Positions 1-64,000 of a DNA stretch of 64,000 bases are shown in pieces. The notes below the pieces were generated by a model, which saw nothing but the letters and a program-made list of their open reading frames with translations, was not told where the DNA came from and ran no database searches. The stretch spans positions 39,459 through 103,458 of the IMG/VR virus record IMGVR_UViG_3300032286_000926; one strand, written 5' to 3'. The stretch is from a virus. A program made the translations under genes and the position numbers. How positions within the stretch are numbered: position 1 is the first letter of the stretch; the number at the start of each line of letters is the position of its first letter.

Positions 1-1035
1 GACAGACTTAATGCGAACCCATTAATTGGTCGTGGTGGTGGTGTCGCTTTGGCTGATGGAGACGTTTGTTCACCATATAGTATTTTCCCTAACATTATGA
101 CATGGGGTGCAACTCCGGTCACACACAATGGTATTGGTTATTGTGCCAAAAACGGTGGATTAATTAATGCGGTTAATGCCGTTAGTATGTGGTGTCATCG
201 TCATTTCTATGCAATCGGTGGCGGTCAAATTATTCTTTCAAGTTGTTCTACACAATTTGGTGATTACACAATGGTATCAAATGGTTACAGAGAATTGGTT
301 AATCCAACTGAAAGTGGAATTACAATTACACCTTCACCAGCTAATGCAAATACAATTCGAAGTGCAGCCAATACAATGATTGACGGCATGTGGGCAAATT
401 TAGTAAGTAGTAATTTAACATTTGGATGGGATGCAACCGATGAAGCTTACACTCGTAGAGATGCTGGCACATTATTGCAATCACTAAGTTGGGTTATTGA
501 AACCGGTAATGAAAAACCAATGTTAGATTTTGCAAAAGGTCTTTATACTGTTCAAGCCAATACGGCTAATACAACTAATGCTGTTCCTGTTTTTAGTAAT
601 GATAAATTGCCAGCATTTACACGTTCATTTAATAATTTAAAAGACCAAATTATTGCTCTTCAGTATGACAATTTACCTGCCAATACACCTAGTGCGGTAA
701 CTGCTTTAATTACCGCTCTAAATACAACAATAACTACACCAACAAAAACAATACAACCATCAACAATTACTGCAATCGGTCACACATGGACGGCTGTTAT
801 GGCTGGAGTTGCTTTGACAAAAATACCTCCGGTATTAAACGAAGCAAAAATACAAGATAGTATTTTGGAAATAAACCAAGGTCTTGTAATCGCCAGCGGA
901 CAAGACGACCAAGGTTCCGCTTTATTTGTGGGGGGAATGTCCATTGACTCCGATACCGGAGAATTATCGGGACCTCCATTCACATCAGCCGTTAACCGTA
1001 TTGCTACTAAAACAGTCATCTCAAGGAGCTTTTAA
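1..1035 (+). CDS. Virion structural protein, tail/baseplate region (5' end cut off)
   Basis: The reading frame is open from base 1, so this is the C-terminal 344 residues of a longer protein. A TTG at 49 could be read as a start, but the coding sense continues upstream of it (an R-G-G-G stretch precedes it). The motif THNGIGYCAKNGG followed by IILSSCSTQFGDYTM resembles a conserved segment I recall in large tail or baseplate structural proteins of environmental T4-like phages; the family assignment is from memory, not a search. No transmembrane segment or enzyme motif is seen. It ends 2 bp before the next gene, and AGGAGC just before the stop serves as that gene's ribosome site. The position directly before fibre and wedge genes supports a virion role. 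The exact baseplate component is not identified. Confidence 0.7.
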   Translation, partial: DRLNANPLIGRGGGVALADGDVCSPYSIFPNIMTWGATPVTHNGIGYCAKNGGLINAVNAVSMWCHRHFYAIGGGQIILSSCSTQFGDYTMVSNGYRELVNPTESGITITPSPANANTIRSAANTMIDGMWANLVSSNLTFGWDATDEAYTRRDAGTLLQSLSWVIETGNEKPMLDFAKGLYTVQANTANTTNAVPVFSNDKLPAFTRSFNNLKDQIIALQYDNLPANTPSAVTALITALNTTITTPTKTIQPSTITAIGHTWTAVMAGVALTKIPPVLNEAKIQDSILEINQGLVIASGQDDQGSALFVGGMSIDSDTGELSGPPFTSAVNRIATKTVISRSF

Positions 1036-1037
1036 CA

Positions 1038-1502
1038 ATGTCTAGAATAAAATGTCGTACACCTTCGACAGGCAAACCATTAAGAATTTCATTAGTAAAT
1101 GTTAGTACATCATATACTACTGTTTCAGAAGCTTCTGATTTTTCTGTTCCCGATGCTTCATATGTATTTTCACCAAGAGACCCGGCAGATAATACTAGAG
1201 CTATTAAACCGGGCGAAGTGTTTTTCTTAACACCTCTTGCTGCTAAAAACAAAACAGCAAGTTTAGCATATATCGAAACTTCTTTATATACAGAAAATAA
1301 TGTTAGAATAGCATTTGCAAACGTTGCTGTACCTGCATATGATACTGCATTTATTCCATTACAAGGCCGCAGTTTATTTAAAAGAAGTGTAAATACCGCA
1401 AACGGTGATATACTTCAAGTTAAATCAACAGTCAATAATGCATTTGATGTATGGGCATCTGCTGAAGAAAAATTATCAAGTGAACACTCTGGAGTAGAAT
1501 AA
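1038..1502 (+). CDS. Small virion structural protein, unknown function
   Basis: This 154-aa protein starts at an ATG preceded by a good AGGAGC site. It is beta-rich by inspection, with Ser/Thr/Val-rich strands and no hydrophobic membrane stretch or signal peptide. The N-terminus (MSRIKCRTPSTGKPLRIS) and the pattern of alternating polar and hydrophobic residues fit a small tail- or fibre-attachment beta-sandwich of the kind found between structural genes in T4-like environmental phages. No specific family is recognised. Its TAA overlaps the ATG of the next gene by one base (TAATG), so translation is probably coupled to the collagen-like fibre gene, suggesting a joint role in fibre attachment. 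That role is inference. Confidence 0.7.
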   Translation: MSRIKCRTPSTGKPLRISLVNVSTSYTTVSEASDFSVPDASYVFSPRDPADNTRAIKPGEVFFLTPLAAKNKTASLAYIETSLYTENNVRIAFANVAVPAYDTAFIPLQGRSLFKRSVNTANGDILQVKSTVNNAFDVWASAEEKLSSEHSGVE

Positions 1503-3928
1503 TGTCTATTTTACTTTCCGGTAAAGGTATACTTGTAGGTTTTGGTGTTCCACAAGAAGTACCAATTTTATTAGATCCGGCTAGTTACGCAGGTGCGATA
1601 GCCTATGGTAGCGATAATAAGATGTGGTACTGTGATGGACTAACATGGATTTGTATGGATGGATTGTCCGGTTACTCTGGATATAGTGGATATAGTGGTT
1701 ACTCCGGATATAGTGGTTACTCCGGTTATTCAGGATATTCTGGTTACTCTGGATATTCCGGTTACTCTGGATATAGTGGTTACTCCGGATATTCTGGTAT
1801 TTCTGGCTATTCCGGTTACTCTGGTTACTCTGGTGATTCTGGAATAAGTGGATACTCAGGATATTCTGGTATTTCTGGTTACTCTGGTATTTCTGGATAT
1901 TCTGGATATTCTGGATATTCTGGACCATCAGGTTATTCCGGTTATTCTGGAATTTCGGGCTATTCCGGTTACTCAGGATATTCCGGCTCTGGTATAAGTG
2001 GTTATTCCGGATATTCCGGATATTCCGGTCGCTCTGGTTACTCTGGATACTCTGGTTACTCTGGATATTCTGGACCATCAGGTTACTCTGGATACTCTGG
2101 ATATTCCGGATATTCCGGTCGCTCTGGTTACTCTGGTTACTCTGGATATTCTGGATACTCTGGATATTCCGGTTATTCCGGTATCTCCGGTTGGTCTGGA
2201 TTACCTGGAACAGGATTACAAATTGATGGCGTTGCCAATAATTATACAGATTTAACTACAAAAACTCCTGCGGTTAACGATGTTTGGTATGTACTAGATA
2301 CAGATGTATTATACTATCGCACAGCACAATCGACCTGGATTAATTTAGGACCACTCCAAGGTGCTTCTGGTTACTCCGGTTGGTCTGGTATAAGCGGTTG
2401 GTCAGGTACCTCAGGTTATTCTGGTTACTCAGGAATCTCTGGCTGGTCTGGTATAAGTGGTTACTCCGGTGAATCTGGTATTAGTGGTTACTCAGGATAT
2501 TCTGGTATAAGTGGTTGGTCTGGTATTTCTGGATACTCAGGATATAGTGGTATTTCAGGTTGGTCTGGTATTTCTGGATATTCTGGTTATAGTGGTATTT
2601 CAGGTTGGTCTGGTATCTCAGGATATTCTGGTTACTCAGGATTGTCTGGTTCTGGAGTTTCAGGTTATTCTGGTTATTCTGGTTATTCTGGATCCGGTCT
2701 TTCCGGTCTTTCCGGTTACTCTGGTTACTCAGGCATATCAGGTTGGTCTGGTCGTTCCGGTTACTCCGGATATTCTGGTTATTCTGGTTCAGGAATTTCT
2801 GGATATTCTGGTTATTCCGGTCAGTCTGGTTCTGGTTCTTCTGGTATCTCAGGTTATTCTGGTTATTCAGGCATATCAGGTTGGTCTGGTCGTTCCGGTT
2901 ACTCAGGATATTCTGGTTATTCTGGAACTTCAGGATTCTCTGGTTATTCTGGTACCTCTGGATTCTCAGGATATTCTGGTTGGTCTGGAGATAATCCAGG
3001 TTCTTCAGGTTATTCCGGTTATTCTGGAATTTCTGGTTATTCTGGTTGGTCTGGTCGTTCCGGTTATTCGGGTTGGTCTGGCATCTCAGGTTCTGGTGCT
3101 TCTGGTGCTTCTGGATATTCAGGATATTCAGGTTGGTCTGGAGATAATCAAGGTTCTTCAGGTTATTCCGGTCGTTCTGGTTACTCTGGTTACTCAGGAT
3201 ATTCTGGTTGGTCTGGCCGTTCTGGCCAGAATGGTATTGATGGTGATTCTGGATATTCTGGTTACTCTGGATTGTCTGGATTAGGTATTAGTGGTTATTC
3301 TGGTTATTCCGGTCGTTCTGGTTATTCTGGTTACTCTGGATATGTTCCATCTTATTGGTATGGAATTGCGGTTTCTGGACAAACAACTGTTATACCAGAC
3401 GCTAGTGCCGACACATTAAATTTTGCTGCTGGTGCTAATGCAACAATTACATTAAATAATACAACCAATACAATTACAATTGATTCTAAAGCTTCTGCTG
3501 GTGGTATGGCTTCTAGTGGTAATACTATTTTAGTTGTAAATGATACATCATCAACTACTTTGTATCCAACATTATCTGATGCAACAAGTGGTTATGCTAA
3601 TGTAAAAATAACAAGTAGTAAATTAACTTTTGATGCTTCAACAGGAACATTATCATCAACCAACTTTAATTCATTATCTGATGCCACATTAAAAGAAAAT
3701 TTTAATGAGATTGGTGGTGCATTAAGTTTATTGGATAAATTGGATGCATTAAGTTTTACTTGGAAAGATAACGGTCTTAAATCTTATGGCTTTAAAGCGC
3801 AAGATGTTGAGAAAGTTATACCAGAAATTGTTGGTAAAACCGAACAGTATAAAACAATCTCATATATACAATTGATACCTATTTTAGTACAAGCCATTAA
3901 AGAACTTAAAGAAGAATTAAAGAAATGA
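1502..3928 (+). CDS. Collagen-like (Gly-X-Ser) tail fibre with C-terminal S74 self-cleaving chaperone domain
   Basis: 808 aa. Residues 1-54 form an N-terminal attachment region. Residues about 55-232 and 289-617 are Gly-X-Ser triplets, with X mostly Tyr, Ile, Trp or Arg, split by a globular insert at 232-289. Residues 618-725 are a beta-rich neck. Residues 726-808 match the peptidase S74 intramolecular chaperone: the motif SDATLKENF, then YGFKAQDVEKVIPEIVG, and a closing helix. In characterised S74 domains a Ser and a Lys five residues later perform autocleavage; here Ser726 and Lys731 have exactly that spacing. The chaperone would drive trimerisation and then release itself, leaving a fibre of about 725 residues. 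Known triple-stranded S74 fibres bind host surfaces. The collagen-like shaft has almost no proline. The stop overlaps the next ATG (ATGA). Confidence 0.85.
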   Translation: MSILLSGKGILVGFGVPQEVPILLDPASYAGAIAYGSDNKMWYCDGLTWICMDGLSGYSGYSGYSGYSGYSGYSGYSGYSGYSGYSGYSGYSGYSGYSGISGYSGYSGYSGDSGISGYSGYSGISGYSGISGYSGYSGYSGPSGYSGYSGISGYSGYSGYSGSGISGYSGYSGYSGRSGYSGYSGYSGYSGPSGYSGYSGYSGYSGRSGYSGYSGYSGYSGYSGYSGISGWSGLPGTGLQIDGVANNYTDLTTKTPAVNDVWYVLDTDVLYYRTAQSTWINLGPLQGASGYSGWSGISGWSGTSGYSGYSGISGWSGISGYSGESGISGYSGYSGISGWSGISGYSGYSGISGWSGISGYSGYSGISGWSGISGYSGYSGLSGSGVSGYSGYSGYSGSGLSGLSGYSGYSGISGWSGRSGYSGYSGYSGSGISGYSGYSGQSGSGSSGISGYSGYSGISGWSGRSGYSGYSGYSGTSGFSGYSGTSGFSGYSGWSGDNPGSSGYSGYSGISGYSGWSGRSGYSGWSGISGSGASGASGYSGYSGWSGDNQGSSGYSGRSGYSGYSGYSGWSGRSGQNGIDGDSGYSGYSGLSGLGISGYSGYSGRSGYSGYSGYVPSYWYGIAVSGQTTVIPDASADTLNFAAGANATITLNNTTNTITIDSKASAGGMASSGNTILVVNDTSSTTLYPTLSDATSGYANVKITSSKLTFDASTGTLSSTNFNSLSDATLKENFNEIGGALSLLDKLDALSFTWKDNGLKSYGFKAQDVEKVIPEIVGKTEQYKTISYIQLIPILVQAIKELKEELKK
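1664..3347 (+). repeat. Gly-X-Ser coding tract of the first collagen-like fibre
   Basis: 9-bp periodicity encodes Gly-X-Ser with mixed codons (GGT/GGA/GGC, TAT/TAC, TCT/TCC/TCA/AGT), interrupted by a globular module at about 2198-2360. The low complexity opens long spurious frames on both strands. Confidence 0.95.
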
Positions 3929-5538
3929 CAACAAATTACATTTCAAAAAAAATAAAAACCTTTAATGCAAAGGTTTTTAGAGATTCTTTTAAAGAAAGTA
4001 CACCTAAAAAAATAGGTTACATTTTTCTATCCAAATCAGCTCCATATGCAAATAATGATAATGTTGCAACTGATTTGGTGGATACTGTAAAACAAGAAAA
4101 AGAAATTTGGGACAACATGGTTCTTGGTAAAAGAATTGTACCTAAAGATATTGAACTTGTTATTCCTTTACACACATGGACTGTCAATACCGTATATAAA
4201 CAGTACGATGATACTGCTAATTTAGATAGCTTATTGACAGTATCGGGAAATGCATATCCAATGTATGTCCGTAATTCAGAAGGTAATGTTTATAAGTGTC
4301 TGTCTAATGTAGCACCATCAGGCCAAGGTTCTCAAACTGAACCTACTGGAACATATACCACAAATGATGGATTTATTCAAACTGAACTTACTGATACCTC
4401 AAATTATTTGTGGAAATACATGTTCAATGTTAAAAATTCTAATAAATTTTATACCAATGAATATTCTGATAAATGGATTCCAATTCCATATATTCAAGCT
4501 AATACCAATTTTAGTGATTACAATTACAATACATTAAATTTGGTTGATGGTTCTTTAAATAAAATTATTGTTACAAATTCTGGTTCTAATTATTATCATA
4601 CCGATATTAATGTTGCACCTTTTGCATCTGGTTCAAATACATTAACAATTTTAGATGATATTGATTTAACAACATCGAATATAATTGTAGAATATATGGC
4701 AGTTTCTGGTAATGGAATATATGCAAATAAAACATTTATTACACAAATTGATCCAGCACAACCAAAAACACTATATCTTTCACAACCAACTGTAGGTTCT
4801 GGTGGCGGTACATCAACACCAAATAGAATTAATATTAAAACTCGTATTGTAATTAATGGTGATGGTACTGATACTGTAGCTGATGTTCATTTATCAAACA
4901 CAGGAATATCAAGAATTGATGTTACTAGTGCAGGTAGTGGATTTGTTAAAGCCAATGTAGAAATTTATGGTTCAGGTTCTGGTGCAGCTGCAAGAGCAGT
5001 ATTGCCTCCTAAATTTGGTCATGGTGCCAATCCTGCTATGGAATTAGGCGTATCAAATGTAATGATTTTAAGTCGTATTGGTGAAATTGATTCTACGGAA
5101 AATAACACAATACCAACAGATATTTATTTTAGACAATACGGACTCTTGGTAAATCCATATAAATATGATGATGCGGATCCAATGACAGAAACAAATGCAA
5201 TAGATGTTATGTTGCAAACTTTGGATATTACATTACTTTCATCTTCAAATTTTAATATTAATGAAAAGGTTTATCAAGGCGACCCAAACAATCCAGACTT
5301 TATTGGTTATGTTGTTTCACAAAAATCTTTGGAAGTGAAATTAAATAACACATATAAACAACCAATAATAGGTAAGTTGCTTGTTGGAGCATCATCTGGT
5401 AACCAAAGTACCATCGTAAGTTATGAGAATCCAGACTTAAAACCATATGCTGGTGATATAATTTACGGAAAAAATATTTTAAAGATACAAAGATCCACCG
5501 CTCAAGCTGAAGAAGTAAAATTTGTATTTCAATTTTAA
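3925..5538 (+). CDS. gp8: Baseplate wedge protein, gp8-like
   Basis: 537 aa, longer than T4 gp8 (334 aa) but in keeping with enlarged gp8 proteins of environmental T4-like phages. The N-terminal third carries the features I associate with this family: IGYIFLSKSAPYAN near residue 30, KEIWDNMVLGKRI near residue 62, VYKQYDDT near residue 90, a Y-x-C-L-S-N segment, and SNYLWKYMFNV near residue 163. T4 gp8 forms part of the baseplate wedge together with gp10, gp7 and gp6. The middle and C-terminus are beta-rich and unassigned, with a GSGFVKANV repeat-like motif also present in the next protein. The gene overlaps the fibre gene by 4 bp (ATGA) and is followed 9 bp later by another baseplate-type gene. 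The assignment rests on remembered motifs, not a search. Confidence 0.72.
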   Translation: MTTNYISKKIKTFNAKVFRDSFKESTPKKIGYIFLSKSAPYANNDNVATDLVDTVKQEKEIWDNMVLGKRIVPKDIELVIPLHTWTVNTVYKQYDDTANLDSLLTVSGNAYPMYVRNSEGNVYKCLSNVAPSGQGSQTEPTGTYTTNDGFIQTELTDTSNYLWKYMFNVKNSNKFYTNEYSDKWIPIPYIQANTNFSDYNYNTLNLVDGSLNKIIVTNSGSNYYHTDINVAPFASGSNTLTILDDIDLTTSNIIVEYMAVSGNGIYANKTFITQIDPAQPKTLYLSQPTVGSGGGTSTPNRINIKTRIVINGDGTDTVADVHLSNTGISRIDVTSAGSGFVKANVEIYGSGSGAAARAVLPPKFGHGANPAMELGVSNVMILSRIGEIDSTENNTIPTDIYFRQYGLLVNPYKYDDADPMTETNAIDVMLQTLDITLLSSSNFNINEKVYQGDPNNPDFIGYVVSQKSLEVKLNNTYKQPIIGKLLVGASSGNQSTIVSYENPDLKPYAGDIIYGKNILKIQRSTAQAEEVKFVFQF

Positions 5539-5547
5539 GGTTAATTC

Positions 5548-8500
5548 ATGTTAGAAAATTACAATTTAAATCCATATTATGACGATTATAACGATGATAA
5601 AAATTTTCATCGTCTATTATTTAAACCTTCTTATGCAGTTCAGGCAAGAGAATTAACTCAAATACAAACTATTCTTCAAAAACAAGTTGAAAGATTTGGT
5701 TCACATGTATTTAAAAACGGTTCTGTTGTTACTGGTGGACAATTTTTCTTTCAAGATAGTATTTCATTAAAAATTGATAATGATTATTCTAACACAACTG
5801 TTAGTGTATCTAATTTTGATAACAAAACTCTTTTATCAGCAAACACACTTTTAGCAGAAGATAAAACAAAACGTGCAGAAGTTATTAAGGTATATGATAC
5901 TAATTTTGGTACTGTTCCAAATGAGCCAAAAACAATTATTGTAAAACAACTTTATGGTGATGCTTTTATTCCTGGTGAAATTATTAAAACTAATGATGCT
6001 AGTCCATACTACGCAACTATTTCAGCCAATGGCGTTACAACATCTAAAACTTTTTCTGTAAATGAAGGCATCTTCTATTTTGAAGGTTTCTTTATCAAAA
6101 CATTACCACAAACTATTGCTATTAACAAATATACTAATGCAAATGTTTATTGTCGTATTGGTTTTGATGTGGTTGAAAGTGTAGTTAAAGCTTCTTCAGA
6201 CACATCATTATTAGACCCAGCATTGGGTTCTTCTAACTATCAAGCTCCTGGTGCCGACCGAGTTAAATTAGATTTAGTTTTGTCAATTAGAAGTTTGGAA
6301 TCTGCTGATGATGAAAAATTCATTGAATTGGTTCGAATTGAACAATCAGAAATCACAAAAGAAAACAAATACCCAATTTATTCTGTACTTGAAGATACTC
6401 TTGCTCGTAGAACTTATGATGAATCTGGCAATTATGTTGTAAAACCGTTTAAAATTTCACTTGAAGATAATGCAGCTAATACTGCACAGACCGATGTTAT
6501 TTTATCTCCAGGTAAAGCATATGTTTATGGTTATGAATTTGAGACAAGTTCACCAACAGTCATAACGGTTGATAAACCAAGAGAAACATTATTAATTCAA
6601 AATAGAAGAATTACTGGTGGATATGGTAATTTTTTATATACAATTAACCATTATAAATCTTTTCCAATTAATTCATTGGGAACTGTTGATATACATTGTG
6701 TTGCAAATGCTTCAATTAATACAACATCTACCGCAACCATTTCAAATACAAAAATTGGTTCGGCTAAAGTAAAAACCGTTGAATATGAATCGGCTTCAAA
6801 CTCATCAAATTCACAAACTTATGTTTATAGAACATTCTTATTTGATGTTGCAATAAATCAACAAATTACAGGTAATGTTGTAAGTGCTACGGGCACAAGT
6901 ATTACTATTGGTAATTATTCGAATGTTGAAAATGCATATCAAGGTGCTAGGTTGCGAATTTCTCAAGGTAAAGGTTCTGGTGAGCCAGCAAAAACAATTA
7001 CTGCTTCCAATGGTTCAACAAAAATATTAACAATCAATCAACCATTTTTAATTACACCGGATGCCAATTCTGTATTTGCAATCGACTTTGATATAAAGGA
7101 AGCCAAATCTTTGGCCACGCATAGTGGAACTAGTTGTTTAAATGCAGCTAATATTGATGATAGGTCTAAAGATTTTTCGCAACCTTACCATGATGTTTAT
7201 ATTTCTGATTCCAAATTAGAACCTATGTTGTTTCCATTGGGTGAAGCATATATTGCCAATAATACTATTGCTGATATGTCTTTTACATATAAACGATTAT
7301 ATACATCACAACAATTTGCCTCCTCTTCTTCACCGGCATTAGGACTTGGTACCAATGAAACATTATCTACTTCTGGTAGTTTAGACAACTATACTATTAC
7401 TGTAATTGACCATAAAACATCTCCATATGCAAATGGCCAAATTATTCCAATTGATAATTTTGAATTAGATATTCAAAATGCTCAAATCAAGGTTGATAAT
7501 GGTAATAATATGATTGCTGATATTGTAGCAACAATTAATGATTCTGGTGCAACAAGAAAAAATAAAACATATGTTGCCGCCAATACAACAATTCAAACTT
7601 CTGGTGGTGTTGATGTTTTTTCAAATACTGCGGTAATTACTTTTGGTGACCAAGGTCAAACACATATTGCTAGTACATATGTTAATAAAATTCCTAGTAC
7701 CGCACAATCTTTATTTGTTTCCGATATTAATAACATTATTTCTATTTTAGATTTTAAAGGCAATTCAATTACTCAAGCAAATACAACAAACGCTTCAGAA
7801 GTAATTACAAAATATGATTTGGATAATGGCCAACGAGATTCATACTATGACCATGGTTCTATTCGTCTCAAAGCTGGAGTAGTACCACCTGTTGGTCCTT
7901 TGGTTGTTTTTTATAACCGATTTAAATCAACTGGTCCTGGATTTTTTACCGTAGATTCTTATTCTGGTATTCCATATTCAAATATTCCAGTATATACTTC
8001 ACCAACAAATAATAATAATTACCAACTTCGTGATGTATTGGATTTTAGACCTGTTCGTTTAGATGCAACTTCTGTAATTCGTTCAAATGTTGTATTTGAT
8101 GTTAGTTCTTCAACAACAGGACCAAAAATTATTAAAAATAATTCGGATGCAATTCTTGATTATTCATTTTATTTACCTCGTATTGATAAAGTTGTTTTGG
8201 ATAAAACCAAAAAATTTGAAGTAATTAAAGGAAATGCAGAAATTGATCCTGTGGTTCCAAATGATACCGATACTACAATGACTTTGTATATTTTGCGTAA
8301 TGGTGCTTATGTTGCCAATACAGCTCAAATTCAAGTGGAATATAAAAACAATAGACGTTATACAATGCGTGATATTGGTACATTAGAAAAACGTATTGAA
8401 AATTTAGAATATTTTACTTCATTATCATTACTTGAACAAGATACTGTTACTAAACAAGATTTAACAATTAAAGATGCTAATGGTTTACAAAGATTTAAAA

Positions 8501-11496
8501 ACGGTATTCTTGTTGATGGATTTACAGGCTCTGGTGTTGCTGATGTAACTAATGAGGACTATACTGCTTCTATTGATCCACGCAGAAAAGAATTGCGACC
8601 ATCATTTAATATTAATTCATATTCATTAACATTTGATCCTGTAAATTCAACAAATTATTTACAAAGTGGTCCTTTTGTAACATCTAGTGCGGCTGCCGTA
8701 TCTTTAATCGACCAATCTAAAGCATCAAGATATATTAATGTTAATCCGTTTAACGTAATTAATTATCTTGGTAAAGTTACTTTGGATCCAGCTTCTGATA
8801 TTTGGACAGATACCACAACTAAACCTGATGTTTTGGTTAATATAACAGGTGATTTGGATGCATGGCAATATTTGACACAAAATGCTGGTGGCACAGAATG
8901 GGGTAACTGGGAAACACGATGGACTGGTACTTCAATTAATACTCCAGCTTATCAAGGTTGGTTAGGTGCGACAGGACATGTTGATTATGTTTACGCTCCA
9001 GAAACAAAAACCACAACAGAAAATCAAACAAGAACTGGTGTTGTAAACGCCGTAGTTCCTGAGACTATTACACAATCAATTGGTAATAGAGTTGTTGACG
9101 TGTCTGTTATTCCTTATATGCGTGAAAAAGGCGTGTTGTTTACTGGTACTGATTTTAAACCTGGTGTTTCATTATATCCATTTTTTGATAATGTTTCAGT
9201 AATTAATAATGTTGCTCGTGCAAACAAATTTACTTTTGCTACAAATGATTTAAATTATAGAACCGCAACTGGTAATCCAGAAGTTGTTACTATTAAAAAC
9301 ACCACAACTAATAGTTCTAATGGTACCGCTTTAATTATCAAAACAGCTAATAATGTTGGTTATGTAATTAATATGAATCCAACAACAACATATAATTTTG
9401 CAAATATGAGTGTTGTGGGTAATGATACATTGGAAACTCATGTTGTATCATCATATGAACATTATTCTGGCGTAGCAGCAAATGTTACATCAAATACTAT
9501 TATTTTATCTCTTGATGCTACAGGTGCAACAAATGCTTCGGAATATAATAATTCTCAAATTCATATTATTTCTGGCCAAGGTGCAGGCCAAAGTGCAACT
9601 ATACAATCTTACAATCCTACAACTAGAACAATAACAATTGATGGAACATGGGCAACAACACCATCCAATACTTCTGTATATTCAATTGGAACATTAAAAA
9701 CTTCCGATACTGGTGCTGTGGCTGGAGTATTTGTAATTCCTGCCGCAACTTTCCGTGTTGGTGAAAAACTATTCCGTTTAGTTGATAATAATTCTGGCGA
9801 TATTGGTTCATCATCAACAAACGGTGATGCTTCATTCTATGCACAAGGTGTTTTACAAACAACAGAAGGTACAGTTCTTTCTGCTACTGTACCAACTATT
9901 CAAAGAACATCGGTTACCGATTCTAGGGTTGTTACATCAACAGTTGTTACTCGTCAAGTTGTTGTTGGTTATTGGGATCCGTTGGCACAAACTTTCTTGG
10001 TTAGTCCGGCTCAATATCCACAAGGTGTGTTTATATCTAAAGTTCGTTTATGCTTTAAAGGTAAAGATGATAAGATTCCTGTTACACTACAACTTCGACC
10101 TACTGTAAACGGATACCCATCCAGTTCAGTTGTTTATCCACATGGTACAGTTTCATTGACACCAGATAAAGTTAAAGTTACTGAATCTCCTAGTTTAGAT
10201 GATCCAACAAAGTACACAGACTTTACCTTCGATGCTCCAATTTACATGCAACCGGGTGAACATTCATTTGTTGTTTTGGCTAACAGTAATAAATATGAAA
10301 CATATATTGCTGAAATAGGTAAAACCGATATGGTTTCCAACCGATTAATCTCAGAACAAGCTTATGGTGGTTCATTGTTCTTATCTCAAAATGGTTCAAC
10401 TTGGACAGCAGACCAAAACTCTGATATGATGTTTAGATTGTTTAGATATACTTTCTCCACATCACCAACTGTAGCGTCATTCTTGATTGATTATCCAAAA
10501 ACTAGTGCAACACCTTATGACTTAACACACCTTATAACAGGTGATGTTGTAATGGCTAATACATCATTAAACTACCAATTTGATTCCGAAACAATATCTG
10601 CTGGTGGGTATGTTGGTTATCAACCAATTGCACCGTTAACCGACTATGACATGAATGATGGTTATGGTACTCGTATTTTAAACCCAAATACAGGCGCTTC
10701 AACTTTCCAGTTAACTGCCGATTTAAACAATTTATCATCTGAAATATCACCGTTTATTGACACTTCAAGAATGGGATTTTTGGCCGTTAATAACAGAATT
10801 AACAATCTTCAATTATCAAACAATCTTATTGTTATGACAAATGTTGGTAGTGGTTATGTTAATCCCAATGATATTACTGTTGTAATTAGTGGCGGTAACG
10901 GTTCTGAGGCTCAAGCAAAAGCCAATGTTGCAAATGGCACCATTGATAAAATTTACTTTGAAAATTCTACTGAAAAATATGGTAAAAATTACACAGCAAC
11001 TCCAACCATCACAATTACAGGTGGTGGTGGCACAGGCGCTAGTGCAATTGTTATTGGTGAAACAAGTAAAAAAGGTGGACCTGCAGCTGCAAGATACGTT
11101 TCTCGTAGAGTAACATTGAATGATGGATTTGATTCTGGTGATATTCGTGTTTATTTAACCGCATATCGACCAAAAGAATCCAACATTTATGTTTATGTTA
11201 AATTGTTGTCAGCATCTGATCCTGATACTTTTGAAGATAGAGAATGGCAATTATTAACACAAATTGGAAATCCAAACTTTGTTTCAACCAATGCAAATGA
11301 TTATCGTGAAATTATTTTTGCTCCAGGTGAAAATGGTGTAGCAGATAATGCCATATCATATACTTCAAATGGCAGTTCTTATGATAAATTTAGAACTTTT
11401 GCTATTAAAATTGTTATGGCTGGAACAAATTCAGCTGATGTACCAAAAATTCGTGATATGCGAGCAATTGCTATACCATCAGTATCTCTTTTATAG
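5548..11496 (+). CDS. Giant baseplate/tail structural protein, DUF4815-type
   Basis: 1982 aa. The N-terminus (NPYYDDYNDDKNFHRLLFKP, then QARELTQIQTILQKQ and FGSHVFKNGSVV) is the signature I associate with DUF4815-type proteins of environmental T4-like phages. A second conserved block lies around residues 930-1030 (YTMRDIGTLEKRIENLEYF, then LLEQDTV and IDPRRKELRPSFN). A third, around 1470-1650, contains GYWDPLAQTFLV and a probable jelly-roll. The rest is Asn/Thr-rich beta structure with short glycine-rich repeats near 1780-1840. No enzyme motif or membrane segment is visible. Its place between a gp8-like wedge gene and fibre genes suggests a large baseplate or fibre-anchor protein. The exact role is unknown. 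An RBS-like AAGG lies before the ATG. Confidence 0.78.
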   Translation: MLENYNLNPYYDDYNDDKNFHRLLFKPSYAVQARELTQIQTILQKQVERFGSHVFKNGSVVTGGQFFFQDSISLKIDNDYSNTTVSVSNFDNKTLLSANTLLAEDKTKRAEVIKVYDTNFGTVPNEPKTIIVKQLYGDAFIPGEIIKTNDASPYYATISANGVTTSKTFSVNEGIFYFEGFFIKTLPQTIAINKYTNANVYCRIGFDVVESVVKASSDTSLLDPALGSSNYQAPGADRVKLDLVLSIRSLESADDEKFIELVRIEQSEITKENKYPIYSVLEDTLARRTYDESGNYVVKPFKISLEDNAANTAQTDVILSPGKAYVYGYEFETSSPTVITVDKPRETLLIQNRRITGGYGNFLYTINHYKSFPINSLGTVDIHCVANASINTTSTATISNTKIGSAKVKTVEYESASNSSNSQTYVYRTFLFDVAINQQITGNVVSATGTSITIGNYSNVENAYQGARLRISQGKGSGEPAKTITASNGSTKILTINQPFLITPDANSVFAIDFDIKEAKSLATHSGTSCLNAANIDDRSKDFSQPYHDVYISDSKLEPMLFPLGEAYIANNTIADMSFTYKRLYTSQQFASSSSPALGLGTNETLSTSGSLDNYTITVIDHKTSPYANGQIIPIDNFELDIQNAQIKVDNGNNMIADIVATINDSGATRKNKTYVAANTTIQTSGGVDVFSNTAVITFGDQGQTHIASTYVNKIPSTAQSLFVSDINNIISILDFKGNSITQANTTNASEVITKYDLDNGQRDSYYDHGSIRLKAGVVPPVGPLVVFYNRFKSTGPGFFTVDSYSGIPYSNIPVYTSPTNNNNYQLRDVLDFRPVRLDATSVIRSNVVFDVSSSTTGPKIIKNNSDAILDYSFYLPRIDKVVLDKTKKFEVIKGNAEIDPVVPNDTDTTMTLYILRNGAYVANTAQIQVEYKNNRRYTMRDIGTLEKRIENLEYFTSLSLLEQDTVTKQDLTIKDANGLQRFKNGILVDGFTGSGVADVTNEDYTASIDPRRKELRPSFNINSYSLTFDPVNSTNYLQSGPFVTSSAAAVSLIDQSKASRYINVNPFNVINYLGKVTLDPASDIWTDTTTKPDVLVNITGDLDAWQYLTQNAGGTEWGNWETRWTGTSINTPAYQGWLGATGHVDYVYAPETKTTTENQTRTGVVNAVVPETITQSIGNRVVDVSVIPYMREKGVLFTGTDFKPGVSLYPFFDNVSVINNVARANKFTFATNDLNYRTATGNPEVVTIKNTTTNSSNGTALIIKTANNVGYVINMNPTTTYNFANMSVVGNDTLETHVVSSYEHYSGVAANVTSNTIILSLDATGATNASEYNNSQIHIISGQGAGQSATIQSYNPTTRTITIDGTWATTPSNTSVYSIGTLKTSDTGAVAGVFVIPAATFRVGEKLFRLVDNNSGDIGSSSTNGDASFYAQGVLQTTEGTVLSATVPTIQRTSVTDSRVVTSTVVTRQVVVGYWDPLAQTFLVSPAQYPQGVFISKVRLCFKGKDDKIPVTLQLRPTVNGYPSSSVVYPHGTVSLTPDKVKVTESPSLDDPTKYTDFTFDAPIYMQPGEHSFVVLANSNKYETYIAEIGKTDMVSNRLISEQAYGGSLFLSQNGSTWTADQNSDMMFRLFRYTFSTSPTVASFLIDYPKTSATPYDLTHLITGDVVMANTSLNYQFDSETISAGGYVGYQPIAPLTDYDMNDGYGTRILNPNTGASTFQLTADLNNLSSEISPFIDTSRMGFLAVNNRINNLQLSNNLIVMTNVGSGYVNPNDITVVISGGNGSEAQAKANVANGTIDKIYFENSTEKYGKNYTATPTITITGGGGTGASAIVIGETSKKGGPAAARYVSRRVTLNDGFDSGDIRVYLTAYRPKESNIYVYVKLLSASDPDTFEDREWQLLTQIGNPNFVSTNANDYREIIFAPGENGVADNAISYTSNGSSYDKFRTFAIKIVMAGTNSADVPKIRDMRAIAIPSVSLL

Positions 11497-11505
11497 GATT
11501 AAATA

Positions 11506-11742
11506 ATGTCATTAGTTCGAATTAAAGAAAATCCTGGTTTAGTCCGTGATACTCATTCTAAAGCTCTTCTAAATACTGATAAGAGAGCCTTGGATGAGTA
11601 TTTAATAAAAGTTGAAATGGCAAAAAAACAAAACGCAGAGAAAGAAGAATCTAAAATGCGTTTACAAAATTTGGAAAAAGAAATGTCGGAAATTAAATCT
11701 TTATTAATGGAAATTGTACAATTAAGGAAATCACATGATTAA
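11506..11742 (+). CDS. Small coiled-coil protein of the tail block
   Basis: 78 aa. The N-terminus reads SLVRIKENPGLVRD, followed by a basic and acidic helix. From about residue 35 to 72 hydrophobic positions recur with heptad spacing (MRLQNLEKEMSEIKSLLMEI), predicting a coiled coil. TAGGATT before the ATG acts as the ribosome site. I recall short proteins starting with a similar KENPG-VRD segment next to structural genes in T4-like phages, but no function is known to me. The gene overlaps the following fibre gene by 8 bp, so the two are probably translated together. The coiled coil could help trimerise or anchor the neighbouring Asn/Ala-repeat fibre, which is inference. Confidence 0.7.
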   Translation: MSLVRIKENPGLVRDTHSKALLNTDKRALDEYLIKVEMAKKQNAEKEESKMRLQNLEKEMSEIKSLLMEIVQLRKSHD

Positions 11743-12631
11743 CCGAATAACTACCGCAAATACTTTTTCGGATTGGTTAATCTCAACTCAAGGTTTGATT
11801 GAACACGCCAATTACTTTTCTAATACCGCAAATTTAGTTTATTTAACTGCAAACAATACAGTTAATGTAGCATCAAATACAGTCAATGTTTACTCAAATA
11901 CTGTAAGTGTATATTCTAATACAGTAAACGTTTATAATACTACTGTAACTGCAAACACAAATGCTTTTGCGGCTAGAGATGCGGCCATTACTGCTAACAC
12001 TAATGCAAATTCAGCAAATGCAAGTGCTTGGATTGCGGTATCTTCTGCTAGTTCAAGTTCATCATCTGGTTCTGTATATGCTGGTTATGCAGCTGCCAAT
12101 GCTATACTTGCTAATACATCAAGTACCAATGCTAATACGGCCAATACTAATGCATGGACTGCTCGTGGTGCTGCTATTACTGCTAATACTAATGCATGGA
12201 CTGCTCGTGCTGATGCTATTACAGCAAATACAAATGCGGCTTCTTACGCAAATTTAGCTGACGGTTTTGCAACTAATGCCGGAGTATCTTTGGCAAATGC
12301 TCAAACAGCCAATACTAATGCTAATTTGGCCAAAGTGGATGCACAGACTGCTAATACTAATGCTCAAACTGCTAATACAAATGCTAATCTAGCTAAAGTG
12401 GATGCACAGACGGCCAACACTAACGCACAAACAGCTAATACCAATGCATGGAATGCCGTAGTCAATAATTTGATAATGGTTTCTACCGCACCAACAACCA
12501 ATAAAGGTCAAGCTGGTGACAAAAAAGGATGGATTTATTTGGGCAATACCGAATTGTATTACTGTACTTCCAACTATATTAGTGGAACTGCTAATATTTG
12601 GAGTAAAATTGTTTCATCTAATACTTGGTAA
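11735..12631 (+). CDS. Asn/Ala/Thr heptad-repeat tail fibre protein
   Basis: 298 aa, largely a low-complexity shaft. Residues about 45-235 consist of units such as TANTNA and QTANTNA, giving seven-residue spacing with Ala at regular positions, and including a short poly-Ser segment near residue 105. Such Ala/Asn heptads fit a long trimeric helical or beta fibre shaft rather than an enzyme. The last 55 residues are different: a compact end containing GDKKGWIYLGNTELYYC, which resembles small tail-fibre tip or connector modules. The start is the ATG at 11735, inside the preceding gene and preceded by AAGGAAA. The gene sits just upstream of the first RCC1-like gene, so it may form the stalk that carries that propeller. 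That pairing is inference. Confidence 0.75.
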   Translation: MINRITTANTFSDWLISTQGLIEHANYFSNTANLVYLTANNTVNVASNTVNVYSNTVSVYSNTVNVYNTTVTANTNAFAARDAAITANTNANSANASAWIAVSSASSSSSSGSVYAGYAAANAILANTSSTNANTANTNAWTARGAAITANTNAWTARADAITANTNAASYANLADGFATNAGVSLANAQTANTNANLAKVDAQTANTNAQTANTNANLAKVDAQTANTNAQTANTNAWNAVVNNLIMVSTAPTTNKGQAGDKKGWIYLGNTELYYCTSNYISGTANIWSKIVSSNTW

Positions 12632-12642
12632 TAGGATAATCA

Positions 12643-14631
12643 ATGTCTCTTATTAGTCAAGTTGAAGGCGATTTAACAGAATATTTTGTTACTGATTCCG
12701 CAATCATAGACCAATACGCAAAAACTGGTACTTTGTGGTCATTTGGTTATAACACCAATCGCCAATTAGGTGACAATACAACCCTAAGCAGGTCATCTCC
12801 GGTTCAAACTGTTGTGGGGGGTACTAATTGGAAATTTATTGCAAATGGTGGCCAATTTCATACGATGGCTCTCAAAACCGATGGTAGATTATGGGGTTGG
12901 GGTGATAATACTTATGGCCAAAACGGTTCTGGATCTATACTAAAACAAACCCCATCTGAAGTTGTTGGTTACACATCAAATTGGAAAACTGTTTCTTGCG
13001 GTAATTATTTTTCACAAGGTATAAAAACTGATGGAACACTATGGATATGGGGTAGAACTGCATTTGATTCTACTGATACTTTAACTTATACAACAACACC
13101 AACTCAATTGTTTTCCGGAACAAATTGGAAAGAAATTGCTTGTGGTGCATATAACGCTGGTGCCATTAAAACCGATGGAACATTATGGACTTGGGGTGAC
13201 AATCTTTATGGACAATTAGGTAGAAATTCGGCAACCACTATTGATTTATCACCAGCTCAAGTCGGAAGTGGCACCAATTGGAAACAAATTTCTTTTGGTA
13301 CAAGTTTTGCAATTGGTATAAAAACTGATGGAACAATGTGGGCGTGGGGACTTAATTCGTTATTCCAATTGGGTTTGGGTACTAACACAACTATATCGAC
13401 ACCTGTTCAAATTGGAACCGGCACAACTTGGAAACAAGTATCCTGCGGGATCGTTCATTCTGGTGCCATTAAAACCGATGGTACTTTGTGGATGTTTGGA
13501 AATGGAAGTAATGGTGCTTTAGGTGCATACTTGGGAACAACACCAACACAAACTTATCTTGGCGGCACAAACTGGAAACAAGTGGCTTGTAAATCTTATA
13601 CTACAGCTGCAATTAAAACTGATGGTACATTATGGACCTGGGGATTTAATAATGTAGGTCAGTTAGGTACGGGCAAAACATTTGATGAATATACTCCCGT
13701 TCAAACTATTGCAGGTGGTAATAATTGGAAACAAGTGTCTTGTGGAACATATTTTACAAATGCAATTCATTTTTATGATTCTGATAATTTATATCCATCA
13801 CAAAATCCGCCATATAAAGTATTATATACTTTTTCAACTAATACTGAAAATGCTTCTTTAAATATTTCAACAATTTCGGGTTATGTTGCAGGTAAAACTG
13901 AAGTTACGGTTTATGTAAATTCTGGAGTATATTTGTGGTCATCCAGCACTTCTATTGCAGGTTTAACTTTTACTGGTGCTACAACCGGCGATACTGTTGT
14001 TTTGATTAATAGAGGTTACATTATGGGTATGGGTGGTAATGGAGGAAATCTTGTTAGTGAAGGAAATTTTGCAGGTAATAACGGTGGTCCAGCAATATCT
14101 CTATGTTGCAATACCAAAATAGATAATTCTGGTGCTAGTGCATATATTGGAGGCGGTGGTGGTGGCGGCGGTTCAAGCACATCTGCAACTGGTGGTGGTG
14201 GAGCTGGCGGTGGCAATGGAGGTGGTCTTTCTGGAGGTGGAACTGGAGGTAGTATAGGATCATCGGGAACTGATGGATCACCTAGTCGTGGTGGCGGTGG
14301 CGGAAGAATATTTCCTGGTGTTGGTGGTGCCGGAGGTACTACGACAGCAGGAGACACTAATGGTAAAGGTGGCGGCGCAGGTGGTGGTGGCGGCGCCTAT
14401 GGCAGCATCGCTGGCGGCACCGGCGGTTCTGGTAATTCATTCGGCACCAGTGGTGTGTCTCCAGGACCATATGTTGGTGGAGGCGGAGGAGGTTGGGGTG
14501 CCGTTTCTGGTTGGTCTGTTGGTACTAGTGGATCGAATCCCGGTCTTGGTGGTAAAGCCGTTGCACTTAACGGATATACAGTCATTTGGCATTACGGAAA
14601 TACAGATAGAGTATATGGTAGTGTAACATGA
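12643..14631 (+). CDS. RCC1-like seven-repeat propeller with glycine-rich adhesin C-terminus
   Basis: 662 aa. Residues about 28-385 contain seven RCC1-like repeats, each built on a GTLWTWGDNxYGQLG core followed by a linker with TNWKQVS. RCC1-fold proteins are seven-bladed beta-propellers, and the repeat count here matches. Residues about 385-470 are a linker with beta-strands ending in INRGYIMGMGG. Residues about 470-645 are extremely glycine-rich, with runs of 5-8 Gly separated by Ser, Thr or Ala, like the polyglycine-II domains of phage adhesins such as gp38 of S16-type T4-like phages. It closes with GGKAVALNGYTVIW, a typical end of such domains. The likely role is a receptor-binding protein at a fibre tip. 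It is the only one of four RCC1-like genes here with the glycine domain. The stop overlaps the next ATG by 4 bp. Confidence 0.8.
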   Translation: MSLISQVEGDLTEYFVTDSAIIDQYAKTGTLWSFGYNTNRQLGDNTTLSRSSPVQTVVGGTNWKFIANGGQFHTMALKTDGRLWGWGDNTYGQNGSGSILKQTPSEVVGYTSNWKTVSCGNYFSQGIKTDGTLWIWGRTAFDSTDTLTYTTTPTQLFSGTNWKEIACGAYNAGAIKTDGTLWTWGDNLYGQLGRNSATTIDLSPAQVGSGTNWKQISFGTSFAIGIKTDGTMWAWGLNSLFQLGLGTNTTISTPVQIGTGTTWKQVSCGIVHSGAIKTDGTLWMFGNGSNGALGAYLGTTPTQTYLGGTNWKQVACKSYTTAAIKTDGTLWTWGFNNVGQLGTGKTFDEYTPVQTIAGGNNWKQVSCGTYFTNAIHFYDSDNLYPSQNPPYKVLYTFSTNTENASLNISTISGYVAGKTEVTVYVNSGVYLWSSSTSIAGLTFTGATTGDTVVLINRGYIMGMGGNGGNLVSEGNFAGNNGGPAISLCCNTKIDNSGASAYIGGGGGGGGSSTSATGGGGAGGGNGGGLSGGGTGGSIGSSGTDGSPSRGGGGGRIFPGVGGAGGTTTAGDTNGKGGGAGGGGGAYGSIAGGTGGSGNSFGTSGVSPGPYVGGGGGGWGAVSGWSVGTSGSNPGLGGKAVALNGYTVIWHYGNTDRVYGSVT

Positions 14632-15053
14632 TATACAAAATAAATAATTACAATTCTTTACCAAGTTATTACATGGTAGACCAAAATTCTTTGGAGTTAG
14701 CCAATACCATTAATCCAAATTTAAATTATGTTGTTGGTACATTTTCTGATGCTCAAAAAGCATTAGAGATACAACAACAAAATTGTTTAATGTATCAATC
14801 TGGAGCTTTTTCTATTTGTTCTAATATTGAAATTGATGATGGCGTAATGTGGAAAACTATGCGGAAAGAGGATCCAGAAAATGGTATATACCAAGTGTTT
14901 GATTGTTTTACAGGACAATATACACAATGTTCATCAAAAACAGAAGCCATTAATTTAAATGAACAAAAGAAACAACAATTTTTAATATCATGTGGTTTAG
15001 ATAAAGTTTATGAATTGAATGAAATACCACAACCAAATCAAGGAAATTTATAA
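14628..15053 (+). CDS. Hypothetical protein, fibre-locus accessory
   Basis: 141 aa, not recognised. The ATG overlaps the stop of the glycine-rich propeller gene (ATGA), which suggests coupled translation. The protein is soluble-looking and mixed alpha/beta, with six cysteines scattered without a metal-binding spacing. The segment FSDAQKALEIQQQNCLMY suggests a helix, and the C-terminus from about residue 108 is helical and polar. It is directly followed, with no gap, by the DUF4376-like gene, so the two small proteins may work together as fibre-assembly or fibre-capping factors for the propeller proteins on either side. Small chaperone genes commonly follow phage fibre genes, so that role is plausible but not shown by any motif. 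Confidence 0.6.
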   Translation: MIYKINNYNSLPSYYMVDQNSLELANTINPNLNYVVGTFSDAQKALEIQQQNCLMYQSGAFSICSNIEIDDGVMWKTMRKEDPENGIYQVFDCFTGQYTQCSSKTEAINLNEQKKQQFLISCGLDKVYELNEIPQPNQGNL

Positions 15054-15701
15054 ATGTTTGTAATCGTACATAACAATAATGTAATTTTGGGTCCAATGAA
15101 GTGGAGTAAAATTCGCTTTGAAAATGAAATTAAGGATGAATTGGATATTGATGTTATTCTTAATACACGGAATGACGAAGAATTGCCGGTAATTATTAAT
15201 GATGAATTGAAAATATTGTCAACTCAAGGCACACCAGATCCAGCGCATAATCCTAAAATAGAATTTTTACATGGTCCCTTTTGGCAATTTACTGATAGGG
15301 ATGCCATTTCATCATATCAAGTGGTACAGAAACCAGTTGAAGCTGTTCGCAATGAATTAAAAAATGTAATTGCTCAAGAACGCTGGATAAAACAAAATGC
15401 AACACTAGATATTGATATTGATGGTACAACATATCAATTTGATACTAGTGAAAAAACTAGAACTGCATTACAACAATCTCTTGTTTTGAATACATCATTA
15501 AATTGGAAACTAAACAACGGTGAATGGGTTAATTTAACTGTTGAAAATATTACAACAATTCTCTCCACGATTGCCACACATATTCAAAGTTGCTTTGATT
15601 GGGAATTTGCTAAAAATACCGAATTGTATGTTTGTTCTACTCTTGAAGAAATGGATGCTCTTGAAATTGTTACGCCTGTTGAGGTTCCAGGACTAATCTA
15701 A
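15054..15701 (+). CDS. DUF4376-like protein, probable tail-fibre accessory
   Basis: 215 aa. The C-terminal part, from about residue 105, has the layout I associate with DUF4376: a helix with VIAQERWIKQNA, a short strand segment (TYQFDTSEKTRTALQQSL), a WKLNNGEWVNLT strand pair, and the closing helix ATHIQSCFDWE. Domains of this type are found in tail-fibre and fibre-assembly proteins of many phages. The N-terminal 100 residues are mixed alpha/beta and unassigned. The gene lies between two RCC1-like propeller genes, abuts the previous gene, and shares one base with the next (TAATG), so it is likely translated with them. A role in fibre assembly or attachment is inferred from context. Confidence 0.68.
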   Translation: MFVIVHNNNVILGPMKWSKIRFENEIKDELDIDVILNTRNDEELPVIINDELKILSTQGTPDPAHNPKIEFLHGPFWQFTDRDAISSYQVVQKPVEAVRNELKNVIAQERWIKQNATLDIDIDGTTYQFDTSEKTRTALQQSLVLNTSLNWKLNNGEWVNLTVENITTILSTIATHIQSCFDWEFAKNTELYVCSTLEEMDALEIVTPVEVPGLI

Positions 15702-16909
15702 TGGGTATCACAACCAATTTTAAACTGAATGGTACTGATATAGGAAATATATTGGTAGAAAAGTCCTATATGTTGGATCGATATCCGGAACTTGCTGATA
15801 ATTTGAAACAATCTGTATTGTGGAGTGCCGGAAATAATTACTATGGCTCTTTGGGAAACAATGATGCTTCTGTAACTAGGGTTACTTCACCAACGTCAAT
15901 ATATGGTGGCGGAACAAATTGGAAATATCTTGCCAAAGGTACAGATGAAGCTAGTGGCACCTATGGTCACATGGCTGCAATTAAAACCGATGGTACACTA
16001 TGGTTATGGGGTTACAATATTAATGGCCAACTTGGTGATGGTACAACTGTTGATAAATCTTCTCCAGTTCAAATATCAGGTGGTGGCACCAACTGGGTAG
16101 GAGTAACACTTACTGATTCCTCAACTTTTGCTATAAAAACCGATGGTACATTATGGTCATGGGGCAACACCAATAATGGTCAATTGGGCATTGGAGCTGC
16201 AGGTGGAGTTAGGTCTGCACCTACTCAAATTGGCAGTTCAACAAATTGGAAACAAGTGTCTGGTGGATATGAATCTGGTTCTGCAATTAAAACCGATGGA
16301 ACTTTATGGGGATGGGGTCTTAATACCTATGGAACTTTGGGTGATGGAAATATTAATACGATAGTTTCCACACCTGTACAAACAATATTAACTGGTAACA
16401 ATTGGAAACAAGTGTCATGTGGTTTCTACTACACAATGGCAATTAAAACCGATGGAACACTATGGGGTTGGGGTGCTGGTGGCACCGGACAATTAGGTAA
16501 TGAAATTTTAGCTAATACGTCAACACCCGTTCAAATAGGTACAGCAACAACTTGGAAAATAATAGAATGTGGTCGCAACCATTCGGCCGGAATTAAAACG
16601 GATGGAACATTATGGTTGTGGGGTTCGAATACTAACGGAAAAATTGGTAATAACAGTAGTCTCACAGTATCCACTCCAGTACAAATATATGGTGCTGGAA
16701 CAAATTGGAAACAAGTTTCGTGCGGTAAAGAATCTACTGTTGCTATGAAAACTGATGGTACATTATGGGCCTGGGGTGTAATACAGCATTTTTATCCAAC
16801 AGCTACTTATGCCATTCTAACTCCTGTTCAAATTTCAGCAGACACGAATTGGAAAACTATATCCGGTATTGGTACTCGATATTATGCTATATTGGGAGAT
16901 TTAACATAA
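15701..16909 (+). CDS. RCC1-like seven-repeat propeller protein (second copy)
   Basis: 402 aa. After a unique N-terminus of about 45 residues (GITTNFKLNGTDIGN, then YMLDRYPELADNLKQ), there are seven RCC1-like repeats with the core KTDGTLWxWGxNxxGQLG and the linker TNWKQVSxG. Seven repeats predict one closed seven-bladed propeller with little else. There is no glycine-rich tail, unlike the gene at 12643. Repeats within the protein are close to one another at the residue level but use varied synonymous codons. A propeller of this kind in a fibre locus most likely presents variable loops for receptor or glycan binding. The blade loops differ between paralogues far more than the core strands do. 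The function is inferred from location and fold. Confidence 0.75.
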   Translation: MGITTNFKLNGTDIGNILVEKSYMLDRYPELADNLKQSVLWSAGNNYYGSLGNNDASVTRVTSPTSIYGGGTNWKYLAKGTDEASGTYGHMAAIKTDGTLWLWGYNINGQLGDGTTVDKSSPVQISGGGTNWVGVTLTDSSTFAIKTDGTLWSWGNTNNGQLGIGAAGGVRSAPTQIGSSTNWKQVSGGYESGSAIKTDGTLWGWGLNTYGTLGDGNINTIVSTPVQTILTGNNWKQVSCGFYYTMAIKTDGTLWGWGAGGTGQLGNEILANTSTPVQIGTATTWKIIECGRNHSAGIKTDGTLWLWGSNTNGKIGNNSSLTVSTPVQIYGAGTNWKQVSCGKESTVAMKTDGTLWAWGVIQHFYPTATYAILTPVQISADTNWKTISGIGTRYYAILGDLT

Positions 16910-16917
16910 AATAAAAC

Positions 16918-18147
16918 ATGCCAACTAATTATACCTTTGTCAATTCATCATTAACAGGAACTTCTACACCAGTTGCTTTGGATGATTACTTTATTCCAAA
17001 AGCACCGTTCACTCAAGGTGGTTTATGGGCATGGGGTAAAAATCTTTATGCTTTTGGCCAAGGCGGCCAATTAGGTGATAATACTCTCATTGATAGGTCC
17101 TCACCTGTTCAAGTTACTAATGGCGGTACCAATTGGAAACAAGTATCCGCAAATGTTTATGGTACTGCTGCCATTAAAACCAATGGAACATTATGGATGT
17201 TTGGTTATTATATAGGAATTGCAGCTAATGTAAAAACACCAGTTCAAATTGGAACCGATAATAATTGGAAACAAATATCATTTTCTGGATATAATGGTAT
17301 AACTGTTGCTGGAATTAAAACCGATGGTACACTATGGACTTGGGGTAATCAAAATAGTGTAGGTCAGTTAGGTGATGGCACCATTGTTGGTAAATCTACA
17401 CCAGTTCAAATTGGAACCAATACTAATTGGAAACAAGTATCAGCTGGTAATAGTGTAATGGCAGCTATTAAAACCGATGGAACTTTATGGACTTGGGGAC
17501 ATAACTATTACGGAGAATTAGGTAATAATACTAATCGAGAAACGGATAATGTTCTTTCAGTTTCTTCACCAATACAAATATATGGTGGTGGTACCAATTG
17601 GAAACAAGTATCTACTGCACAAGGTATTTCCACATCCGTGTTTGCTATTAAAACCGATGGTACACTTTGGTCGTGGGGAGATAATAGTAACGGTGTATTG
17701 GGTCTAAATGATGCAATACCTCTTTCAGAAACATCTCGTTCAAGTCCTGTACAGATATATGGAGGCGGTACCAATTGGAAACAAGTATCATCTGGTTGGA
17801 TGACTGCGGCGGCTATTAAAACAGATGGCACATTATGGTTATGGGGACTTAATGCCGGTTACTATTCGGGATTAGGTGTTCCAGCTTCTCGGTCATCACC
17901 TGTTCAAATTGTTGGCGGTGGTACTAATTGGAAAGAAGTATCTGTTAGTGCTGGTGGAATGTCAGCAATTAAGACTGATGGTACTCTGTGGACTTGGGGT
18001 AGTAACCTATATGGCCAATTAGGAAATAATGTTTCTGATGGTATTTCATCTTCAACACCAATACAAATATATGGTGGCAATACAAATTGGAAACAAGTTT
18101 CACACGGTACTACACATGTGGCCGCAGTTCGAACTGACTATTATTAA
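16918..18147 (+). CDS. RCC1-like seven-repeat propeller protein (third copy)
   Basis: 409 aa, with seven RCC1-like repeats from about residue 37 to the end; the second repeat has KTNGTLWMFG in place of the usual core. The first 34 residues (start MPTNYTFVNSSLTG) are identical in protein to those of the next gene. At the DNA level the two share an exact 60-bp block, while the 42 bp before it differ only at synonymous positions. This N-terminus probably docks both propellers to the same virion site. No Shine-Dalgarno sequence is obvious before the ATG; the 8-bp gap is AT-only apart from one C. Blade loops carry inserts of different length, for example near residues 200-215 and 255-265, as expected for a variable binding surface. 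Confidence 0.75.
   Translation: MPTNYTFVNSSLTGTSTPVALDDYFIPKAPFTQGGLWAWGKNLYAFGQGGQLGDNTLIDRSSPVQVTNGGTNWKQVSANVYGTAAIKTNGTLWMFGYYIGIAANVKTPVQIGTDNNWKQISFSGYNGITVAGIKTDGTLWTWGNQNSVGQLGDGTIVGKSTPVQIGTNTNWKQVSAGNSVMAAIKTDGTLWTWGHNYYGELGNNTNRETDNVLSVSSPIQIYGGGTNWKQVSTAQGISTSVFAIKTDGTLWSWGDNSNGVLGLNDAIPLSETSRSSPVQIYGGGTNWKQVSSGWMTAAAIKTDGTLWLWGLNAGYYSGLGVPASRSSPVQIVGGGTNWKEVSVSAGGMSAIKTDGTLWTWGSNLYGQLGNNVSDGISSSTPIQIYGGNTNWKQVSHGTTHVAAVRTDYY
16960..17019 (+). repeat. Exact 60-bp direct repeat, copy 1 (propeller N-terminus)
   Basis: Base-by-base comparison shows that 16960-17019 and 18204-18263 are identical over 60 bp. The block encodes the end of the shared N-terminal domain of two adjacent RCC1-like genes. 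Upstream of it the two genes differ only at silent positions, and downstream they diverge. Recombination between the copies would swap or delete a propeller while keeping the reading frame. Confidence 0.95.
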
Positions 18148-18161
18148 ATCAACTAAAGACA

Positions 18162-19301
18162 ATGCCAACTAATTACACATTTGTAAATTCATCTTTAACG
18201 GGTACTTCTACACCAGTTGCTTTGGATGATTACTTTATTCCAAAAGCACCGTTCACTCAAGGTAATTTATTTGCTTGGGGTAGTAATACTTACGGACAAT
18301 TAGGTGATAATACTACTGCAGCTAAATCATCTCCAGTCCAAACTATTGATACTGGAACAAATTGGAAACAAGTATCAGCAACTTTTGGAGAACAATCATC
18401 TTTTGGAATTAAAACCGATGGTACGTTGTGGGCATGGGGAATTAACACAAATCGTGGCTTAGGTATTGGAACTAATGTTAATCAATCTTCACCCGTTCAA
18501 ATAGGTACAGCAACAACTTGGAAACAAGTATCTGGTGATAGGGCTATTAAAACCGATGGTACGCTATGGGTTTGGGGATTTGATGGTAACGGTATTGGCG
18601 TTCCAAATATCTCCGGGGTATCAACACCAGTTCAAGTAGGTACTGAAACAAATTGGAAACAAGTTTCACGGGGGTATACTCATTCTCTAGCCGTTAAAAC
18701 CGATGGTACATTATGGTCGTGGGGTAGAAATCTTTATGGAGAATTAGGTGATGGAACATTCAGTAATTGGAATGGAGGAGCTGGACCAGGAAGTCCTGGC
18801 ACCCAATCAAAAAGCACTCCAGTTCAAGTTGTAGGTGGTGGAACAAATTGGAAAAAAGTATCTGCTGGATTTGTACACACTGCTGCAATAAAAACCGATG
18901 GAACATTATGGCATTGGGGTGAGATTGCTACCTACCAAATTAGCACTCCAGTTCAAGTTGTAGGTGGTGGAACAAATTGGAAAGAAGTTTTTTCTGGCAA
19001 TCAAATAATTTTTGCAATAAAAACCGATGGAACTTTATGGTATATAAATAATTCAATTAGTTCTCCAGTTCAAGTTGTATGGGGTGGAACAAATTGGAAA
19101 CAAGTTTCAACTGGATATCCAAGTACCACTACTGCTATTAAATCCGATGGAACATTATGGAGCTGGGGAAGTAATACTTTTGGCCAATTGGGTCTTGGTG
19201 ATACTACTTATAGAAGCACTCCTGTGCAATTAGGTATCGATACTAATTGGAAACAAGTATCAACTTCTGGTGCCCATGCGTTTGCAATTAAAGTATATTA
19301 A
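18162..19301 (+). CDS. RCC1-like seven-repeat propeller protein (fourth copy)
   Basis: 379 aa. The first 34 residues match the N-terminus of the gene at 16918. Seven repeats follow. The fifth is shortened after the core (LWHWGEIATYQ) and the sixth is reduced to LWYINNS without the usual WG pair, so two blades have partly eroded. The fourth carries a Gly/Pro-rich loop (NGGAGPGSPGTQS) near residue 210, the most obvious candidate for a variable binding loop. The gene has only a weak ribosome site before its ATG. It is the last of the propeller array, and a late-promoter motif follows it. With its sister it could be an alternative or additional receptor-binding tip. This is inference. Confidence 0.75.
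   Translation: MPTNYTFVNSSLTGTSTPVALDDYFIPKAPFTQGNLFAWGSNTYGQLGDNTTAAKSSPVQTIDTGTNWKQVSATFGEQSSFGIKTDGTLWAWGINTNRGLGIGTNVNQSSPVQIGTATTWKQVSGDRAIKTDGTLWVWGFDGNGIGVPNISGVSTPVQVGTETNWKQVSRGYTHSLAVKTDGTLWSWGRNLYGELGDGTFSNWNGGAGPGSPGTQSKSTPVQVVGGGTNWKKVSAGFVHTAAIKTDGTLWHWGEIATYQISTPVQVVGGGTNWKEVFSGNQIIFAIKTDGTLWYINNSISSPVQVVWGGTNWKQVSTGYPSTTTAIKSDGTLWSWGSNTFGQLGLGDTTYRSTPVQLGIDTNWKQVSTSGAHAFAIKVY
18204..18263 (+). repeat. Exact 60-bp direct repeat, copy 2 (propeller N-terminus)
   Basis: Identical to 16960-17019, offset by 1244 bp. Recombination between the two copies would remove exactly one propeller-length unit and fuse the shared docking segment to the other propeller. Confidence 0.95.
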
Positions 19302-19305
19302 ATCA

Positions 19306-19313
19306 ACTAAATA
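19306..19313 (+). promoter_or_regulatory. T4-type late promoter motif (ACTAAATA)
   Basis: ACTAAATA lies in the 50-bp gap after the propeller array, 38 bp before the methyltransferase ATG. It differs from the T4 consensus TATAAATA at the first two positions; the same CTAAATA core appears before gp18 and gp19 here, which supports it as a real variant. It would be read by RNA polymerase carrying a gp55-like sigma factor. Confidence 0.6.
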
Positions 19314-19351
19314 AATTTAATTAGTGTGTTGTAATTTTAAAATGAGGTGTT

Positions 19352-19915
19352 ATGAAAATAAATTTAGGCTCAGGTTCCAAAAAAATACCTGATTATTTGA
19401 ATGTTGATATTGATGCTGGTTCCAATCCAGACTATGTTGTAAATCTTGAAACAGATAAACTTCCCTTTGAAGATAACTCTATTGATGCGGTAATTGCACA
19501 TCATGTACTAGAACATCTTGGTGAAGGATTTTTTAATTGTATTAAAGAACTCTACCGTGTATGTAAGCACGGCACAGTTATTGATATTAGAGTTCCTCAT
19601 CCTCGGCACGACACCTTCTTGATTGACCCAACACACAGAAGGCCAATATATCCACATACTTTGGATATGTTTTCAAAATCAAGAAATAAAAAACAAATAG
19701 ATTCTGGTGGAAATGAAACACCCATTGGATTTATCTATGATGTGGATTTCATGGTTATAGACCAGACTTATGTTCTTGATGAATATTGGCAAAGACAATT
19801 TCGGATGCTCACAGAAGAACAATGTGAACATGCCGTAAGGTCGTTTAATAATGTTATTGCAGAAATTAGTATTAAATTATTGGTGAATAAAGATGAATCC
19901 ATTAGCAACCGCTGA
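19352..19915 (+). CDS. SAM-dependent methyltransferase (class I)
   Basis: 187 aa. The N-terminus MKINLGSGSKKIPDYLNVD is motif I of a class I Rossmann methyltransferase, with the glycine-rich SAM loop at residues 5-8 and an acidic residue ending the second strand. LPFEDNSIDAVIAHHVLEHL at about 44-63 matches the methyltransferase type-11 pattern, followed by the helix with KELYRVCK. Proteins of this size and pattern methylate small molecules or sugars. The ribosome site GAGGTG precedes the ATG, and the gene overlaps the following glycosyltransferase gene by 23 bp. Similar methyltransferase domains occur fused to glycosyltransferases at 43615 and 45543, so this may modify glycans. The substrate is unknown. 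Confidence 0.8.
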   Translation: MKINLGSGSKKIPDYLNVDIDAGSNPDYVVNLETDKLPFEDNSIDAVIAHHVLEHLGEGFFNCIKELYRVCKHGTVIDIRVPHPRHDTFLIDPTHRRPIYPHTLDMFSKSRNKKQIDSGGNETPIGFIYDVDFMVIDQTYVLDEYWQRQFRMLTEEQCEHAVRSFNNVIAEISIKLLVNKDESISNR

Positions 19916-21191
19916 ATTTTTAATTAGTATTAAAGAGAATGAAAAGGCCAAGATTGCACTTGACCTTATAAAACCTTATGCACAGACTATACCACAGATT
20001 GATGCCATAGGTAAACTATATGCTGAAATTAGAGAGTTTAATGATACTCTTGAATTGGCACACCGAGTATATAAAATTGTAGATACGGAAGAGAACAAAT
20101 TTGATGCTCGTGTCAACATTATTCGAGCTCATTTAAATTTGAATCAACCATATGAAGCTTTAGAACAGGTTATAATTAATGAAAAATTAAAGCCTGATGA
20201 CCATGCCAATCAAATGGATAAGGCGATGTGTTTCTTTTTACTTGATAGAAAAGATGAAGGTGAAAAGATACTCAGACACATATTGACCGAACCACACACC
20301 GAAGATATTGATATTCGTGTAAAGTTTAATTTAGGTACTTATGATTTACGAAACGGTAAATTTAAAGAAGGACTAAAACATGTATTGCTTGATGGCCGTA
20401 AGTTAAATATTTGGCAAGATTTTAATTTTTCAAAAACACAACTATGGACAGGCACTCCACAACCAGGTAAAACAATTGTTCTTTGTGCTGAAGGTGGTAT
20501 AGGTGATGAAATCATTTCAGTACGATTTATGAAACACTTTCAAGACCATGGAATGAAACCTCTTTGGTATACCAATAGAAAAGATGTTGCTGATATATTT
20601 GATAGATGTGGTTTTAAAACAATCTCAAATTTAAACAATGTTCCACCTGATTGGTTATGGACATATTCAATGGCCACTCCAACTTATCTAGAACTAGAAG
20701 AGAATGATGTGTGGTATGGTTCATATTTGACACCAATACACAGAGCACCATTATTACCAAACAACGGTAAAAAGAAAATTGGCATTAAGTGTATGGGCAA
20801 TCCAAAGTATGACCAAGACTTACACCGTACTATTCCGTTTGAAGAAATGATTGATTGTATTCCTGATGATTATGAAATCTATTCATTCCATATTGATGAA
20901 GATTTTCAACATCCAAGAGTGATACCACTTAAAGATAAAATCAAAACTTGGGACGACACACTTGATTACCTTGACCAAATGGATATTGTAGTTTCGAGTT
21001 GTACTTCATTGATTCATGCCACCGGTGCGATTGGTAAAAAGGCTATCGTTGTTGTTCCAATTCTTACCTATTATACATGGGCAAGACCTGATTATCACAC
21101 AAAATGGTATGATGAAAACCTAACTATTTTAAGACAAAAAGAATATGATAATTGGAAGTTACCTTTAAAAGAATTGAAAGAATTATTATGA
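19893..21191 (+). CDS. TPR-containing glycosyltransferase (GT-B, GT9-like)
   Basis: 432 aa. Residues 1-150 are helical pairs in a tetratricopeptide-like pattern (NEKAKIALDLIKPYA, then YEALEQVI and GEKILRHIL). Residues from about 185 form a GT-B-like glycosyltransferase: KTIVLCAEGGIGDEIISVR is the first Rossmann loop, KKKIGIKCMGNP begins the second, and the donor-site region is IVVSSCTSLIHATGAIGKK near residue 367. This arrangement resembles TPR-linked glycosyltransferases related to the ADP-heptose:LPS heptosyltransferase family (GT9). It would act in the cytoplasm of the infected cell, on virion proteins, phage DNA or host glycans; which one cannot be told. The stop shares 4 bp with the next start (ATGA). 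Confidence 0.75.
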   Translation: MNPLATAEFLISIKENEKAKIALDLIKPYAQTIPQIDAIGKLYAEIREFNDTLELAHRVYKIVDTEENKFDARVNIIRAHLNLNQPYEALEQVIINEKLKPDDHANQMDKAMCFFLLDRKDEGEKILRHILTEPHTEDIDIRVKFNLGTYDLRNGKFKEGLKHVLLDGRKLNIWQDFNFSKTQLWTGTPQPGKTIVLCAEGGIGDEIISVRFMKHFQDHGMKPLWYTNRKDVADIFDRCGFKTISNLNNVPPDWLWTYSMATPTYLELEENDVWYGSYLTPIHRAPLLPNNGKKKIGIKCMGNPKYDQDLHRTIPFEEMIDCIPDDYEIYSFHIDEDFQHPRVIPLKDKIKTWDDTLDYLDQMDIVVSSCTSLIHATGAIGKKAIVVVPILTYYTWARPDYHTKWYDENLTILRQKEYDNWKLPLKELKELL

Positions 21192-21559
21192 ATGTAAAAT
21201 ACCAGATTATCAATATCAATTTAACTTCAATTGGCTCTGATGAACCCATTGAAGATGTACCTTGCGGTTCATGTACAATGTGCTGTGAAAAATTGACTCC
21301 ACATTTGACACCAGAAGAAGTGGCTTCTGGTTTATACCCATTGAGTTTAATACAACCAACACTTGAACAGGTTGCTGACAAACCAGAAGTAGGTCCAATT
21401 GTTACTTTGTATCGAAAACGAGAAGGTGGTTGTGGTATGTTTGTAAATGGCCAATGTAGTATTTACGAGTATAGACCTTTATCCTGTAGGCAATTTGACT
21501 GTCGGAAAGGTCATCATCCAAATATACCTAATCAATTAGACAAGAAAATTGACTGGTAA
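21188..21559 (+). CDS. YkgJ-like cysteine-cluster protein
   Basis: 123 aa when started at the ATG at 21188, which overlaps the previous stop by 4 bp; an upstream in-frame TTG at 21152 would lie inside the previous gene and is less likely. Cysteines are arranged as CGSCTMCC near residue 30, then GGCGMF, GQCSIYEYRPLSCRQFDC, ending with a DCRKG segment. This is the pattern of the YkgJ family, thought to bind zinc or an iron-sulfur cluster; the biochemical role is unknown. It may assist the neighbouring methyltransferase and glycosyltransferase or modify a protein. It is the last gene of a three-gene overlapping cassette. Confidence 0.8.
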   Translation: MNVKYQIININLTSIGSDEPIEDVPCGSCTMCCEKLTPHLTPEEVASGLYPLSLIQPTLEQVADKPEVGPIVTLYRKREGGCGMFVNGQCSIYEYRPLSCRQFDCRKGHHPNIPNQLDKKIDW

Positions 21560-21581
21560 TACAACCAAGAGAACCTTGTGG

Positions 21582-21589
21582 CATAAATA
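21582..21589 (+). promoter_or_regulatory. T4-type late promoter motif (CATAAATA)
   Basis: CATAAATA differs from the T4 late consensus only at the first base and lies 22 bp before the ATG at 21612, in the gap after the Cys-cluster gene. It is followed by the ribosome site AAGGAA at 21601-21606. The same octamer occurs before 22233 and twice before 25140. Confidence 0.7.
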
Positions 21590-21611
21590 CAACATAACAT
21601 AAGGAACCTTT

Positions 21612-21953
21612 ATGGCAGCATATTCCGAACTTTTTCTTGAACAGTATGCGGATTTTTCGACATACATCAATGTAGATGATACCCAAGGTGATGCAATCAA
21701 CCTTGCTGGTTATTCGGCCTCTTCTCAAATGAGAAAATCATATTATTCTTCTACCGCATATAATTTTGTGGTACAAATTAGTGATGCCGCCAAAGGTGAA
21801 ATTACACTTTCCATGAATGCTGCCAATACTGCAAATATGAGTCCTGGAAGATATGTGTATGACCTAAACATTAAAGATACCGCAAATGTTATAACCCGTG
21901 TGGTGGAAGGTATTGTGGTTATATCACCTGGAGCAACACGAAATGGCGGTTAA
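21612..21953 (+). CDS. Small virion structural protein, unknown function
   Basis: 113 aa, started at an ATG with the ribosome site AAGGAAC. The protein has an alternating strand pattern throughout: LAGYSASSQMRKSYYSS, then YNFVVQISDAAKGEITLSM and SPGRYVYDLNIKD. This reads as a compact beta-sandwich. I recall similar short proteins in structural gene clusters of T4-like environmental phages but no assigned function. It ends in ATRNGG. A late promoter motif lies just upstream, consistent with a virion component. The gene overlaps the next start by 11 bp, so the two are likely produced together. Confidence 0.7.
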   Translation: MAAYSELFLEQYADFSTYINVDDTQGDAINLAGYSASSQMRKSYYSSTAYNFVVQISDAAKGEITLSMNAANTANMSPGRYVYDLNIKDTANVITRVVEGIVVISPGATRNGG

Positions 21954-22194
21954 TGTTCGAATCGGTCAAAGAAAGACCATTGGTTCTGTAAAAGTAGGAC
22001 AGACCCAACCAACATTAATTAGCAATCCAAATCATACAGTAAAAACTAATATTGCTATGGCTGATATTACTGATGTATCAACTGCTAATTTGGAAAATGG
22101 TTTTACATTAATATACAATTCTGTGACTGAAAAATATGAAGTTTCTTCAATTAAAAACTTATCACCTACCAATATTACTGGTGGTTTATTTTAA
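21943..22194 (+). CDS. Small structural protein ending in a GG-x-aromatic motif
   Basis: 83 aa from the ATG at 21943. A longer frame opens at a TTG at 21898 but would lie deep inside the previous gene and begin with an unnatural Trp-rich stretch, so the ATG is chosen. The protein reads MAVNVRIGQRKTIGSVKVG, then a strand pair (FTLIYNSVTEKYEVSSI), and ends in NITGGLF. The C-terminal GG-hydrophobic-aromatic ending recurs in three neighbouring proteins (ends at 23870, 24460 and 25337). The segment ENGFTLIYNSVTEKYE resembles modules in tail-fibre proteins where a parameter-like strand pair is repeated. The function is unknown, and a virion role is inferred from neighbours. Confidence 0.68.
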   Translation: MAVNVRIGQRKTIGSVKVGQTQPTLISNPNHTVKTNIAMADITDVSTANLENGFTLIYNSVTEKYEVSSIKNLSPTNITGGLF

Positions 22195-22195
22195 A

Positions 22196-22203
22196 CATAA
22201 ATA
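22196..22203 (+). promoter_or_regulatory. T4-type late promoter motif (CATAAATA)
   Basis: CATAAATA lies directly after the stop of the 83-aa gene and 29 bp before the ATG at 22233. It is one base from the T4 late consensus, and the ribosome site AAAGGT follows. Transcription would start near 22209. Confidence 0.7.
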
Positions 22204-22232
22204 GACAAGAAAAATAACAATTAAAGGTTTCT

Positions 22233-23870
22233 ATGGCAAATACACTAATTCAACTAAAATATTCCACAGTAACGGATAAACCAGCCAGACTGAATATTGC
22301 TGAACCAGCATATTCATATACTAGTAATACGCTGTTTATTGGAACTCCTGATAGTCAAGGTACTATCAATATTGGTGGTCTATTTTATACTTCTCAAATA
22401 GATAATGCAACCAATCTTGCAACTGCTAATACGATTGTCAAACGAGACGCTACAGGAAATGTGGCTGTTAATGTACTTACTGCAAATAGTTTTGTTGGTG
22501 CAATTACTGGTAATGCATCTACCGCAACAAAACTTCAAACTGCTCGAGACATTGGTCTTGCTGGTGATGCCACAGGTAATGTTTCTTTTGATGGTTCGTC
22601 TAATGTAACCCTTACAGTTGATTTGTCTGATACTGGTGTTGCTGCTGGAACATACGGTGGTTCCGCAAATATTCCTTACTTTACAGTTGACGTAGAAGGT
22701 CGTCTTACTGCTGCTGGTAATACCGCAATTTCTACAAACTTAAACTTTGATGGTAACTCAGGAACAGGTTCATTAAACCTTATTAACGATACTTTAAGTA
22801 TTAAAGGCCAATCCGGTATTTCTACTGTCGGTGTTGATGCTAACAATACTGTTCTTGTTAGCGTAGATAATACAGTTATTCGTTCAACAGGTACACAGAC
22901 CATTACTGGTGACCTTACTGTTACTGGTAATATTGTTTTTAACGGTAATACATTTACACAAAATGTAACAACATTAACTGTTAAAGACCCAATAATTTAT
23001 TTGGCAGCAAATAATTATTCATCGGATATACTTGATATTGGTTTTGCTGGTAATTATTATGATGGTGCATCAAATGTACACGCTGGTGTTGTTCGTGTTC
23101 ATGGCACAAATGATTTTTACATGTTTACTGGTTACAATGAAGAATTTGATAACAATTTACTCAATATTGCAAACCCAACATTAATACTTGCCAATACACA
23201 TACTAACATAACTGGCGGCCGTGTTTCTGGACTATCACAAGCAATCAATGTAGTTGATGGTGGTACAGGTCGCAACACATTTACAACAGGTTCAATTGTA
23301 ATTGGTAACGGCACTGGTGGATTACTTCAACTTGCTAACACAGGTACCGCAGGCACTTATGGTAATGCAGCTACTGTTCCTGTTGTTACAACAGATGCCT
23401 ATGGTCGTGTAAGTGGTGTAACAAATACCGCTATTGCGATTGATACTTCTGCTATCACTTCAGGTACATTAGGATTCTCCCGTGGCGGTACAGGTGCAAC
23501 ATCGTACACAACCGGTAATTTAATTGTTTCTGATGGATCAAAATTAGTATCACTCGCCAATACTACATATACACAAACAGGTGTATTATCAAGCGCAAAT
23601 ACTGTTACTGCAATTAACATTGATGCTTATGGTCGTACAACTACTTTAACAGCTGCACCGATTGCAATTTCTGCCGACCAAGTTACATCAGGTACATTAC
23701 CTGTTGGCCGTGGCGGTACAGGTGCAACATCATTCACATTAAATGGTGTTCTGTTAGGAAATAACGGTAGTGCGGTACAGACTGCTTCATCTTCAACAGA
23801 AGGTCATATTTTGACTATCAATGCTTCAGGTGTTCCTACATTCAGTATGCTGTCTGGTGGAACATTCTAA
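22233..23870 (+). CDS. Tail fibre protein with GGTGA repeats
   Basis: 545 aa. The N-terminus ANTLIQLKYSTVTDKP belongs to the same family as the fibre starting at 24476. Residues about 55-290 carry Thr/Val-rich beta-repeats (ATGNVAVNVLTANSFVGAI, then DITVTGNIVFNG and VKDPIIYL). Residues 345-540 contain the classic phage-fibre repeat GGTGRNTFTTGSIVIGNG and GRGGTGATSY/F, twice with GTLPVGRGGTGATS-like wording, a motif common in tail-fibre shafts of many phages. The last residues are MLSGGTF. No enzyme motif is seen. It is probably a trimeric short tail fibre or a side fibre. It follows its own late promoter and is succeeded by a hairpin at 23884. Confidence 0.75.
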   Translation: MANTLIQLKYSTVTDKPARLNIAEPAYSYTSNTLFIGTPDSQGTINIGGLFYTSQIDNATNLATANTIVKRDATGNVAVNVLTANSFVGAITGNASTATKLQTARDIGLAGDATGNVSFDGSSNVTLTVDLSDTGVAAGTYGGSANIPYFTVDVEGRLTAAGNTAISTNLNFDGNSGTGSLNLINDTLSIKGQSGISTVGVDANNTVLVSVDNTVIRSTGTQTITGDLTVTGNIVFNGNTFTQNVTTLTVKDPIIYLAANNYSSDILDIGFAGNYYDGASNVHAGVVRVHGTNDFYMFTGYNEEFDNNLLNIANPTLILANTHTNITGGRVSGLSQAINVVDGGTGRNTFTTGSIVIGNGTGGLLQLANTGTAGTYGNAATVPVVTTDAYGRVSGVTNTAIAIDTSAITSGTLGFSRGGTGATSYTTGNLIVSDGSKLVSLANTTYTQTGVLSSANTVTAINIDAYGRTTTLTAAPIAISADQVTSGTLPVGRGGTGATSFTLNGVLLGNNGSAVQTASSSTEGHILTINASGVPTFSMLSGGTF

Positions 23871-23873
23871 ATA
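23866..23873 (+). promoter_or_regulatory. T4-type late promoter motif (TCTAAATA)
   Basis: TCTAAATA overlaps the stop codon of the fibre gene and lies 68 bp before the ATG at 23942. It matches the TCTAAATA found before gp19. The hairpin at 23884-23905 would lie at the start of the resulting transcript, so it may act as a 5' stabilising structure instead of a terminator. Confidence 0.5.
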
Positions 23874-23883
23874 GTTGTGAATA

Positions 23884-23905
23884 AACTGCCTAGAAATAGG
23901 CAGTT
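23884..23905 (+). terminator. GAAA-tetraloop hairpin, 9-bp stem
   Basis: AACTGCCTA at 23884-23892 pairs perfectly with TAGGCAGTT at 23897-23905 around a GAAA loop (GNRA class). A six-T run lies 13 bases downstream at 23919-23924, not directly after the stem, so intrinsic termination is uncertain. It may be an mRNA end or 5' stabiliser between the fibre and the coiled-coil gene. Confidence 0.55.
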
Positions 23906-23941
23906 CCCTAATATAAAATTTTTTAGTGAAAAGGACTTATA

Positions 23942-24460
23942 ATGAGTGTAGAATTTACCAATATTTACCAAGAGATTCTGCTTGAGAACTTAGTTTCAAT
24001 TATCAAGCAGAATTTTGTTTTTCAAACTCAACTTAAATTGAATGAAAATCTTGGTCAACAAAATGCAGAGTTACAACAAAAAGTAAACGAATTACAAGGT
24101 GCCGCAAGTCAACTTGAAATTTATAAAAATAGAGCTGACCAAAATAATTCAGCACATGAAGAAAAAAGTCGAATTCAGGCTGCATTGAATGAAGAAATGA
24201 AAAACTCTTCATTGTACAAGCAAGAAATTGACACCAAAAATCAAACTATCATTAAACTTTCAAATGAAATGAAAATAATGATAGATGAATTAGAAACACT
24301 TAGAGAACTTGTACCTGCATCCAAATTGAAAAAATTGGAGAAACCAAAACCGGTAGAAAAACCAGTAGAAGCGGTAAAAAAAGAAGAACCAAAAATTCAG
24401 AAATTTATTAAACCGGTTAACATTCAGCCATTGAAGGTTGATTCTGGTGGAACATTTTAA
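23942..24460 (+). CDS. Coiled-coil structural protein ending in GGTF
   Basis: 172 aa. The N-terminal 30 residues (VEFTNIYQEILLENLVSII) are helical. Residues about 35-125 form a long coiled coil with heptads (LQQKVNELQGAASQLEIYK, then IKLSNEMKIMIDELETL). Residues 130-150 are a Pro/Lys/Glu-rich linker (KPKPVEKPVEAVKKEE), and the end is DSGGTF. The ending matches MLSGGTF of the upstream fibre and the DGGSY-type end of the gene at 25140, so these proteins may bind the same partner. The ribosome site AAGGAC precedes the ATG. A rod-like linker or chaperone in fibre assembly would fit, but no family is recognised. Confidence 0.7.
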   Translation: MSVEFTNIYQEILLENLVSIIKQNFVFQTQLKLNENLGQQNAELQQKVNELQGAASQLEIYKNRADQNNSAHEEKSRIQAALNEEMKNSSLYKQEIDTKNQTIIKLSNEMKIMIDELETLRELVPASKLKKLEKPKPVEKPVEAVKKEEPKIQKFIKPVNIQPLKVDSGGTF

Positions 24461-24475
24461 TAAAAAGAAAGTCTT

Positions 24476-25087
24476 GTGTCTAATACATTAATACGATTAA
24501 AATATTCAACCACAACTGGTAATACACCAAGTTCTCTAGCCAATGGAGAAATTGCTATCAATGGATTTGATGGTAAAATTTTCTATGCTGATCCTTCTGG
24601 TATTGTAAAACCTTTTGTGGCTGATGCTGGTCCATCCGGTTTAAATACAGAAATACAATTCAATGATGCCGGTACTATGGCCGGTTCTGCAAATTTAACC
24701 TTTAATAAAACATCTGGTCTATTAAGTGTTGAATCTGCAAAATCCAATTCTTATTATGATATTAAAAATGTAGTTCGTCAAATATCAGCAAATGTAACTA
24801 CCACATCGGTTGTACAAACTGTTTTGGTAAGCTTTTTAGCCAACAATTACGGTAGTGGAAAATTTTTAATTCAAGCCACCAGAGGTTCTTCTAGACAAGT
24901 AACAGAATTACTGGTAGTACATGATGGTACAAATGTTTATGCCACAGAATATGCAATTGTCAGAACAGGTAATAATTTATTTGATATAGAAGTAGATAAT
25001 TTAATGGGAATTATTGCAGTAACGGCCACAAGTACAAGTGCAAATTCAACCACATATAAGGTAATGTCAACACTACTTTCGGCATAA
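24476..25087 (+). CDS. Tail fibre/structural protein with phage-fibre N-terminus
   Basis: 203 aa, started at a GTG at 24476 with AAAGAAAG upstream. The start SNTLIRLKYSTTTGNTPSS resembles that of the 22233 fibre, followed by LANGEIAINGFDGKIFYAD, the N-terminal module common to tail fibres of T4-like environmental phages and also present in the 25337 protein. Residues about 60-90 are a TEIQFNDAGTMAGS module seen in many phage fibres. Residues 95-203 are a beta-sandwich-like end (SGKFLIQATRGSSRQVTEL). It probably forms a short fibre or a collar-like decoration. It lacks the GGTF ending of its neighbours. Two tandem late-promoter motifs follow, the first overlapping its stop codon. Confidence 0.72.
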   Translation: MSNTLIRLKYSTTTGNTPSSLANGEIAINGFDGKIFYADPSGIVKPFVADAGPSGLNTEIQFNDAGTMAGSANLTFNKTSGLLSVESAKSNSYYDIKNVVRQISANVTTTSVVQTVLVSFLANNYGSGKFLIQATRGSSRQVTELLVVHDGTNVYATEYAIVRTGNNLFDIEVDNLMGIIAVTATSTSANSTTYKVMSTLLSA

Positions 25088-25101
25088 ATAAGACATAAAT
25101 A
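25083..25101 (+). promoter_or_regulatory. Tandem T4-type late promoter motifs, 11 bp apart
   Basis: CATAAATA occurs at 25083-25090 and again at 25094-25101. Both are one base from consensus and start exactly 11 bp apart, close to one helical turn. They precede the ATG at 25140. The same 11-bp tandem arrangement is found before gp67 at 58046, which argues against chance. Confidence 0.7.
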
Positions 25102-25139
25102 AACAAAGTCCATTGGGGATAGAGAACCAAGGAAGGTAA

Positions 25140-25337
25140 ATGTCGAATAACAAAAAATTTGTCGCCAAAAATGGTGTACAAACTCAAAATATATTATTTG
25201 TTTCCACAGATGAAGCCAATAATTCCAACTTAACAGTATTGAATTCTGGAGATATTTCCATTGATGGTAATGTCCAACTAGATATTATTACTGCCAATGT
25301 CGTACAAGGTTCTCTAATTGACGGGGGTTCCTATTAA
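25140..25337 (+). CDS. Small structural protein (65 aa), GG-x-aromatic end
   Basis: 65 aa, started at an ATG with GGAAGG as ribosome site. The sequence reads as a single beta-module: KFVAKNGVQTQNILFVSTD, then LTVLNSGDISIDGNVQLDI, ending in LIDGGSY. The pattern KNGVQTQN...NSGDISIDGN resembles the repeated N-terminal modules of tail fibres that are otherwise part of longer chains. Here it stands alone. It overlaps the start of the beta-helix fibre by one base (TAATG) and may cap or anchor it. The ending belongs to the GG-aromatic group of this locus. The function is unknown. Confidence 0.7.
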   Translation: MSNNKKFVAKNGVQTQNILFVSTDEANNSNLTVLNSGDISIDGNVQLDIITANVVQGSLIDGGSY

Positions 25338-26668
25338 TGTCGGCAAATAATACAATCATTCACAAAAGGTCTAGTGTTGCAGGTAGAGTACCTGTTACAG
25401 CAAACCTTGCACTCGGTGAAATCGCAATTAATACCCATGACGGTAAGATGTTTGTACGTCGTGAAGAAGGTTCAAATAACTATATCGTCCAGATTGGTCC
25501 AGGTGCAGTCTCCAATGTTTATTATGTTGCGAAGAGTGGGTCAGACACAAACGATGGATTATCTCTCTCCAGCCCTTTCCTTACAATCAAAGCTGCCCTT
25601 GCCGTAGCGACTTCTGGCAGTACCGTATTTGTTAAAAGTGGTGATTATACCGAAGCAAATCCGGTAACAATACCGGCAGGTGTATCTGTTGTTGGTGATA
25701 ACCTAAGAACAGTATCGGTTCGGCCAGCAAACCCAACTTCTGATATTTTCTATATGAACAATAAGTGTTATGTTACAGGCATGACATTTCGAGACCATGT
25801 ATCTCCAGCTGCCGCAGTTGCTTTTAATCCTAATGGTTCTGCCGGTAACATTACAACAAGTCCATATGTTCAAAACTGTTCATCAATCACAACAACCGGT
25901 ACAGGTATGCGTATTGATGGTTCACACGTAACCGGTGGTATTCGTTCCATGGTTCTTGATGCCTTCACACAATTTAATGAAGGTGGTATTGGTGTTCACA
26001 TTTTAAATTCTGGTTATGCACAGTTGGTGAGTTTGTTTACTATTTGTTGTGATGATGCGGTATTGTGTGAATCTGGTGGCCAATGTTCTATTACCAACTC
26101 AAATAGTTCTTTTGGTACAAGAGGATTAGTTGCTCGAGGAAAAAGTTCATTATTGTTTACAGGTTATACAAATGGTGCCAATCCTGATTTATCAAGGTCT
26201 AATGTTGTTGTTGATGGATTGTCAACTAACATTCCAGCAGTTAATGATGCTTTGACAATAGATGGTGGCAATACATATTATACAATTACTGCAACAACAC
26301 CTTTGGTTGCAGGCCAAACATCTATTACTATTGCAGAAACATTACCAACAAATATTGCTGATAATACTCCTGTTCAGTTTTATCATAGAAGTTTTATTTC
26401 CGGTTCAGGACACACATTTGAATATGTTGGTTCTGGCAACACTTTAGCAAACGCATTACCACAATTTGGTGCTGTACCTATTCAAGAGAATCAAGTAGTT
26501 GAAACTGACGGTGGTAAAGTTTATTATTCAAGTACAGACCAATTTGGTAATTTCAATATTGGCGCAGAATTATTTTTCAATAGTGCAGACGGTGTAATCC
26601 AAGGACGCACTTTCAACCGCAGTTTATTTGCGGTTATGACCCCATACATATTAGCACTAGAAGGATAA
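25337..26668 (+). CDS. Tail fibre/spike with right-handed beta-helix domain
   Basis: 443 aa. Residues 1-50 are the fibre N-terminus with LALGEIAINTHDGKMFVRR. Residues about 65-245 read as a right-handed parallel beta-helix: VYYVAKSGSDTNDGLSLSS, then SPFLTIKAALAVATSGSTV, VFVKSGDYTEANPVTIPAG and short rungs with VTGMTFRDH and HVTGGIRSMVL. This DUF1565/pectate-lyase-like pattern is frequent in phage tail spikes that bind or cut polysaccharide. No catalytic residues can be assigned by eye. Residues 290-443 contain a strand-rich end with DALTIDGGNTYYTITATTP and a helix-poor tail. It is likely a surface-binding fibre. It lies between two small structural genes. Confidence 0.75.
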   Translation: MSANNTIIHKRSSVAGRVPVTANLALGEIAINTHDGKMFVRREEGSNNYIVQIGPGAVSNVYYVAKSGSDTNDGLSLSSPFLTIKAALAVATSGSTVFVKSGDYTEANPVTIPAGVSVVGDNLRTVSVRPANPTSDIFYMNNKCYVTGMTFRDHVSPAAAVAFNPNGSAGNITTSPYVQNCSSITTTGTGMRIDGSHVTGGIRSMVLDAFTQFNEGGIGVHILNSGYAQLVSLFTICCDDAVLCESGGQCSITNSNSSFGTRGLVARGKSSLLFTGYTNGANPDLSRSNVVVDGLSTNIPAVNDALTIDGGNTYYTITATTPLVAGQTSITIAETLPTNIADNTPVQFYHRSFISGSGHTFEYVGSGNTLANALPQFGAVPIQENQVVETDGGKVYYSSTDQFGNFNIGAELFFNSADGVIQGRTFNRSLFAVMTPYILALEG

Positions 26669-26674
26669 AAAGAA

Positions 26675-27010
26675 ATGGCAACCGGCGCACTTAATGCTTT
26701 TAAAACTGTTACCTCACAATTGACAACAGTTAACCAAATTATATACACGGCTCCTGATGGTTATACTGGAGTTGTTTTGATGGCACAAATTAGTAATGTC
26801 TCAAATGTTACATCAAACGCAACATTTATTTTGGATGACGGTTCTGCCAATACAGAACTATTGAAGGGTTTTGAAATACCACGAAACGATGCAATCTCAG
26901 CAACAGTAGGAAAATTAGTTATTGAAACGGGTAACTCAGTTCGTGGTTACGCTAGTGCAAATGGACAACTAAAGATGGTACTAAGCGTTTTGGAATCAGC
27001 TAATGAGTAA
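26675..27010 (+). CDS. Small beta-sandwich structural protein
   Basis: 111 aa. It has a strand pattern from residue 18 onward (NQIIYTAPDGYTGVVLMAQI, then NATFILDDGSANTELLKGF and GKLVIETGNSVRGYAS), consistent with one small jelly-roll or immunoglobulin-like fold. Short proteins of this layout are common between fibre genes in T4-like environmental phages, where a role in attaching fibres is suspected but unproven. The stop overlaps the start of the 2430-aa collagen-like fibre gene by 8 bp, which suggests paired production. AAAGAAA precedes its ATG. Confidence 0.7.
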   Translation: MATGALNAFKTVTSQLTTVNQIIYTAPDGYTGVVLMAQISNVSNVTSNATFILDDGSANTELLKGFEIPRNDAISATVGKLVIETGNSVRGYASANGQLKMVLSVLESANE

Positions 27011-30000
27011 CAATAGAATACACAGCGGTAAAACAAAAAAGATACCTTCAGCCAATGTAAGTGCTGAACGTTATGAATTTATATCTTTAGGTGAGACCGA
27101 ACCTGATTTAGGTGTGCCTGCTGGCAATTCTTATGTTTTATCTGCCAACACAAATGGTACAAGAGCTTGGGTTCATCCAACTGCTATTCAAGGTACTTCT
27201 GGTTACTCCGGATATTCTGGCACATCAGGTTATTCTGGTTACTCAGGTACTTCAGGTTGGTCTGGTATTTCTGGTTACTCTGGTTATTCTGGTACCTCAG
27301 GATATAGTGGCATATCAGGTTACTCAGGAATCTCCGGCTGGTCAGGTATTAGTGGATATTCTGGTTACTCAGGTATATCAGGATATTCCGGTTACTCAGG
27401 TATTAGTGGATATTCCGGTTACTCAGGAATATCCGGATATTCTGGCATTTCTGGTTACTCTGGTTATTCTGGTGTAACTCCCGAAACAACAACATACACG
27501 GCCAACTCAATTAGTCTTACCAATGGTGTTTATGTTTCTGGTAATGTTGGTAGTGTTCAAACATTCAATGATGGTAATCAATACATTTTAACTGACGGTA
27601 GTAATACTGGTCCAGCCTGGATTGTTGATGTTGGTTTTACTGGTGTTACATCATTCAATCAAGTTGACCTGAACATTCAGTACACGCAAAATTCTGGTCA
27701 TACAGTTTACATTCAACTTTATAATAATAACACAACAACTTGGGACAATATTGGAAGTTATAATGGTCTTTCTGGTTATGTACAATTTCAATTAGGTGTT
27801 ATTGACTATGCGGCCTACATTAATGCTGGTGCCGTATCAGTAAGATTGTATCATAGCAATACAGGTAATCCAGCACATCAATCAAATATTGATTATGTTG
27901 CGATTGTTGATTCTATTTCAGGTGGCCAAGGTCCTAGAGGACTTTCTGGTACTTCAGGTTATTCTGGTTACTCTGGTAAATCTGGTTACTCCGGATATTC
28001 CGGTCAAGCCGGTTCTGCGATTGCAATTAAAGGATCGGTTGCAACATTTACAAGTTTACCTTCAACAGGAAATAATGTTGGTGATATTTACTATGTTACA
28101 GATGTAGGTTCTTTATATGTTTGGAATGGCGCAAGTTGGGATTTGATTGGCCAAATTGCAGGTGCTTCTGGTATCTCAGGTTATTCTGGTTACTCAGGTA
28201 CTTCAGGTTGGTCTGGTATTTCTGGATATTCTGGTTACTCCGGTATTTCAGGTTGGTCTGGTACTTCTGGTTTTTCTGGTAAAGAAGGCCAATTTGGTGG
28301 CGCATCATTCTATAACATCTTTACAACAGGTACTCCAGCTGCCAACGGCCAAATTGCTTTAAATAATGCTAGTGTATCTTTAGCAACAACTTTAACATAT
28401 GACTTTGAAGATAGATTTAGCACCAACGCTTATAGTTTCATACAAACTATCGATGATTCAACATCGTCAATCAAAGGTTCCGTTAAAATTACGGAACAAG
28501 CTAATACATTAAACTTTGTAATTTATGCTATTACAGGTAATCACACTCATGGTGTTACATCTTTTGATATACCAGTTTCTTATCTTTCCGGTCCAACAAC
28601 AGGATTTGCAAATAATGCCAATGTAATAACATCATTCCTTGTAACCGGTGATAGAGGTGATTCTGGTACTTCTGGATTCTCTGGTATCTCCGGATATTCT
28701 GGTTACTCAGGAATCTCCGGTTGGTCTGGTAGATCCGGTTACTCAGGATATTCTGGTATTAGTGGTTACTCCGGTTATTCTGGTATAAGTGGTTGGTCTG
28801 GTATTAGTGGATACTCAGGTTATTCTGGTATTTCTGGTTGGTCTGGTATTTCTGGTTATTCCGGTTACTCCGGCATTTCAGGTTGGTCAGGTATTAGCGG
28901 TTACTCCGGTTATTCTGGAATCTCCGGCTGGTCTGGTATTTCTGGTTATTCCGGATATTCTGGTACTTCAGGCTGGTCTGGCATCTCCGGATATTCTGGT
29001 ACTTCAGGCTGGTCTGGTATAAGTGGTTACTCTGGTTACTCAGGTACTTCAGGCTGGTCTGGTATAAGTGGTTACTCCGGTTACTCAGGTATCTCAGGTT
29101 ATTCTGGTTACTCAGGAATCTCCGGATATTCTGGTTACTCAGGAATCTCCGGCTGGTCTGGTATCTCTGGTTACTCCGGTTATTCTGGTATAAGTGGTTG
29201 GTCTGGTATTAGTGGATACTCAGGTTATTCTGGTATATCAGGTTGGTCAGGTATTAGCGGTTACTCCGGTTACTCAGGCATAAGTGGTTGGTCTGGTATT
29301 TCTGGTTATTCTGGTTATTCTGGAATCTCCGGCTGGTCAGGAATCTCGGGATATTCTGGTTACTCCGGTTATTCTGGAGATTCTGGAATATCAGGTTACT
29401 CCGGATATTCTGGCAGATCCGGTTACTCAGGATATTCTGGTACTTCAGGCTGGTCTGGTATTAGCGGTTACTCCGGTTATTCTGGAATCTCCGGCTGGTC
29501 TGGTATTTCTGGATATTCCGGTTACTCAGGTATATCAGGTTGGTCAGGTATTAGTGGATACTCAGGTTATTCTGGTATCTCAGGTTGGTCAGGTATCTCT
29601 GGTTACTCCGGTTATTCTGGTACCTCAGGCTGGTCTGGTATTTCTGGTTACTCCGGTTATTCTGGTATCTCCGGCTGGTCTGGTATTTCTGGTTATTCCG
29701 GTTACTCAGGCATTTCTGGTTGGTCTGGCATTAGCGGTTACTCCGGTTACTCAGGCATTTCTGGTTGGTCAGGTATCTCTGGTTACTCAGGATATTCTGG
29801 TACCTCAGGCTGGTCTGGTATTTCTGGTTATTCTGGTTATAGTGGTACCTCAGGCTGGTCTGGTATTTCTGGTTACTCCGGTTATTCTGGTATAAGTGGT
29901 TGGTCTGGTATCTCAGGTTATTCTGGTTATTCTGGTATTTCTGGATATTCTGGTTACTCAGGAATCTCTGGCTGGTCTGGTATAAGTGGTTACTCCGGTT

Positions 30001-33000
30001 ATTCTGGTTACTCAGGTATAAGTGGTTGGTCTGGTATTAGTGGATATTCCGGTTATTCTGGTTACTCAGGTGCTTCTGGCCAATCAGGTTTCTCTGGTAA
30101 AGAAGGCCAATTTGGTGGTGCCTCATTCTATAATATATTTGTAACTGGTGCTCCGTCTGGCAATGGCCAAATTGCTTTAAACAATTCCAATTTATCTTTA
30201 GCAACAACATTATCTTACGATTTTGAAGATAGATTCAATTCAAATGTATTTTCATTCATACAAACTATTGATGATTCAACTTCATCAATCAAAGGTTCTG
30301 TTAAAATTACAGAACAAGCAAACAATATAAATTTTGTAATTTATGCTATTACTGGAACTTCAACACAACAAGCAAATGCTTTCATTATACCAGTTTCGTA
30401 TCTTTCTGGTGTAACAACACAATTTGCTATCAATTCAAATGTAATATCATCCTTCATCGTTACTGGTGATAAGGGTGATATTGGTACTTCAGGATACTCT
30501 GGTTATTCTGGTAAATCAGGTTACTCCGGTTATTCTGGAGATTCTGGAATATCAGGTTACTCCGGTTATTCTGGTAGATCCGGTTATTCGGGATATTCTG
30601 GTACCTCAGGCTGGTCAGGTATAAGTGGTTACTCCGGTTACTCTGGCATTTCTGGCTGGTCTGGTATTAGTGGTTATAGTGGATATTCTGGTATTTCAGG
30701 TTGGTCTGGTATTTCTGGATACTCAGGATATAGTGGCATTTCAGGTTGGTCTGGTATTAGTGGATACTCTGGTTACTCAGGTATTTCTGGCTGGTCTGGT
30801 ATTAGTGGATACTCTGGTTACTCAGGTATTTCTGGCTGGTCTGGCATTAGTGGTTATAGTGGATATTCTGGTACTTCAGGTTGGTCTGGTACTTCAGGTT
30901 ACTCAGGTTATAGTGGCACCTCTGGCTGGTCTGGTATTAGTGGATATTCTGGTTACTCCGGCATTTCAGGTTGGTCTGGTATCTCAGGTTATTCTGGTTA
31001 CTCAGGAATCTCCGGCTGGTCTGGTATCTCAGGTTACTCAGGATATTCTGGTACTTCAGGCTGGTCTGGTATTTCTGGTTACTCAGGATATTCTGGTTCT
31101 GGTATCTCAGGTTATTCTGGTTACTCAGGAATCTCCGGCTGGTCTGGTATTAGTGGATATTCTGGTTATTCTGGCATTTCTGGCTGGTCTGGTATTAGTG
31201 GATATTCTGGTTATTCTGGTATCTCAGGTTGGTCTGGCATTAGCGGTTACTCCGGTTATTCTGGAATCTCCGGCTGGTCAGGAATCTCAGGTTATTCTGG
31301 TTACTCAGGAATCTCCGGCTGGTCAGGCATTTCCGGATATTCTGGTTATTCTGGTACTTCAGGTTGGTCTGGTATTTCAGGTTATTCTGGTTATAGTGGT
31401 ATTTCAGGATTCTCAGCTTATTCTGGATATTCCGGTTACTCTGGCCGTTCTGGTTATAGTGGTTACTCTGGTTACTCTGGCCAAGATGGTGGTATGCTTA
31501 CACCAAGCACCTATGTTATGCGTGCCGTTAAAAACGGATCACCACAAACAATTACTTCTAATTCTGATACCGTTGTTACGCTTATAGATGATTTTGATCC
31601 ACAAGGTTGGTTTACATCTAATCAATTTAAACCTACAGTTGCTGGTTATTATAGCCTTAATGCAATGGTTTGGTGGAATGCTGCTTCTGTTACAAATAAC
31701 CAAACCAATATTCAATTTAGAAAAAATGGCAGTACGCAACTTGCAATTGACCAAACACAAACATTAACTGGTTCAGGTTATGCACAGTTATTAGCTACAA
31801 TAACTTATTTTAACGGTACAACTGATTATGTTGAAATTACAGCATACACCGGTAATACAACATCACAAGACATTAATGGTTCAACAAACGGTACATACTT
31901 TACTGCTTCGTTAATTGCGTATGGCCAATCAGGTTGGTCTGGTTATAGTGGATATTCCGGTTATTCTGGTTTGTCTGGTATTTCAGGTTATAGTGGATAT
32001 TCCGGTTCAGGTATTAGTGGTTACTCTGGATATTCTGGTTCAGGTATTAGTGGTTACTCTGGATATTCTGGTTCTGGTATAAGTGGTTATTCTGGTTACT
32101 CAGGAATATCAGGTTGGTCTGGTATTTCTGGTTACTCTGGTTATAGTGGACTTGGATACGCAGGATTAACTTCTTCATCAAATATTACGATTGGCACCGG
32201 TTCAAAAACATTCACAACAAATTTAACTGTTACTCAAACGGCATTTACTGTTGGTAATCGTGTAAGAATTACATACCCAACAAATCCAGTCAATTTCATG
32301 GAAGGTGTTATTACTGGATTTACCACCAATCAATTAGTAGTCAATGTGGACTACACAGGTGGTTCCGGATTATTAACATTATGGAATATTGTTGATGCTG
32401 GTGCAGTAGGAACTTCTGGTTACTCCGGTTATTCTGGTACCTCAGGTGCCTCAGGTATCTCAGGATATTCTGGTTACTCTGGTTCTGGTATTTCAGGATA
32501 TTCTGGTTACTCTGGTTCTGGTATTTCAGGATACTCTGGTTATTCTGGCTCAGGCATTAGTGGTTACTCCGGTTATTCTGGTTCTGGAGTTTCTGGATAT
32601 TCTGGTTATTCTGGTTCAGGAATTTCAGGATACTCCGGTTATTCTGGATCAGGTATCTCTGGTTACTCTGGATATTCCGGTTCAGGTATCTCTGGTTACT
32701 CCGGTTATTCTGGATCAGGCATCTCTGGTTACTCCGGTTACTCTGGTTCTGGTATCTCTGGTTATTCTGGTTATAGTGGTACTTCTGGTATCTCTGGCTA
32801 TTCTGGTTATAGTGGTACTTCTGGTTTCTCTGGTAAAGAAGGCCAGTTTGGTGGCGCATCATTCTACAATACTTTCAGCACAGGTACACCATCTGCCAAC
32901 GGACAAATTGCTTTAAATAACACAAACTTATCTTTAGCAACAACTTTAACATATGACTTTGAAGATAGATTTGGTTCTAATGCTTATAGCTTTATTCAAA

Positions 33001-34295
33001 CAATTGATGATTCAACATCTTCAGTTAAAGGTTCTGTTAAAATTACGGAACAAGCTAATAATATAAACTTTGTAATTTATGCTATTACAGGTAATCACAC
33101 TCATGGTGCCACATCTTTTGATATACCAGTTTCATACTTGTCGGGTGTAACAACACAATTTGCTAATAATGCGAATGTAATAACATCATTCCTTGTAACC
33201 GGTGATAGAGGTGATTCTGGTATTTCCGGTTGGTCTGGTCGTTCTGGTTATTCTGGTTACTCCGGCATCTCTGGTATTTCTGGATATTCTGGATATTCTG
33301 GTTCTGGTATTTCTGGATATTCTGGATATTCTGGTTCTGGTATTTCTGGTTATTCTGGTTATTCTGGATCAGGCATTAGTGGTTACTCCGGTTATTCTGG
33401 TTCAGGTATAAGTGGTTACTCCGGTTATTCTGGTTCTGGTATCTCTGGTTATTCTGGTTACTCTGGTTCGTCTGGTATTTCTGGTTACTCCGGTTATTCT
33501 GGTTCAGGAGTTTCTGGTTACTCTGGTTACTCTGGCTCTGGTATTTCAGGTTATAGTGGATACTCCGGTTCAGGCATTAGTGGATATTCTGGTTACTCTG
33601 GTTCGTCTGGTATTTCAGGTTATAGTGGATATTCTGGTATAAATGGCACAGGTTCTTCAGGAATATCCGGTTATTCTGGTTACTCTGGTACCAATGGTAC
33701 CAATGGCAGTAACGGCAATTCTGGTATTTCTGGTTACTCCGGTTATTCTGGTACCTCAGGTACCTCAGGTATCTCAGGATATTCAGGATATTCTGGTTGG
33801 TCTGGTACAGCTGGACCATCAACTTCGATTAATGCCACAGATGATTCATCAACAACTACATTATATCCAGTCATGGTGGGTGCTGCTGGTTCTGCACAAA
33901 CACCTAAAGTATCAACAACTAAGATTTATTTTAATGCGTCCACAGGAACAATTTACGCAACTGCTAAGTCATTCTTAATTCCTCACCCAACAATTGAAGG
34001 TAAGAAATTAGTATATGGCTCGTTAGAGGGACCTGAGAACGGTGTTTATGTTCGTGGTACTTTAAATGGTGAAAACACAATTGAGTTGCCTGATTATTGG
34101 ACTAAGTTGGTTGATAAAAATACTATTACAGTAAATCTTACCGCAATTGGTAAACCACAAAATCTTTATGTTCAAAACATTACAGACAATGTAATCACTA
34201 TTGCAAACGGTAATTGGTTTAATAAAGATATTAACTGTTACTTTACTGTATATGCAGAACGTATTGATATTGCAAAACTTGTGGTAGAACAATAA
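27003..34295 (+). CDS. Giant collagen-like (Gly-X-Ser) modular tail fibre
   Basis: 2430 aa. Gly-X-Ser tracts (X mainly Tyr, Ile, Trp, Thr) alternate with globular modules. A strand-rich module lies at about 159-312 and a VGDIYYVTDVGSLYVWNG module at 337-388. A 128-residue module (starts GKEGQFGGASFYN) occurs three times, at 426-553, 1032-1159 and 1944-2071. A C1q/jelly-roll-like module lies at about 1498-1641 (FKPTVAGYYSLNAMVWW), and at about 1718-1802 an 85-residue module shared with the gene at 36580. The C-terminus, from about residue 2275, starts with DDSSTTTLYPVMV as in the 1502 fibre but then has FLIPHPTIEGKKLVYGSLEG, a C-terminal domain I recall from fibres of marine T4-like phages, in place of S74. 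It would be a very long flexible fibre; its position implies host adhesion. Confidence 0.85.
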   Translation: MSNNRIHSGKTKKIPSANVSAERYEFISLGETEPDLGVPAGNSYVLSANTNGTRAWVHPTAIQGTSGYSGYSGTSGYSGYSGTSGWSGISGYSGYSGTSGYSGISGYSGISGWSGISGYSGYSGISGYSGYSGISGYSGYSGISGYSGISGYSGYSGVTPETTTYTANSISLTNGVYVSGNVGSVQTFNDGNQYILTDGSNTGPAWIVDVGFTGVTSFNQVDLNIQYTQNSGHTVYIQLYNNNTTTWDNIGSYNGLSGYVQFQLGVIDYAAYINAGAVSVRLYHSNTGNPAHQSNIDYVAIVDSISGGQGPRGLSGTSGYSGYSGKSGYSGYSGQAGSAIAIKGSVATFTSLPSTGNNVGDIYYVTDVGSLYVWNGASWDLIGQIAGASGISGYSGYSGTSGWSGISGYSGYSGISGWSGTSGFSGKEGQFGGASFYNIFTTGTPAANGQIALNNASVSLATTLTYDFEDRFSTNAYSFIQTIDDSTSSIKGSVKITEQANTLNFVIYAITGNHTHGVTSFDIPVSYLSGPTTGFANNANVITSFLVTGDRGDSGTSGFSGISGYSGYSGISGWSGRSGYSGYSGISGYSGYSGISGWSGISGYSGYSGISGWSGISGYSGYSGISGWSGISGYSGYSGISGWSGISGYSGYSGTSGWSGISGYSGTSGWSGISGYSGYSGTSGWSGISGYSGYSGISGYSGYSGISGYSGYSGISGWSGISGYSGYSGISGWSGISGYSGYSGISGWSGISGYSGYSGISGWSGISGYSGYSGISGWSGISGYSGYSGYSGDSGISGYSGYSGRSGYSGYSGTSGWSGISGYSGYSGISGWSGISGYSGYSGISGWSGISGYSGYSGISGWSGISGYSGYSGTSGWSGISGYSGYSGISGWSGISGYSGYSGISGWSGISGYSGYSGISGWSGISGYSGYSGTSGWSGISGYSGYSGTSGWSGISGYSGYSGISGWSGISGYSGYSGISGYSGYSGISGWSGISGYSGYSGYSGISGWSGISGYSGYSGYSGASGQSGFSGKEGQFGGASFYNIFVTGAPSGNGQIALNNSNLSLATTLSYDFEDRFNSNVFSFIQTIDDSTSSIKGSVKITEQANNINFVIYAITGTSTQQANAFIIPVSYLSGVTTQFAINSNVISSFIVTGDKGDIGTSGYSGYSGKSGYSGYSGDSGISGYSGYSGRSGYSGYSGTSGWSGISGYSGYSGISGWSGISGYSGYSGISGWSGISGYSGYSGISGWSGISGYSGYSGISGWSGISGYSGYSGISGWSGISGYSGYSGTSGWSGTSGYSGYSGTSGWSGISGYSGYSGISGWSGISGYSGYSGISGWSGISGYSGYSGTSGWSGISGYSGYSGSGISGYSGYSGISGWSGISGYSGYSGISGWSGISGYSGYSGISGWSGISGYSGYSGISGWSGISGYSGYSGISGWSGISGYSGYSGTSGWSGISGYSGYSGISGFSAYSGYSGYSGRSGYSGYSGYSGQDGGMLTPSTYVMRAVKNGSPQTITSNSDTVVTLIDDFDPQGWFTSNQFKPTVAGYYSLNAMVWWNAASVTNNQTNIQFRKNGSTQLAIDQTQTLTGSGYAQLLATITYFNGTTDYVEITAYTGNTTSQDINGSTNGTYFTASLIAYGQSGWSGYSGYSGYSGLSGISGYSGYSGSGISGYSGYSGSGISGYSGYSGSGISGYSGYSGISGWSGISGYSGYSGLGYAGLTSSSNITIGTGSKTFTTNLTVTQTAFTVGNRVRITYPTNPVNFMEGVITGFTTNQLVVNVDYTGGSGLLTLWNIVDAGAVGTSGYSGYSGTSGASGISGYSGYSGSGISGYSGYSGSGISGYSGYSGSGISGYSGYSGSGVSGYSGYSGSGISGYSGYSGSGISGYSGYSGSGISGYSGYSGSGISGYSGYSGSGISGYSGYSGTSGISGYSGYSGTSGFSGKEGQFGGASFYNTFSTGTPSANGQIALNNTNLSLATTLTYDFEDRFGSNAYSFIQTIDDSTSSVKGSVKITEQANNINFVIYAITGNHTHGATSFDIPVSYLSGVTTQFANNANVITSFLVTGDRGDSGISGWSGRSGYSGYSGISGISGYSGYSGSGISGYSGYSGSGISGYSGYSGSGISGYSGYSGSGISGYSGYSGSGISGYSGYSGSSGISGYSGYSGSGVSGYSGYSGSGISGYSGYSGSGISGYSGYSGSSGISGYSGYSGINGTGSSGISGYSGYSGTNGTNGSNGNSGISGYSGYSGTSGTSGISGYSGYSGWSGTAGPSTSINATDDSSTTTLYPVMVGAAGSAQTPKVSTTKIYFNASTGTIYATAKSFLIPHPTIEGKKLVYGSLEGPENGVYVRGTLNGENTIELPDYWTKLVDKNTITVNLTAIGKPQNLYVQNITDNVITIANGNWFNKDINCYFTVYAERIDIAKLVVEQ
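28278..28661 (+). repeat. 128-residue fibre module, copy 1 of 3
   Basis: 384 bp encoding a globular module that starts GKEGQFGGASFYN and ends VTGDRGD. The same-length module recurs at 30096-30479 and 32832-33215 in the same frame. Copies are close in protein sequence, with many silent differences in DNA. Confidence 0.9.
30096..30479 (+). repeat. 128-residue fibre module, copy 2 of 3
   Basis: Same length as copies 1 and 3. It differs most in the centre (ITGTSTQQANAFIIPV in place of ITGNHTHGVTSFDIPV) and ends VTGDKGD. It sits between two long Gly-X-Ser tracts. Confidence 0.9.
32832..33215 (+). repeat. 128-residue fibre module, copy 3 of 3
   Basis: Closest to copy 1, including the shared ITGNHTHG segment. 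It separates two stretches of the 11-residue Gly-Ser-interrupted repeat. Confidence 0.9.
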
Positions 34296-34972
34296 TGGGT
34301 GTAAATTATAATCCTCAAATTGTTACTAGCGGATTAACATTAGCTTTAGATGCAGCCAATCCAAAAAGTTATCCTGGTACAGGTACAACTTGGTCTGATT
34401 TAAGTGGTAATAGTAACAATGGTACATTAACTAATGGTCCAACTTATACTACTAATAACGCCGGAGCTTTAATTTTTGATGGTTCAAATGACCATATTGC
34501 TTCTTTTGCAACCCAATTATCTGGTACAGGAAGCAAATCAATAGGAGTTTGGTTTTTAACAACATCAGCAATCCGTCAAGGTTTATGTGGAACAAGAGTA
34601 GATGCAGTTTCAAACCAAGGTTGGGTATTTTTAATTAATAGAACTACAGCCGGTAATTTAACATATTTTGTTACTGGCGGTAGTGAGATAGAATTAGCCG
34701 CCGGAATAACAACAAATACATGGTATTATGCGGTAGTAACTTATGCTTCTTCTGTTGCAAGATTATATATTAATGGTAAATTTCTTGGGTCTGTATCGGG
34801 ATTTACGGCACCATCATCATCAACATATAATGGTACTATTGGTGGTGAAGGACAATCCAGTTTGGGTGGATTTGCTGGAAGAATATCAAATCTTCAAATT
34901 TACAATCGTCTTATAACTGCTGAAGAAGTTTTAGAAAATTTCAATGCTCAACGAGGAAGGTATGGCATATAA
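34295..34972 (+). CDS. LamG/concanavalin-like protein (first of three)
   Basis: 225 aa. The N-terminus VTSGLTLALDAANPKSYPG and WSDLSGNSNNGTLTNGPTY, then ALIFDGSNDHI, is the start of a LamG-type (concanavalin A-like) jelly-roll; the WYYAVVTYASSVARLYING strand pair near residue 145 is its other hallmark. It ends with ISNLQIYNRLITAEEVLENF and a basic tail, NAQRGRYGI. LamG domains bind glycans or proteins. The gene shares one base with the giant fibre stop (TAATG) and with the next start. Two paralogues follow within 1.6 kb. It is probably a receptor-binding decoration on fibres or capsid. Confidence 0.82.
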   Translation: MGVNYNPQIVTSGLTLALDAANPKSYPGTGTTWSDLSGNSNNGTLTNGPTYTTNNAGALIFDGSNDHIASFATQLSGTGSKSIGVWFLTTSAIRQGLCGTRVDAVSNQGWVFLINRTTAGNLTYFVTGGSEIELAAGITTNTWYYAVVTYASSVARLYINGKFLGSVSGFTAPSSSTYNGTIGGEGQSSLGGFAGRISNLQIYNRLITAEEVLENFNAQRGRYGI

Positions 34973-35220
34973 TGTATGAACAAAGACAATACTTAATTAT
35001 ACCAACAACAGAATTATTCAAAGTTGATTTTTTACAAATTGAAGAAACTTCTATTGACACGGTAAGAAAATCGGTTGACAACACAAAAACATTTATTAAA
35101 TGGAATGGTGAAGAACCAACTTTTATTTCTGAAATTTTAAATTCAGAAGGACCATATAACCACGATGAAATTTTAGATATTCTTTCTACGGAAGAATGGA
35201 ATTTTATGGAAACTATTTAA
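34972..35220 (+). CDS. Hypothetical protein between LamG genes
   Basis: 82 aa, not recognised. It is acidic and mixed alpha/beta, with RQYLIIPTTELFKVDFLQIE, then a short basic loop, KTFIKWNGEEPTFI, and a helical end, DEILDILSTEEWNF. It overlaps both neighbours by one base (TAATG on each side), so it is translated as part of the LamG cassette. Small proteins in such positions can be chaperones or fibre-linked accessory proteins. No motif here shows which. Confidence 0.6.
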   Translation: MYEQRQYLIIPTTELFKVDFLQIEETSIDTVRKSVDNTKTFIKWNGEEPTFISEILNSEGPYNHDEILDILSTEEWNFMETI

Positions 35221-35885
35221 TGGCACTTAACCATTCACCATCTATTGTTACAAATGGACTAACCATTTGTTTGGATGCAGCCAATTCCAAATCATATTCT
35301 GGTTCTGGTACTGCATGGAATGATATTAGTGGTAATGGAAATAATGCAATTTTAGAAGGCACACCAACATATAGTGCTGCAAATAATGGTAGTTTTGTGT
35401 TTAATGGAACATCACAATCTGCCAATTTAGGAAATGTAATTGTATCTACAACTGCATTTTCAGCATCAGCTTGGGTTTATGATACTGATACTGCTGGTGG
35501 TTATAGACATATAATAGCAAAAGATGGTCAATTTTTATTTAGAATTGATAGCACTGCTGAAGGTGGTAATTTAAGTGCTTTTGTTTACATAGCAGGAACT
35601 CCAGAACCTAGGTTGTCAACTGCTTGGACAAAAAACGTTTGGGCTAATGTATGTTTTGTATGGAACACAGATGGTACTCTTAGATTGTTTATTAATGGTG
35701 TGTTAAAAAATTCTTCATCTACTCGTACTGGAATTTCAAGTACAAATACAATTTTTAGAGTTGGTGGATACACTAGCAATTATTTTAAAGGCAATATTTC
35801 TAATTCTATGTTTTACAATAGAACACTTACTAATGAAGAAGTATTACAAAACTTTAATGCCCTCAAAGGAAGGTACGGTATATGA
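35220..35885 (+). CDS. LamG/concanavalin-like protein (second of three)
   Basis: 221 aa from the ATG at 35220, which overlaps the previous stop by one base; the longer frame from 35196 would add eight residues lying inside the previous gene. The residue pattern matches the first copy: IVTNGLTICLDAANSKSY, NDISGNGNNAIL, FVFNGTSQ, a WANVCFVWNTDGTLRLFING strand pair and the ending EEVLQNFNALKGRYGI. The core strands are conserved while loops differ between the three copies. The stop overlaps the third copy's ATG by 4 bp. Confidence 0.8.
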   Translation: MALNHSPSIVTNGLTICLDAANSKSYSGSGTAWNDISGNGNNAILEGTPTYSAANNGSFVFNGTSQSANLGNVIVSTTAFSASAWVYDTDTAGGYRHIIAKDGQFLFRIDSTAEGGNLSAFVYIAGTPEPRLSTAWTKNVWANVCFVWNTDGTLRLFINGVLKNSSSTRTGISSTNTIFRVGGYTSNYFKGNISNSMFYNRTLTNEEVLQNFNALKGRYGI

Positions 35886-36568
35886 GTGTTTATAGTGGAC
35901 CTGAAGTTGTAAATGATGGATTAGTTTTATCTTTTGATGCAGCTAGTTTAAAAAGTTATTCTGGTTCTGGTAACGTTTGGTATGATATTAGTGTTAATAA
36001 TTCTTCAGCAACATTAAATAACTCACCATCTTTTAGTGGTTCTAATAATGGTTATTTGCAATTCAATGGCACTAATCAAAATGGAAATTTGGTTACTCCA
36101 TCTTTAATACCTACTGGTAATTTGATTTCTATTGGAGTTTGGTGTTATGGTATCGTATCAAAAGCACAAACATTATTATTTGGTATTAATGCTTCTGGTA
36201 GTAGAACTATAAATTTACACTTACCATATTCAAGTAATATTGCTTATTGGGATGCCGGTGGAACAACAGTATATGATAGAATTGCAGTAAGTGTTGATAC
36301 TGGTTATCAAGGATGGCATTATTGGGCTGCTACTAAAAATGCAACTAGTGGTGTAATGAACTTGTATAAAGATGGTGTATTAATAGCTACAGGAACTGGT
36401 AAAACAATACCACTAGATACAACTACGCAAGTTAATATATGTAGTTATAATAATCAAGTTGATTATCATCAAGGTTATATTTCTAAAATAGAAATTTATA
36501 ATAAAGAATTAACAGCTGAAGAAATAAGAAATAATTTTAATGCCCACCGTGGTCGTTTTAACATCTAA
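35882..36568 (+). CDS. LamG/concanavalin-like protein (third of three)
   Basis: 228 aa, the same fold pattern as the two upstream genes: VNDGLVLSFDAASLKSY, WYDISVNNSSATL, YLQFNGTNQ, WHYWAATKNATSGVMNLYKD and the ending EEIRNNFNAHRGRFNI. The C-terminal segment E-E-(V/I)-x-x-N-F-N-A followed by a basic RGR(Y/F) tail is the best conserved part of all three, suggesting a shared docking element. A late promoter motif lies right after its stop. Three tandem diverged copies suggest repertoire expansion of a surface-binding protein. Confidence 0.8.
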   Translation: MSVYSGPEVVNDGLVLSFDAASLKSYSGSGNVWYDISVNNSSATLNNSPSFSGSNNGYLQFNGTNQNGNLVTPSLIPTGNLISIGVWCYGIVSKAQTLLFGINASGSRTINLHLPYSSNIAYWDAGGTTVYDRIAVSVDTGYQGWHYWAATKNATSGVMNLYKDGVLIATGTGKTIPLDTTTQVNICSYNNQVDYHQGYISKIEIYNKELTAEEIRNNFNAHRGRFNI

Positions 36569-36574
36569 TAAATA
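36567..36574 (+). promoter_or_regulatory. T4-type late promoter motif with start on the ATG (AATAAATA)
   Basis: AATAAATA ends 6 bases before the ATG at 36580. In T4 the octamer is centred about 10 bp upstream of the start, so its last base is near -6 and transcription would begin on the A of the ATG. No ribosome site lies in the gap. This predicts a leaderless mRNA from this promoter. The motif differs from consensus at the first base. Confidence 0.5.
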
Positions 36575-36579
36575 GAACT

Positions 36580-38250
36580 ATGGCAAATACATATAAAAAT
36601 ATAGTAATCACACCAAATAGTGGATCCACAACAGATGATCCAAAGATTGTCTTTTCTGGTGCAAACACTTCGGTAAATACTGATATTACTCTCAGAGTAT
36701 ATCCTACATCCAATGGAACCGTATCACTTGAAGGTTCGGCTGGTCAATTATTTTCTATTACCAATCAATTAACAGGAACAATATATTCTGTTAATGATAT
36801 TTCTGGTATTCCTAGTATTGAAGTTCTTGATAATGGTGATGTGAAACTTGCACAATATAATGGTAATGTTCTTATCGGAACAGGCACAGATAATAATGTA
36901 GATAAATTTCAAATTGTTGGTTCTGCAAATGCAACATCGCTTAGTGTTCGAGGATATGGTCCAGTCATTAATACTAGTGGTTATTGGATTGGTGCCGGTT
37001 CTACTGGTACATCTGGTTACTCCGGTTATTCTGGTTCGTCTGGTATCTCTGGTTATAGTGGATATTCAGGTAAAGGTTATGATGGTTTAACATCTACAAC
37101 ATCTACAACTATTGCAACAGGTTCTAAAGCATTTACAGTAAACCAAACACAAGGAACAAATGCATATGTTGTAGGTGCAAGAGTTCGAGTTGCAAGTTCA
37201 GCATCACCAGCCAACTTTATGGAAGGTTCAATAACTGCTTACACTACAACAACATTAACAGTTAACGTAGATTTAATTGGCGGTTCAGGAACTATAGCTT
37301 CTTGGAATATTAGTATAACTGGTAGTGCTGGAACTTCAGGATATTCTGGTTATTCTGGTTCTGGTATTTCTGGTTACTCCGGTTATTCCGGTTCTGGTAT
37401 CTCTGGTTACTCCGGTTATTCCGGTTCAGGAGTTTCTGGTTATTCTGGTTATTCCGGTTCTGGTATCTCAGGTTATAGTGGATATTCCGGTTCTGGTATT
37501 TCAGGATACTCTGGTTACTCCGGAACTTCTGGTATCTCCGGTTACTCCGGTTATTCTGGATCAGGCATCTCTGGTTACTCCGGTTACTCTGGTTCAGGAA
37601 TTTCTGGTTATTCTGGATATTCCGGTTCAGGTATTAGTGGTTACTCTGGATATTCCGGTTCTGGTATCTCTGGTTACTCCGGTTATTCCGGTTCAGGAGT
37701 TTCTGGCTATTCTGGATATTCCGGTTCTGGTATCTCTGGTTACTCCGGTTATTCCGGTTCAGGAGTTTCTGGCTATTCTGGATATTCCGGTTCTGGTATC
37801 TCTGGTTATAGTGGATATTCTGGTTCTGGAGTTTCTGGCTATTCTGGTTACTCAGGTTGGTCTGGTCCTACTGGTACTGGCACATCTGGTTATTCCGGTT
37901 ATTCTGGTGCAGCTGGTTATGGAACACTAAGAATACTCTCACAAACAACCACCGCAACTTTGGCAATTAATAGTGATAGTTATGATGCCGCTTTTGTTAC
38001 TGCATTGGCTGGAACTATGGCCGTATCTGCACCAACAGGTTCACCATCAAATGGTCAAAAAATAATTATTAGAATTAAAGATAACGGTACAATTAGGTCT
38101 ATTTCATGGACAACTACATCAGGTGGTTGGAGACCGGTTGCTACTGTATTACCAACAGTTACTATTGCCAATAAAACACTTTATGTTGCTGCTCTATATA
38201 ATACTGAAGAAACTTATTGGGATGTAATTGCAGTTGCACAACAAGCTTAA
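36580..38250 (+). CDS. Collagen-like (Gly-X-Ser) tail fibre, short form
   Basis: 556 aa. Residues 1-140 form a beta-rich N-terminus (ANTYKNIVITPNSGSTTDDP). Residues 142-164 are a short Gly-X-Ser tract. Residues about 165-248 are a globular module (GYDGLTSTTSTTIATGSKAF, then VGARVRVASS and NFMEGSITAYTT) shared with residues 1718-1802 of the giant fibre. Residues 250-443 are mostly 11-residue units with the GS interruption. Residues 446-556 form a C-terminal knob with SNGQKIIIRIKDNGT and LYVAALYNTEETYWDVIAV. There is no S74 chaperone. The knob looks like a small trimerising or receptor-binding head. It has a late promoter close to its ATG and no visible ribosome site. Confidence 0.82.
   Translation: MANTYKNIVITPNSGSTTDDPKIVFSGANTSVNTDITLRVYPTSNGTVSLEGSAGQLFSITNQLTGTIYSVNDISGIPSIEVLDNGDVKLAQYNGNVLIGTGTDNNVDKFQIVGSANATSLSVRGYGPVINTSGYWIGAGSTGTSGYSGYSGSSGISGYSGYSGKGYDGLTSTTSTTIATGSKAFTVNQTQGTNAYVVGARVRVASSASPANFMEGSITAYTTTTLTVNVDLIGGSGTIASWNISITGSAGTSGYSGYSGSGISGYSGYSGSGISGYSGYSGSGVSGYSGYSGSGISGYSGYSGSGISGYSGYSGTSGISGYSGYSGSGISGYSGYSGSGISGYSGYSGSGISGYSGYSGSGISGYSGYSGSGVSGYSGYSGSGISGYSGYSGSGVSGYSGYSGSGISGYSGYSGSGVSGYSGYSGWSGPTGTGTSGYSGYSGAAGYGTLRILSQTTTATLAINSDSYDAAFVTALAGTMAVSAPTGSPSNGQKIIIRIKDNGTIRSISWTTTSGGWRPVATVLPTVTIANKTLYVAALYNTEETYWDVIAVAQQA
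37005..37915 (+). repeat. Gly-X-Ser coding tract of the short fibre
   Basis: The tract uses 33-bp units (11 residues, GIS GYS GYS GS) interrupted by one globular module. Within it, bases 37645-37808 have a perfect 66-bp period (two units), checked base by base over 164 bp, indicating a very recent tandem duplication. Confidence 0.95.
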
Positions 38251-38261
38251 TAGAGGGAAAT

Positions 38262-38546
38262 ATGATTAGAATTACTTTTGAAAAAACATTAAATGGTTAT
38301 ACTTTGCGTGATGCTCTTGTGTTACCTGATGACCACAATTTAACAGAAGAAGAACTTGAAGCGATGAAACAACAACGCTTTGATAATTGGTATGCAATTA
38401 TTACCGCACCTCCAGTTGAGGATCCTCCTGCGGATGTACCTTCTGATATTATTGATGTTCCACCAACAGACATTACTCCGGTTGAAACTCCAATTGTGGA
38501 TCCTGTTCCTGAGGATGTTCCACCAACAGACATTACTCCAGTATAA
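38262..38546 (+). CDS. Small fibre-locus protein with acidic Pro-rich tail
   Basis: 94 aa from the ATG at 38262 with GAGGGAAA as ribosome site. A TTG at 38217 opens the frame earlier but lies inside the previous gene. The N-terminal 50 residues (IRITFEKTLNGYTLRDALVL, then LTEEELEAMKQQRFDNWYA) form a strand pair plus helix. I recall small proteins with this FEKT-x-NGYTxRDAL segment in fibre loci of T4-like environmental phages. The remaining 40 residues are repetitive and acidic, with three DVPPTDI-like units and scattered Val/Pro. The tail resembles a flexible linker. The function is unknown, perhaps fibre attachment. Confidence 0.68.
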   Translation: MIRITFEKTLNGYTLRDALVLPDDHNLTEEELEAMKQQRFDNWYAIITAPPVEDPPADVPSDIIDVPPTDITPVETPIVDPVPEDVPPTDITPV

Positions 38547-38549
38547 CAC

Positions 38550-41500
38550 ATGGCAATTTCGTACATAGGCGCCGGTGCTTTTGCTTCAGGCACATTAACA
38601 GGATCAACCGCAGCTACGTTACCTGCCGGTACTACTGCTGGTGACCTGTTACTTCTTGTTACAAGTGGTGCTGCAACACCAACGACACCTACAGGATATA
38701 CATTAGTAAGTGCTCAAGGTGCTGGACAATTCATTTCTATTTACCAAAAAATAGCAGTACCAGGTGAAACAGCTCCATCTATTACAATATCAGGTAGTTC
38801 ATCTAGAGCTGTCATATTGTTGTATAGAGGAACAGGTGGTACATATGATGTCGTAAGTGCTTATACAACCTCTTCATTAATTTCATCAACAACCGCTTCA
38901 CAAACAACAAAATTTAATAACGACCATGTGTTAAGTATTTACGCTATTGCACAAGGTACAGTACGTGCATTTAGTACGGCTCCAACAGGTACAACATTAT
39001 GTACCAGTTCTCCAAATACTGCTTCTGTTAAAGGTATGGCTTTATATGAAGAAACAAAAGCTACTGCTGGTGCCACTACTGCAAGGACGGCTTCAGTAAC
39101 ATCAGGTACCGCAACTTGGTCAGCCGTTTCGGTTTCTGTTCGTGAGCCTCAAGATTTATATTGGACTGGTACAGGTAACTGGTCAAGTACAACATTATGG
39201 AAAGTAGGTTCAACTGGTGGTGTTTCTATGGGTGCGCCACCAACTCAAAATGATAACGCAGTTTTTGCTAATGCCACAGGAACATGTACTATCAATGCTG
39301 CTTCTGTTTGTAATGATTTTACAATGACTAGTACATTTGCTGGAACAATTGCCGGTACATCAACTTTGGCAATTTACGGAAGTTATGCTGAAAATTCTTC
39401 GTTGGGTTTTGTTTGGTCATATTCAGGTACAATAACATTTGCAGCTACCACAACAGGTAAAACAATTTCATCTGTAAATGGTTATATTATGGGTCAAGGA
39501 AATAATAGTATTACTTTTAATGGCACCGGTGGAGGATGGACTTTAAGTGGTGGTGATTTTGGTAATGCTGCTACCGCCACACAGGGTGCTACAGCAACAT
39601 TTACTTTAACTGCTGGTTCACTTAACATGAATAGTTGTAGTATATACGCTGGTATTTGGGTCAATACTGGAACCGCAACTAGAAGTTTACAATCTGCCGG
39701 CGGATATATTTGGGTTAATAGTGTAAACACAACAATTGTTAATACAACTTCAACAGGATTTACAGCTGTTGATACTGTTGGATATTACGCACAACCAATA
39801 TCAAGTTCTGCTGGAACAAGAACAATAACTTTAGGTACAGGATATACAGAAAGTAATGCACCATATCTTCTTATACAAAATGCTGGTGATACCGTTACTG
39901 TAACCGCAACCAGTCTTACAAAATATTATTTGTGGAATACTCCAGCATATGGTGTAAGCACTTTAACAAATACAGCGTTAACAATTTATGGTGCCGCCGG
40001 TGGTGGAATTGCTTTTCAAAATGATGGTACATCTATAGGTTCTGGAGATTATTTTAATTTTACTGCTGGAACCAATGCATGGACTTTTGCTGGTACACAA
40101 GGATTGTACAGCATACTTACTAATGCTCAAACTTTAGATTTTCCAATTATATTTAACGGTGTTGGTGGAACATGGCAGCTTCAAGATGCTTTAACCGTAG
40201 GTACATCTAGAACAGTTACATTAACCAACGGCACAATAAATTTAAACAACCTTAGTTTAACTTGTGGTCTTTTTAGTTCTGCCGTAACAAACACAAGAGC
40301 TATTGCATTTGGTACTTCTGGATTAATTTCAACCGTTAGTTCAGGAACAGTATTCAACCTTACAGGTACAGGTTTTACATATACTGGTACATCCAAAATT
40401 AATATTAGCAATAACTCGGCTACGGCTACCACAGTTACTTTAAATACCGGTTTTACTGAATCAAATGCACTTAATGTCAACTTCACTACAGGTTCTTATA
40501 CATTAACAGAAACAGCTACAACACCAACATACAATACTATTGATTTTACTGGATTTAGTGGAACATTACCAAACGTTGCTAGGGTATTGTATGGTGGTAT
40601 AACAACATCAACCGGTATGACATTAACGGCTGGTACTAATGCTACCTCAATAAGAGGAACTTCTGGTATTGATGTAATTAAATCTAATGCCAAAACATTT
40701 GATTTTCCTCTTATTCTTGATGGTGTTGGTGGAACATTTCAATTATTTGATGATTTAACGGTTGGTGCCACTCGTTCTGTTACACTTACATCTGGTACAT
40801 TAGATTTAAATAATAAGGCATTGAGTTCTGGAACTTTTGTTTCAAGTACCACAAATATTAGAACTATTGCTTTTGGAACATCCGGCAGTTTTGGATGTAG
40901 TTCAGGTAATCCAGGTGGAACAATTTTAGACCTTACAACTTCCACAAATTTAACAATAACAGGAACTTCCTCTTTTAGTGCTTATTCTGCTGCCACAACT
41001 ACAACATATCAATTTGGAACTTCTGGATTAAACGCATCAATAATTCTTGCTGGAACTTCAAATATCAATGGAACTGTGGGTAATTTAGAATTTCAAAGAT
41101 TGTCTGGTTCTCCAACAATAGGCAATAATAATTTAACAATTCTTGGAAATTTTACTGGTACAACTTTAACAACATATACTGCTGGTACTAATACTTGGAC
41201 TTTTGCAGCCACATCAGGCACAAAAACAATTGATAGTAAAAATATAACTTTAGATTTTCCTATTACTTTTAATGGCGTTGGTGGTACTTGGCAATTAGTA
41301 GGAAATTTAACTGTTGGTGATACTCGTACTGTAACGCTAACCAATGGTGCATTAAACCTTAATAATAATAATTTTTATTGTGGAATATTTTCTTCCAATA
41401 ATTCAAATACTCGGTCAATTGCTTTTGGTACGGGACAATTTTATTTAACAGGAAATAGCACTACTGTATTAGCTATGGGTACTGTTACGGGATATTCATA

Positions 41501-43568
41501 TACCGGTACTCCTACTTTTAATGCTAACTATAATGGTGGAACAGGCACAAGAATTATTAGCTTTGGTGGTTCTGGTGGCAGCGAAACAAACGCTCCAAAT
41601 ATTAATGTTACCGCAGGAACAGACGGTGTAAGTCTAGCTACAGGCGCAAACTATAACAATATAAATTTTACTGGGTATGCTGGAGCATTAGGTAATTTTG
41701 CAGTTACTATTTTTGGAGATTTAACTATATCAACTGGTATGTCATTAACTGCTGGCTCCGCTACATGGACTTTTGGTGGTACAAGTGGAACAAGTTTAAT
41801 AACTTCCAATGCAAAAACATTTGATTTTCCAGTTACATTCAACGGTGTTGGTGGTACTTGGCAATTAGTAGGAAATTTAACTGTTGGTGATACTCGTACT
41901 GTAACGCTAACCAATGGTGCATTAAACCTTAATAATAATAATTTTTATTGTGGTTTCTTTTCTTCAAGCAACTCAAATACTCGGTCAATTGCTTGGGGTA
42001 CTGGACAATTTTATATAACTGGAAGTAACGGTGGTGCATGGAGAACAGATAATGGTATTGGTTTAACTTTTACAGGAACACCAACAGTAAACCTTACATA
42101 TTCTGGTGCAACGGGTACACGTAGCGTTATTAATGCTAGCGGATCTGGAACTTATAATACCGCAATCAATTTAAATGTAACAGCTGGTACAGATATTATT
42201 ACTGCTGCTGGTAATCCAGGAATGTATAATAATGTAAACTTTACTGGTTTTAGTAACAACTCTACTTGGTTTGGAAATATATTAGGTAATTTAACTTTAT
42301 CTAATACAATGACACAAGTAACAACAAGTTCTTTAAATTTATTTGATTATACTGGTACTCAAAATGTTACAACCAACGGTATTACAGTAGATTCTCCAGT
42401 TACCATTGGCCAAAGAAATACTGTAAGTGGTGCTTCTGGTGATGGAACAACTGCAACAGTAACTTTCGCTAGTTCAATAAATTTTGTTTATCCTGTTGGT
42501 TCAACTGTTGAAATTGTTGGTATAACTCCTGTTGAATATAATGGAACATATACAGTAACCGCATCTACATTAACTTCTGTATCATTTTTAAATTCAACCA
42601 CTACCGCATATACATCAGGTGGAAGTGTTTATTCGGGTTCAACTGTTAATTTGTTGGATGCTTTAACTGTTGGTTCGACAAAAACACTTACATTTAACAG
42701 AGGCACTTTTAATTTAAACAATAACAATGTAACAACTGGACTTTTTAGTAGCAATAACCCCGGCACTCGCACTTTTGCTTTTGGAACCGGCCAATTTTAT
42801 CTTACCGGCACCAATGCAACCATTTGGAATACTAACAATATAACAAATGCTACTATTACCGGTACTCCTATAATTAATGCAACTGGTGCTGGTACGGCAG
42901 GACAAACTAGAGTATTTGCAAACGGTGCAGCTGGAGGTGGTAGTGAAGCCACTTCTTTCGCACTCAATGTTACAGCAGGTTCAGATGCACTAAACATTGG
43001 TAATCCATTTTATTCTAGAGGATATAATTTTACTGGATTTAGTGGAACATTAGGTACAGCTGCAGCTAGTTATTACGTGTTTGGAGACCTTGTTTTTTCT
43101 CCAACTATGTCGTTCTTTGGTGGCAACAATTGGTACATTTGGTCAACTACAACAAATGCCGTTATTAATGTAACAACAAATGGAGTAACATTAACAGATA
43201 ATATTCGTTGTGGTGGAACATCTCCTGTTACCAATACACTTACAGTTAATTTTGTGGACGCTTTAAATTGTACTGTGAATCTTTGGTTTAACAGCGGCAC
43301 AGTTAAATTCTTAGCCGGATCTACAAACACAGTTGGTGGTGTTGTTACAAACGGAACAACACTTAAATACCTAAGAAGTAGCACACCAGGTACCCGTGCT
43401 TTTCTTAGTGATGCTAGTGGTACAAATTATGTGTCTTATTTGGATGTGCAAGATTCATATGCTACCGGTGGTGGTGTATTTGATGCTATTAACCCATCTA
43501 ATGTGGATAGCGGTAACAACCTAGGATGGGGATTCTCTTCCGAACAACCTTTCTTATTTTTCTACTAA
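38550..43568 (+). CDS. Giant beta-repeat tail fibre/adhesin (1672 aa)
   Basis: 1672 aa. Residues 1-205 form a two-sheet N-terminal domain (MAISYIGAGAFASGTLTGST), ending in SVREPQDLYW. From about 210 on the chain consists of strand repeats of roughly 180-200 residues, each with the core FDFPVTFNGVGGTWQL, then LTVGDTRTVTLTNGALNLNN, a FSSNNSNTRSIAFGTGQF segment and TGTPT/N-type strands. This is a parallel beta-helix or autotransporter-like architecture of an elongated adhesin. Repeat similarity is high enough that 41277-41383 and 41847-41953 are identical in DNA. The C-terminus is a distinct module from about 1600 with YVSYLDVQDSYATGGG. No catalytic site is recognised. It is likely a long side fibre or spike. 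Confidence 0.75.
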   Translation: MAISYIGAGAFASGTLTGSTAATLPAGTTAGDLLLLVTSGAATPTTPTGYTLVSAQGAGQFISIYQKIAVPGETAPSITISGSSSRAVILLYRGTGGTYDVVSAYTTSSLISSTTASQTTKFNNDHVLSIYAIAQGTVRAFSTAPTGTTLCTSSPNTASVKGMALYEETKATAGATTARTASVTSGTATWSAVSVSVREPQDLYWTGTGNWSSTTLWKVGSTGGVSMGAPPTQNDNAVFANATGTCTINAASVCNDFTMTSTFAGTIAGTSTLAIYGSYAENSSLGFVWSYSGTITFAATTTGKTISSVNGYIMGQGNNSITFNGTGGGWTLSGGDFGNAATATQGATATFTLTAGSLNMNSCSIYAGIWVNTGTATRSLQSAGGYIWVNSVNTTIVNTTSTGFTAVDTVGYYAQPISSSAGTRTITLGTGYTESNAPYLLIQNAGDTVTVTATSLTKYYLWNTPAYGVSTLTNTALTIYGAAGGGIAFQNDGTSIGSGDYFNFTAGTNAWTFAGTQGLYSILTNAQTLDFPIIFNGVGGTWQLQDALTVGTSRTVTLTNGTINLNNLSLTCGLFSSAVTNTRAIAFGTSGLISTVSSGTVFNLTGTGFTYTGTSKINISNNSATATTVTLNTGFTESNALNVNFTTGSYTLTETATTPTYNTIDFTGFSGTLPNVARVLYGGITTSTGMTLTAGTNATSIRGTSGIDVIKSNAKTFDFPLILDGVGGTFQLFDDLTVGATRSVTLTSGTLDLNNKALSSGTFVSSTTNIRTIAFGTSGSFGCSSGNPGGTILDLTTSTNLTITGTSSFSAYSAATTTTYQFGTSGLNASIILAGTSNINGTVGNLEFQRLSGSPTIGNNNLTILGNFTGTTLTTYTAGTNTWTFAATSGTKTIDSKNITLDFPITFNGVGGTWQLVGNLTVGDTRTVTLTNGALNLNNNNFYCGIFSSNNSNTRSIAFGTGQFYLTGNSTTVLAMGTVTGYSYTGTPTFNANYNGGTGTRIISFGGSGGSETNAPNINVTAGTDGVSLATGANYNNINFTGYAGALGNFAVTIFGDLTISTGMSLTAGSATWTFGGTSGTSLITSNAKTFDFPVTFNGVGGTWQLVGNLTVGDTRTVTLTNGALNLNNNNFYCGFFSSSNSNTRSIAWGTGQFYITGSNGGAWRTDNGIGLTFTGTPTVNLTYSGATGTRSVINASGSGTYNTAINLNVTAGTDIITAAGNPGMYNNVNFTGFSNNSTWFGNILGNLTLSNTMTQVTTSSLNLFDYTGTQNVTTNGITVDSPVTIGQRNTVSGASGDGTTATVTFASSINFVYPVGSTVEIVGITPVEYNGTYTVTASTLTSVSFLNSTTTAYTSGGSVYSGSTVNLLDALTVGSTKTLTFNRGTFNLNNNNVTTGLFSSNNPGTRTFAFGTGQFYLTGTNATIWNTNNITNATITGTPIINATGAGTAGQTRVFANGAAGGGSEATSFALNVTAGSDALNIGNPFYSRGYNFTGFSGTLGTAAASYYVFGDLVFSPTMSFFGGNNWYIWSTTTNAVINVTTNGVTLTDNIRCGGTSPVTNTLTVNFVDALNCTVNLWFNSGTVKFLAGSTNTVGGVVTNGTTLKYLRSSTPGTRAFLSDASGTNYVSYLDVQDSYATGGGVFDAINPSNVDSGNNLGWGFSSEQPFLFFY
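41277..41383 (+). repeat. Exact 107-bp direct repeat, copy 1 (adhesin repeat)
   Basis: Identical over 107 bp to 41847-41953, offset 570 bp (190 codons), so the frame is kept. It encodes the GGTWQLVGNLTVGDTRTVTL core of two successive adhesin repeats. Confidence 0.95.
41847..41953 (+). repeat. Exact 107-bp direct repeat, copy 2 (adhesin repeat)
   Basis: Partner of 41277-41383. The surrounding repeat sequence has diverged, so this block points to recent conversion or duplication inside the adhesin gene. Confidence 0.95.
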
Positions 43569-43614
43569 AATAATTTGCATATATAATAGTATATAATTCT
43601 TTTTTGAGGTGAGT

Positions 43615-43679
43615 ATGAAATATAGTATTGTTATTCCAACATATAATCATTGTGATGATTTATTAAAACCATGTATTGA
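43615..43679 (+). repeat. Exact 65-bp direct repeat, copy 1 (glycosyltransferase 5' end)
   Basis: The first 65 bp of this gene are identical to 45543-45607, the first 65 bp of the next glycosyltransferase gene; the sequences then diverge. The copies are 1928 bp apart. Confidence 0.95.
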
Positions 43680-45546
43680 GTCCATTATTGAACATACCGA
43701 TTTGGCTGATATTGAATTAATCATATCGGCAAACGGATGTAAAGATGGCACATCACAATACCTTGATGAACTAAGGTACAAATTCAATGGATTAAATCTT
43801 GCCAGTAACTTTAAAGTTGCTTGGTCAGACACACCATCAGGTTACCCAAAAGCCACTAACGATGGTATCAAACTTGCAACCACCGATAAAATTGTTCTAT
43901 TAAATAATGACTGTGTTTTGCAAAAACAATCAAAAAATGATTGGTTGAAATTATTAGATAAACCATTTACCGATTTTAAAAAATGCGGTATTTCTTGTGT
44001 AGTTAAAGATTACTCACCTGTAATTAAAATGGATTTTGCCATTTTCTTTTGTGTAATGGTGCATAAAAAACTTTTTGATGAACTTGGTTATCTCAATGAA
44101 GAATATGGAATGGGTTCAAGTGAGGACATTGAATTCTGTTTATTGGCTCAACAAAAAGGTTATGAAATACATCAAGTATTTGAAACACAATTAGGTAAAG
44201 ATTTTTTTGTAGGCAACTTTCCAATTTACCACAAAGGTGAAGGAACAGTACATGATAAAGAATTGGTTCATGGATGGGAAGAACATTTCCAAAATAACAA
44301 ATTAAAATTAGCCAATAAAATTAATACAGAATGGAATAAAATGAATAATGATAAAAAAGTTGGTGTAATTACCACGATATATAATGATGTTGAACACATA
44401 TTGAAAGCTATTGATAGTGTAAAATCTCAAACTTTGAAAAATGTGGTACATTACATTTATGATGATGCTTCTACTGATGGTTTAAATGAAACATTATATA
44501 AATTTAAGAATGATTCAACCGTTAATGTTTTATATGGTGCAGTTAATAAAGGCCAAAGTCATGGTCGTAATGAATTAATCAAAATGGCAATTGCCGATGG
44601 TTGTGAGTATATTGCATTTTTAGATTCTGATGATGTTTGGATTTCACCAACACATTTGCAAGATAGTATAAAACTATTATCTGATGCTGATATTGTTTAT
44701 TCCAAACCAAATTTTGTTAATGAAAATGGTGATATTGTTGATCCAATAAACACTCCAGTACCGCAAATTTTTATTGGTAAACAATTATACCATAATAATT
44801 TTATTTCAATTTCTTCGGTTGTTTGTAAAAAAGATGTTTTAATTGTTAATCAATTTGATGGTGAATTAAATAGCCTTGAAGATTGGGATTTATGGATTCG
44901 ATTGTATGAAAAAGGTTGCAAATTTAAATTTAAAGATACCGTATCAGTTCAATACCTAGTTCGAAACAGTAAACAAGCTTTATTAGGTAATACTAAAATG
45001 CCAATGTTTAACATAAAACATAAACGGTTGCCACAATTAAAATTACATTTGGCTTGCGGATATGATTACAATGATTCATATATTAATGTGGACTTGTATG
45101 CACCAGATGATGCTCGTTGTGATGTTCGTTTTGATGTTGCCAAACTTCCATATGATGATAATTCAGTAGATGAAATTAAAGCATTTCATATTATTGAACA
45201 TTTTCATTTCTTTGAAATTAAAGCAATATTAAATGAATGGTATCGTGTATTAAAACCAGGTGGCCGTTTATACTTAGAAACACCAGATTTCTTAGAAACT
45301 TGCCGTTCATTTGTTGAGGGCAGTCCAACGATGCCACTTGAAGATTGGCGTGTGTTGTTATACGGACAGTTTTTTGCTCATCCATGGATACCAGGTCAAA
45401 CACATAAGTTTTTGTTTACAGAAAATCAATTGAGAGCTAATTTAGAATGGGCAGAATTTAAAACAATTAACCGCCTACCACCAGCATCTAACTATGTGAT
45501 GAATGAAACTGTACATTTATTTTTAAATGTTGAGGCTTTTAAATGA
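43615..45546 (+). CDS. Two-domain glycosyltransferase (GT2-type twice) fused to methyltransferase
   Basis: 643 aa from the ATG at 43615; a GTG six bases upstream is also possible, but GAGG at 43606-43609 is well spaced for the ATG and the paralogue at 45543 begins at the same residue. Residues 1-235 form a GT-A fold (KYSIVIPTYNHCDDLLKPC, then LLNNDC as the metal-binding region, and GSSEDIEFCLLAQQKG). Residues 245-465 form a second GT-A domain (KVGVITTIYNDVEHILKAI, then FLDSDDVW). Residues 470-643 are a class I methyltransferase (LKLHLACGYDYNDSYINVD, then LPYDDNSVDEIKAFHIIEHF and WYRVLKPGGRLYLETPD). It would build and methylate a glycan in the cytoplasm. The acceptor is unknown. It overlaps the next gene by 4 bp. 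Confidence 0.82.
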   Translation: MKYSIVIPTYNHCDDLLKPCIESIIEHTDLADIELIISANGCKDGTSQYLDELRYKFNGLNLASNFKVAWSDTPSGYPKATNDGIKLATTDKIVLLNNDCVLQKQSKNDWLKLLDKPFTDFKKCGISCVVKDYSPVIKMDFAIFFCVMVHKKLFDELGYLNEEYGMGSSEDIEFCLLAQQKGYEIHQVFETQLGKDFFVGNFPIYHKGEGTVHDKELVHGWEEHFQNNKLKLANKINTEWNKMNNDKKVGVITTIYNDVEHILKAIDSVKSQTLKNVVHYIYDDASTDGLNETLYKFKNDSTVNVLYGAVNKGQSHGRNELIKMAIADGCEYIAFLDSDDVWISPTHLQDSIKLLSDADIVYSKPNFVNENGDIVDPINTPVPQIFIGKQLYHNNFISISSVVCKKDVLIVNQFDGELNSLEDWDLWIRLYEKGCKFKFKDTVSVQYLVRNSKQALLGNTKMPMFNIKHKRLPQLKLHLACGYDYNDSYINVDLYAPDDARCDVRFDVAKLPYDDNSVDEIKAFHIIEHFHFFEIKAILNEWYRVLKPGGRLYLETPDFLETCRSFVEGSPTMPLEDWRVLLYGQFFAHPWIPGQTHKFLFTENQLRANLEWAEFKTINRLPPASNYVMNETVHLFLNVEAFK

Positions 45547-45607
45547 AATATAGTATTGTTATTCCAACATATAATCATTGTGATGATTTATTAAAACCAT
45601 GTATTGA
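45543..45607 (+). repeat. Exact 65-bp direct repeat, copy 2 (glycosyltransferase 5' end)
   Basis: Identical to 43615-43679. Recombination between the copies would delete the larger glycosyltransferase and keep the smaller one in frame from the upstream ribosome site. Confidence 0.95.
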
Positions 45608-46757
45608 ATCTATTTTTAAATACACTACATTACAAAATATTGAATTAATTATATCTGCCAATGGTTGTACCGACAATACTAAAGAGTATTTGAAAACATT
45701 AGAACAACAATTTATAAATCTTGGTTTAGAAAATAATTTTAAATTTGCTTGGTCTGATACACCATTAGGTTACCCAAAGGCCACTAATGCTGGTATTAAA
45801 TTGGCAACTACCAATAAGATTGTTTTATTAAATAATGATATTGTTCTATTAGACCAAAAACCAAATCAATGGTTAGATATGTTGGAGTTTTCATTCAATG
45901 ATAATGCCAAGTGTGGTATTTCATGTCCAGTAATTACTTATTTGCCAGAAATTAGAAGAAATTTTGCCATCTTTTTCTGTGTGATGATTGATAGAAAAGT
46001 GTTTGATGCCATTGGATTACTCAACGAAGAATATGGCACCGGTACAGGTGAAGATGTTGAATTTTCTATTGAAGCTGAAAGAGCTGGTTTTGAGATAGTT
46101 GAATGTACCGCAAGTCATACTGCAAAACCTGGACAGCATGGTGGATTATTTCCAATATATCACATTGGCCAAAGAACTTTATATGATGAAAAATTGGTAA
46201 AAAATAGTTCAGAAACAATTAAAGAAAACCATAAAAAAATAGTAGAAAAATATGGTAGTTTGGTTGATGATAGTGAAATTAAATTAAATTTAGGTTGTGG
46301 TTCAAAACTTATGCCAGGATTTGTTAATGTAGACCTTTATAATCCTGATGCTGAATTAAAAATGGATGTTAGAAAACTTAATTTAAAAGATAATACGGCA
46401 CAAGAAGTACATGCATATCATGTATTGGAACATTTTAGTCCTTTTGAAGTTAATGATGTTTTGACCGAATGGTGTAGAGTATTAAAACCTGGCGGCAAAT
46501 TGGTTATGGAGGTGCCTGACATTCTAGAAATGTGTAAACGATTTGAAGAATCGGATAAAAATGAAAGGTACAAATTGTTAAATTGTATCTATGGAACTAC
46601 AATGCCTAAAGGTGTTCCTGGTCATTTGTTTGGATGGTATGATGAAATTTTATCAGACCATTTATATTTAAATGGTTTTGTTAATGTGAATATATATTCT
46701 ATTGAAAGTAACCATTGGGGTTATAATTTACGAGCAGAGGCTATGAAACCGTTATGA
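45543..46757 (+). CDS. Glycosyltransferase (GT2-type) fused to methyltransferase
   Basis: 404 aa. Residues 1-230 are a GT-A glycosyltransferase paralogous to that of the previous gene (same first 21 residues, LLNNDI metal region, GTGEDVEFSIEAERAG). Residues 245-404 are a class I methyltransferase: IKLNLGCGSKLMPGFVNVD, VHAYHVLEHFSPFEV and WCRVLKPGGKLVMEVPD. It lacks the second GT-A domain of its neighbour, so one gene looks like the other with that domain removed. The start overlaps the previous stop by 4 bp and its stop overlaps the next start by 4 bp, giving a tightly coupled cassette. It likely adds a methylated sugar to an unknown acceptor. Confidence 0.82.
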   Translation: MKYSIVIPTYNHCDDLLKPCIESIFKYTTLQNIELIISANGCTDNTKEYLKTLEQQFINLGLENNFKFAWSDTPLGYPKATNAGIKLATTNKIVLLNNDIVLLDQKPNQWLDMLEFSFNDNAKCGISCPVITYLPEIRRNFAIFFCVMIDRKVFDAIGLLNEEYGTGTGEDVEFSIEAERAGFEIVECTASHTAKPGQHGGLFPIYHIGQRTLYDEKLVKNSSETIKENHKKIVEKYGSLVDDSEIKLNLGCGSKLMPGFVNVDLYNPDAELKMDVRKLNLKDNTAQEVHAYHVLEHFSPFEVNDVLTEWCRVLKPGGKLVMEVPDILEMCKRFEESDKNERYKLLNCIYGTTMPKGVPGHLFGWYDEILSDHLYLNGFVNVNIYSIESNHWGYNLRAEAMKPL

Positions 46758-47728
46758 GTATATTGTGTTCCATTTCAACTAAAGGTAGATACGACACATA
46801 CTTACCTTTAGCAATTAGTGCAGTAATAAATCAAACTAGACAAGTTGATAAGTTGGTTATTTTTGATGATAATGATGAACCTATTGATTTAAGAGATAAA
46901 CCAATATATAAATTTTTATTTGGAATGTTGGACTCAAAAGGCATATCTTGGGAAGTTTTATATGGTCAAAAAAAAGGACAACATTATAATCACCAAATGG
47001 CCAACCAAATGGGATATGATTGGGTATGGAGAGTTGATGATGATAATATTCCAGAATCAGGTGTATTAGAACAGTTAGCCGCATACATTCAACCAGGCCT
47101 TGGTGCCATTGGTGGACCTGTTTTATTTTCAGATAGAATTATAGATGTTTCTAACTCTACAGGTAAAATAGAAGATATTGATAATGAACCAAATCTTCAA
47201 TGGGGTCATTTTGATTCTTTTAAAACAGTTGACCATTTACATTGTTCATTTTTGTATCGAGCTGGAATAGTAGATTATAATTTAGGTTTATCTAAAGTGG
47301 CTCACCGTGAAGAAACTTTGTTTACTTACCAAATGAAGCAGAAAGGATATAAAATATTTTTAATACCTAATGTAATTACTTGGCATGGTAAAAGTTTGAC
47401 TGGTGGTATTCGTTCAGATGATAATGCTGAATTGTATATGCGTGATGAGTTTATTTTTAGAAACCATCTTAAATATAAAGACAAAACGATTGTGGTTTTA
47501 GATTCAGGTATGGGTGACCATATTGTATTTAAACATGTTTTACCGCATATTAAAAATGCTGAAGTTTTTAGTTGTTATCCAGACATTATTCCAGGTCGCA
47601 GTATTGCTGAAGCTCACTATCTTTTTGGTGACCTTGACACATATAATGTATATGGATATATGAGTAAAAAAAAATGGACAGGTTCATTAGAAAGTGCTTA
47701 TCGTAAAATGTATGGAGTAGATAAATGA
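46754..47728 (+). CDS. Glycosyltransferase (GT2-type) with C-terminal GT-B-like half
   Basis: 324 aa. Residues 1-230 are a GT-A glycosyltransferase (SILCSISTKGRYDTYLPLAI, then VWRVDDDNIPESGVLEQLAA with DDD as the metal-binding motif, and VAHREETLFTYQMKQKGYK as the acceptor-side region). Residues about 240-324 look different: KDKTIVVLDSGMGDHIVFKH resembles the first loop of GT9-like GT-B enzymes, as in the 19893 gene (EGGIGDEIISVR). The matching second half seems to be the next gene, which overlaps by 4 bp (ATGA). The chain may therefore be a GT-A domain fused to half of a split GT-B enzyme. The acceptor is unknown. Confidence 0.75.
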   Translation: MSILCSISTKGRYDTYLPLAISAVINQTRQVDKLVIFDDNDEPIDLRDKPIYKFLFGMLDSKGISWEVLYGQKKGQHYNHQMANQMGYDWVWRVDDDNIPESGVLEQLAAYIQPGLGAIGGPVLFSDRIIDVSNSTGKIEDIDNEPNLQWGHFDSFKTVDHLHCSFLYRAGIVDYNLGLSKVAHREETLFTYQMKQKGYKIFLIPNVITWHGKSLTGGIRSDDNAELYMRDEFIFRNHLKYKDKTIVVLDSGMGDHIVFKHVLPHIKNAEVFSCYPDIIPGRSIAEAHYLFGDLDTYNVYGYMSKKKWTGSLESAYRKMYGVDK

Positions 47729-48159
47729 TTATTATATCACCGTTTTCTAAAAAATTAAGAACAGAAGAACCAAGAGAAAACCCTAAAAACTATCCACATT
47801 GGAAAGAATTAATACCACTCATTAATGAACCAATTATTCAAGTGGGTATTGAAGGTGAAGAACAATTGGTGCCTGATTTTAGAAAGAATTTATCTTTAGA
47901 TGAACTATCAGCACTAATTAAAGAATGTCGTACATGGATTGGGGTAGATAGTTTCTTTCAACACCTCTGTTGGGACCTAAATAAACCAGGTATTGTACTA
48001 TGGGGTCAATCGGATCCTAACATTTACGGCCATCCAGAAAACACTAACCTTCTAAAAGGCAGAGAATATCTAATGGAAAACCAGTTTTTGATGTGGGAGA
48101 TGGTATCTTACAGAAAAGATTGTTTCGTTAGCCCTCAAGAGGTAATCCAGTTCTTATAA
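47725..48159 (+). CDS. GT9-like C-terminal half protein
   Basis: 144 aa. It carries the second Rossmann half of a GT-B fold: LSLDELSALIKECRTWIGVD, FFQHLCWDLNKPGIVLWGQS and DPNIYGHPENTNLL, matching the donor-binding end of heptosyltransferase-like GT9 enzymes, where a D-S-x-x-x-H region lies near the donor. The first half is missing here but a candidate is the C-terminal part of the preceding gene. The ATG overlaps that gene's stop by 4 bp, so both halves would be made together. It could be a split enzyme or a decayed remnant. It is the last gene before the neck block, and a perfect late promoter overlaps its stop. Confidence 0.7.
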   Translation: MIIISPFSKKLRTEEPRENPKNYPHWKELIPLINEPIIQVGIEGEEQLVPDFRKNLSLDELSALIKECRTWIGVDSFFQHLCWDLNKPGIVLWGQSDPNIYGHPENTNLLKGREYLMENQFLMWEMVSYRKDCFVSPQEVIQFL

Positions 48160-48162
48160 ATA
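48155..48162 (+). promoter_or_regulatory. T4-type late promoter (TATAAATA, perfect consensus)
   Basis: An exact TATAAATA overlaps the stop of the glycosyltransferase gene and lies 36 bp before the gp13 ATG. It is the first promoter of the neck, packaging and head block and would be read by a gp55-type sigma factor. Transcription should start near 48168. Confidence 0.82.
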
Positions 48163-48198
48163 GAGTAATATTTCTCTAATCTTCTTTACGGGCAAGAA

Positions 48199-49152
48199 AT
48201 GGCAAAACCAACTACAAGAAAACTATTTAAAGAATACTGCCTTCGCAGGTTGGGATGGCCAGTTATCGACATTAACGTTGATGACGACCAAGTAGAGGAC
48301 CGAATTGATGATGCTTTGAGTTACTATTACGACTATCATTTTGATGGTACCGAAAAGATATACATGAAGCATCGTATCACTCAAGAAGATATTAATCGTA
48401 GGTGGATTTACTGTCCAGATGCCGTTATATTTGTAACAGGCATGATACCGTTTGACCAATCATCATCTTCAGTCAATATGTTTGACTTGAGATATCAATT
48501 GCGTTTGCATGACCTTTATGACTTTACATCGGTATCGTATGTGTCATATGAAATCACCATGCAACATCTCCGTACCTTGAACCTATTGTTCTCAGGTACT
48601 CCACAATACCGATTTAACCGACACCAAAACAAGCTGATGCTTGATATTGACTGGTCTAAGAATGTCAATGTAGGTGAATATGTTATTATGGAATGTTATC
48701 GTAAATTGAATCCAGACACCATCACTTTGTCTGGTACAGTCAGTATGAATACCACATCCAATACTGTTATTGGTGCTGGTACATTGTTTGACCAAGAAAT
48801 TTTAGAGAATGATATGGTAACTTTTGGTGAGAATATTTACCAAGTGCGATATATCAAATCTCCAACAGAAATTGTATTGGCTACCACACCAGCAGCAAAT
48901 GCTAGCGGTGTTGTTATGACTGTTGCCGGTATTTCAGATGTTTGGAATGACCGATTCTTAAAAGCCTATACCACACAAAAAATTAAATATCAATGGGGTT
49001 CTAACCTAAGTAAATTTGCCGGTGTTCAATTACCTGGTGGAGTTACTTTAGATGGACCTCGAATTATGGAAGAAGCTCGTTTAGAAATTGAAAAATTAGA
49101 AGAAGAAATGCACTCACTCAATGTTCTACCATCTGATATGTTCATGGGTTAA
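48199..49152 (+). CDS. gp13: Neck protein gp13
   Basis: 317 aa (T4 gp13 is 309). The N-terminus FKEYCLRRLGWPVIDINVD, then DRIDDALSYYYDYHFDG, and the C-terminus FAGVQLPGGVTLDGPRIMEE with EARLEIEKLEEEM match gp13. T4 gp13 forms, with gp14, the head-tail neck ring to which the tail joins after DNA packaging. Between about residue 176 and 250 there is a strand-rich insert (TLSGTVSMNTTSNTVIGAG, then FGENIYQVRYI) that reads as a separate small beta-domain. Gene order with gp14 3 bp downstream supports the call. Confidence 0.9.
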   Translation: MAKPTTRKLFKEYCLRRLGWPVIDINVDDDQVEDRIDDALSYYYDYHFDGTEKIYMKHRITQEDINRRWIYCPDAVIFVTGMIPFDQSSSSVNMFDLRYQLRLHDLYDFTSVSYVSYEITMQHLRTLNLLFSGTPQYRFNRHQNKLMLDIDWSKNVNVGEYVIMECYRKLNPDTITLSGTVSMNTTSNTVIGAGTLFDQEILENDMVTFGENIYQVRYIKSPTEIVLATTPAANASGVVMTVAGISDVWNDRFLKAYTTQKIKYQWGSNLSKFAGVQLPGGVTLDGPRIMEEARLEIEKLEEEMHSLNVLPSDMFMG

Positions 49153-49154
49153 AA

Positions 49155-50042
49155 GTGTCAACTAATTTCTATTTTAATAATTTTCCTGCCAATCAAGTAA
49201 CATCTGAACAACTCCTTATTGAGGATTTGGTTATAGAGTCCATGCAAATTAACGGCATGGACATTTTCTATATGCCTCGTCAAACAGGTGATAGTGTTGA
49301 TTATCTGTATGGTGAAGATACCGCAAAAAAATATACTCAAGCATTTCCACTTGAAATGTACCTTGAGAATGTTACTGGTATGGATGGTGAACAAGATTTT
49401 ATATCCAAGTTTGGTCTTGAAATTCGGGACGAAGTAAAGTTTCTTGTTGCTCGCCGTAGATTTAAAGCCACCGTTGGTCAACTTAGACCTAATGAAGGCG
49501 ATTTAATTTATGTTCCATTGGTGCAAAATTTCTTTGAAATTACTTTTGTTGAACATGAAAATGACCAAGCAATGTTTTATACATTAGGCCGTGGTCGTGG
49601 TGGTAATGTATATGTGTTTGCTTTAAAATTAAAACAATATGTATTCTCCAACGAAGTTATTGAAACTGGTATTCCACAAATAGATGAACAAATAAGAGAA
49701 GCTTATCCAAGAACACGACTTAGTTTAGATGATAATGTCGAAGGTAAGTTCTTAAATGATGAAATTGTTTATCAAGGTACAGACTTGGCCAATGCAACCG
49801 CACAGGCTGTTGTTTATGATTTTACACCAGACACCAAAGTTGTTGTATACCGTACACAAGGTGTATTCACAACAGGTTTATTAAAAGGTGCATCATCAAA
49901 TACCGAAGCACAAATACTTGTTGCAAATGATACGGTTGAAATGGACAATGCATTTGAAGATATTATAGATAATAACCGTATTCAAGAAGAAGGTCTAAGT
50001 GTAATTGACTGGACAGAAAAAAACCCATTTGGTGAAACTTAA
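49155..50042 (+). CDS. gp14: Neck protein gp14
   Basis: 295 aa (T4 gp14 is 256), with a GTG start 2 bp after the gp13 stop. Features of gp14: ANQVTSEQLLIEDLVIESM near the N-terminus, GMDIFYMPRQTGDSVDYLYG, YLENVTGMDGEQDFISKFG, then RPNEGDLIYVPLVQNFFEI and FVEHENDQAMFYTLG. It works with gp13 to form the neck that seals the filled head and accepts the tail. The C-terminus, from about residue 205, is a strand-rich extension with EGKFLNDEIVYQGTDL. The stop shares one base with the next ATG (TAATG). Confidence 0.9.
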   Translation: MSTNFYFNNFPANQVTSEQLLIEDLVIESMQINGMDIFYMPRQTGDSVDYLYGEDTAKKYTQAFPLEMYLENVTGMDGEQDFISKFGLEIRDEVKFLVARRRFKATVGQLRPNEGDLIYVPLVQNFFEITFVEHENDQAMFYTLGRGRGGNVYVFALKLKQYVFSNEVIETGIPQIDEQIREAYPRTRLSLDDNVEGKFLNDEIVYQGTDLANATAQAVVYDFTPDTKVVVYRTQGVFTTGLLKGASSNTEAQILVANDTVEMDNAFEDIIDNNRIQEEGLSVIDWTEKNPFGET

Positions 50043-51418
50043 TGCTATCTAATCCACATTTTTATAATCGTACCATTCGCAAAATTGTTGTTGCATTTGG
50101 GTCAATGTTTAATGACATTGAGGTTGTTCGTTTTCTTAAAGACGGTACACCAACAGAAAGATTCAAAGTTCCTTTGTCGTATGGAGCCAAAGAAAAATAC
50201 ATAACTCGTATTACATCGGATCCATCACTCACCAAATCTATTGCTACTGTTGTCCCTAGAATATCATTTAATCTTGAAGGTTTAAGTTATGATGCTTCTA
50301 GAAAACAAGTAACCACATTAAAAAATTTTGGTAACGGTGGTGGTACATTTTCATCTCAATATGCACCTGTACCATATGATTTTAATTTTACCATGTCTTT
50401 GTATGTTCGTAATACAGAAGATGGTACACAAATTCTAGAACAAATATTACCGTTTTTTACACCAGATTTTACTGTAACTATTGATTTTATTCCATCAATG
50501 AATCAAAAATATGACATGCCTGTTATATTAAATTCAGTAAGTTCTAGTGTAGATTATGAAGGTGATATGATGTCCACTAGATTAATTTTGTGGGACTTAG
50601 ATTTTACTGCAAAAGGATATATTTGGCCTGCCGTTAGGTCCGATTCAACTAATGGTAAAATTATTCGTTATGTAAATACAAATTTATATAATATGGCCAA
50701 TACAAAATTGGTAAACATATTAACAACACCGGATCCAATTGATGCTAATGTGGATGATGAGTACGGATTTAATGAAGAGATTACTGAATATTTTGAAGGT
50801 AAAGACAATATAGTTGTAAATCCAAATCCATTACCAGGTGATGGTGCTTTCTTGTACGACACTCCAAATCCAATGACACTAGGTCTTTTAGGAACACCAT
50901 TTACTGCCAATAGTAATCCAAATATTACAACTTCAGCATTAACATTAGGTTTAAGTCGTAAAAAATATAAAGGTTATTATGAAGAAAATCCAAATTATTT
51001 TGATAGTAAAACACCTATTGATATTAAAAATGATAATATTTTAAGTTTTAATTATAGTGATATGGATGATAACTTTAGTATGACTTGGACTGGTTACTTC
51101 AAACCAGAAACAACAGGCAATTACAATTTCTGGTTGGTATCAGATAATTCAAACTACTTGTGGATTGGTGATACCGCATTGAATGGTTATACTAATCAAA
51201 ACGCATTTGTTAATAATGGTACAGACCACAGTAATGAGTGGAATAATAATGTGAATTCTGTTACACTACAGGCCAATAAATATTACCCAATTAGAATACA
51301 TTTTGGTGATAGAACTGGATATGAAACCATGCAGGTGTTTTATGCATTAACAGGCCAAAGAGGTACAAGAAATTTCACCAATAAACTATATTACAATTCA
51401 ATAACTAATGGTTTTTAA
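50042..51418 (+). CDS. gp15: Tail completion/sheath stabiliser gp15 fused to a PA14-like domain
   Basis: 458 aa, much longer than T4 gp15 (272). Residues 1-215 match gp15: FYNRTIRKIVVAFGSMFNDI, RFKVPLSYGAKEKYITRI, PRISFNLEGLSYDASRK and GDMMSTRLILWDLDFTAKG. gp15 caps the tail tube and sheath and binds the neck. Residues 216-330 are a linker with YGFNEEITEYFEG. Residues about 330-450 read as a PA14-type domain: SMTWTGYFKPETTGNYNFWL, then SDNSNYLWIGD, and KYYPIRIHFGDRTGYETMQV. PA14 domains often bind carbohydrate. The fusion would place a glycan-binding module at the head-tail joint. The frame is continuous. Confidence 0.85.
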   Translation: MLSNPHFYNRTIRKIVVAFGSMFNDIEVVRFLKDGTPTERFKVPLSYGAKEKYITRITSDPSLTKSIATVVPRISFNLEGLSYDASRKQVTTLKNFGNGGGTFSSQYAPVPYDFNFTMSLYVRNTEDGTQILEQILPFFTPDFTVTIDFIPSMNQKYDMPVILNSVSSSVDYEGDMMSTRLILWDLDFTAKGYIWPAVRSDSTNGKIIRYVNTNLYNMANTKLVNILTTPDPIDANVDDEYGFNEEITEYFEGKDNIVVNPNPLPGDGAFLYDTPNPMTLGLLGTPFTANSNPNITTSALTLGLSRKKYKGYYEENPNYFDSKTPIDIKNDNILSFNYSDMDDNFSMTWTGYFKPETTGNYNFWLVSDNSNYLWIGDTALNGYTNQNAFVNNGTDHSNEWNNNVNSVTLQANKYYPIRIHFGDRTGYETMQVFYALTGQRGTRNFTNKLYYNSITNGF

Positions 51419-51832
51419 ATGAAAAAAATTAATGAAAAGTTATCTGAGATACTTGATGTTGAACCAATTACCATAGAACAACCAGTTGTTAAATCAAATG
51501 AAATAATTGAAATAACAACACCAAATAATGTTGTTGAAACTGATGCTGATTATGCTAGAAACAACATCAAAAGTCTTATAGATAAAGGTGCAGGTGCTAT
51601 CGAAGAACTTGCCGTAGTTGCAAGAGATTCGCAACACCCACGAGCATATGAAGTTATGGCCGGTATGTTAAAAAATCTTACCGACATGAATAAAGATTTA
51701 CTAGAAATACAAAAACGCAAACAAGATTTAACTGGTGTAAAAGAATCCGGTTCAAAAGATGTTAATATTGATAAGGCTGTTTTTGTAGGTTCTACCGCAG
51801 AATTAATGAAGTTACTTAAATCGGAAAAATAA
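51419..51832 (+). CDS. gp16: Terminase small subunit gp16
   Basis: 137 aa (T4 gp16 is 164). Residues 40-110 carry the gp16 core: ADYARNNIKSLIDKGAGAIE, ELAVVARDSQHPRAYEVMAG and MLKNLTDMNKDLLEIQKRK, a helical hairpin that forms the ring-shaped small terminase. gp16 recognises concatemeric DNA and stimulates gp17. The ATG directly follows the gp15 stop. The Dps-like gene is inserted between it and gp17, while in T4 gene 17 follows gene 16 directly. Confidence 0.88.
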   Translation: MKKINEKLSEILDVEPITIEQPVVKSNEIIEITTPNNVVETDADYARNNIKSLIDKGAGAIEELAVVARDSQHPRAYEVMAGMLKNLTDMNKDLLEIQKRKQDLTGVKESGSKDVNIDKAVFVGSTAELMKLLKSEK

Positions 51833-51833
51833 T

Positions 51834-52268
51834 ATGGAACAACTCATTCAACAATTAAAAGTAATTTTAGGTACAAACTTTGCTTTGTATTTGAAGGCAC
51901 ACAATTTTCATTGGAATATTGAAGGTTCCAATTTTCCACAATATCATAATTTTTTAGATGGTCTTTATAATTCTATTTGGGAACAGAATGATGATATTGC
52001 GGAACACATTCGTCAACTAGATTCTTATGCACCAGGTTCTTTTAGTAGATTCTTGGAGTTGTCGGCAATTGAAGAAGAGTTGAATATACCACAAGCATTA
52101 GAAATGATGAGTATTCTTAAAAACGATAACGACAAATTTATCATTCAATTACGTGCCGGTATTGTTGTTGCTGAACAAGCCAATGAACCAGCTGTTGGTA
52201 ACTTTTTACAAGACCTATTAGCTGCTCATCAAAAACACGCATGGATGTTACGCAGTATTATTAAATAA
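51834..52268 (+). CDS. Dps/ferritin-like iron-binding protein
   Basis: 144 aa. The helix pair LKAHNFHWNIEGSNFPQYHN and NSIWEQNDDIAEHIRQLD is a Dps signature. The di-iron ferroxidase residues of E. coli Dps (H51, H63, D67, D78, E82) are all present at the same spacing: His26, His38, Asp42, Asp53 and Glu57. Dps proteins form 12-subunit shells that store iron and use up hydrogen peroxide; many also bind DNA through a Lys-rich N-terminal tail, which is absent here. The gene sits with 1-bp contacts between gp16 and gp17 (TAATG at its end), so it is made with the packaging motor late in infection. It might protect DNA from oxidative damage during packaging; this is inference. Confidence 0.9.
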   Translation: MEQLIQQLKVILGTNFALYLKAHNFHWNIEGSNFPQYHNFLDGLYNSIWEQNDDIAEHIRQLDSYAPGSFSRFLELSAIEEELNIPQALEMMSILKNDNDKFIIQLRAGIVVAEQANEPAVGNFLQDLLAAHQKHAWMLRSIIK

Positions 52269-53968
52269 TGGCTGAAAATTCTTTTAGTGGTAATCCCAAT
52301 CTCAAAAAGATTGGTATCAATATATCATTTACGGAAGAACAAATTCTGGAGTACCAGAAATGTTCTAAGGATCCCGTTTATTTTATTGATAACTACTGTT
52401 ACATTATTACTCTTGACCATGGTATTCAACCATTCAAACTCTATGATTGTCAAAAAGAAAAGATAAAAGTAATCCATGAGAACCGCAAGGTCATTCTTAT
52501 GGAAGGTCGTCAGCAAGGTAAGACACAAAGTTCTGTAGCCTATATTCTTTGGTACACATTGTTTCAAGAGGCAAAGAATGTGGCTATTCTTGCAAACAAA
52601 GAAACGGCTGCTCGTGAGGCCATGTCTCGTTACCAGATGATGTATGAAAACTTACCAATCTGGATGCAACAAGGTGTCAAAGTATGGAACAAAGGTGACA
52701 TTGAACTAGAAAACGGTTCAAAGGTATTTACATCAGCAACTACCGCATCTGGTATTCGTGGTAAGTCTGTAAACATGTTGTACATTGACGAGGCTGCAAT
52801 TATTCCAAATAATATTGCAGAGGCTTTCTTCACATCTGTATATCCAGTTATTTCTGCCGGTGTAACAACAAAGATTCTAATCACATCTACACCACTTGGT
52901 TATAACCATTTTTGGAAGTTTTGGAATGATGCCGAAAATAAACGAAATGACTTTGTGCCTTTACAGATTCCTTATTGGAGAATACCTGGTAGAGACGAGA
53001 AGTGGGCAGACGAACAGAAAAGGCTTCTAGGTGAACTAAAGTACAATCAGGAAGTTCTCTGTACATTCTTAGGTTCAGCTTTGACACTCATACGTGGTGA
53101 TATCATCGGTCAACTGTCCTACGATGATCCAATACTTTCTGACAATGGTTTGGACTTGTATCAGTATCCAATCCAAGGAGAACGGAACGAACACGGTCTA
53201 ATTACCTCAAAACCGCATGTCTATGTAATTGTTGCCGATACGGCCAAAGGTGTTGGTGGAGACTATTCGGCATTTGTAATTATGGATGTTACCACAGTAC
53301 CATATCGTATGGTTGGTAAGTATCGTAATAATACAATCGCACCGATGCTCTATCCATCCGTTATACATAAGCTGGCAAAGCAATATAATAATGCTTATAT
53401 CTTGACTGAGGTTAACTCCTCAGAACAGGTTGCACATATTCTATACAATGATTATGAATATGAGAATATTCTGTTTGTCCACAGAGATACCAAAGGACAA
53501 AGAATTACAGGTGGTTTTGCTGGTGCTGGCAAGACCCAACTCGGTGTAAATACCGATAAACGAGTAAAAAGAATTGGTTGTTTTAACTTTAAGTCTTTGG
53601 TGGAAGAGAAGAAATTACTCATACCAGATGCTGATGTTATTTCAGAAATATCAACCTTTATTGAAAAAAGAAACTCATATGAGGCCGATGAGGGTTACCA
53701 TGATGACTTAGTAATGGGTCTGGTACTGTTTTCTTGGTTGGTAACTAATCCATATTTCAAAGAGATTACCGATGTTAATCTCCGAGAAGCAATATACCAG
53801 AATAAAATTAAACAAATTGAAGAAGAAATGTTGCCGTTAGGGTTCATAAATGATGGGCAACATGATGAAGTTTACTTAGAGAGTGGAGACCTTTGGGGTA
53901 AAAAAGATGACAATGAATCATCTCGATTACCAGCTGGTTACATGTCCTCTAACTTATGGAAATACTAA
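52268..53968 (+). CDS. gp17: Terminase large subunit gp17
   Basis: 566 aa (T4 gp17 is 610). ATPase domain: Walker A GRQQGKT at residues 80-86, Walker B MLYIDEA with Asp174-Glu175, followed by the coupling motif ITSTPLGYNHFW. Nuclease domain: VADTAKGVGGDYSAFVIMD around Asp324, then LTEVNSSEQVAHILYND and DDLVMGLVLFSW, giving the acidic RNase H-like cluster. It cuts concatemers and pumps DNA into the prohead through the gp20 portal. The gene overlaps the Dps-like gene by one base. No insertion, intein or frameshift is seen. Confidence 0.95.
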   Translation: MAENSFSGNPNLKKIGINISFTEEQILEYQKCSKDPVYFIDNYCYIITLDHGIQPFKLYDCQKEKIKVIHENRKVILMEGRQQGKTQSSVAYILWYTLFQEAKNVAILANKETAAREAMSRYQMMYENLPIWMQQGVKVWNKGDIELENGSKVFTSATTASGIRGKSVNMLYIDEAAIIPNNIAEAFFTSVYPVISAGVTTKILITSTPLGYNHFWKFWNDAENKRNDFVPLQIPYWRIPGRDEKWADEQKRLLGELKYNQEVLCTFLGSALTLIRGDIIGQLSYDDPILSDNGLDLYQYPIQGERNEHGLITSKPHVYVIVADTAKGVGGDYSAFVIMDVTTVPYRMVGKYRNNTIAPMLYPSVIHKLAKQYNNAYILTEVNSSEQVAHILYNDYEYENILFVHRDTKGQRITGGFAGAGKTQLGVNTDKRVKRIGCFNFKSLVEEKKLLIPDADVISEISTFIEKRNSYEADEGYHDDLVMGLVLFSWLVTNPYFKEITDVNLREAIYQNKIKQIEEEMLPLGFINDGQHDEVYLESGDLWGKKDDNESSRLPAGYMSSNLWKY

Positions 53969-53971
53969 ATA
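53964..53971 (+). promoter_or_regulatory. T4-type late promoter motif (ACTAAATA)
   Basis: ACTAAATA overlaps the gp17 stop and lies 45 bp before the gp18 ATG. It is the same octamer as before 19352. The strong ribosome site AAAGGAG lies before the ATG. Confidence 0.65.
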
Positions 53972-54016
53972 GAGAATCAAAGAAAAAGATTCCCACTATA
54001 ATTAAAGGAGAAATCC

Positions 54017-55792
54017 ATGGCGTTTCAACTATCCGCAGGCGTAAATGTGTCAGAAATCGATTTGACCACAGTAGTGCCTTCTGTATCCAGTTCTACTGGT
54101 GCTTTTGCTGGAAAGTTTTCTTGGGGTCCAGTTAATGAAGTAGTCACCATTTCAGACGAAGTTCGTCTTGCACAAAGATTTGGTCGACCAACAGATACAA
54201 ATTATGAATACTGGTTTTCCGCAGCAAACTTTTTAGCGTATTCTAACAACCTTAAAGTAGTTCGTGCCGCTGGCACAGGTACTACAAATGCATTTGACCG
54301 AGCAACAGCCAATACCGTTGCTAATAGTCTTCCTGTTCAAAATCAAACCATTTTAATCAAAAACAGTACCGATTATGAACTCAACTATAGCAGTCTTACT
54401 GCCAGTACATCAAATATTGCCAATGTTCTAACTAGTATAAACAATTACGGTTCATTTGCCGCTAAGTTTGCTGGTGAATTAGGTAATTCAATTAAAATTG
54501 TGATTGCTGATGGTGTTGTTGCTGATAATGCAAGTGCAAATTGGTCGAGTTATCAAAGTCAATTTACTGATAAACCAAGAACCTCTGATTATGTAAGAGC
54601 TGCTGGTGGTGCAAATGACGAAATGCACATTTTAGTCATTGATAGTGCTGGTAAGTTTACAGGTGCAAACAATACTGTTCTTGAAAAATTTGCTTTTGTA
54701 TCTAAAGCATCTGATGCCAAAAATTACGATGGTACAAGTAACTATTACAAAGATGTTTTAAATAGTCGTTCAAACTATGTTTGGTGGTTAAGTCATAATG
54801 GTTTAGTTGCTAACACACAAACTACCAATTGGGGTTCTACTGCTGCTAACACTTCATTTACTAATGCAAAAGCAAATGTTGAAATTCAATTATCTACTGG
54901 TGCAGATGGTACTATTGCAAATTCTAATATTGTAAATGCTTATAACCAAATTGCAAGTCCAGATTCAACCGATATTTCATTAATTGTTACTGGTCCTGCC
55001 GATAACACAATCTCTAGTGCGGTAATTACTATTGCAGAAACTCGTAAAGATTGCGTAGTGTTTATTTCTCCGTTAAAATCCAATGTTGTTGACAAATACG
55101 GTAATGAATCTACCAATGTTCTTGATTATCGTGCAAATTTAACATCATCATCATATGCTGTTATGGATTCTGGTTGGAAATATCAGTACGACAAATATAA
55201 CGACACATATCGTTGGGTACCACTAAACGGTGACGTTGCAGGTTTATGTGCAAGAACAGACTTAGAACGTGACCCTTGGTTCTCACCAGCTGGTGCAAAT
55301 CGTGGTATCATTAAGAATGTTATTAAATTAGCATGGAATCCAACTAAGGCAGAACGTGATAATTTATATACTAAAGGTGTAAATCCTGTTGTAACTTTTG
55401 CGGGTGAAGGTACAATGTTGTTTGGTGACAAGACTATGTTAAGTCGTCCATCTGCATTTGACCATATCAATGTACGCCGTCTGTTTATTGTATTGGAAAA
55501 ATCTGTTGCTCGTGCAGCTCGTTCTTCATTGTTTGAGTTTAACGACCAATTTACCCGTGCAGCTTTTGTTAACTTAGTAGAACCGTATTTGCGTGATGTC
55601 CAAGGTCGCCGTGGTATTACTGACTTCCGTGTTGTTTGTGATGAGACAAATAATACCGCAGAAGTAATTGACCGCAACGAATTTATTGGTGACATTTATA
55701 TCAAACCAGCACGTTCAATCAACTACATTCAACTTAACTTTGTGGCAGTTCGCACAGGTGTAAGATTTGAAGAGATTGTTGGTCGATTCTAA
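54017..55792 (+). CDS. gp18: Tail sheath protein gp18
   Basis: 591 aa (T4 gp18 is 659). The N-terminus FQLSAGVNVSEIDLTTVVPS, then GAFAGKFSWGPVNEVVTIS and FLAYSNNLKVVRAAGTGT, and the C-terminal domain (INVRRLFIVLEKSVARAARS, NRNEFIGDIYIKPARSINYI-like) match contractile sheath proteins. The sheath stacks around the gp19 tube and contracts on infection. The middle part, from about residue 95 to 330, is the variable outer domain. The ribosome site AAAGGAG is strong, as expected for an abundant protein. It has its own late promoter. Confidence 0.93.
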   Translation: MAFQLSAGVNVSEIDLTTVVPSVSSSTGAFAGKFSWGPVNEVVTISDEVRLAQRFGRPTDTNYEYWFSAANFLAYSNNLKVVRAAGTGTTNAFDRATANTVANSLPVQNQTILIKNSTDYELNYSSLTASTSNIANVLTSINNYGSFAAKFAGELGNSIKIVIADGVVADNASANWSSYQSQFTDKPRTSDYVRAAGGANDEMHILVIDSAGKFTGANNTVLEKFAFVSKASDAKNYDGTSNYYKDVLNSRSNYVWWLSHNGLVANTQTTNWGSTAANTSFTNAKANVEIQLSTGADGTIANSNIVNAYNQIASPDSTDISLIVTGPADNTISSAVITIAETRKDCVVFISPLKSNVVDKYGNESTNVLDYRANLTSSSYAVMDSGWKYQYDKYNDTYRWVPLNGDVAGLCARTDLERDPWFSPAGANRGIIKNVIKLAWNPTKAERDNLYTKGVNPVVTFAGEGTMLFGDKTMLSRPSAFDHINVRRLFIVLEKSVARAARSSLFEFNDQFTRAAFVNLVEPYLRDVQGRRGITDFRVVCDETNNTAEVIDRNEFIGDIYIKPARSINYIQLNFVAVRTGVRFEEIVGRF

Positions 55793-55795
55793 ATA
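55788..55795 (+). promoter_or_regulatory. T4-type late promoter motif (TCTAAATA)
   Basis: TCTAAATA overlaps the gp18 stop and lies 19 bp before the gp19 ATG; AGGAG at 55803-55807 is the ribosome site. Transcription would start near 55801, giving a short leader that just contains the ribosome site. Confidence 0.65.
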
Positions 55796-55814
55796 GAGAA
55801 ACAGGAGAAAAAAC

Positions 55815-56360
55815 ATGGCATTTAATGTAAATCAATTTAGAAGTCAAATGACAGGTGATGGCGCAAGGCCAAACCTGTTTGAGGTTTCTATGCCTTTCCC
55901 TTCGTTCTCTAATCCGGGAAATGCACAACAAAAACTAACCTTTATGTGTAAGACTGCACAGTTACCAGGTTCAACTATTAACACAGTACCAGTTCAATAC
56001 TTTGGTCGTGAGTTAAAGTTTGCTGGTAACCGCACTTTTGCTGACTGGACAATTACGATTATTAACGATGAAGATTTTGTTATTCGTAATGCTTTTGAGC
56101 GTTGGATGGCAGGTCTAAATAACCATAGTCTCAACGTAAGAAATCCAGCTGCATTAACACCAGTTGGTTATTCTGTTGACGGTGATGTTACCCAATACGG
56201 AAAAAACGGCAATACACTTAAACAATATAAATTTATTGGTATGTTCCCAACGGACTTAACTCCGATTGATGTATCTTGGGATGCAAATGACCAAATTGAA
56301 GAATTTACAGTAACTCTATCATATCAATGGTGGGAGTCTGTTGATTCTGGTGTGGTATAA
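55815..56360 (+). CDS. gp19: Tail tube protein gp19
   Basis: 181 aa (T4 gp19 is 163). FNVNQFRSQMTGDGARPNLF, then KTAQLPGSTINTVPVQYFGR, FADWTITIINDEDFVIRNAF and FPTDLTPIDVSWDANDQIEE are the tube-protein pattern. It builds the inner tube through which DNA passes. It is preceded by an AGGAG site and a late promoter and followed by a strong hairpin terminator, so gp19 can be made in high amount on a short message. A protein with some similarity to it is encoded at 63072. Confidence 0.93.
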   Translation: MAFNVNQFRSQMTGDGARPNLFEVSMPFPSFSNPGNAQQKLTFMCKTAQLPGSTINTVPVQYFGRELKFAGNRTFADWTITIINDEDFVIRNAFERWMAGLNNHSLNVRNPAALTPVGYSVDGDVTQYGKNGNTLKQYKFIGMFPTDLTPIDVSWDANDQIEEFTVTLSYQWWESVDSGVV

Positions 56361-56361
56361 A

Positions 56362-56391
56362 GAGAAGGGCTTCGGCCTTTCTCAATTTTTT
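56362..56391 (+). terminator. UUCG-tetraloop rho-independent terminator after gp19
   Basis: GAGAAGGGC at 56362-56370 pairs with GCCTTTCTC at 56375-56383 (one G-U pair) around a TTCG loop, followed by AA and a run of six T at 56386-56391. The C(UUCG)G loop is especially stable. It would end the sheath/tube transcripts before gp20. Confidence 0.88.
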
Positions 56392-56405
56392 AGGATGATT
56401 ATTTA

Positions 56406-58061
56406 ATGGCTATAAATTTATTTGGTTTTACTTTAGGTAAAAAGGACATCGTTCAGGTTGCAAAACCTGAAGAGTCCTCTTTTGCTCTTCCTACATCCGC
56501 ACTTGATGATGGTGCGGTCACTATTACTCAAAATGCTCACTACGGTACATATGTTGACTTAGAGGGTTCTGTACGTAACGAACTAGAATTAATCACTCGT
56601 TACCGTGAAATGTCCAACCACCCAGAGCTTGAATCTGCAATTGATGAAATTGTTAATGAGGCAATTACACACTCAGAAGATGGTTCTGTTGTTGATATTA
56701 ATTTAGATAATTTAAAACAACCAGAATCTATTAAGAAAAAAATTATAGAAGAGTTTGATAATATTCAAAAATTATTAAACTTTAAAAACCTGGCCGATGA
56801 TTTGTTTAGGCGTTGGTACATTGACGGTAGAATATACTTTCAAGTTGTGGTCAATGACAAAAATCCAAAAGAGGGTATTCAAGAGCTTCGTTATATTGAC
56901 CCACGAAAGATTCGTAAAGTTCGTGAAATTAATAAAGACAAAGACCCAAAAACAGGCGCAATGATTATTAAATCTATTGCCGAATATTATGTTTATAATG
57001 ACAAAGGTACAACAACACAGACTTATACAGCTGGTGTAAACCAAGGTATTCGTATTGCACCAGATTCAGTAGTTAATATTAACTCTGGTATGATGGATGC
57101 AAAAAATACTTTTGTTATTTCATATCTACATAAAGCAATTAAAGCTCTCAATCAATTAAGAATGATTGAAGATGCGGTTGTTATTTACCGTTTATCTAGA
57201 GCACCAGAACGCCGTGTTTTTTATATTGACGTAGGTAACTTACCAAAAGGTAAGGCTGAACAATATCTCCGTGATATTATGGTCAAGTATAAGAACAAGA
57301 TGGTTTATGATGCCAACACAGGTGAACTCCGTGATGACCGTAAACATCTTTCGATGCTTGAAGATTTTTGGTTACCTCGCCGTGAAGGTGGAAAAGGTAC
57401 AGAGATTACTACATTACCTGCTGGTCAGAACCTTGGTCAGATTGAAGATGTACAATACTTTCAAAAGAAATTGTTACAGTCTCTTAATGTGCCGTATTCT
57501 AGAATCGAACCACAAGGCGGTGGATTTGCATCACTTGGCCGTTCAACAGAAGTTACCCGTGATGAGTTGAAGTTTGCAAAATTCATTACTCGTTTGCGTA
57601 ATAAGTTTTCTCAAATTTTTGATAATGCACTTAGAACACAACTTGCCTTAAAAGGTATTTGTTCACAAGATGAATGGGACAAATTTAGAGAAGATATTTT
57701 TTATGATTTTCGTAAAGACAATAACTTTACAGAGTTGCGTGAAGCTGAACTTTGGAGAGAACGTCTAACATCTTTAAGTATGATTGATCCATACATTGGT
57801 AAATATTTCTCACAAACATGGGCAAAGAAAACAATCTTGCGTATGTCTGAAGAAGAAATTCAAGAGATGGAAAAAGAGATGGAAAAAGACGGTTCAACCG
57901 AAATTTTTGACCAAATGATGACTGCACAAACTGGTGGCCAACCTGCTGGTGACCAACCACAACCTGTAGATAACACTTATGATAATGCTCCTACTGAATC
58001 AGAAACTCCTCAATTAGATTCTGAGGTAGATAAGTATTCAATGGGTATAAATAAGAAATAA
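56406..58061 (+). CDS. gp20: Portal protein gp20
   Basis: 551 aa (T4 gp20 is 524). Conserved portal segments are GTYVDLEGSVRNELELITRY, MSNHPELESAIDEIVNEAI, LFRRWYIDGRIYFQVVVND, ELRYIDPRKIRKVREI, EDAVVIYRLSRAPERRVFYI and EDFWLPRREGGKGTEITTLP. It forms the dodecameric ring at one head vertex through which gp17 packages DNA and to which the neck binds. The ribosome site AGGATGA precedes the ATG; no late-promoter octamer lies between the gp19 terminator and this start. The C-terminal 50 residues are Gln/Pro/Thr-rich and probably disordered. Confidence 0.95.
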   Translation: MAINLFGFTLGKKDIVQVAKPEESSFALPTSALDDGAVTITQNAHYGTYVDLEGSVRNELELITRYREMSNHPELESAIDEIVNEAITHSEDGSVVDINLDNLKQPESIKKKIIEEFDNIQKLLNFKNLADDLFRRWYIDGRIYFQVVVNDKNPKEGIQELRYIDPRKIRKVREINKDKDPKTGAMIIKSIAEYYVYNDKGTTTQTYTAGVNQGIRIAPDSVVNINSGMMDAKNTFVISYLHKAIKALNQLRMIEDAVVIYRLSRAPERRVFYIDVGNLPKGKAEQYLRDIMVKYKNKMVYDANTGELRDDRKHLSMLEDFWLPRREGGKGTEITTLPAGQNLGQIEDVQYFQKKLLQSLNVPYSRIEPQGGGFASLGRSTEVTRDELKFAKFITRLRNKFSQIFDNALRTQLALKGICSQDEWDKFREDIFYDFRKDNNFTELREAELWRERLTSLSMIDPYIGKYFSQTWAKKTILRMSEEEIQEMEKEMEKDGSTEIFDQMMTAQTGGQPAGDQPQPVDNTYDNAPTESETPQLDSEVDKYSMGINKK

Positions 58062-58064
58062 ATA
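58046..58064 (+). promoter_or_regulatory. Tandem T4-type late promoters, 11 bp apart
   Basis: A perfect TATAAATA at 58046-58053, inside the last codons of gp20, and AATAAATA at 58057-58064 start exactly 11 bp apart. They lie 18 to 29 bp before the gp67 ATG and head the prohead core genes. The 11-bp tandem arrangement matches the pair at 25083. Confidence 0.75.
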
Positions 58065-58082
58065 ATATAAAGGAACATTGAT

Positions 58083-58283
58083 ATGTCGCAAACTAGACAA
58101 TTTATTGACCAACTTGCTGCTGGTGAATCTTCAGCTGCTAAAGAGTCGTTAGAAAATATGATTTCAACCAAAGCATTTGAAGCCCTTGATTCTTATAAAA
58201 AAGAAATGGCATCTTCAATTTTTGGTGGTCAAAAAGAAACACCAGAAGTACAAACTTCTGAAGAAGATACACAAGAAGCTTAA
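58083..58283 (+). CDS. gp67: Prohead core protein gp67
   Basis: 66 aa (T4 gp67 is 80). SQTRQFIDQLAAGESSAAKE, then FEALDSYKKEMASSIFGG and a very acidic end (EVQTSEEDTQEA) fit gp67, a small core protein of the T4 prohead needed for correct head length. It lies in the T4 position directly after gp20. The ribosome site AAAGGAA is good. The TAA shares one base with the next ATG. Confidence 0.85.
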   Translation: MSQTRQFIDQLAAGESSAAKESLENMISTKAFEALDSYKKEMASSIFGGQKETPEVQTSEEDTQEA

Positions 58284-59107
58284 TGAAATCATTAAACGAA
58301 TTTAAGCAAGAACCAACATTGGTTGAAGAGGAAAAGTCTGACTATTCCAAATTTGATGCGTTGGTTCGTGCTGGTCTTGCTAATAAGGCACAACTGCAAC
58401 GTATTCACCGCATACTTGATAAGATGCAAGAAGAGCGTCCACAGTTTAATAATGCCGATAAAATGATTATGCAAAACCTGTTTAATAAAATGGCTGATTT
58501 AATCACCAATAATAAACAGATTTATCAGAAATCAAGGCAAGTGGTTCGTGAAGGTTTAGAATTATCCGAAGATATTATGGATACTTCTGATTTTAAACTA
58601 TCACCAAGTGGTAGAAAAATTAGAGCTCACCGAGTTAAAGTTGGTGATACTAATCCTGATATGCGTGATGCTGAAAAAGATAATATTAAAGAAGCAGTAA
58701 ATCCAGATAAAGAACCACCTTTTGTATTGGTACTTAAAAGAACAGGTATTCGTTTGTATCCAAATGGTCTAAGAGTTGCCATTTATTACAACCAAAAGTT
58801 AGATAAGTATTTCTCGGTACCATATGGCCAAGGTGTAGATGCAACGATTCAAGCAGAAGAAATTGAACTAGAAGAAGCCGTAGATGTTGTTGGTAAGTTA
58901 CAGAAGATTAAAGATACACACCAACATGCCACAATTAACCACAAAGATGGTTCGGCAAGTAAAATTGATGTTCAAACTGCCCATGCATTATTGTCAGTAC
59001 ATAAAGCACTCAACGATGAGAATAAGAAAAAGTTCTCTGATATGATGGCAAGGTCTAATCACCATATGAAGAAGGCTGCCGATTTTGCTTGGAATAAAGT
59101 AAAATGA
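58283..59107 (+). CDS. Probable prohead core/head protein with gp21-type cleavage sites
   Basis: 274 aa, not a clear homologue of a T4 protein. The N-terminus is acidic and helical (KSLNEFKQEPTLVEEEKSDY, then QLQRIHRILDKMQEERPQF). Two candidate prohead-protease sites are visible: IELEEAVDVV near residue 197 and NIKEAVN near residue 137; T4 gp21 cuts after Glu in a small-residue context, such as L/I-x-E followed by A or G. The segment FVLVLKRTGIRLYPNGLRVA is a strand pair, and the last 60 residues (NHKDGSASKIDVQTAHALLS) are helical. The position between gp67 and the gp68-like gene implies a head-core or internal protein. The stop overlaps the next ATG by 4 bp. Confidence 0.72.
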   Translation: MKSLNEFKQEPTLVEEEKSDYSKFDALVRAGLANKAQLQRIHRILDKMQEERPQFNNADKMIMQNLFNKMADLITNNKQIYQKSRQVVREGLELSEDIMDTSDFKLSPSGRKIRAHRVKVGDTNPDMRDAEKDNIKEAVNPDKEPPFVLVLKRTGIRLYPNGLRVAIYYNQKLDKYFSVPYGQGVDATIQAEEIELEEAVDVVGKLQKIKDTHQHATINHKDGSASKIDVQTAHALLSVHKALNDENKKKFSDMMARSNHHMKKAADFAWNKVK

Positions 59108-59517
59108 ACTTTCTAGAAAAGTTAATTGAAAACAAATTAGAAGAGGCGAAACAAAGTTTATTTGACCGTCTTGATGAGATTGCCGCCAATAAGTTAAAAG
59201 AACTTAAATTGGATGAAGCGGCTGGTAAGAATACCAACATCATCAAAATGGGTAGAGTACAAAAGATTCGCAGAAGAATTCGCAGAAATGCAAAAGGTAA
59301 AATTGTAGTTCAGAAGAATCGCAGGCGTTCCGCTATTAAAGGTTATAGAGTTTCACCTAAAGGGAATGTAGTTAGAAGAATACCTGCAACTGAAAGAATA
59401 CATAAACAAAGATTATTAAAACGTTCATGGAAAACAACTAGAAGAGCAAAGCTTCGTAGGACACTCATTAAGAGAAAAATGTCTATGCGTAGAAGAGCCG
59501 GATTAGGACTAAAGTAA
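59104..59517 (+). CDS. gp68: Prohead core protein gp68-like, strongly basic C-terminus
   Basis: 137 aa (T4 gp68 is 141) and in the T4 gp68 position. Residues 1-38 are an acidic helix with LFDRLDEIAANKLKELKLDE. A gp21-type site LDE|A lies after Glu38. Residues 39-137 are very rich in Arg and Lys (KIRRRIRRNAKGK, NRRRSAIKGYR, TTRRAKLRRTLIKRKMSMRR), so the mature product would be a small DNA- or RNA-binding polycation. Its charge would suit neutralising DNA in the head. Homology to T4 gp68 is inferred from position, size and the cleavage site. Confidence 0.72.
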   Translation: MNFLEKLIENKLEEAKQSLFDRLDEIAANKLKELKLDEAAGKNTNIIKMGRVQKIRRRIRRNAKGKIVVQKNRRRSAIKGYRVSPKGNVVRRIPATERIHKQRLLKRSWKTTRRAKLRRTLIKRKMSMRRRAGLGLK

Positions 59518-59518
59518 A

Positions 59519-59884
59519 ATGGCAAGCAAAATTACAAATTCAACAAGAGGTTCATCAGTTATTCAGGTAACTGGTGCCGACACGTTAACAGTTAATGTTA
59601 GAAACAATTTAGCAACATCTAATACAGAAATTGTTACCGATGCACATCTTAAAAGAGCTCTTTGGTCTACCAATGGTAGTATTACCATTACTCGTAACTC
59701 AGAGAAAGTCCTTGAGTTGTTTGGTTCAGGTGATATGCGTTTATCAGATTATGGGTATAGCATTACATCTAATTCAACATCGGACATTGTAATTACCGTT
59801 GCATCAGGTGGTACACTAGTATTAGAAGTGGCCAAGGTTGCAACCTATACAGTCGATCCAGATACAGGAAGAACACTAGTATGA
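59519..59884 (+). CDS. Small virion structural protein between gp68-like and gp21
   Basis: 121 aa, with beta-rich segments (SSVIQVTGADTLTVNVRNN, GSITITRNSEKVLELFGSG and DYGYSITSNSTSDIVITVA). It has no counterpart in the T4 order between gp68 and gp21, but small proteins of this kind are found there in environmental T4-like phages. It may decorate the head. No ribosome site other than AGGACTAAAG is visible, and the stop overlaps the gp21 start by 4 bp, so it is probably made together with the protease. The function is unknown. Confidence 0.7.
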   Translation: MASKITNSTRGSSVIQVTGADTLTVNVRNNLATSNTEIVTDAHLKRALWSTNGSITITRNSEKVLELFGSGDMRLSDYGYSITSNSTSDIVITVASGGTLVLEVAKVATYTVDPDTGRTLV

Positions 59885-60531
59885 AACTAATTAGAGAAAC
59901 CGTAGAGAATGTCAAGTATTTGACAGAAACTTCCGAACAAGGAAAAAAGAATCTGTACATTGAAGGTACATTCTTAGTCGGTGATACAGTTAACCGCAAT
60001 AATCGTATGTACAAAATGGACACACTTCGCCGTGAAGTTGACCGTTATAATGAAGAGTACATCAAAACAAATCGTGCTTTGGGTGAATTAGGTCATCCAG
60101 ACACACCATCTTTAAACCTTGAAAGAGTATCTCACAAGATTGTCTCTTTGGTAGAAGATGGTAACATATTTTATGGTCGTGCCTTAATTTTAGACACACC
60201 ATATGGACAAATCGTTAAGAATTTCATCGACAACGATGTTAGTATTGGAGTGTCTTCCAGAGCCTTAGGTTCGGTAGCCATGACAAGAGAAGGTTACAAC
60301 CTAGTACAGGATGACCTCAGATTAGCTACTGCTGCTGATATTGTTGCGGATCCGTCCGCTCCTGGTGCCTTTGTACAAGGTATTATGGAAAACAAAGAAT
60401 GGATGTTAGTTGATGGTAAGTTTGTTGAAGCAGACTTTGACCAGGCTAAAAAACAAATAAAACAGGCAACTTCTATGCAAATAGAACAAGTTGCATTAAA
60501 ACTGTTTGAAAATTACCTCAGAAAACTTTAA
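59881..60531 (+). CDS. gp21: Prohead protease gp21
   Basis: 216 aa (T4 gp21 is 212). Herpesvirus assemblin-like serine protease: His72 lies in the GELGHP motif, the nucleophile is Ser125 or Ser126 in GVSSRALG, and an acidic residue lies in ATAADIVADPSAPGAF (Asp153 or Asp157). It digests the scaffold and trims gp23 and core proteins after head assembly. Candidate substrates nearby carry L/I-x-E followed by A: gp23 (LHE|A after Glu52), the gp68-like protein and the 274-aa protein. The 4-bp overlap with the previous gene implies coupled translation. Confidence 0.92.
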   Translation: MKLIRETVENVKYLTETSEQGKKNLYIEGTFLVGDTVNRNNRMYKMDTLRREVDRYNEEYIKTNRALGELGHPDTPSLNLERVSHKIVSLVEDGNIFYGRALILDTPYGQIVKNFIDNDVSIGVSSRALGSVAMTREGYNLVQDDLRLATAADIVADPSAPGAFVQGIMENKEWMLVDGKFVEADFDQAKKQIKQATSMQIEQVALKLFENYLRKL

Positions 60532-60534
60532 TTT

Positions 60535-60542
60535 TATAAATA
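60535..60542 (+). promoter_or_regulatory. T4-type late promoter (TATAAATA, perfect consensus)
   Basis: An exact TATAAATA lies 23 bp before the gp22 ATG, with TAAGGAG at 60551-60557 as ribosome site. It would drive the scaffold and major capsid genes; no separate octamer precedes gp23. Confidence 0.82.
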
Positions 60543-60565
60543 AGAAATCATAAGGAGAATACCTA

Positions 60566-61594
60566 ATGGCATCAAATAAACTCATGGAAGCAGCATCTGA
60601 TATTTTGTCCGGTAGTAAGGCAAAAGCAGCTGGCATGCCTCCGCAAAAACTAGACGGTGAAGTTGTCGATATTGGCGGCCCAACACCACAGAATTACAAA
60701 CAAGACGATGACTCAGCAAAGTTGGATACAACTAAAGCTGCTAAATCAGCAACCGCACCAACAACAAAACCATCAAATGCATCTTCTGACACGCAGAATA
60801 AACCTGCTGGCGGCAAGAAAACATTAGGTGAAGAAGAAGCTTCTGATTCAGAAGTTATCGCCGAAGAGAACTTCAAGTCTGACATTGAAGCTTTGTTTGC
60901 TGATGATTCCACTATTTCAGAAGATTTCAAATCTAAAGCAACTACAATCTTTGAAGCTCGTGTACTTGACCGTATTCAACAAATCCAAGAACAAATGGAA
61001 ACTGAATATGCTGGTATGTTGGAAGAAGCTGTTGAAGAAATCAAATCCGATTTAACTGCAAAAGTTGATGATTACCTCAACTATGTTGTTGAACAATGGT
61101 TAGAACAAAACGAAATTGCAATCGAATCTGGTCTCCGCTCTGAGTTGACCGAAGAATTCATTTCTGGTTTACGCAACTTGTTTGCAGAACATTATATCGA
61201 TGTTCCATCAGAAAAAGTTGACCTCGTTGACGAATTGGCAAGTAAAGTTGAAGAACTTGAAAGCAAATTAGATGAAGAGATTGAGCGTAGTATTGAACTA
61301 AAGAAATCTTTGGTTGAATCACGCAAAGTAGAAGTTACTCATGCTGTATGTGAAGGTCTTACCGATACACAAGTTGAAAAAATCAAATCACTCGCAGAGA
61401 GTGTTGAGTTCTCCACAGAGGAAGAATACCAAGAAAAACTTGAAACAATTCGTGAGAATTATTTCCCATCAGGTGTAAAAAAGGCTGCACAAGAACAATT
61501 GCATGAACAAATGGAAGAAGCTAACGACAAACCAGTTATTAATGACCCGTTTGTTGCCATGGTTTCCCAAGCAATTTCAAAAACAAATAAGTAA
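60566..61594 (+). CDS. gp22: Prohead scaffold protein gp22
   Basis: 342 aa (T4 gp22 is 269). It is acidic and helical, with Ala/Pro/Thr-rich disorder at residues 20-85 and long coiled-coil segments from about 100 (RIQQIQEQMETEYAGMLEEA, EEFISGLRNLFAEHYIDV and VDLVDELASKVEELESKLDE). The Val/Asp-Leu-rich block followed by EEIERSIELKK is the gp22 pattern. It forms the core around which gp23 assembles and is cut up by gp21. It ends in SQAISKTNK. The position between gp21 and gp23 is conserved. Confidence 0.92.
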   Translation: MASNKLMEAASDILSGSKAKAAGMPPQKLDGEVVDIGGPTPQNYKQDDDSAKLDTTKAAKSATAPTTKPSNASSDTQNKPAGGKKTLGEEEASDSEVIAEENFKSDIEALFADDSTISEDFKSKATTIFEARVLDRIQQIQEQMETEYAGMLEEAVEEIKSDLTAKVDDYLNYVVEQWLEQNEIAIESGLRSELTEEFISGLRNLFAEHYIDVPSEKVDLVDELASKVEELESKLDEEIERSIELKKSLVESRKVEVTHAVCEGLTDTQVEKIKSLAESVEFSTEEEYQEKLETIRENYFPSGVKKAAQEQLHEQMEEANDKPVINDPFVAMVSQAISKTNK

Positions 61595-61624
61595 AATTTA
61601 ATAAAAAAACTAAGGAGAACCTTA

Positions 61625-62974
61625 ATGTATCTATCAGAACAATTACAAACGAAGTGGGATGGTGTTCTTAATCATCCAGAACTTCCACAAATTACAGACC
61701 CGTACCGTAAAGCCGTTACTGCTGTAATTCTAGAGAATCAAGCAATCGAAATGCAAAAAGCTTCTGGCATTTTGCACGAAGCAGGTCCAACTTCACAAGT
61801 TGGTACAGGCGGTTTCGGTGGTGGTGCTGCCGCAGGTGGTCCAGTAGCCGGTTTCGACCCAATCTTGATTTCTTTGGTACGCCGTTCATTACCTAACTTA
61901 ATCGCTTATGATGTTTGCGGTGTACAACCGATGACTGGACCTACTGGTCTGATTTTCGCTATGCGTTCATCATACAACGCACAAAACGTTACTACTGGTG
62001 CTGCTGGTACTGAAGCTTTCTATAACGAAGCTAACACAGTATTCTCTGGTGCTGGTACTGCTCAAACTGATTTGGCTCTTGCAGCTAACACAGCAACGGG
62101 TAACGTATTCACTCAAGCTTCAGTTACTCCAGGTACCGGTATGGCTACTTCAGTTGCAGAAGCTTTGGGTGATGGTACAGACTTTAACGAAATGGCTTTC
62201 TCAATCGAAAAAGTAACTGTAACTGCTAAGACCCGTGCTTTGAAGGCAGAATACTCAATGGAATTGGCACAAGACTTGAAAGCTGTTCATGGTCTTGACG
62301 CTGAAACTGAATTAGCAAACATTCTTTCTTCAGAAATTCTTGCTGAAATTAACCGTGAAGTTATCCGTACTATCTACCAAACTGCTAAGATTGGTGCTCA
62401 AGTTGGTACAACTCAGCAAGGTTCTTTCAACCTTGACACAGACTCAAACGGTCGTTGGATGGTTGAAAAGATTAAAGGTTTGGCATTCCAAATCGAACGT
62501 GAAGCTAATACAATTGCCAAGTTAACACGTCGTGGCAAAGGTAATGTATTGATTTGTTCTTCAGATGTAGCTTCTGCTCTTGCAATGGCTGGCATCCTTG
62601 ACTATCAATCAGCACTTGCTTCACAAGTTAACCTTACAGTTGACGATACTGGCAATACATTTGCTGGTACAATCTTTGGTCGTATCAAAGTGTACATTGA
62701 CCCATACTTCCCTGCTAGCTCTACAGCAGAGTTTGCAGTTGTTGGTTACAAAGGTACAAATGCATATGACGCTGGCTTGTTCTACTGCCCATACGTTCCA
62801 TTGCAAATGGTTCGTGCTGTTGACACAGGTACTTTCCAACCTAAGATTGGTTTCAAAACTCGTTACGGTTTAGTTGCTAACCCATTTGCTCAAGGTACAG
62901 CTCAAGGTTTAGGCGCTTTGACCGCAATTAGTAACAACTACTATCGTTCATTCAAGATTGCTAATTTGATGTAA
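61625..62974 (+). CDS. gp23: Major capsid protein gp23
   Basis: 449 aa, shorter than T4 gp23 (521). The prohead cleavage site GILHE|AG lies after Glu52, leaving a mature protein of about 397 residues. Core segments are SLVRRSLPNLIAYDVCGVQP, GPTGLIFAMRSSYNAQNV, KALKAEYSMELAQDLKAVHG-like, ILAEINREVIRTIYQTAKIG, IEREANTIAKLTRRGKGNVL and FFYCPYVPLQMVRAVDTG-like at the C-terminus. HK97-fold hexamer protein of the head. AAGGAG at 61612-61617 is a strong ribosome site. Codon choice differs from the fibre genes, with more GCT, ACC, CGT and GAA, as expected for a highly expressed gene. A hairpin terminator follows. Confidence 0.96.
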   Translation: MYLSEQLQTKWDGVLNHPELPQITDPYRKAVTAVILENQAIEMQKASGILHEAGPTSQVGTGGFGGGAAAGGPVAGFDPILISLVRRSLPNLIAYDVCGVQPMTGPTGLIFAMRSSYNAQNVTTGAAGTEAFYNEANTVFSGAGTAQTDLALAANTATGNVFTQASVTPGTGMATSVAEALGDGTDFNEMAFSIEKVTVTAKTRALKAEYSMELAQDLKAVHGLDAETELANILSSEILAEINREVIRTIYQTAKIGAQVGTTQQGSFNLDTDSNGRWMVEKIKGLAFQIEREANTIAKLTRRGKGNVLICSSDVASALAMAGILDYQSALASQVNLTVDDTGNTFAGTIFGRIKVYIDPYFPASSTAEFAVVGYKGTNAYDAGLFYCPYVPLQMVRAVDTGTFQPKIGFKTRYGLVANPFAQGTAQGLGALTAISNNYYRSFKIANLM

Positions 62975-62980
62975 TCGAGA

Positions 62981-63017
62981 TAAGGTTATCATATAATAAA
63001 ACATACAGATAACCTTA
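62981..63017 (+). terminator. Long-loop hairpin after gp23
   Basis: TAAGGTTATC at 62981-62990 pairs perfectly with GATAACCTTA at 63008-63017 around a 17-base loop. It lies before the stronger terminator and may block 3' exonucleases, stabilising the gp23 message. Confidence 0.55.
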
Positions 63018-63025
63018 AAAAACTT

Positions 63026-63057
63026 AAAAGAGGACTCCTAGGGGTCCTCTTTTTTTT
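63026..63057 (+). terminator. Rho-independent terminator after gp23
   Basis: AAAAGAGGAC at 63026-63035 pairs perfectly with GTCCTCTTTT at 63044-63053 around an 8-base loop, followed by T to 63057 (a run of eight T from 63050). It would end head-gene transcription just before a new late promoter. Confidence 0.9.
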
Positions 63058-63058
63058 A

Positions 63059-63066
63059 TATAAATA
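63059..63066 (+). promoter_or_regulatory. T4-type late promoter (TATAAATA) with start on the ATG
   Basis: A perfect TATAAATA directly follows the gp23 terminator. Its last base lies 6 bases before the A of the ATG at 63072, the place where T4 late transcription is expected to begin. No ribosome site fits in between, so the message would be leaderless. Confidence 0.7.
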
Positions 63067-63071
63067 CTAAT

Positions 63072-63602
63072 ATGACTGCACTCACTAGAAACCCACTAAA
63101 TCCAAACTTTCTCCATGCGAATAAGTTCCAGTTGAATTTTGGTAGAACTCCAAATACACAATACTTTTGCCAATCGGTAACTGTTCCAGGTATCTCTATG
63201 TCTGAGATACAATCACCTACACCGTTTAGTGACCTGTATTTACCTGGCGAAAAACCAATTTATGATTTATTGAATGTAACATTTTTAGTTGATGAAGAAA
63301 TGAAGTCTTGGCTGGAGATACACGATTGGATTCGTGCATTAACCTTTCCAGAAAATTACCAAGAGTACCAATCATTAGGTACTTTAAATCCCAATTCACT
63401 TAATAAAAAACCACAGTATTCCGATTGTACAATTACCGTATTAACGGCTGCAAATAATCCTATTGTGCGTTTTCATTATTACGATGTTTTCCCAACTTCC
63501 ATATCTACGGTGATAATGAATGCTTCTGATTCACCAGACAATGTGGTTACCGCAGATGCTACATTTCGGTTTTCTAGATTTGATGTAGAAAAAATAGCTT
63601 GA
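63072..63602 (+). CDS. Tail-tube-like structural protein (gp3 or gp19/gp54 fold)
   Basis: 176 aa. The segments NPLNPNFLHANKFQLNFGR, then YFCQSVTVPGISMSEIQSP, LPGEKPIYDLLNVTFLVDEE and IHDWIRALTFPENYQEYQS, with a last strand (DATFRFSRFDVEKI), resemble the tube-protein pattern of gp19 (VTV-PG, then a D-L-N-V/T strand and a W-helix). In several T4-like phages a tail protein of this size, annotated as gp3 (tail tube terminator; 176 aa in T4), follows gp23, and the length matches. Baseplate-tube initiator gp54 has the same fold and is another option. A late promoter but no ribosome site precedes the ATG. Confidence 0.65.
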   Translation: MTALTRNPLNPNFLHANKFQLNFGRTPNTQYFCQSVTVPGISMSEIQSPTPFSDLYLPGEKPIYDLLNVTFLVDEEMKSWLEIHDWIRALTFPENYQEYQSLGTLNPNSLNKKPQYSDCTITVLTAANNPIVRFHYYDVFPTSISTVIMNASDSPDNVVTADATFRFSRFDVEKIA

Positions 63603-63627
63603 TTTTAACCTTTTGATGTGATATACT
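63599..63627 (+). promoter_or_regulatory. Sigma70-like promoter before uvsY
   Basis: TTGATT at 63599-63604 and TATACT at 63622-63627 are separated by exactly 17 bp. Transcription would start near 63634, at the ribosome site AGGAGG. No late octamer is present. This fits a gene for DNA recombination transcribed before the late genes. Confidence 0.5.
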
Positions 63628-63649
63628 CCTAATAGGAGGATTATAATTT

Positions 63650-64000
63650 ATGAGTAAACTTGACGATTTATTATTGATGTGGGCTAAGGATGCGGAAATT
63701 GACCGCACAGAACCAGGTAAAGCACTTCTTGACATACCCAAACTCCATAGTAAATATCTTAACATACTTTCATCACACCGTCTATTGATTCGTGATGCCG
63801 AGTTCAAATATAACCGCATGAAAAAAATTAAGTGGGAATATTATACTGGCAAACTAGATGATGATGATTTGAAGAAGTATGGATGGGAACCTTTTCCTTT
63901 TGTACTCAAGTCCGACATTACTACATATTTGGAGAGTGATGAAGATTTAGCAAAATACATGGCACAAAGACGGTTACACGAAGAAGTTGTAGAAGTTTGC
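63650..64000 (+). CDS. uvsY: Recombination mediator UvsY (3' end cut off)
   Basis: 117 codons are visible and the frame is open at the window edge. SKLDDLLLMWAKDAEIDRTE, then LLDIPKLHSKYLNILSSHRL, KKIKWEYYTGKLDDDDLKKY and LESDEDLAKYMAQRR match the UvsY family (T4 UvsY is 137 aa), with Lys/Arg-rich helices and a YYTGK segment shared with family members. UvsY loads the UvsX recombinase onto ssDNA coated by gp32 and so drives recombination-dependent replication. The start ATG at 63650 has AGGAGG at 63634-63639. It follows the head block, as in other environmental T4-like phages. Confidence 0.88.
   Translation, partial: MSKLDDLLLMWAKDAEIDRTEPGKALLDIPKLHSKYLNILSSHRLLIRDAEFKYNRMKKIKWEYYTGKLDDDDLKKYGWEPFPFVLKSDITTYLESDEDLAKYMAQRRLHEEVVEVC

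Follow-up and report, generated by a model that had tools for sequence, protein, structure and literature searches.

A Dps mini-ferritin gene between the two terminase genes of T4-like phages

The late gene block and the dps gene

The window, meaning the whole 64,000-nucleotide stretch of DNA analysed here, comprises bases 39459-103458 of a viral contig record of 103,458 bases. A gene for a Dps mini-ferritin, in bacteria a shell protein that oxidises iron and defends the cell against peroxide, was identified between the genes of the small and the large terminase subunit, in the following surroundings.

48155..48162, plus strand: TATAAATA, T4-type late promoter motif, 36 nt 5′ of the first gene of the block (48199)
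49155..50042, plus strand: neck protein of the gp14 type, whose matches in phage records are annotated neck protein or head closure Hc2; query of the Dps-independent census
50042..51418, plus strand: gp15 tail sheath stabiliser (PF16724, 2.9e-66) with a C-terminal PA14/GLEYA domain (PF10528; PF07691, 3e-18), adjoining terS upstream
51419..51832, plus strand: terS (gp16), small terminase subunit (PF11053 DNA_Packaging, 2e-09; phrog_445, 1.6e-33)
51823..51825, plus strand: GGA, weak 3-base Shine-Dalgarno core of dps within the 3′ end of terS, from sequence
51834..52268, plus strand: dps, 144-aa Dps mini-ferritin of type I, from Pfam, PHROGs, PDB sequence and fold searches, AlphaFold and ligand conservation
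52266..52270, plus strand: TAATG, the dps stop and terL start overlapping by one base; probable coupling site, from sequence and counts in related loci
52268..53968, plus strand: terL (gp17), T4-type large terminase subunit (Terminase_6N/6C: PF03237, 6e-17, and PF17289, 2e-13; phrog_5989, 7e-60)

The dps reading frame is intact and encodes 144 amino acids between an ATG start and a TAA stop. A single base separates it from the end of terS, and its last base is the first base of terL. The original prediction of an intact Dps gene between the terminase genes was borne out by the open reading frame, by the Pfam, PHROG and PDB matches and by the profile matches of terS and terL, and the coordinates confirmed both the overlap with gp17 and the one-base distance to gp16. 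On the 3′ side of terL are genes in the sheath and tube positions, followed by the gp20 portal gene. Judged by sequence, the genes follow the order of the T4 late block 13-20, into which dps is inserted between 16 and 17. The extra domain of gp15 covers residues 315-432 and is of a carbohydrate-binding type; the C-terminal part of this protein is variable among relatives.

The late promoter motif was not found within 90 nt of terS, dps or terL, and its placement ahead of the block fits late co-transcription of dps with the block. The abundance of TATAAATA was rejected as an argument for a late promoter, since the window contains the motif 6 times against 10 expected, and only its placement stands out.

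Shine-Dalgarno sites were scored as matches of at least 4 bases in unique loci, with random ATGs as the baseline. Such a site preceded dps in 65% and terL in 2% of the unique loci, compared with 13% for random ATGs, and inspection of the sequence upstream of the window terL found none. The lack of a ribosome site together with the stop-start overlap points to ribosomes finishing dps as the main translators of terL, and translation of terL is probably coupled to that of dps. Because terL mostly lacks a site in phages without dps too, dps appears to have stepped into an older coupling. The predicted co-translation with the packaging motor holds in so far as terL probably depends on translation of dps, but dps usually has a ribosome site of its own. 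The median dN/dS was lowest for terL (0.07) and highest for terS (0.29), with dps (0.17) similar to two neck genes (0.19 and 0.22). These values are rough owing to saturation; by this measure dps is under purifying selection.

The Dps protein and its iron site

The window Dps matched PF00210 Ferritin (8.8e-24, 84.5 bits, cut-off 24.5) and phrog_3636 'DNA binding protein' (1.2e-35), and the NCBIfam Dps equivalogs matched with scores under their narrower cut-offs. Among PDB entries, 66 distinct sequences were matched at E<=0.01, nearly all of them Dps or Dps-based constructs. The best was Dps PA0962 of P. aeruginosa (8ff9; 3.5e-25, 34% identity), and the next solved relatives were the Dps of Bacillus, Treponema, Helicobacter and Staphylococcus. 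An AlphaFold single-chain model (pLDDT 92.4) contained helices at 2-28, 34-61, 70-76, 88-115 and 119-143, corresponding to the Dps four-helix bundle with its short loop helix, and Foldseek aligned the model to 8ff9 with a TM of 0.95. Membership in an unrelated ferritin-like family, which the original prediction had named as the finding that would count against it, was ruled out by the Pfam, PHROGs, PDB and fold searches; in the PDB and fold searches and in the tree the protein groups with Dps. Recent capture from a host was likewise rejected, the best cellular relatives being 41% identical and the phage sequences clustering separately, in a tree with long branches and an unsure root.

No basic tail is present in the window Dps, whose N-terminus reads MEQLIQQL and whose C-terminus is helix 5 with K144; the predicted loss of the Lys-rich DNA-binding tail is hereby confirmed from the protein ends. 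Such a tail occurs in some members only and is not defining for all Dps. The protein is acidic (pI 5.1), and all family members are bare Dps domains of 144-147 aa with no visible targeting extension.

Residues H26, W27, H38, D53 and E57 were invariant in 107 distinct family sequences. The two histidines, D53 and E57 align ungapped, with an offset of 11, with H37, H49, D64 and E68 of PA0962, which are its iron ligands, the equivalent of position 42 not being listed as one (PMC10002758). The invariance of these four residues in the phage family indicates that the iron site is under selection, and the fourfold ligand set, placed for a site between subunits, is retained across the family. We infer ferroxidase activity for the phage Dps.

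The match to E. coli Dps is also ungapped (query 20-70 to chain 45-95, offset 25), and the fifth acid near the iron site of that protein is D67. The five ligands predicted from E. coli Dps (H26, H38, D42, D53 and E57) are all found in the window protein with the E. coli spacing. At the level of the family, however, the prediction stands for the four invariant residues and not for D42: position 42 was D in 27 of the 107 distinct sequences, N (42 sequences) and G (31) being commoner and K (3), E (2) and A (2) rare. Among 36 cellular relatives it varied as well, with E in 26 and M in 10. Since this position is an acid in many Dps and here mostly N or G, the kinetics may differ. A dead ferroxidase, considered on account of the frequent loss of D42, was ruled out by the invariance of H26, H38, D53 and E57, whose PA0962 counterparts bind iron. 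Where position 42 is N, D is frequent at position 39 (HDFLN versus HSFLDG), the two positions being three residues apart on one helix.

Conservation and exchange at the terS-terL junction

The window Dps matched 51 phage records, and the first query of viral contigs returned at least 188 stretches with relatives, with dps at other loci too; the view of the original prediction that Dps is unusual in phages was overstated. In the 80 Dps-picked contigs kept, terS lay before dps and terL after it wherever the contig extended far enough. As a control for selection bias, contigs were also searched with the neck protein, encoded two genes 5′ of terS, and with TerL. The neck protein picked 77 new contigs, 49 of them with both terminase genes, and dps was situated between these in 46. 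Five further neck-picked contigs ended after terS-dps and before terL, and one tallied as lacking TerL (L114) had terS-dps-terL on its next stretch. In L133, L147 and L152 terS and terL overlapped directly with no dps between them. New TerL-picked contigs with both genes contained dps in 25 cases and lacked it in 20. All but one of these 20 were more distant (terS 36-46% identical), the nearer exception being L163 (terS 62% and terL 74% identical). Divergent Dps queries gave 55 more terS-dps-terL loci, partly on contigs seen before. The spacing of terS and dps was mostly 0-9 nt, and the commonest dps-terL junction was the one-base overlap.

The gp16-dps-gp17 order, which had been proposed as a search of viral metagenomes, is accordingly widespread in both Dps-picked and neck-picked contigs. 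A chance reading frame or an assembly artefact is ruled out by the approximately 80 contigs sharing the order and by the Dps-independent census. Dps is not a required part of the T4-type terminase module, as terS and terL are joined directly in L133, L147, L152 and L163. The close relatives without Dps in this position are mostly fragments, and Dps could be located elsewhere in them.

The Dps of the slot falls into two deep types, type I at 144 loci, the window included, and type II at 12. In the tree, type II is near the non-slot Dps of two other genomes (G006 and G007), on long branches. When the slot was scored as type I, type II or none on a neck-protein tree of 99 sequences, 8 changes were needed, and the well-supported branches of this tree forced at least 4 changes for type I and at least 3 for type II. 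The TerL types changed as well, 5 times. One locus, L083, was 94% identical to the window in terL, 81% in terS and 78% in the neck gene, but only 49% in dps, which is of type II. The repeated state changes and the mismatch at L083 indicate that the place is inherited and the gene within it replaced; a few lineages have lost dps. It is our guess that nearby homing endonucleases drive this replacement: one locus (L143) has an HNH gene between terS and dps (PF13392, 1.4e-11), and another (L056) has a gene with a NUMOD3 motif 3′ of dps (PF07460, 2.3e-06), very similar to a gene in L150. In two loci terL itself, as we read the open reading frames, seems to be interrupted by an intein-like insert that comes with an endonuclease-like gene. 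An SNase-family gene (PF00565, 4.5e-10) occupied the slot in L192, L193 and L196. These features are located as follows.

L064 6440-8611: intein-like insert in terL
L077 1646-4167: intein-like insert in terL
L192 1185-1613: SNase-family nuclease of 142 aa filling the terS-terL slot, T4-like phage
L196 4569-4997: SNase-family nuclease of 142 aa filling the terS-terL slot, T4-like phage

The contig of L196 (G006) combines SNase in the slot with a Dps beside regA in the replication operon, and in G007 (L202) the non-slot Dps is beside a cytidyltransferase gene. That phages without slot Dps can have it at another locus is what would be expected of an enzyme with a task in the cell, less so of a motor component.

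Elsewhere, in L323 (4559-4999), dps immediately follows regA; the T4-like replication operon there reads gp45-gp44-gp62-regA-dps, with hsp20 and gp43 further on. In an unrelated phage type, L464 (938-3435; also L468, L469 and L476), dps is located two genes 3′ of a different TerL (PHROG 2, 8e-25). An independent link of Dps with packaging in such phages was set aside, as only these 4 near-identical loci were found. In other viral contigs (L446-L481, for example L455 3445-3744) dps is often near a small Lys-rich gene (phrog_4689 and others).

Proposed role and relation to known Dps systems

We favour, with moderate confidence and taken as a whole, an account in which a functional Dps has become a fixed component of the late packaging operon of a single T4-like clade and acts most likely as a late-made, peroxide-using ferroxidase guarding DNA and cell during assembly. 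Dps would be produced late, on the transcript that also carries the neck genes, while long replicated DNA is cut and packaged; its own ribosome site would give a good yield of Dps, and terL would be read mainly by ribosomes finishing dps. By homology, the protein is expected to assemble into a 12-mer shell, to oxidise Fe(II) with H2O2 in the manner of PA0962 and to store the iron. With iron locked up, Fenton chemistry would be kept from breaking the replicated DNA or killing the cell during head filling. Dps would in this account act through its chemistry and not as a component of the motor. The oxidant that PA0962 itself uses on Fe(II) is H2O2 and not O2, and this protein shields cells from H2O2 (PMC10002758). 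The ferroxidase account gives no reason for the terS-terL slot over other late places.

An alternative is that Dps is not mainly a ferroxidase but acts directly on phage DNA or on the packaging motor, whether as a shell that cleaves DNA with the help of metal or guards its ends, or by partnering TerS or TerL. The location of dps between two motor genes and the probable coupling of terL point this way, as does PA0962, which is also tail-less and as a 12-mer cleaves plasmid DNA in vitro with divalent metals (PMC10002758), and so do the sister phages that keep an SNase nuclease in the slot. The genome with SNase in the slot and Dps elsewhere, however, implies that neither substitutes for the other, terS and terL are intact in relatives without slot Dps, Dps types about 49% identical accompany near-identical TerL at L083, and the protein is acidic and without a basic tail. 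A direct role on DNA or motor is for us distinctly improbable, and its more specific form, a shell cleaving or guarding DNA at the motor with the terL coupling setting the ratio of motor to Dps, is more doubtful still. Least probable of all is a Dps packed into or onto the virion, where it would shield the genome between hosts or as it enters the cell; a late structural operon, a small shell and a good ribosome site would suit it, but the members show only the bare domain, and the terminases encoded in this operon are not known to belong to the mature T4 virion.

It is also conceivable, and in our view rather unlikely, that the terS-terL junction is a tolerant cargo slot in which Dps is an auxiliary gene spread by recombination and the location is meaningless. 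The junction does hold SNase, F5/8-type and HNH genes, a NUMOD3-type gene beside dps, or nothing; the two Dps types swap, as at L083, and phage Dps is found at many other loci. Against this, Dps occupies the slot in nearly every case within the clade, and dps is under purifying selection and has retained a ribosome site while terL has none. A cargo slot is compatible with the ferroxidase function and denies only that the location matters.

Phage Dps as such is not new, considering the 51 matching records and the published cases, which include gut 'Gratiaviridae' with 36 other gut phages (PMC8008677) and Lactobacillus phages (PMC6669764). Dps was also found in the Salmonella 7-11 group, in Synechococcus S-SRM01 and S-EIV1 and in Streptomyces phages. 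Like the window Dps, these are phage-borne and thought to counter iron and peroxide; they are 25-33% identical to it where compared by search, but in the phage records inspected their genes adjoin nucleotide-metabolism or host-like genes and not terminase. PA0962 (PDB 8ff9; PMC10002758) shares the fold, the four iron ligands and the absence of basic tails with the window Dps, which differs in being encoded by a phage gene in a packaging operon and in belonging to a family with mostly N or G at position 42. The T4-type late block 13-20 of cyanophages and of the Methylophilales phage Melnitz has the same gene order, with TerL and portal about 50% identical to those of the window; the Melnitz block is without Dps and has an F5/8-type gene between terS and terL. 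Naming a host from these nearest cultured relatives was rejected, about 50% identity being too distant.

For the terS-dps-terL arrangement, no description was found in the open-access literature, to which the search was confined, and the fixed place between terS and terL, kept even when the Dps gene is swapped, does not seem to have been reported before. In phage genomes, auxiliary genes usually keep no fixed position. This stress-protection gene stays in a late operon that is among the most conserved, with alleles swapped at the same site and with terL apparently drawing on its ribosomes. If the proposed role is true, two questions can be put to the test: whether phage yield is limited by oxidative damage in the course of assembly, and whether Dps contacts phage DNA or the packaging motor. 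Related phages with dps of type I, dps of type II, SNase or an empty slot offer a natural comparison.

Repeat-like stretches were seen in two other places. In L112 (8015-12885), a repeat frame of 1623 aa (SFDIANSAAAYSNTV-like) is located between gp15 and terS and runs off the locus, a position which is empty in most relatives. At 12643-19301 of the window, adjacent open reading frames (662, 402, 409 and 379 aa) have stretches like LWSFGYNTNRQLGDNTTLSRSSPVQT in common, which resemble RCC1-type repeats, and the frames are possibly tail-fibre or adhesin genes.
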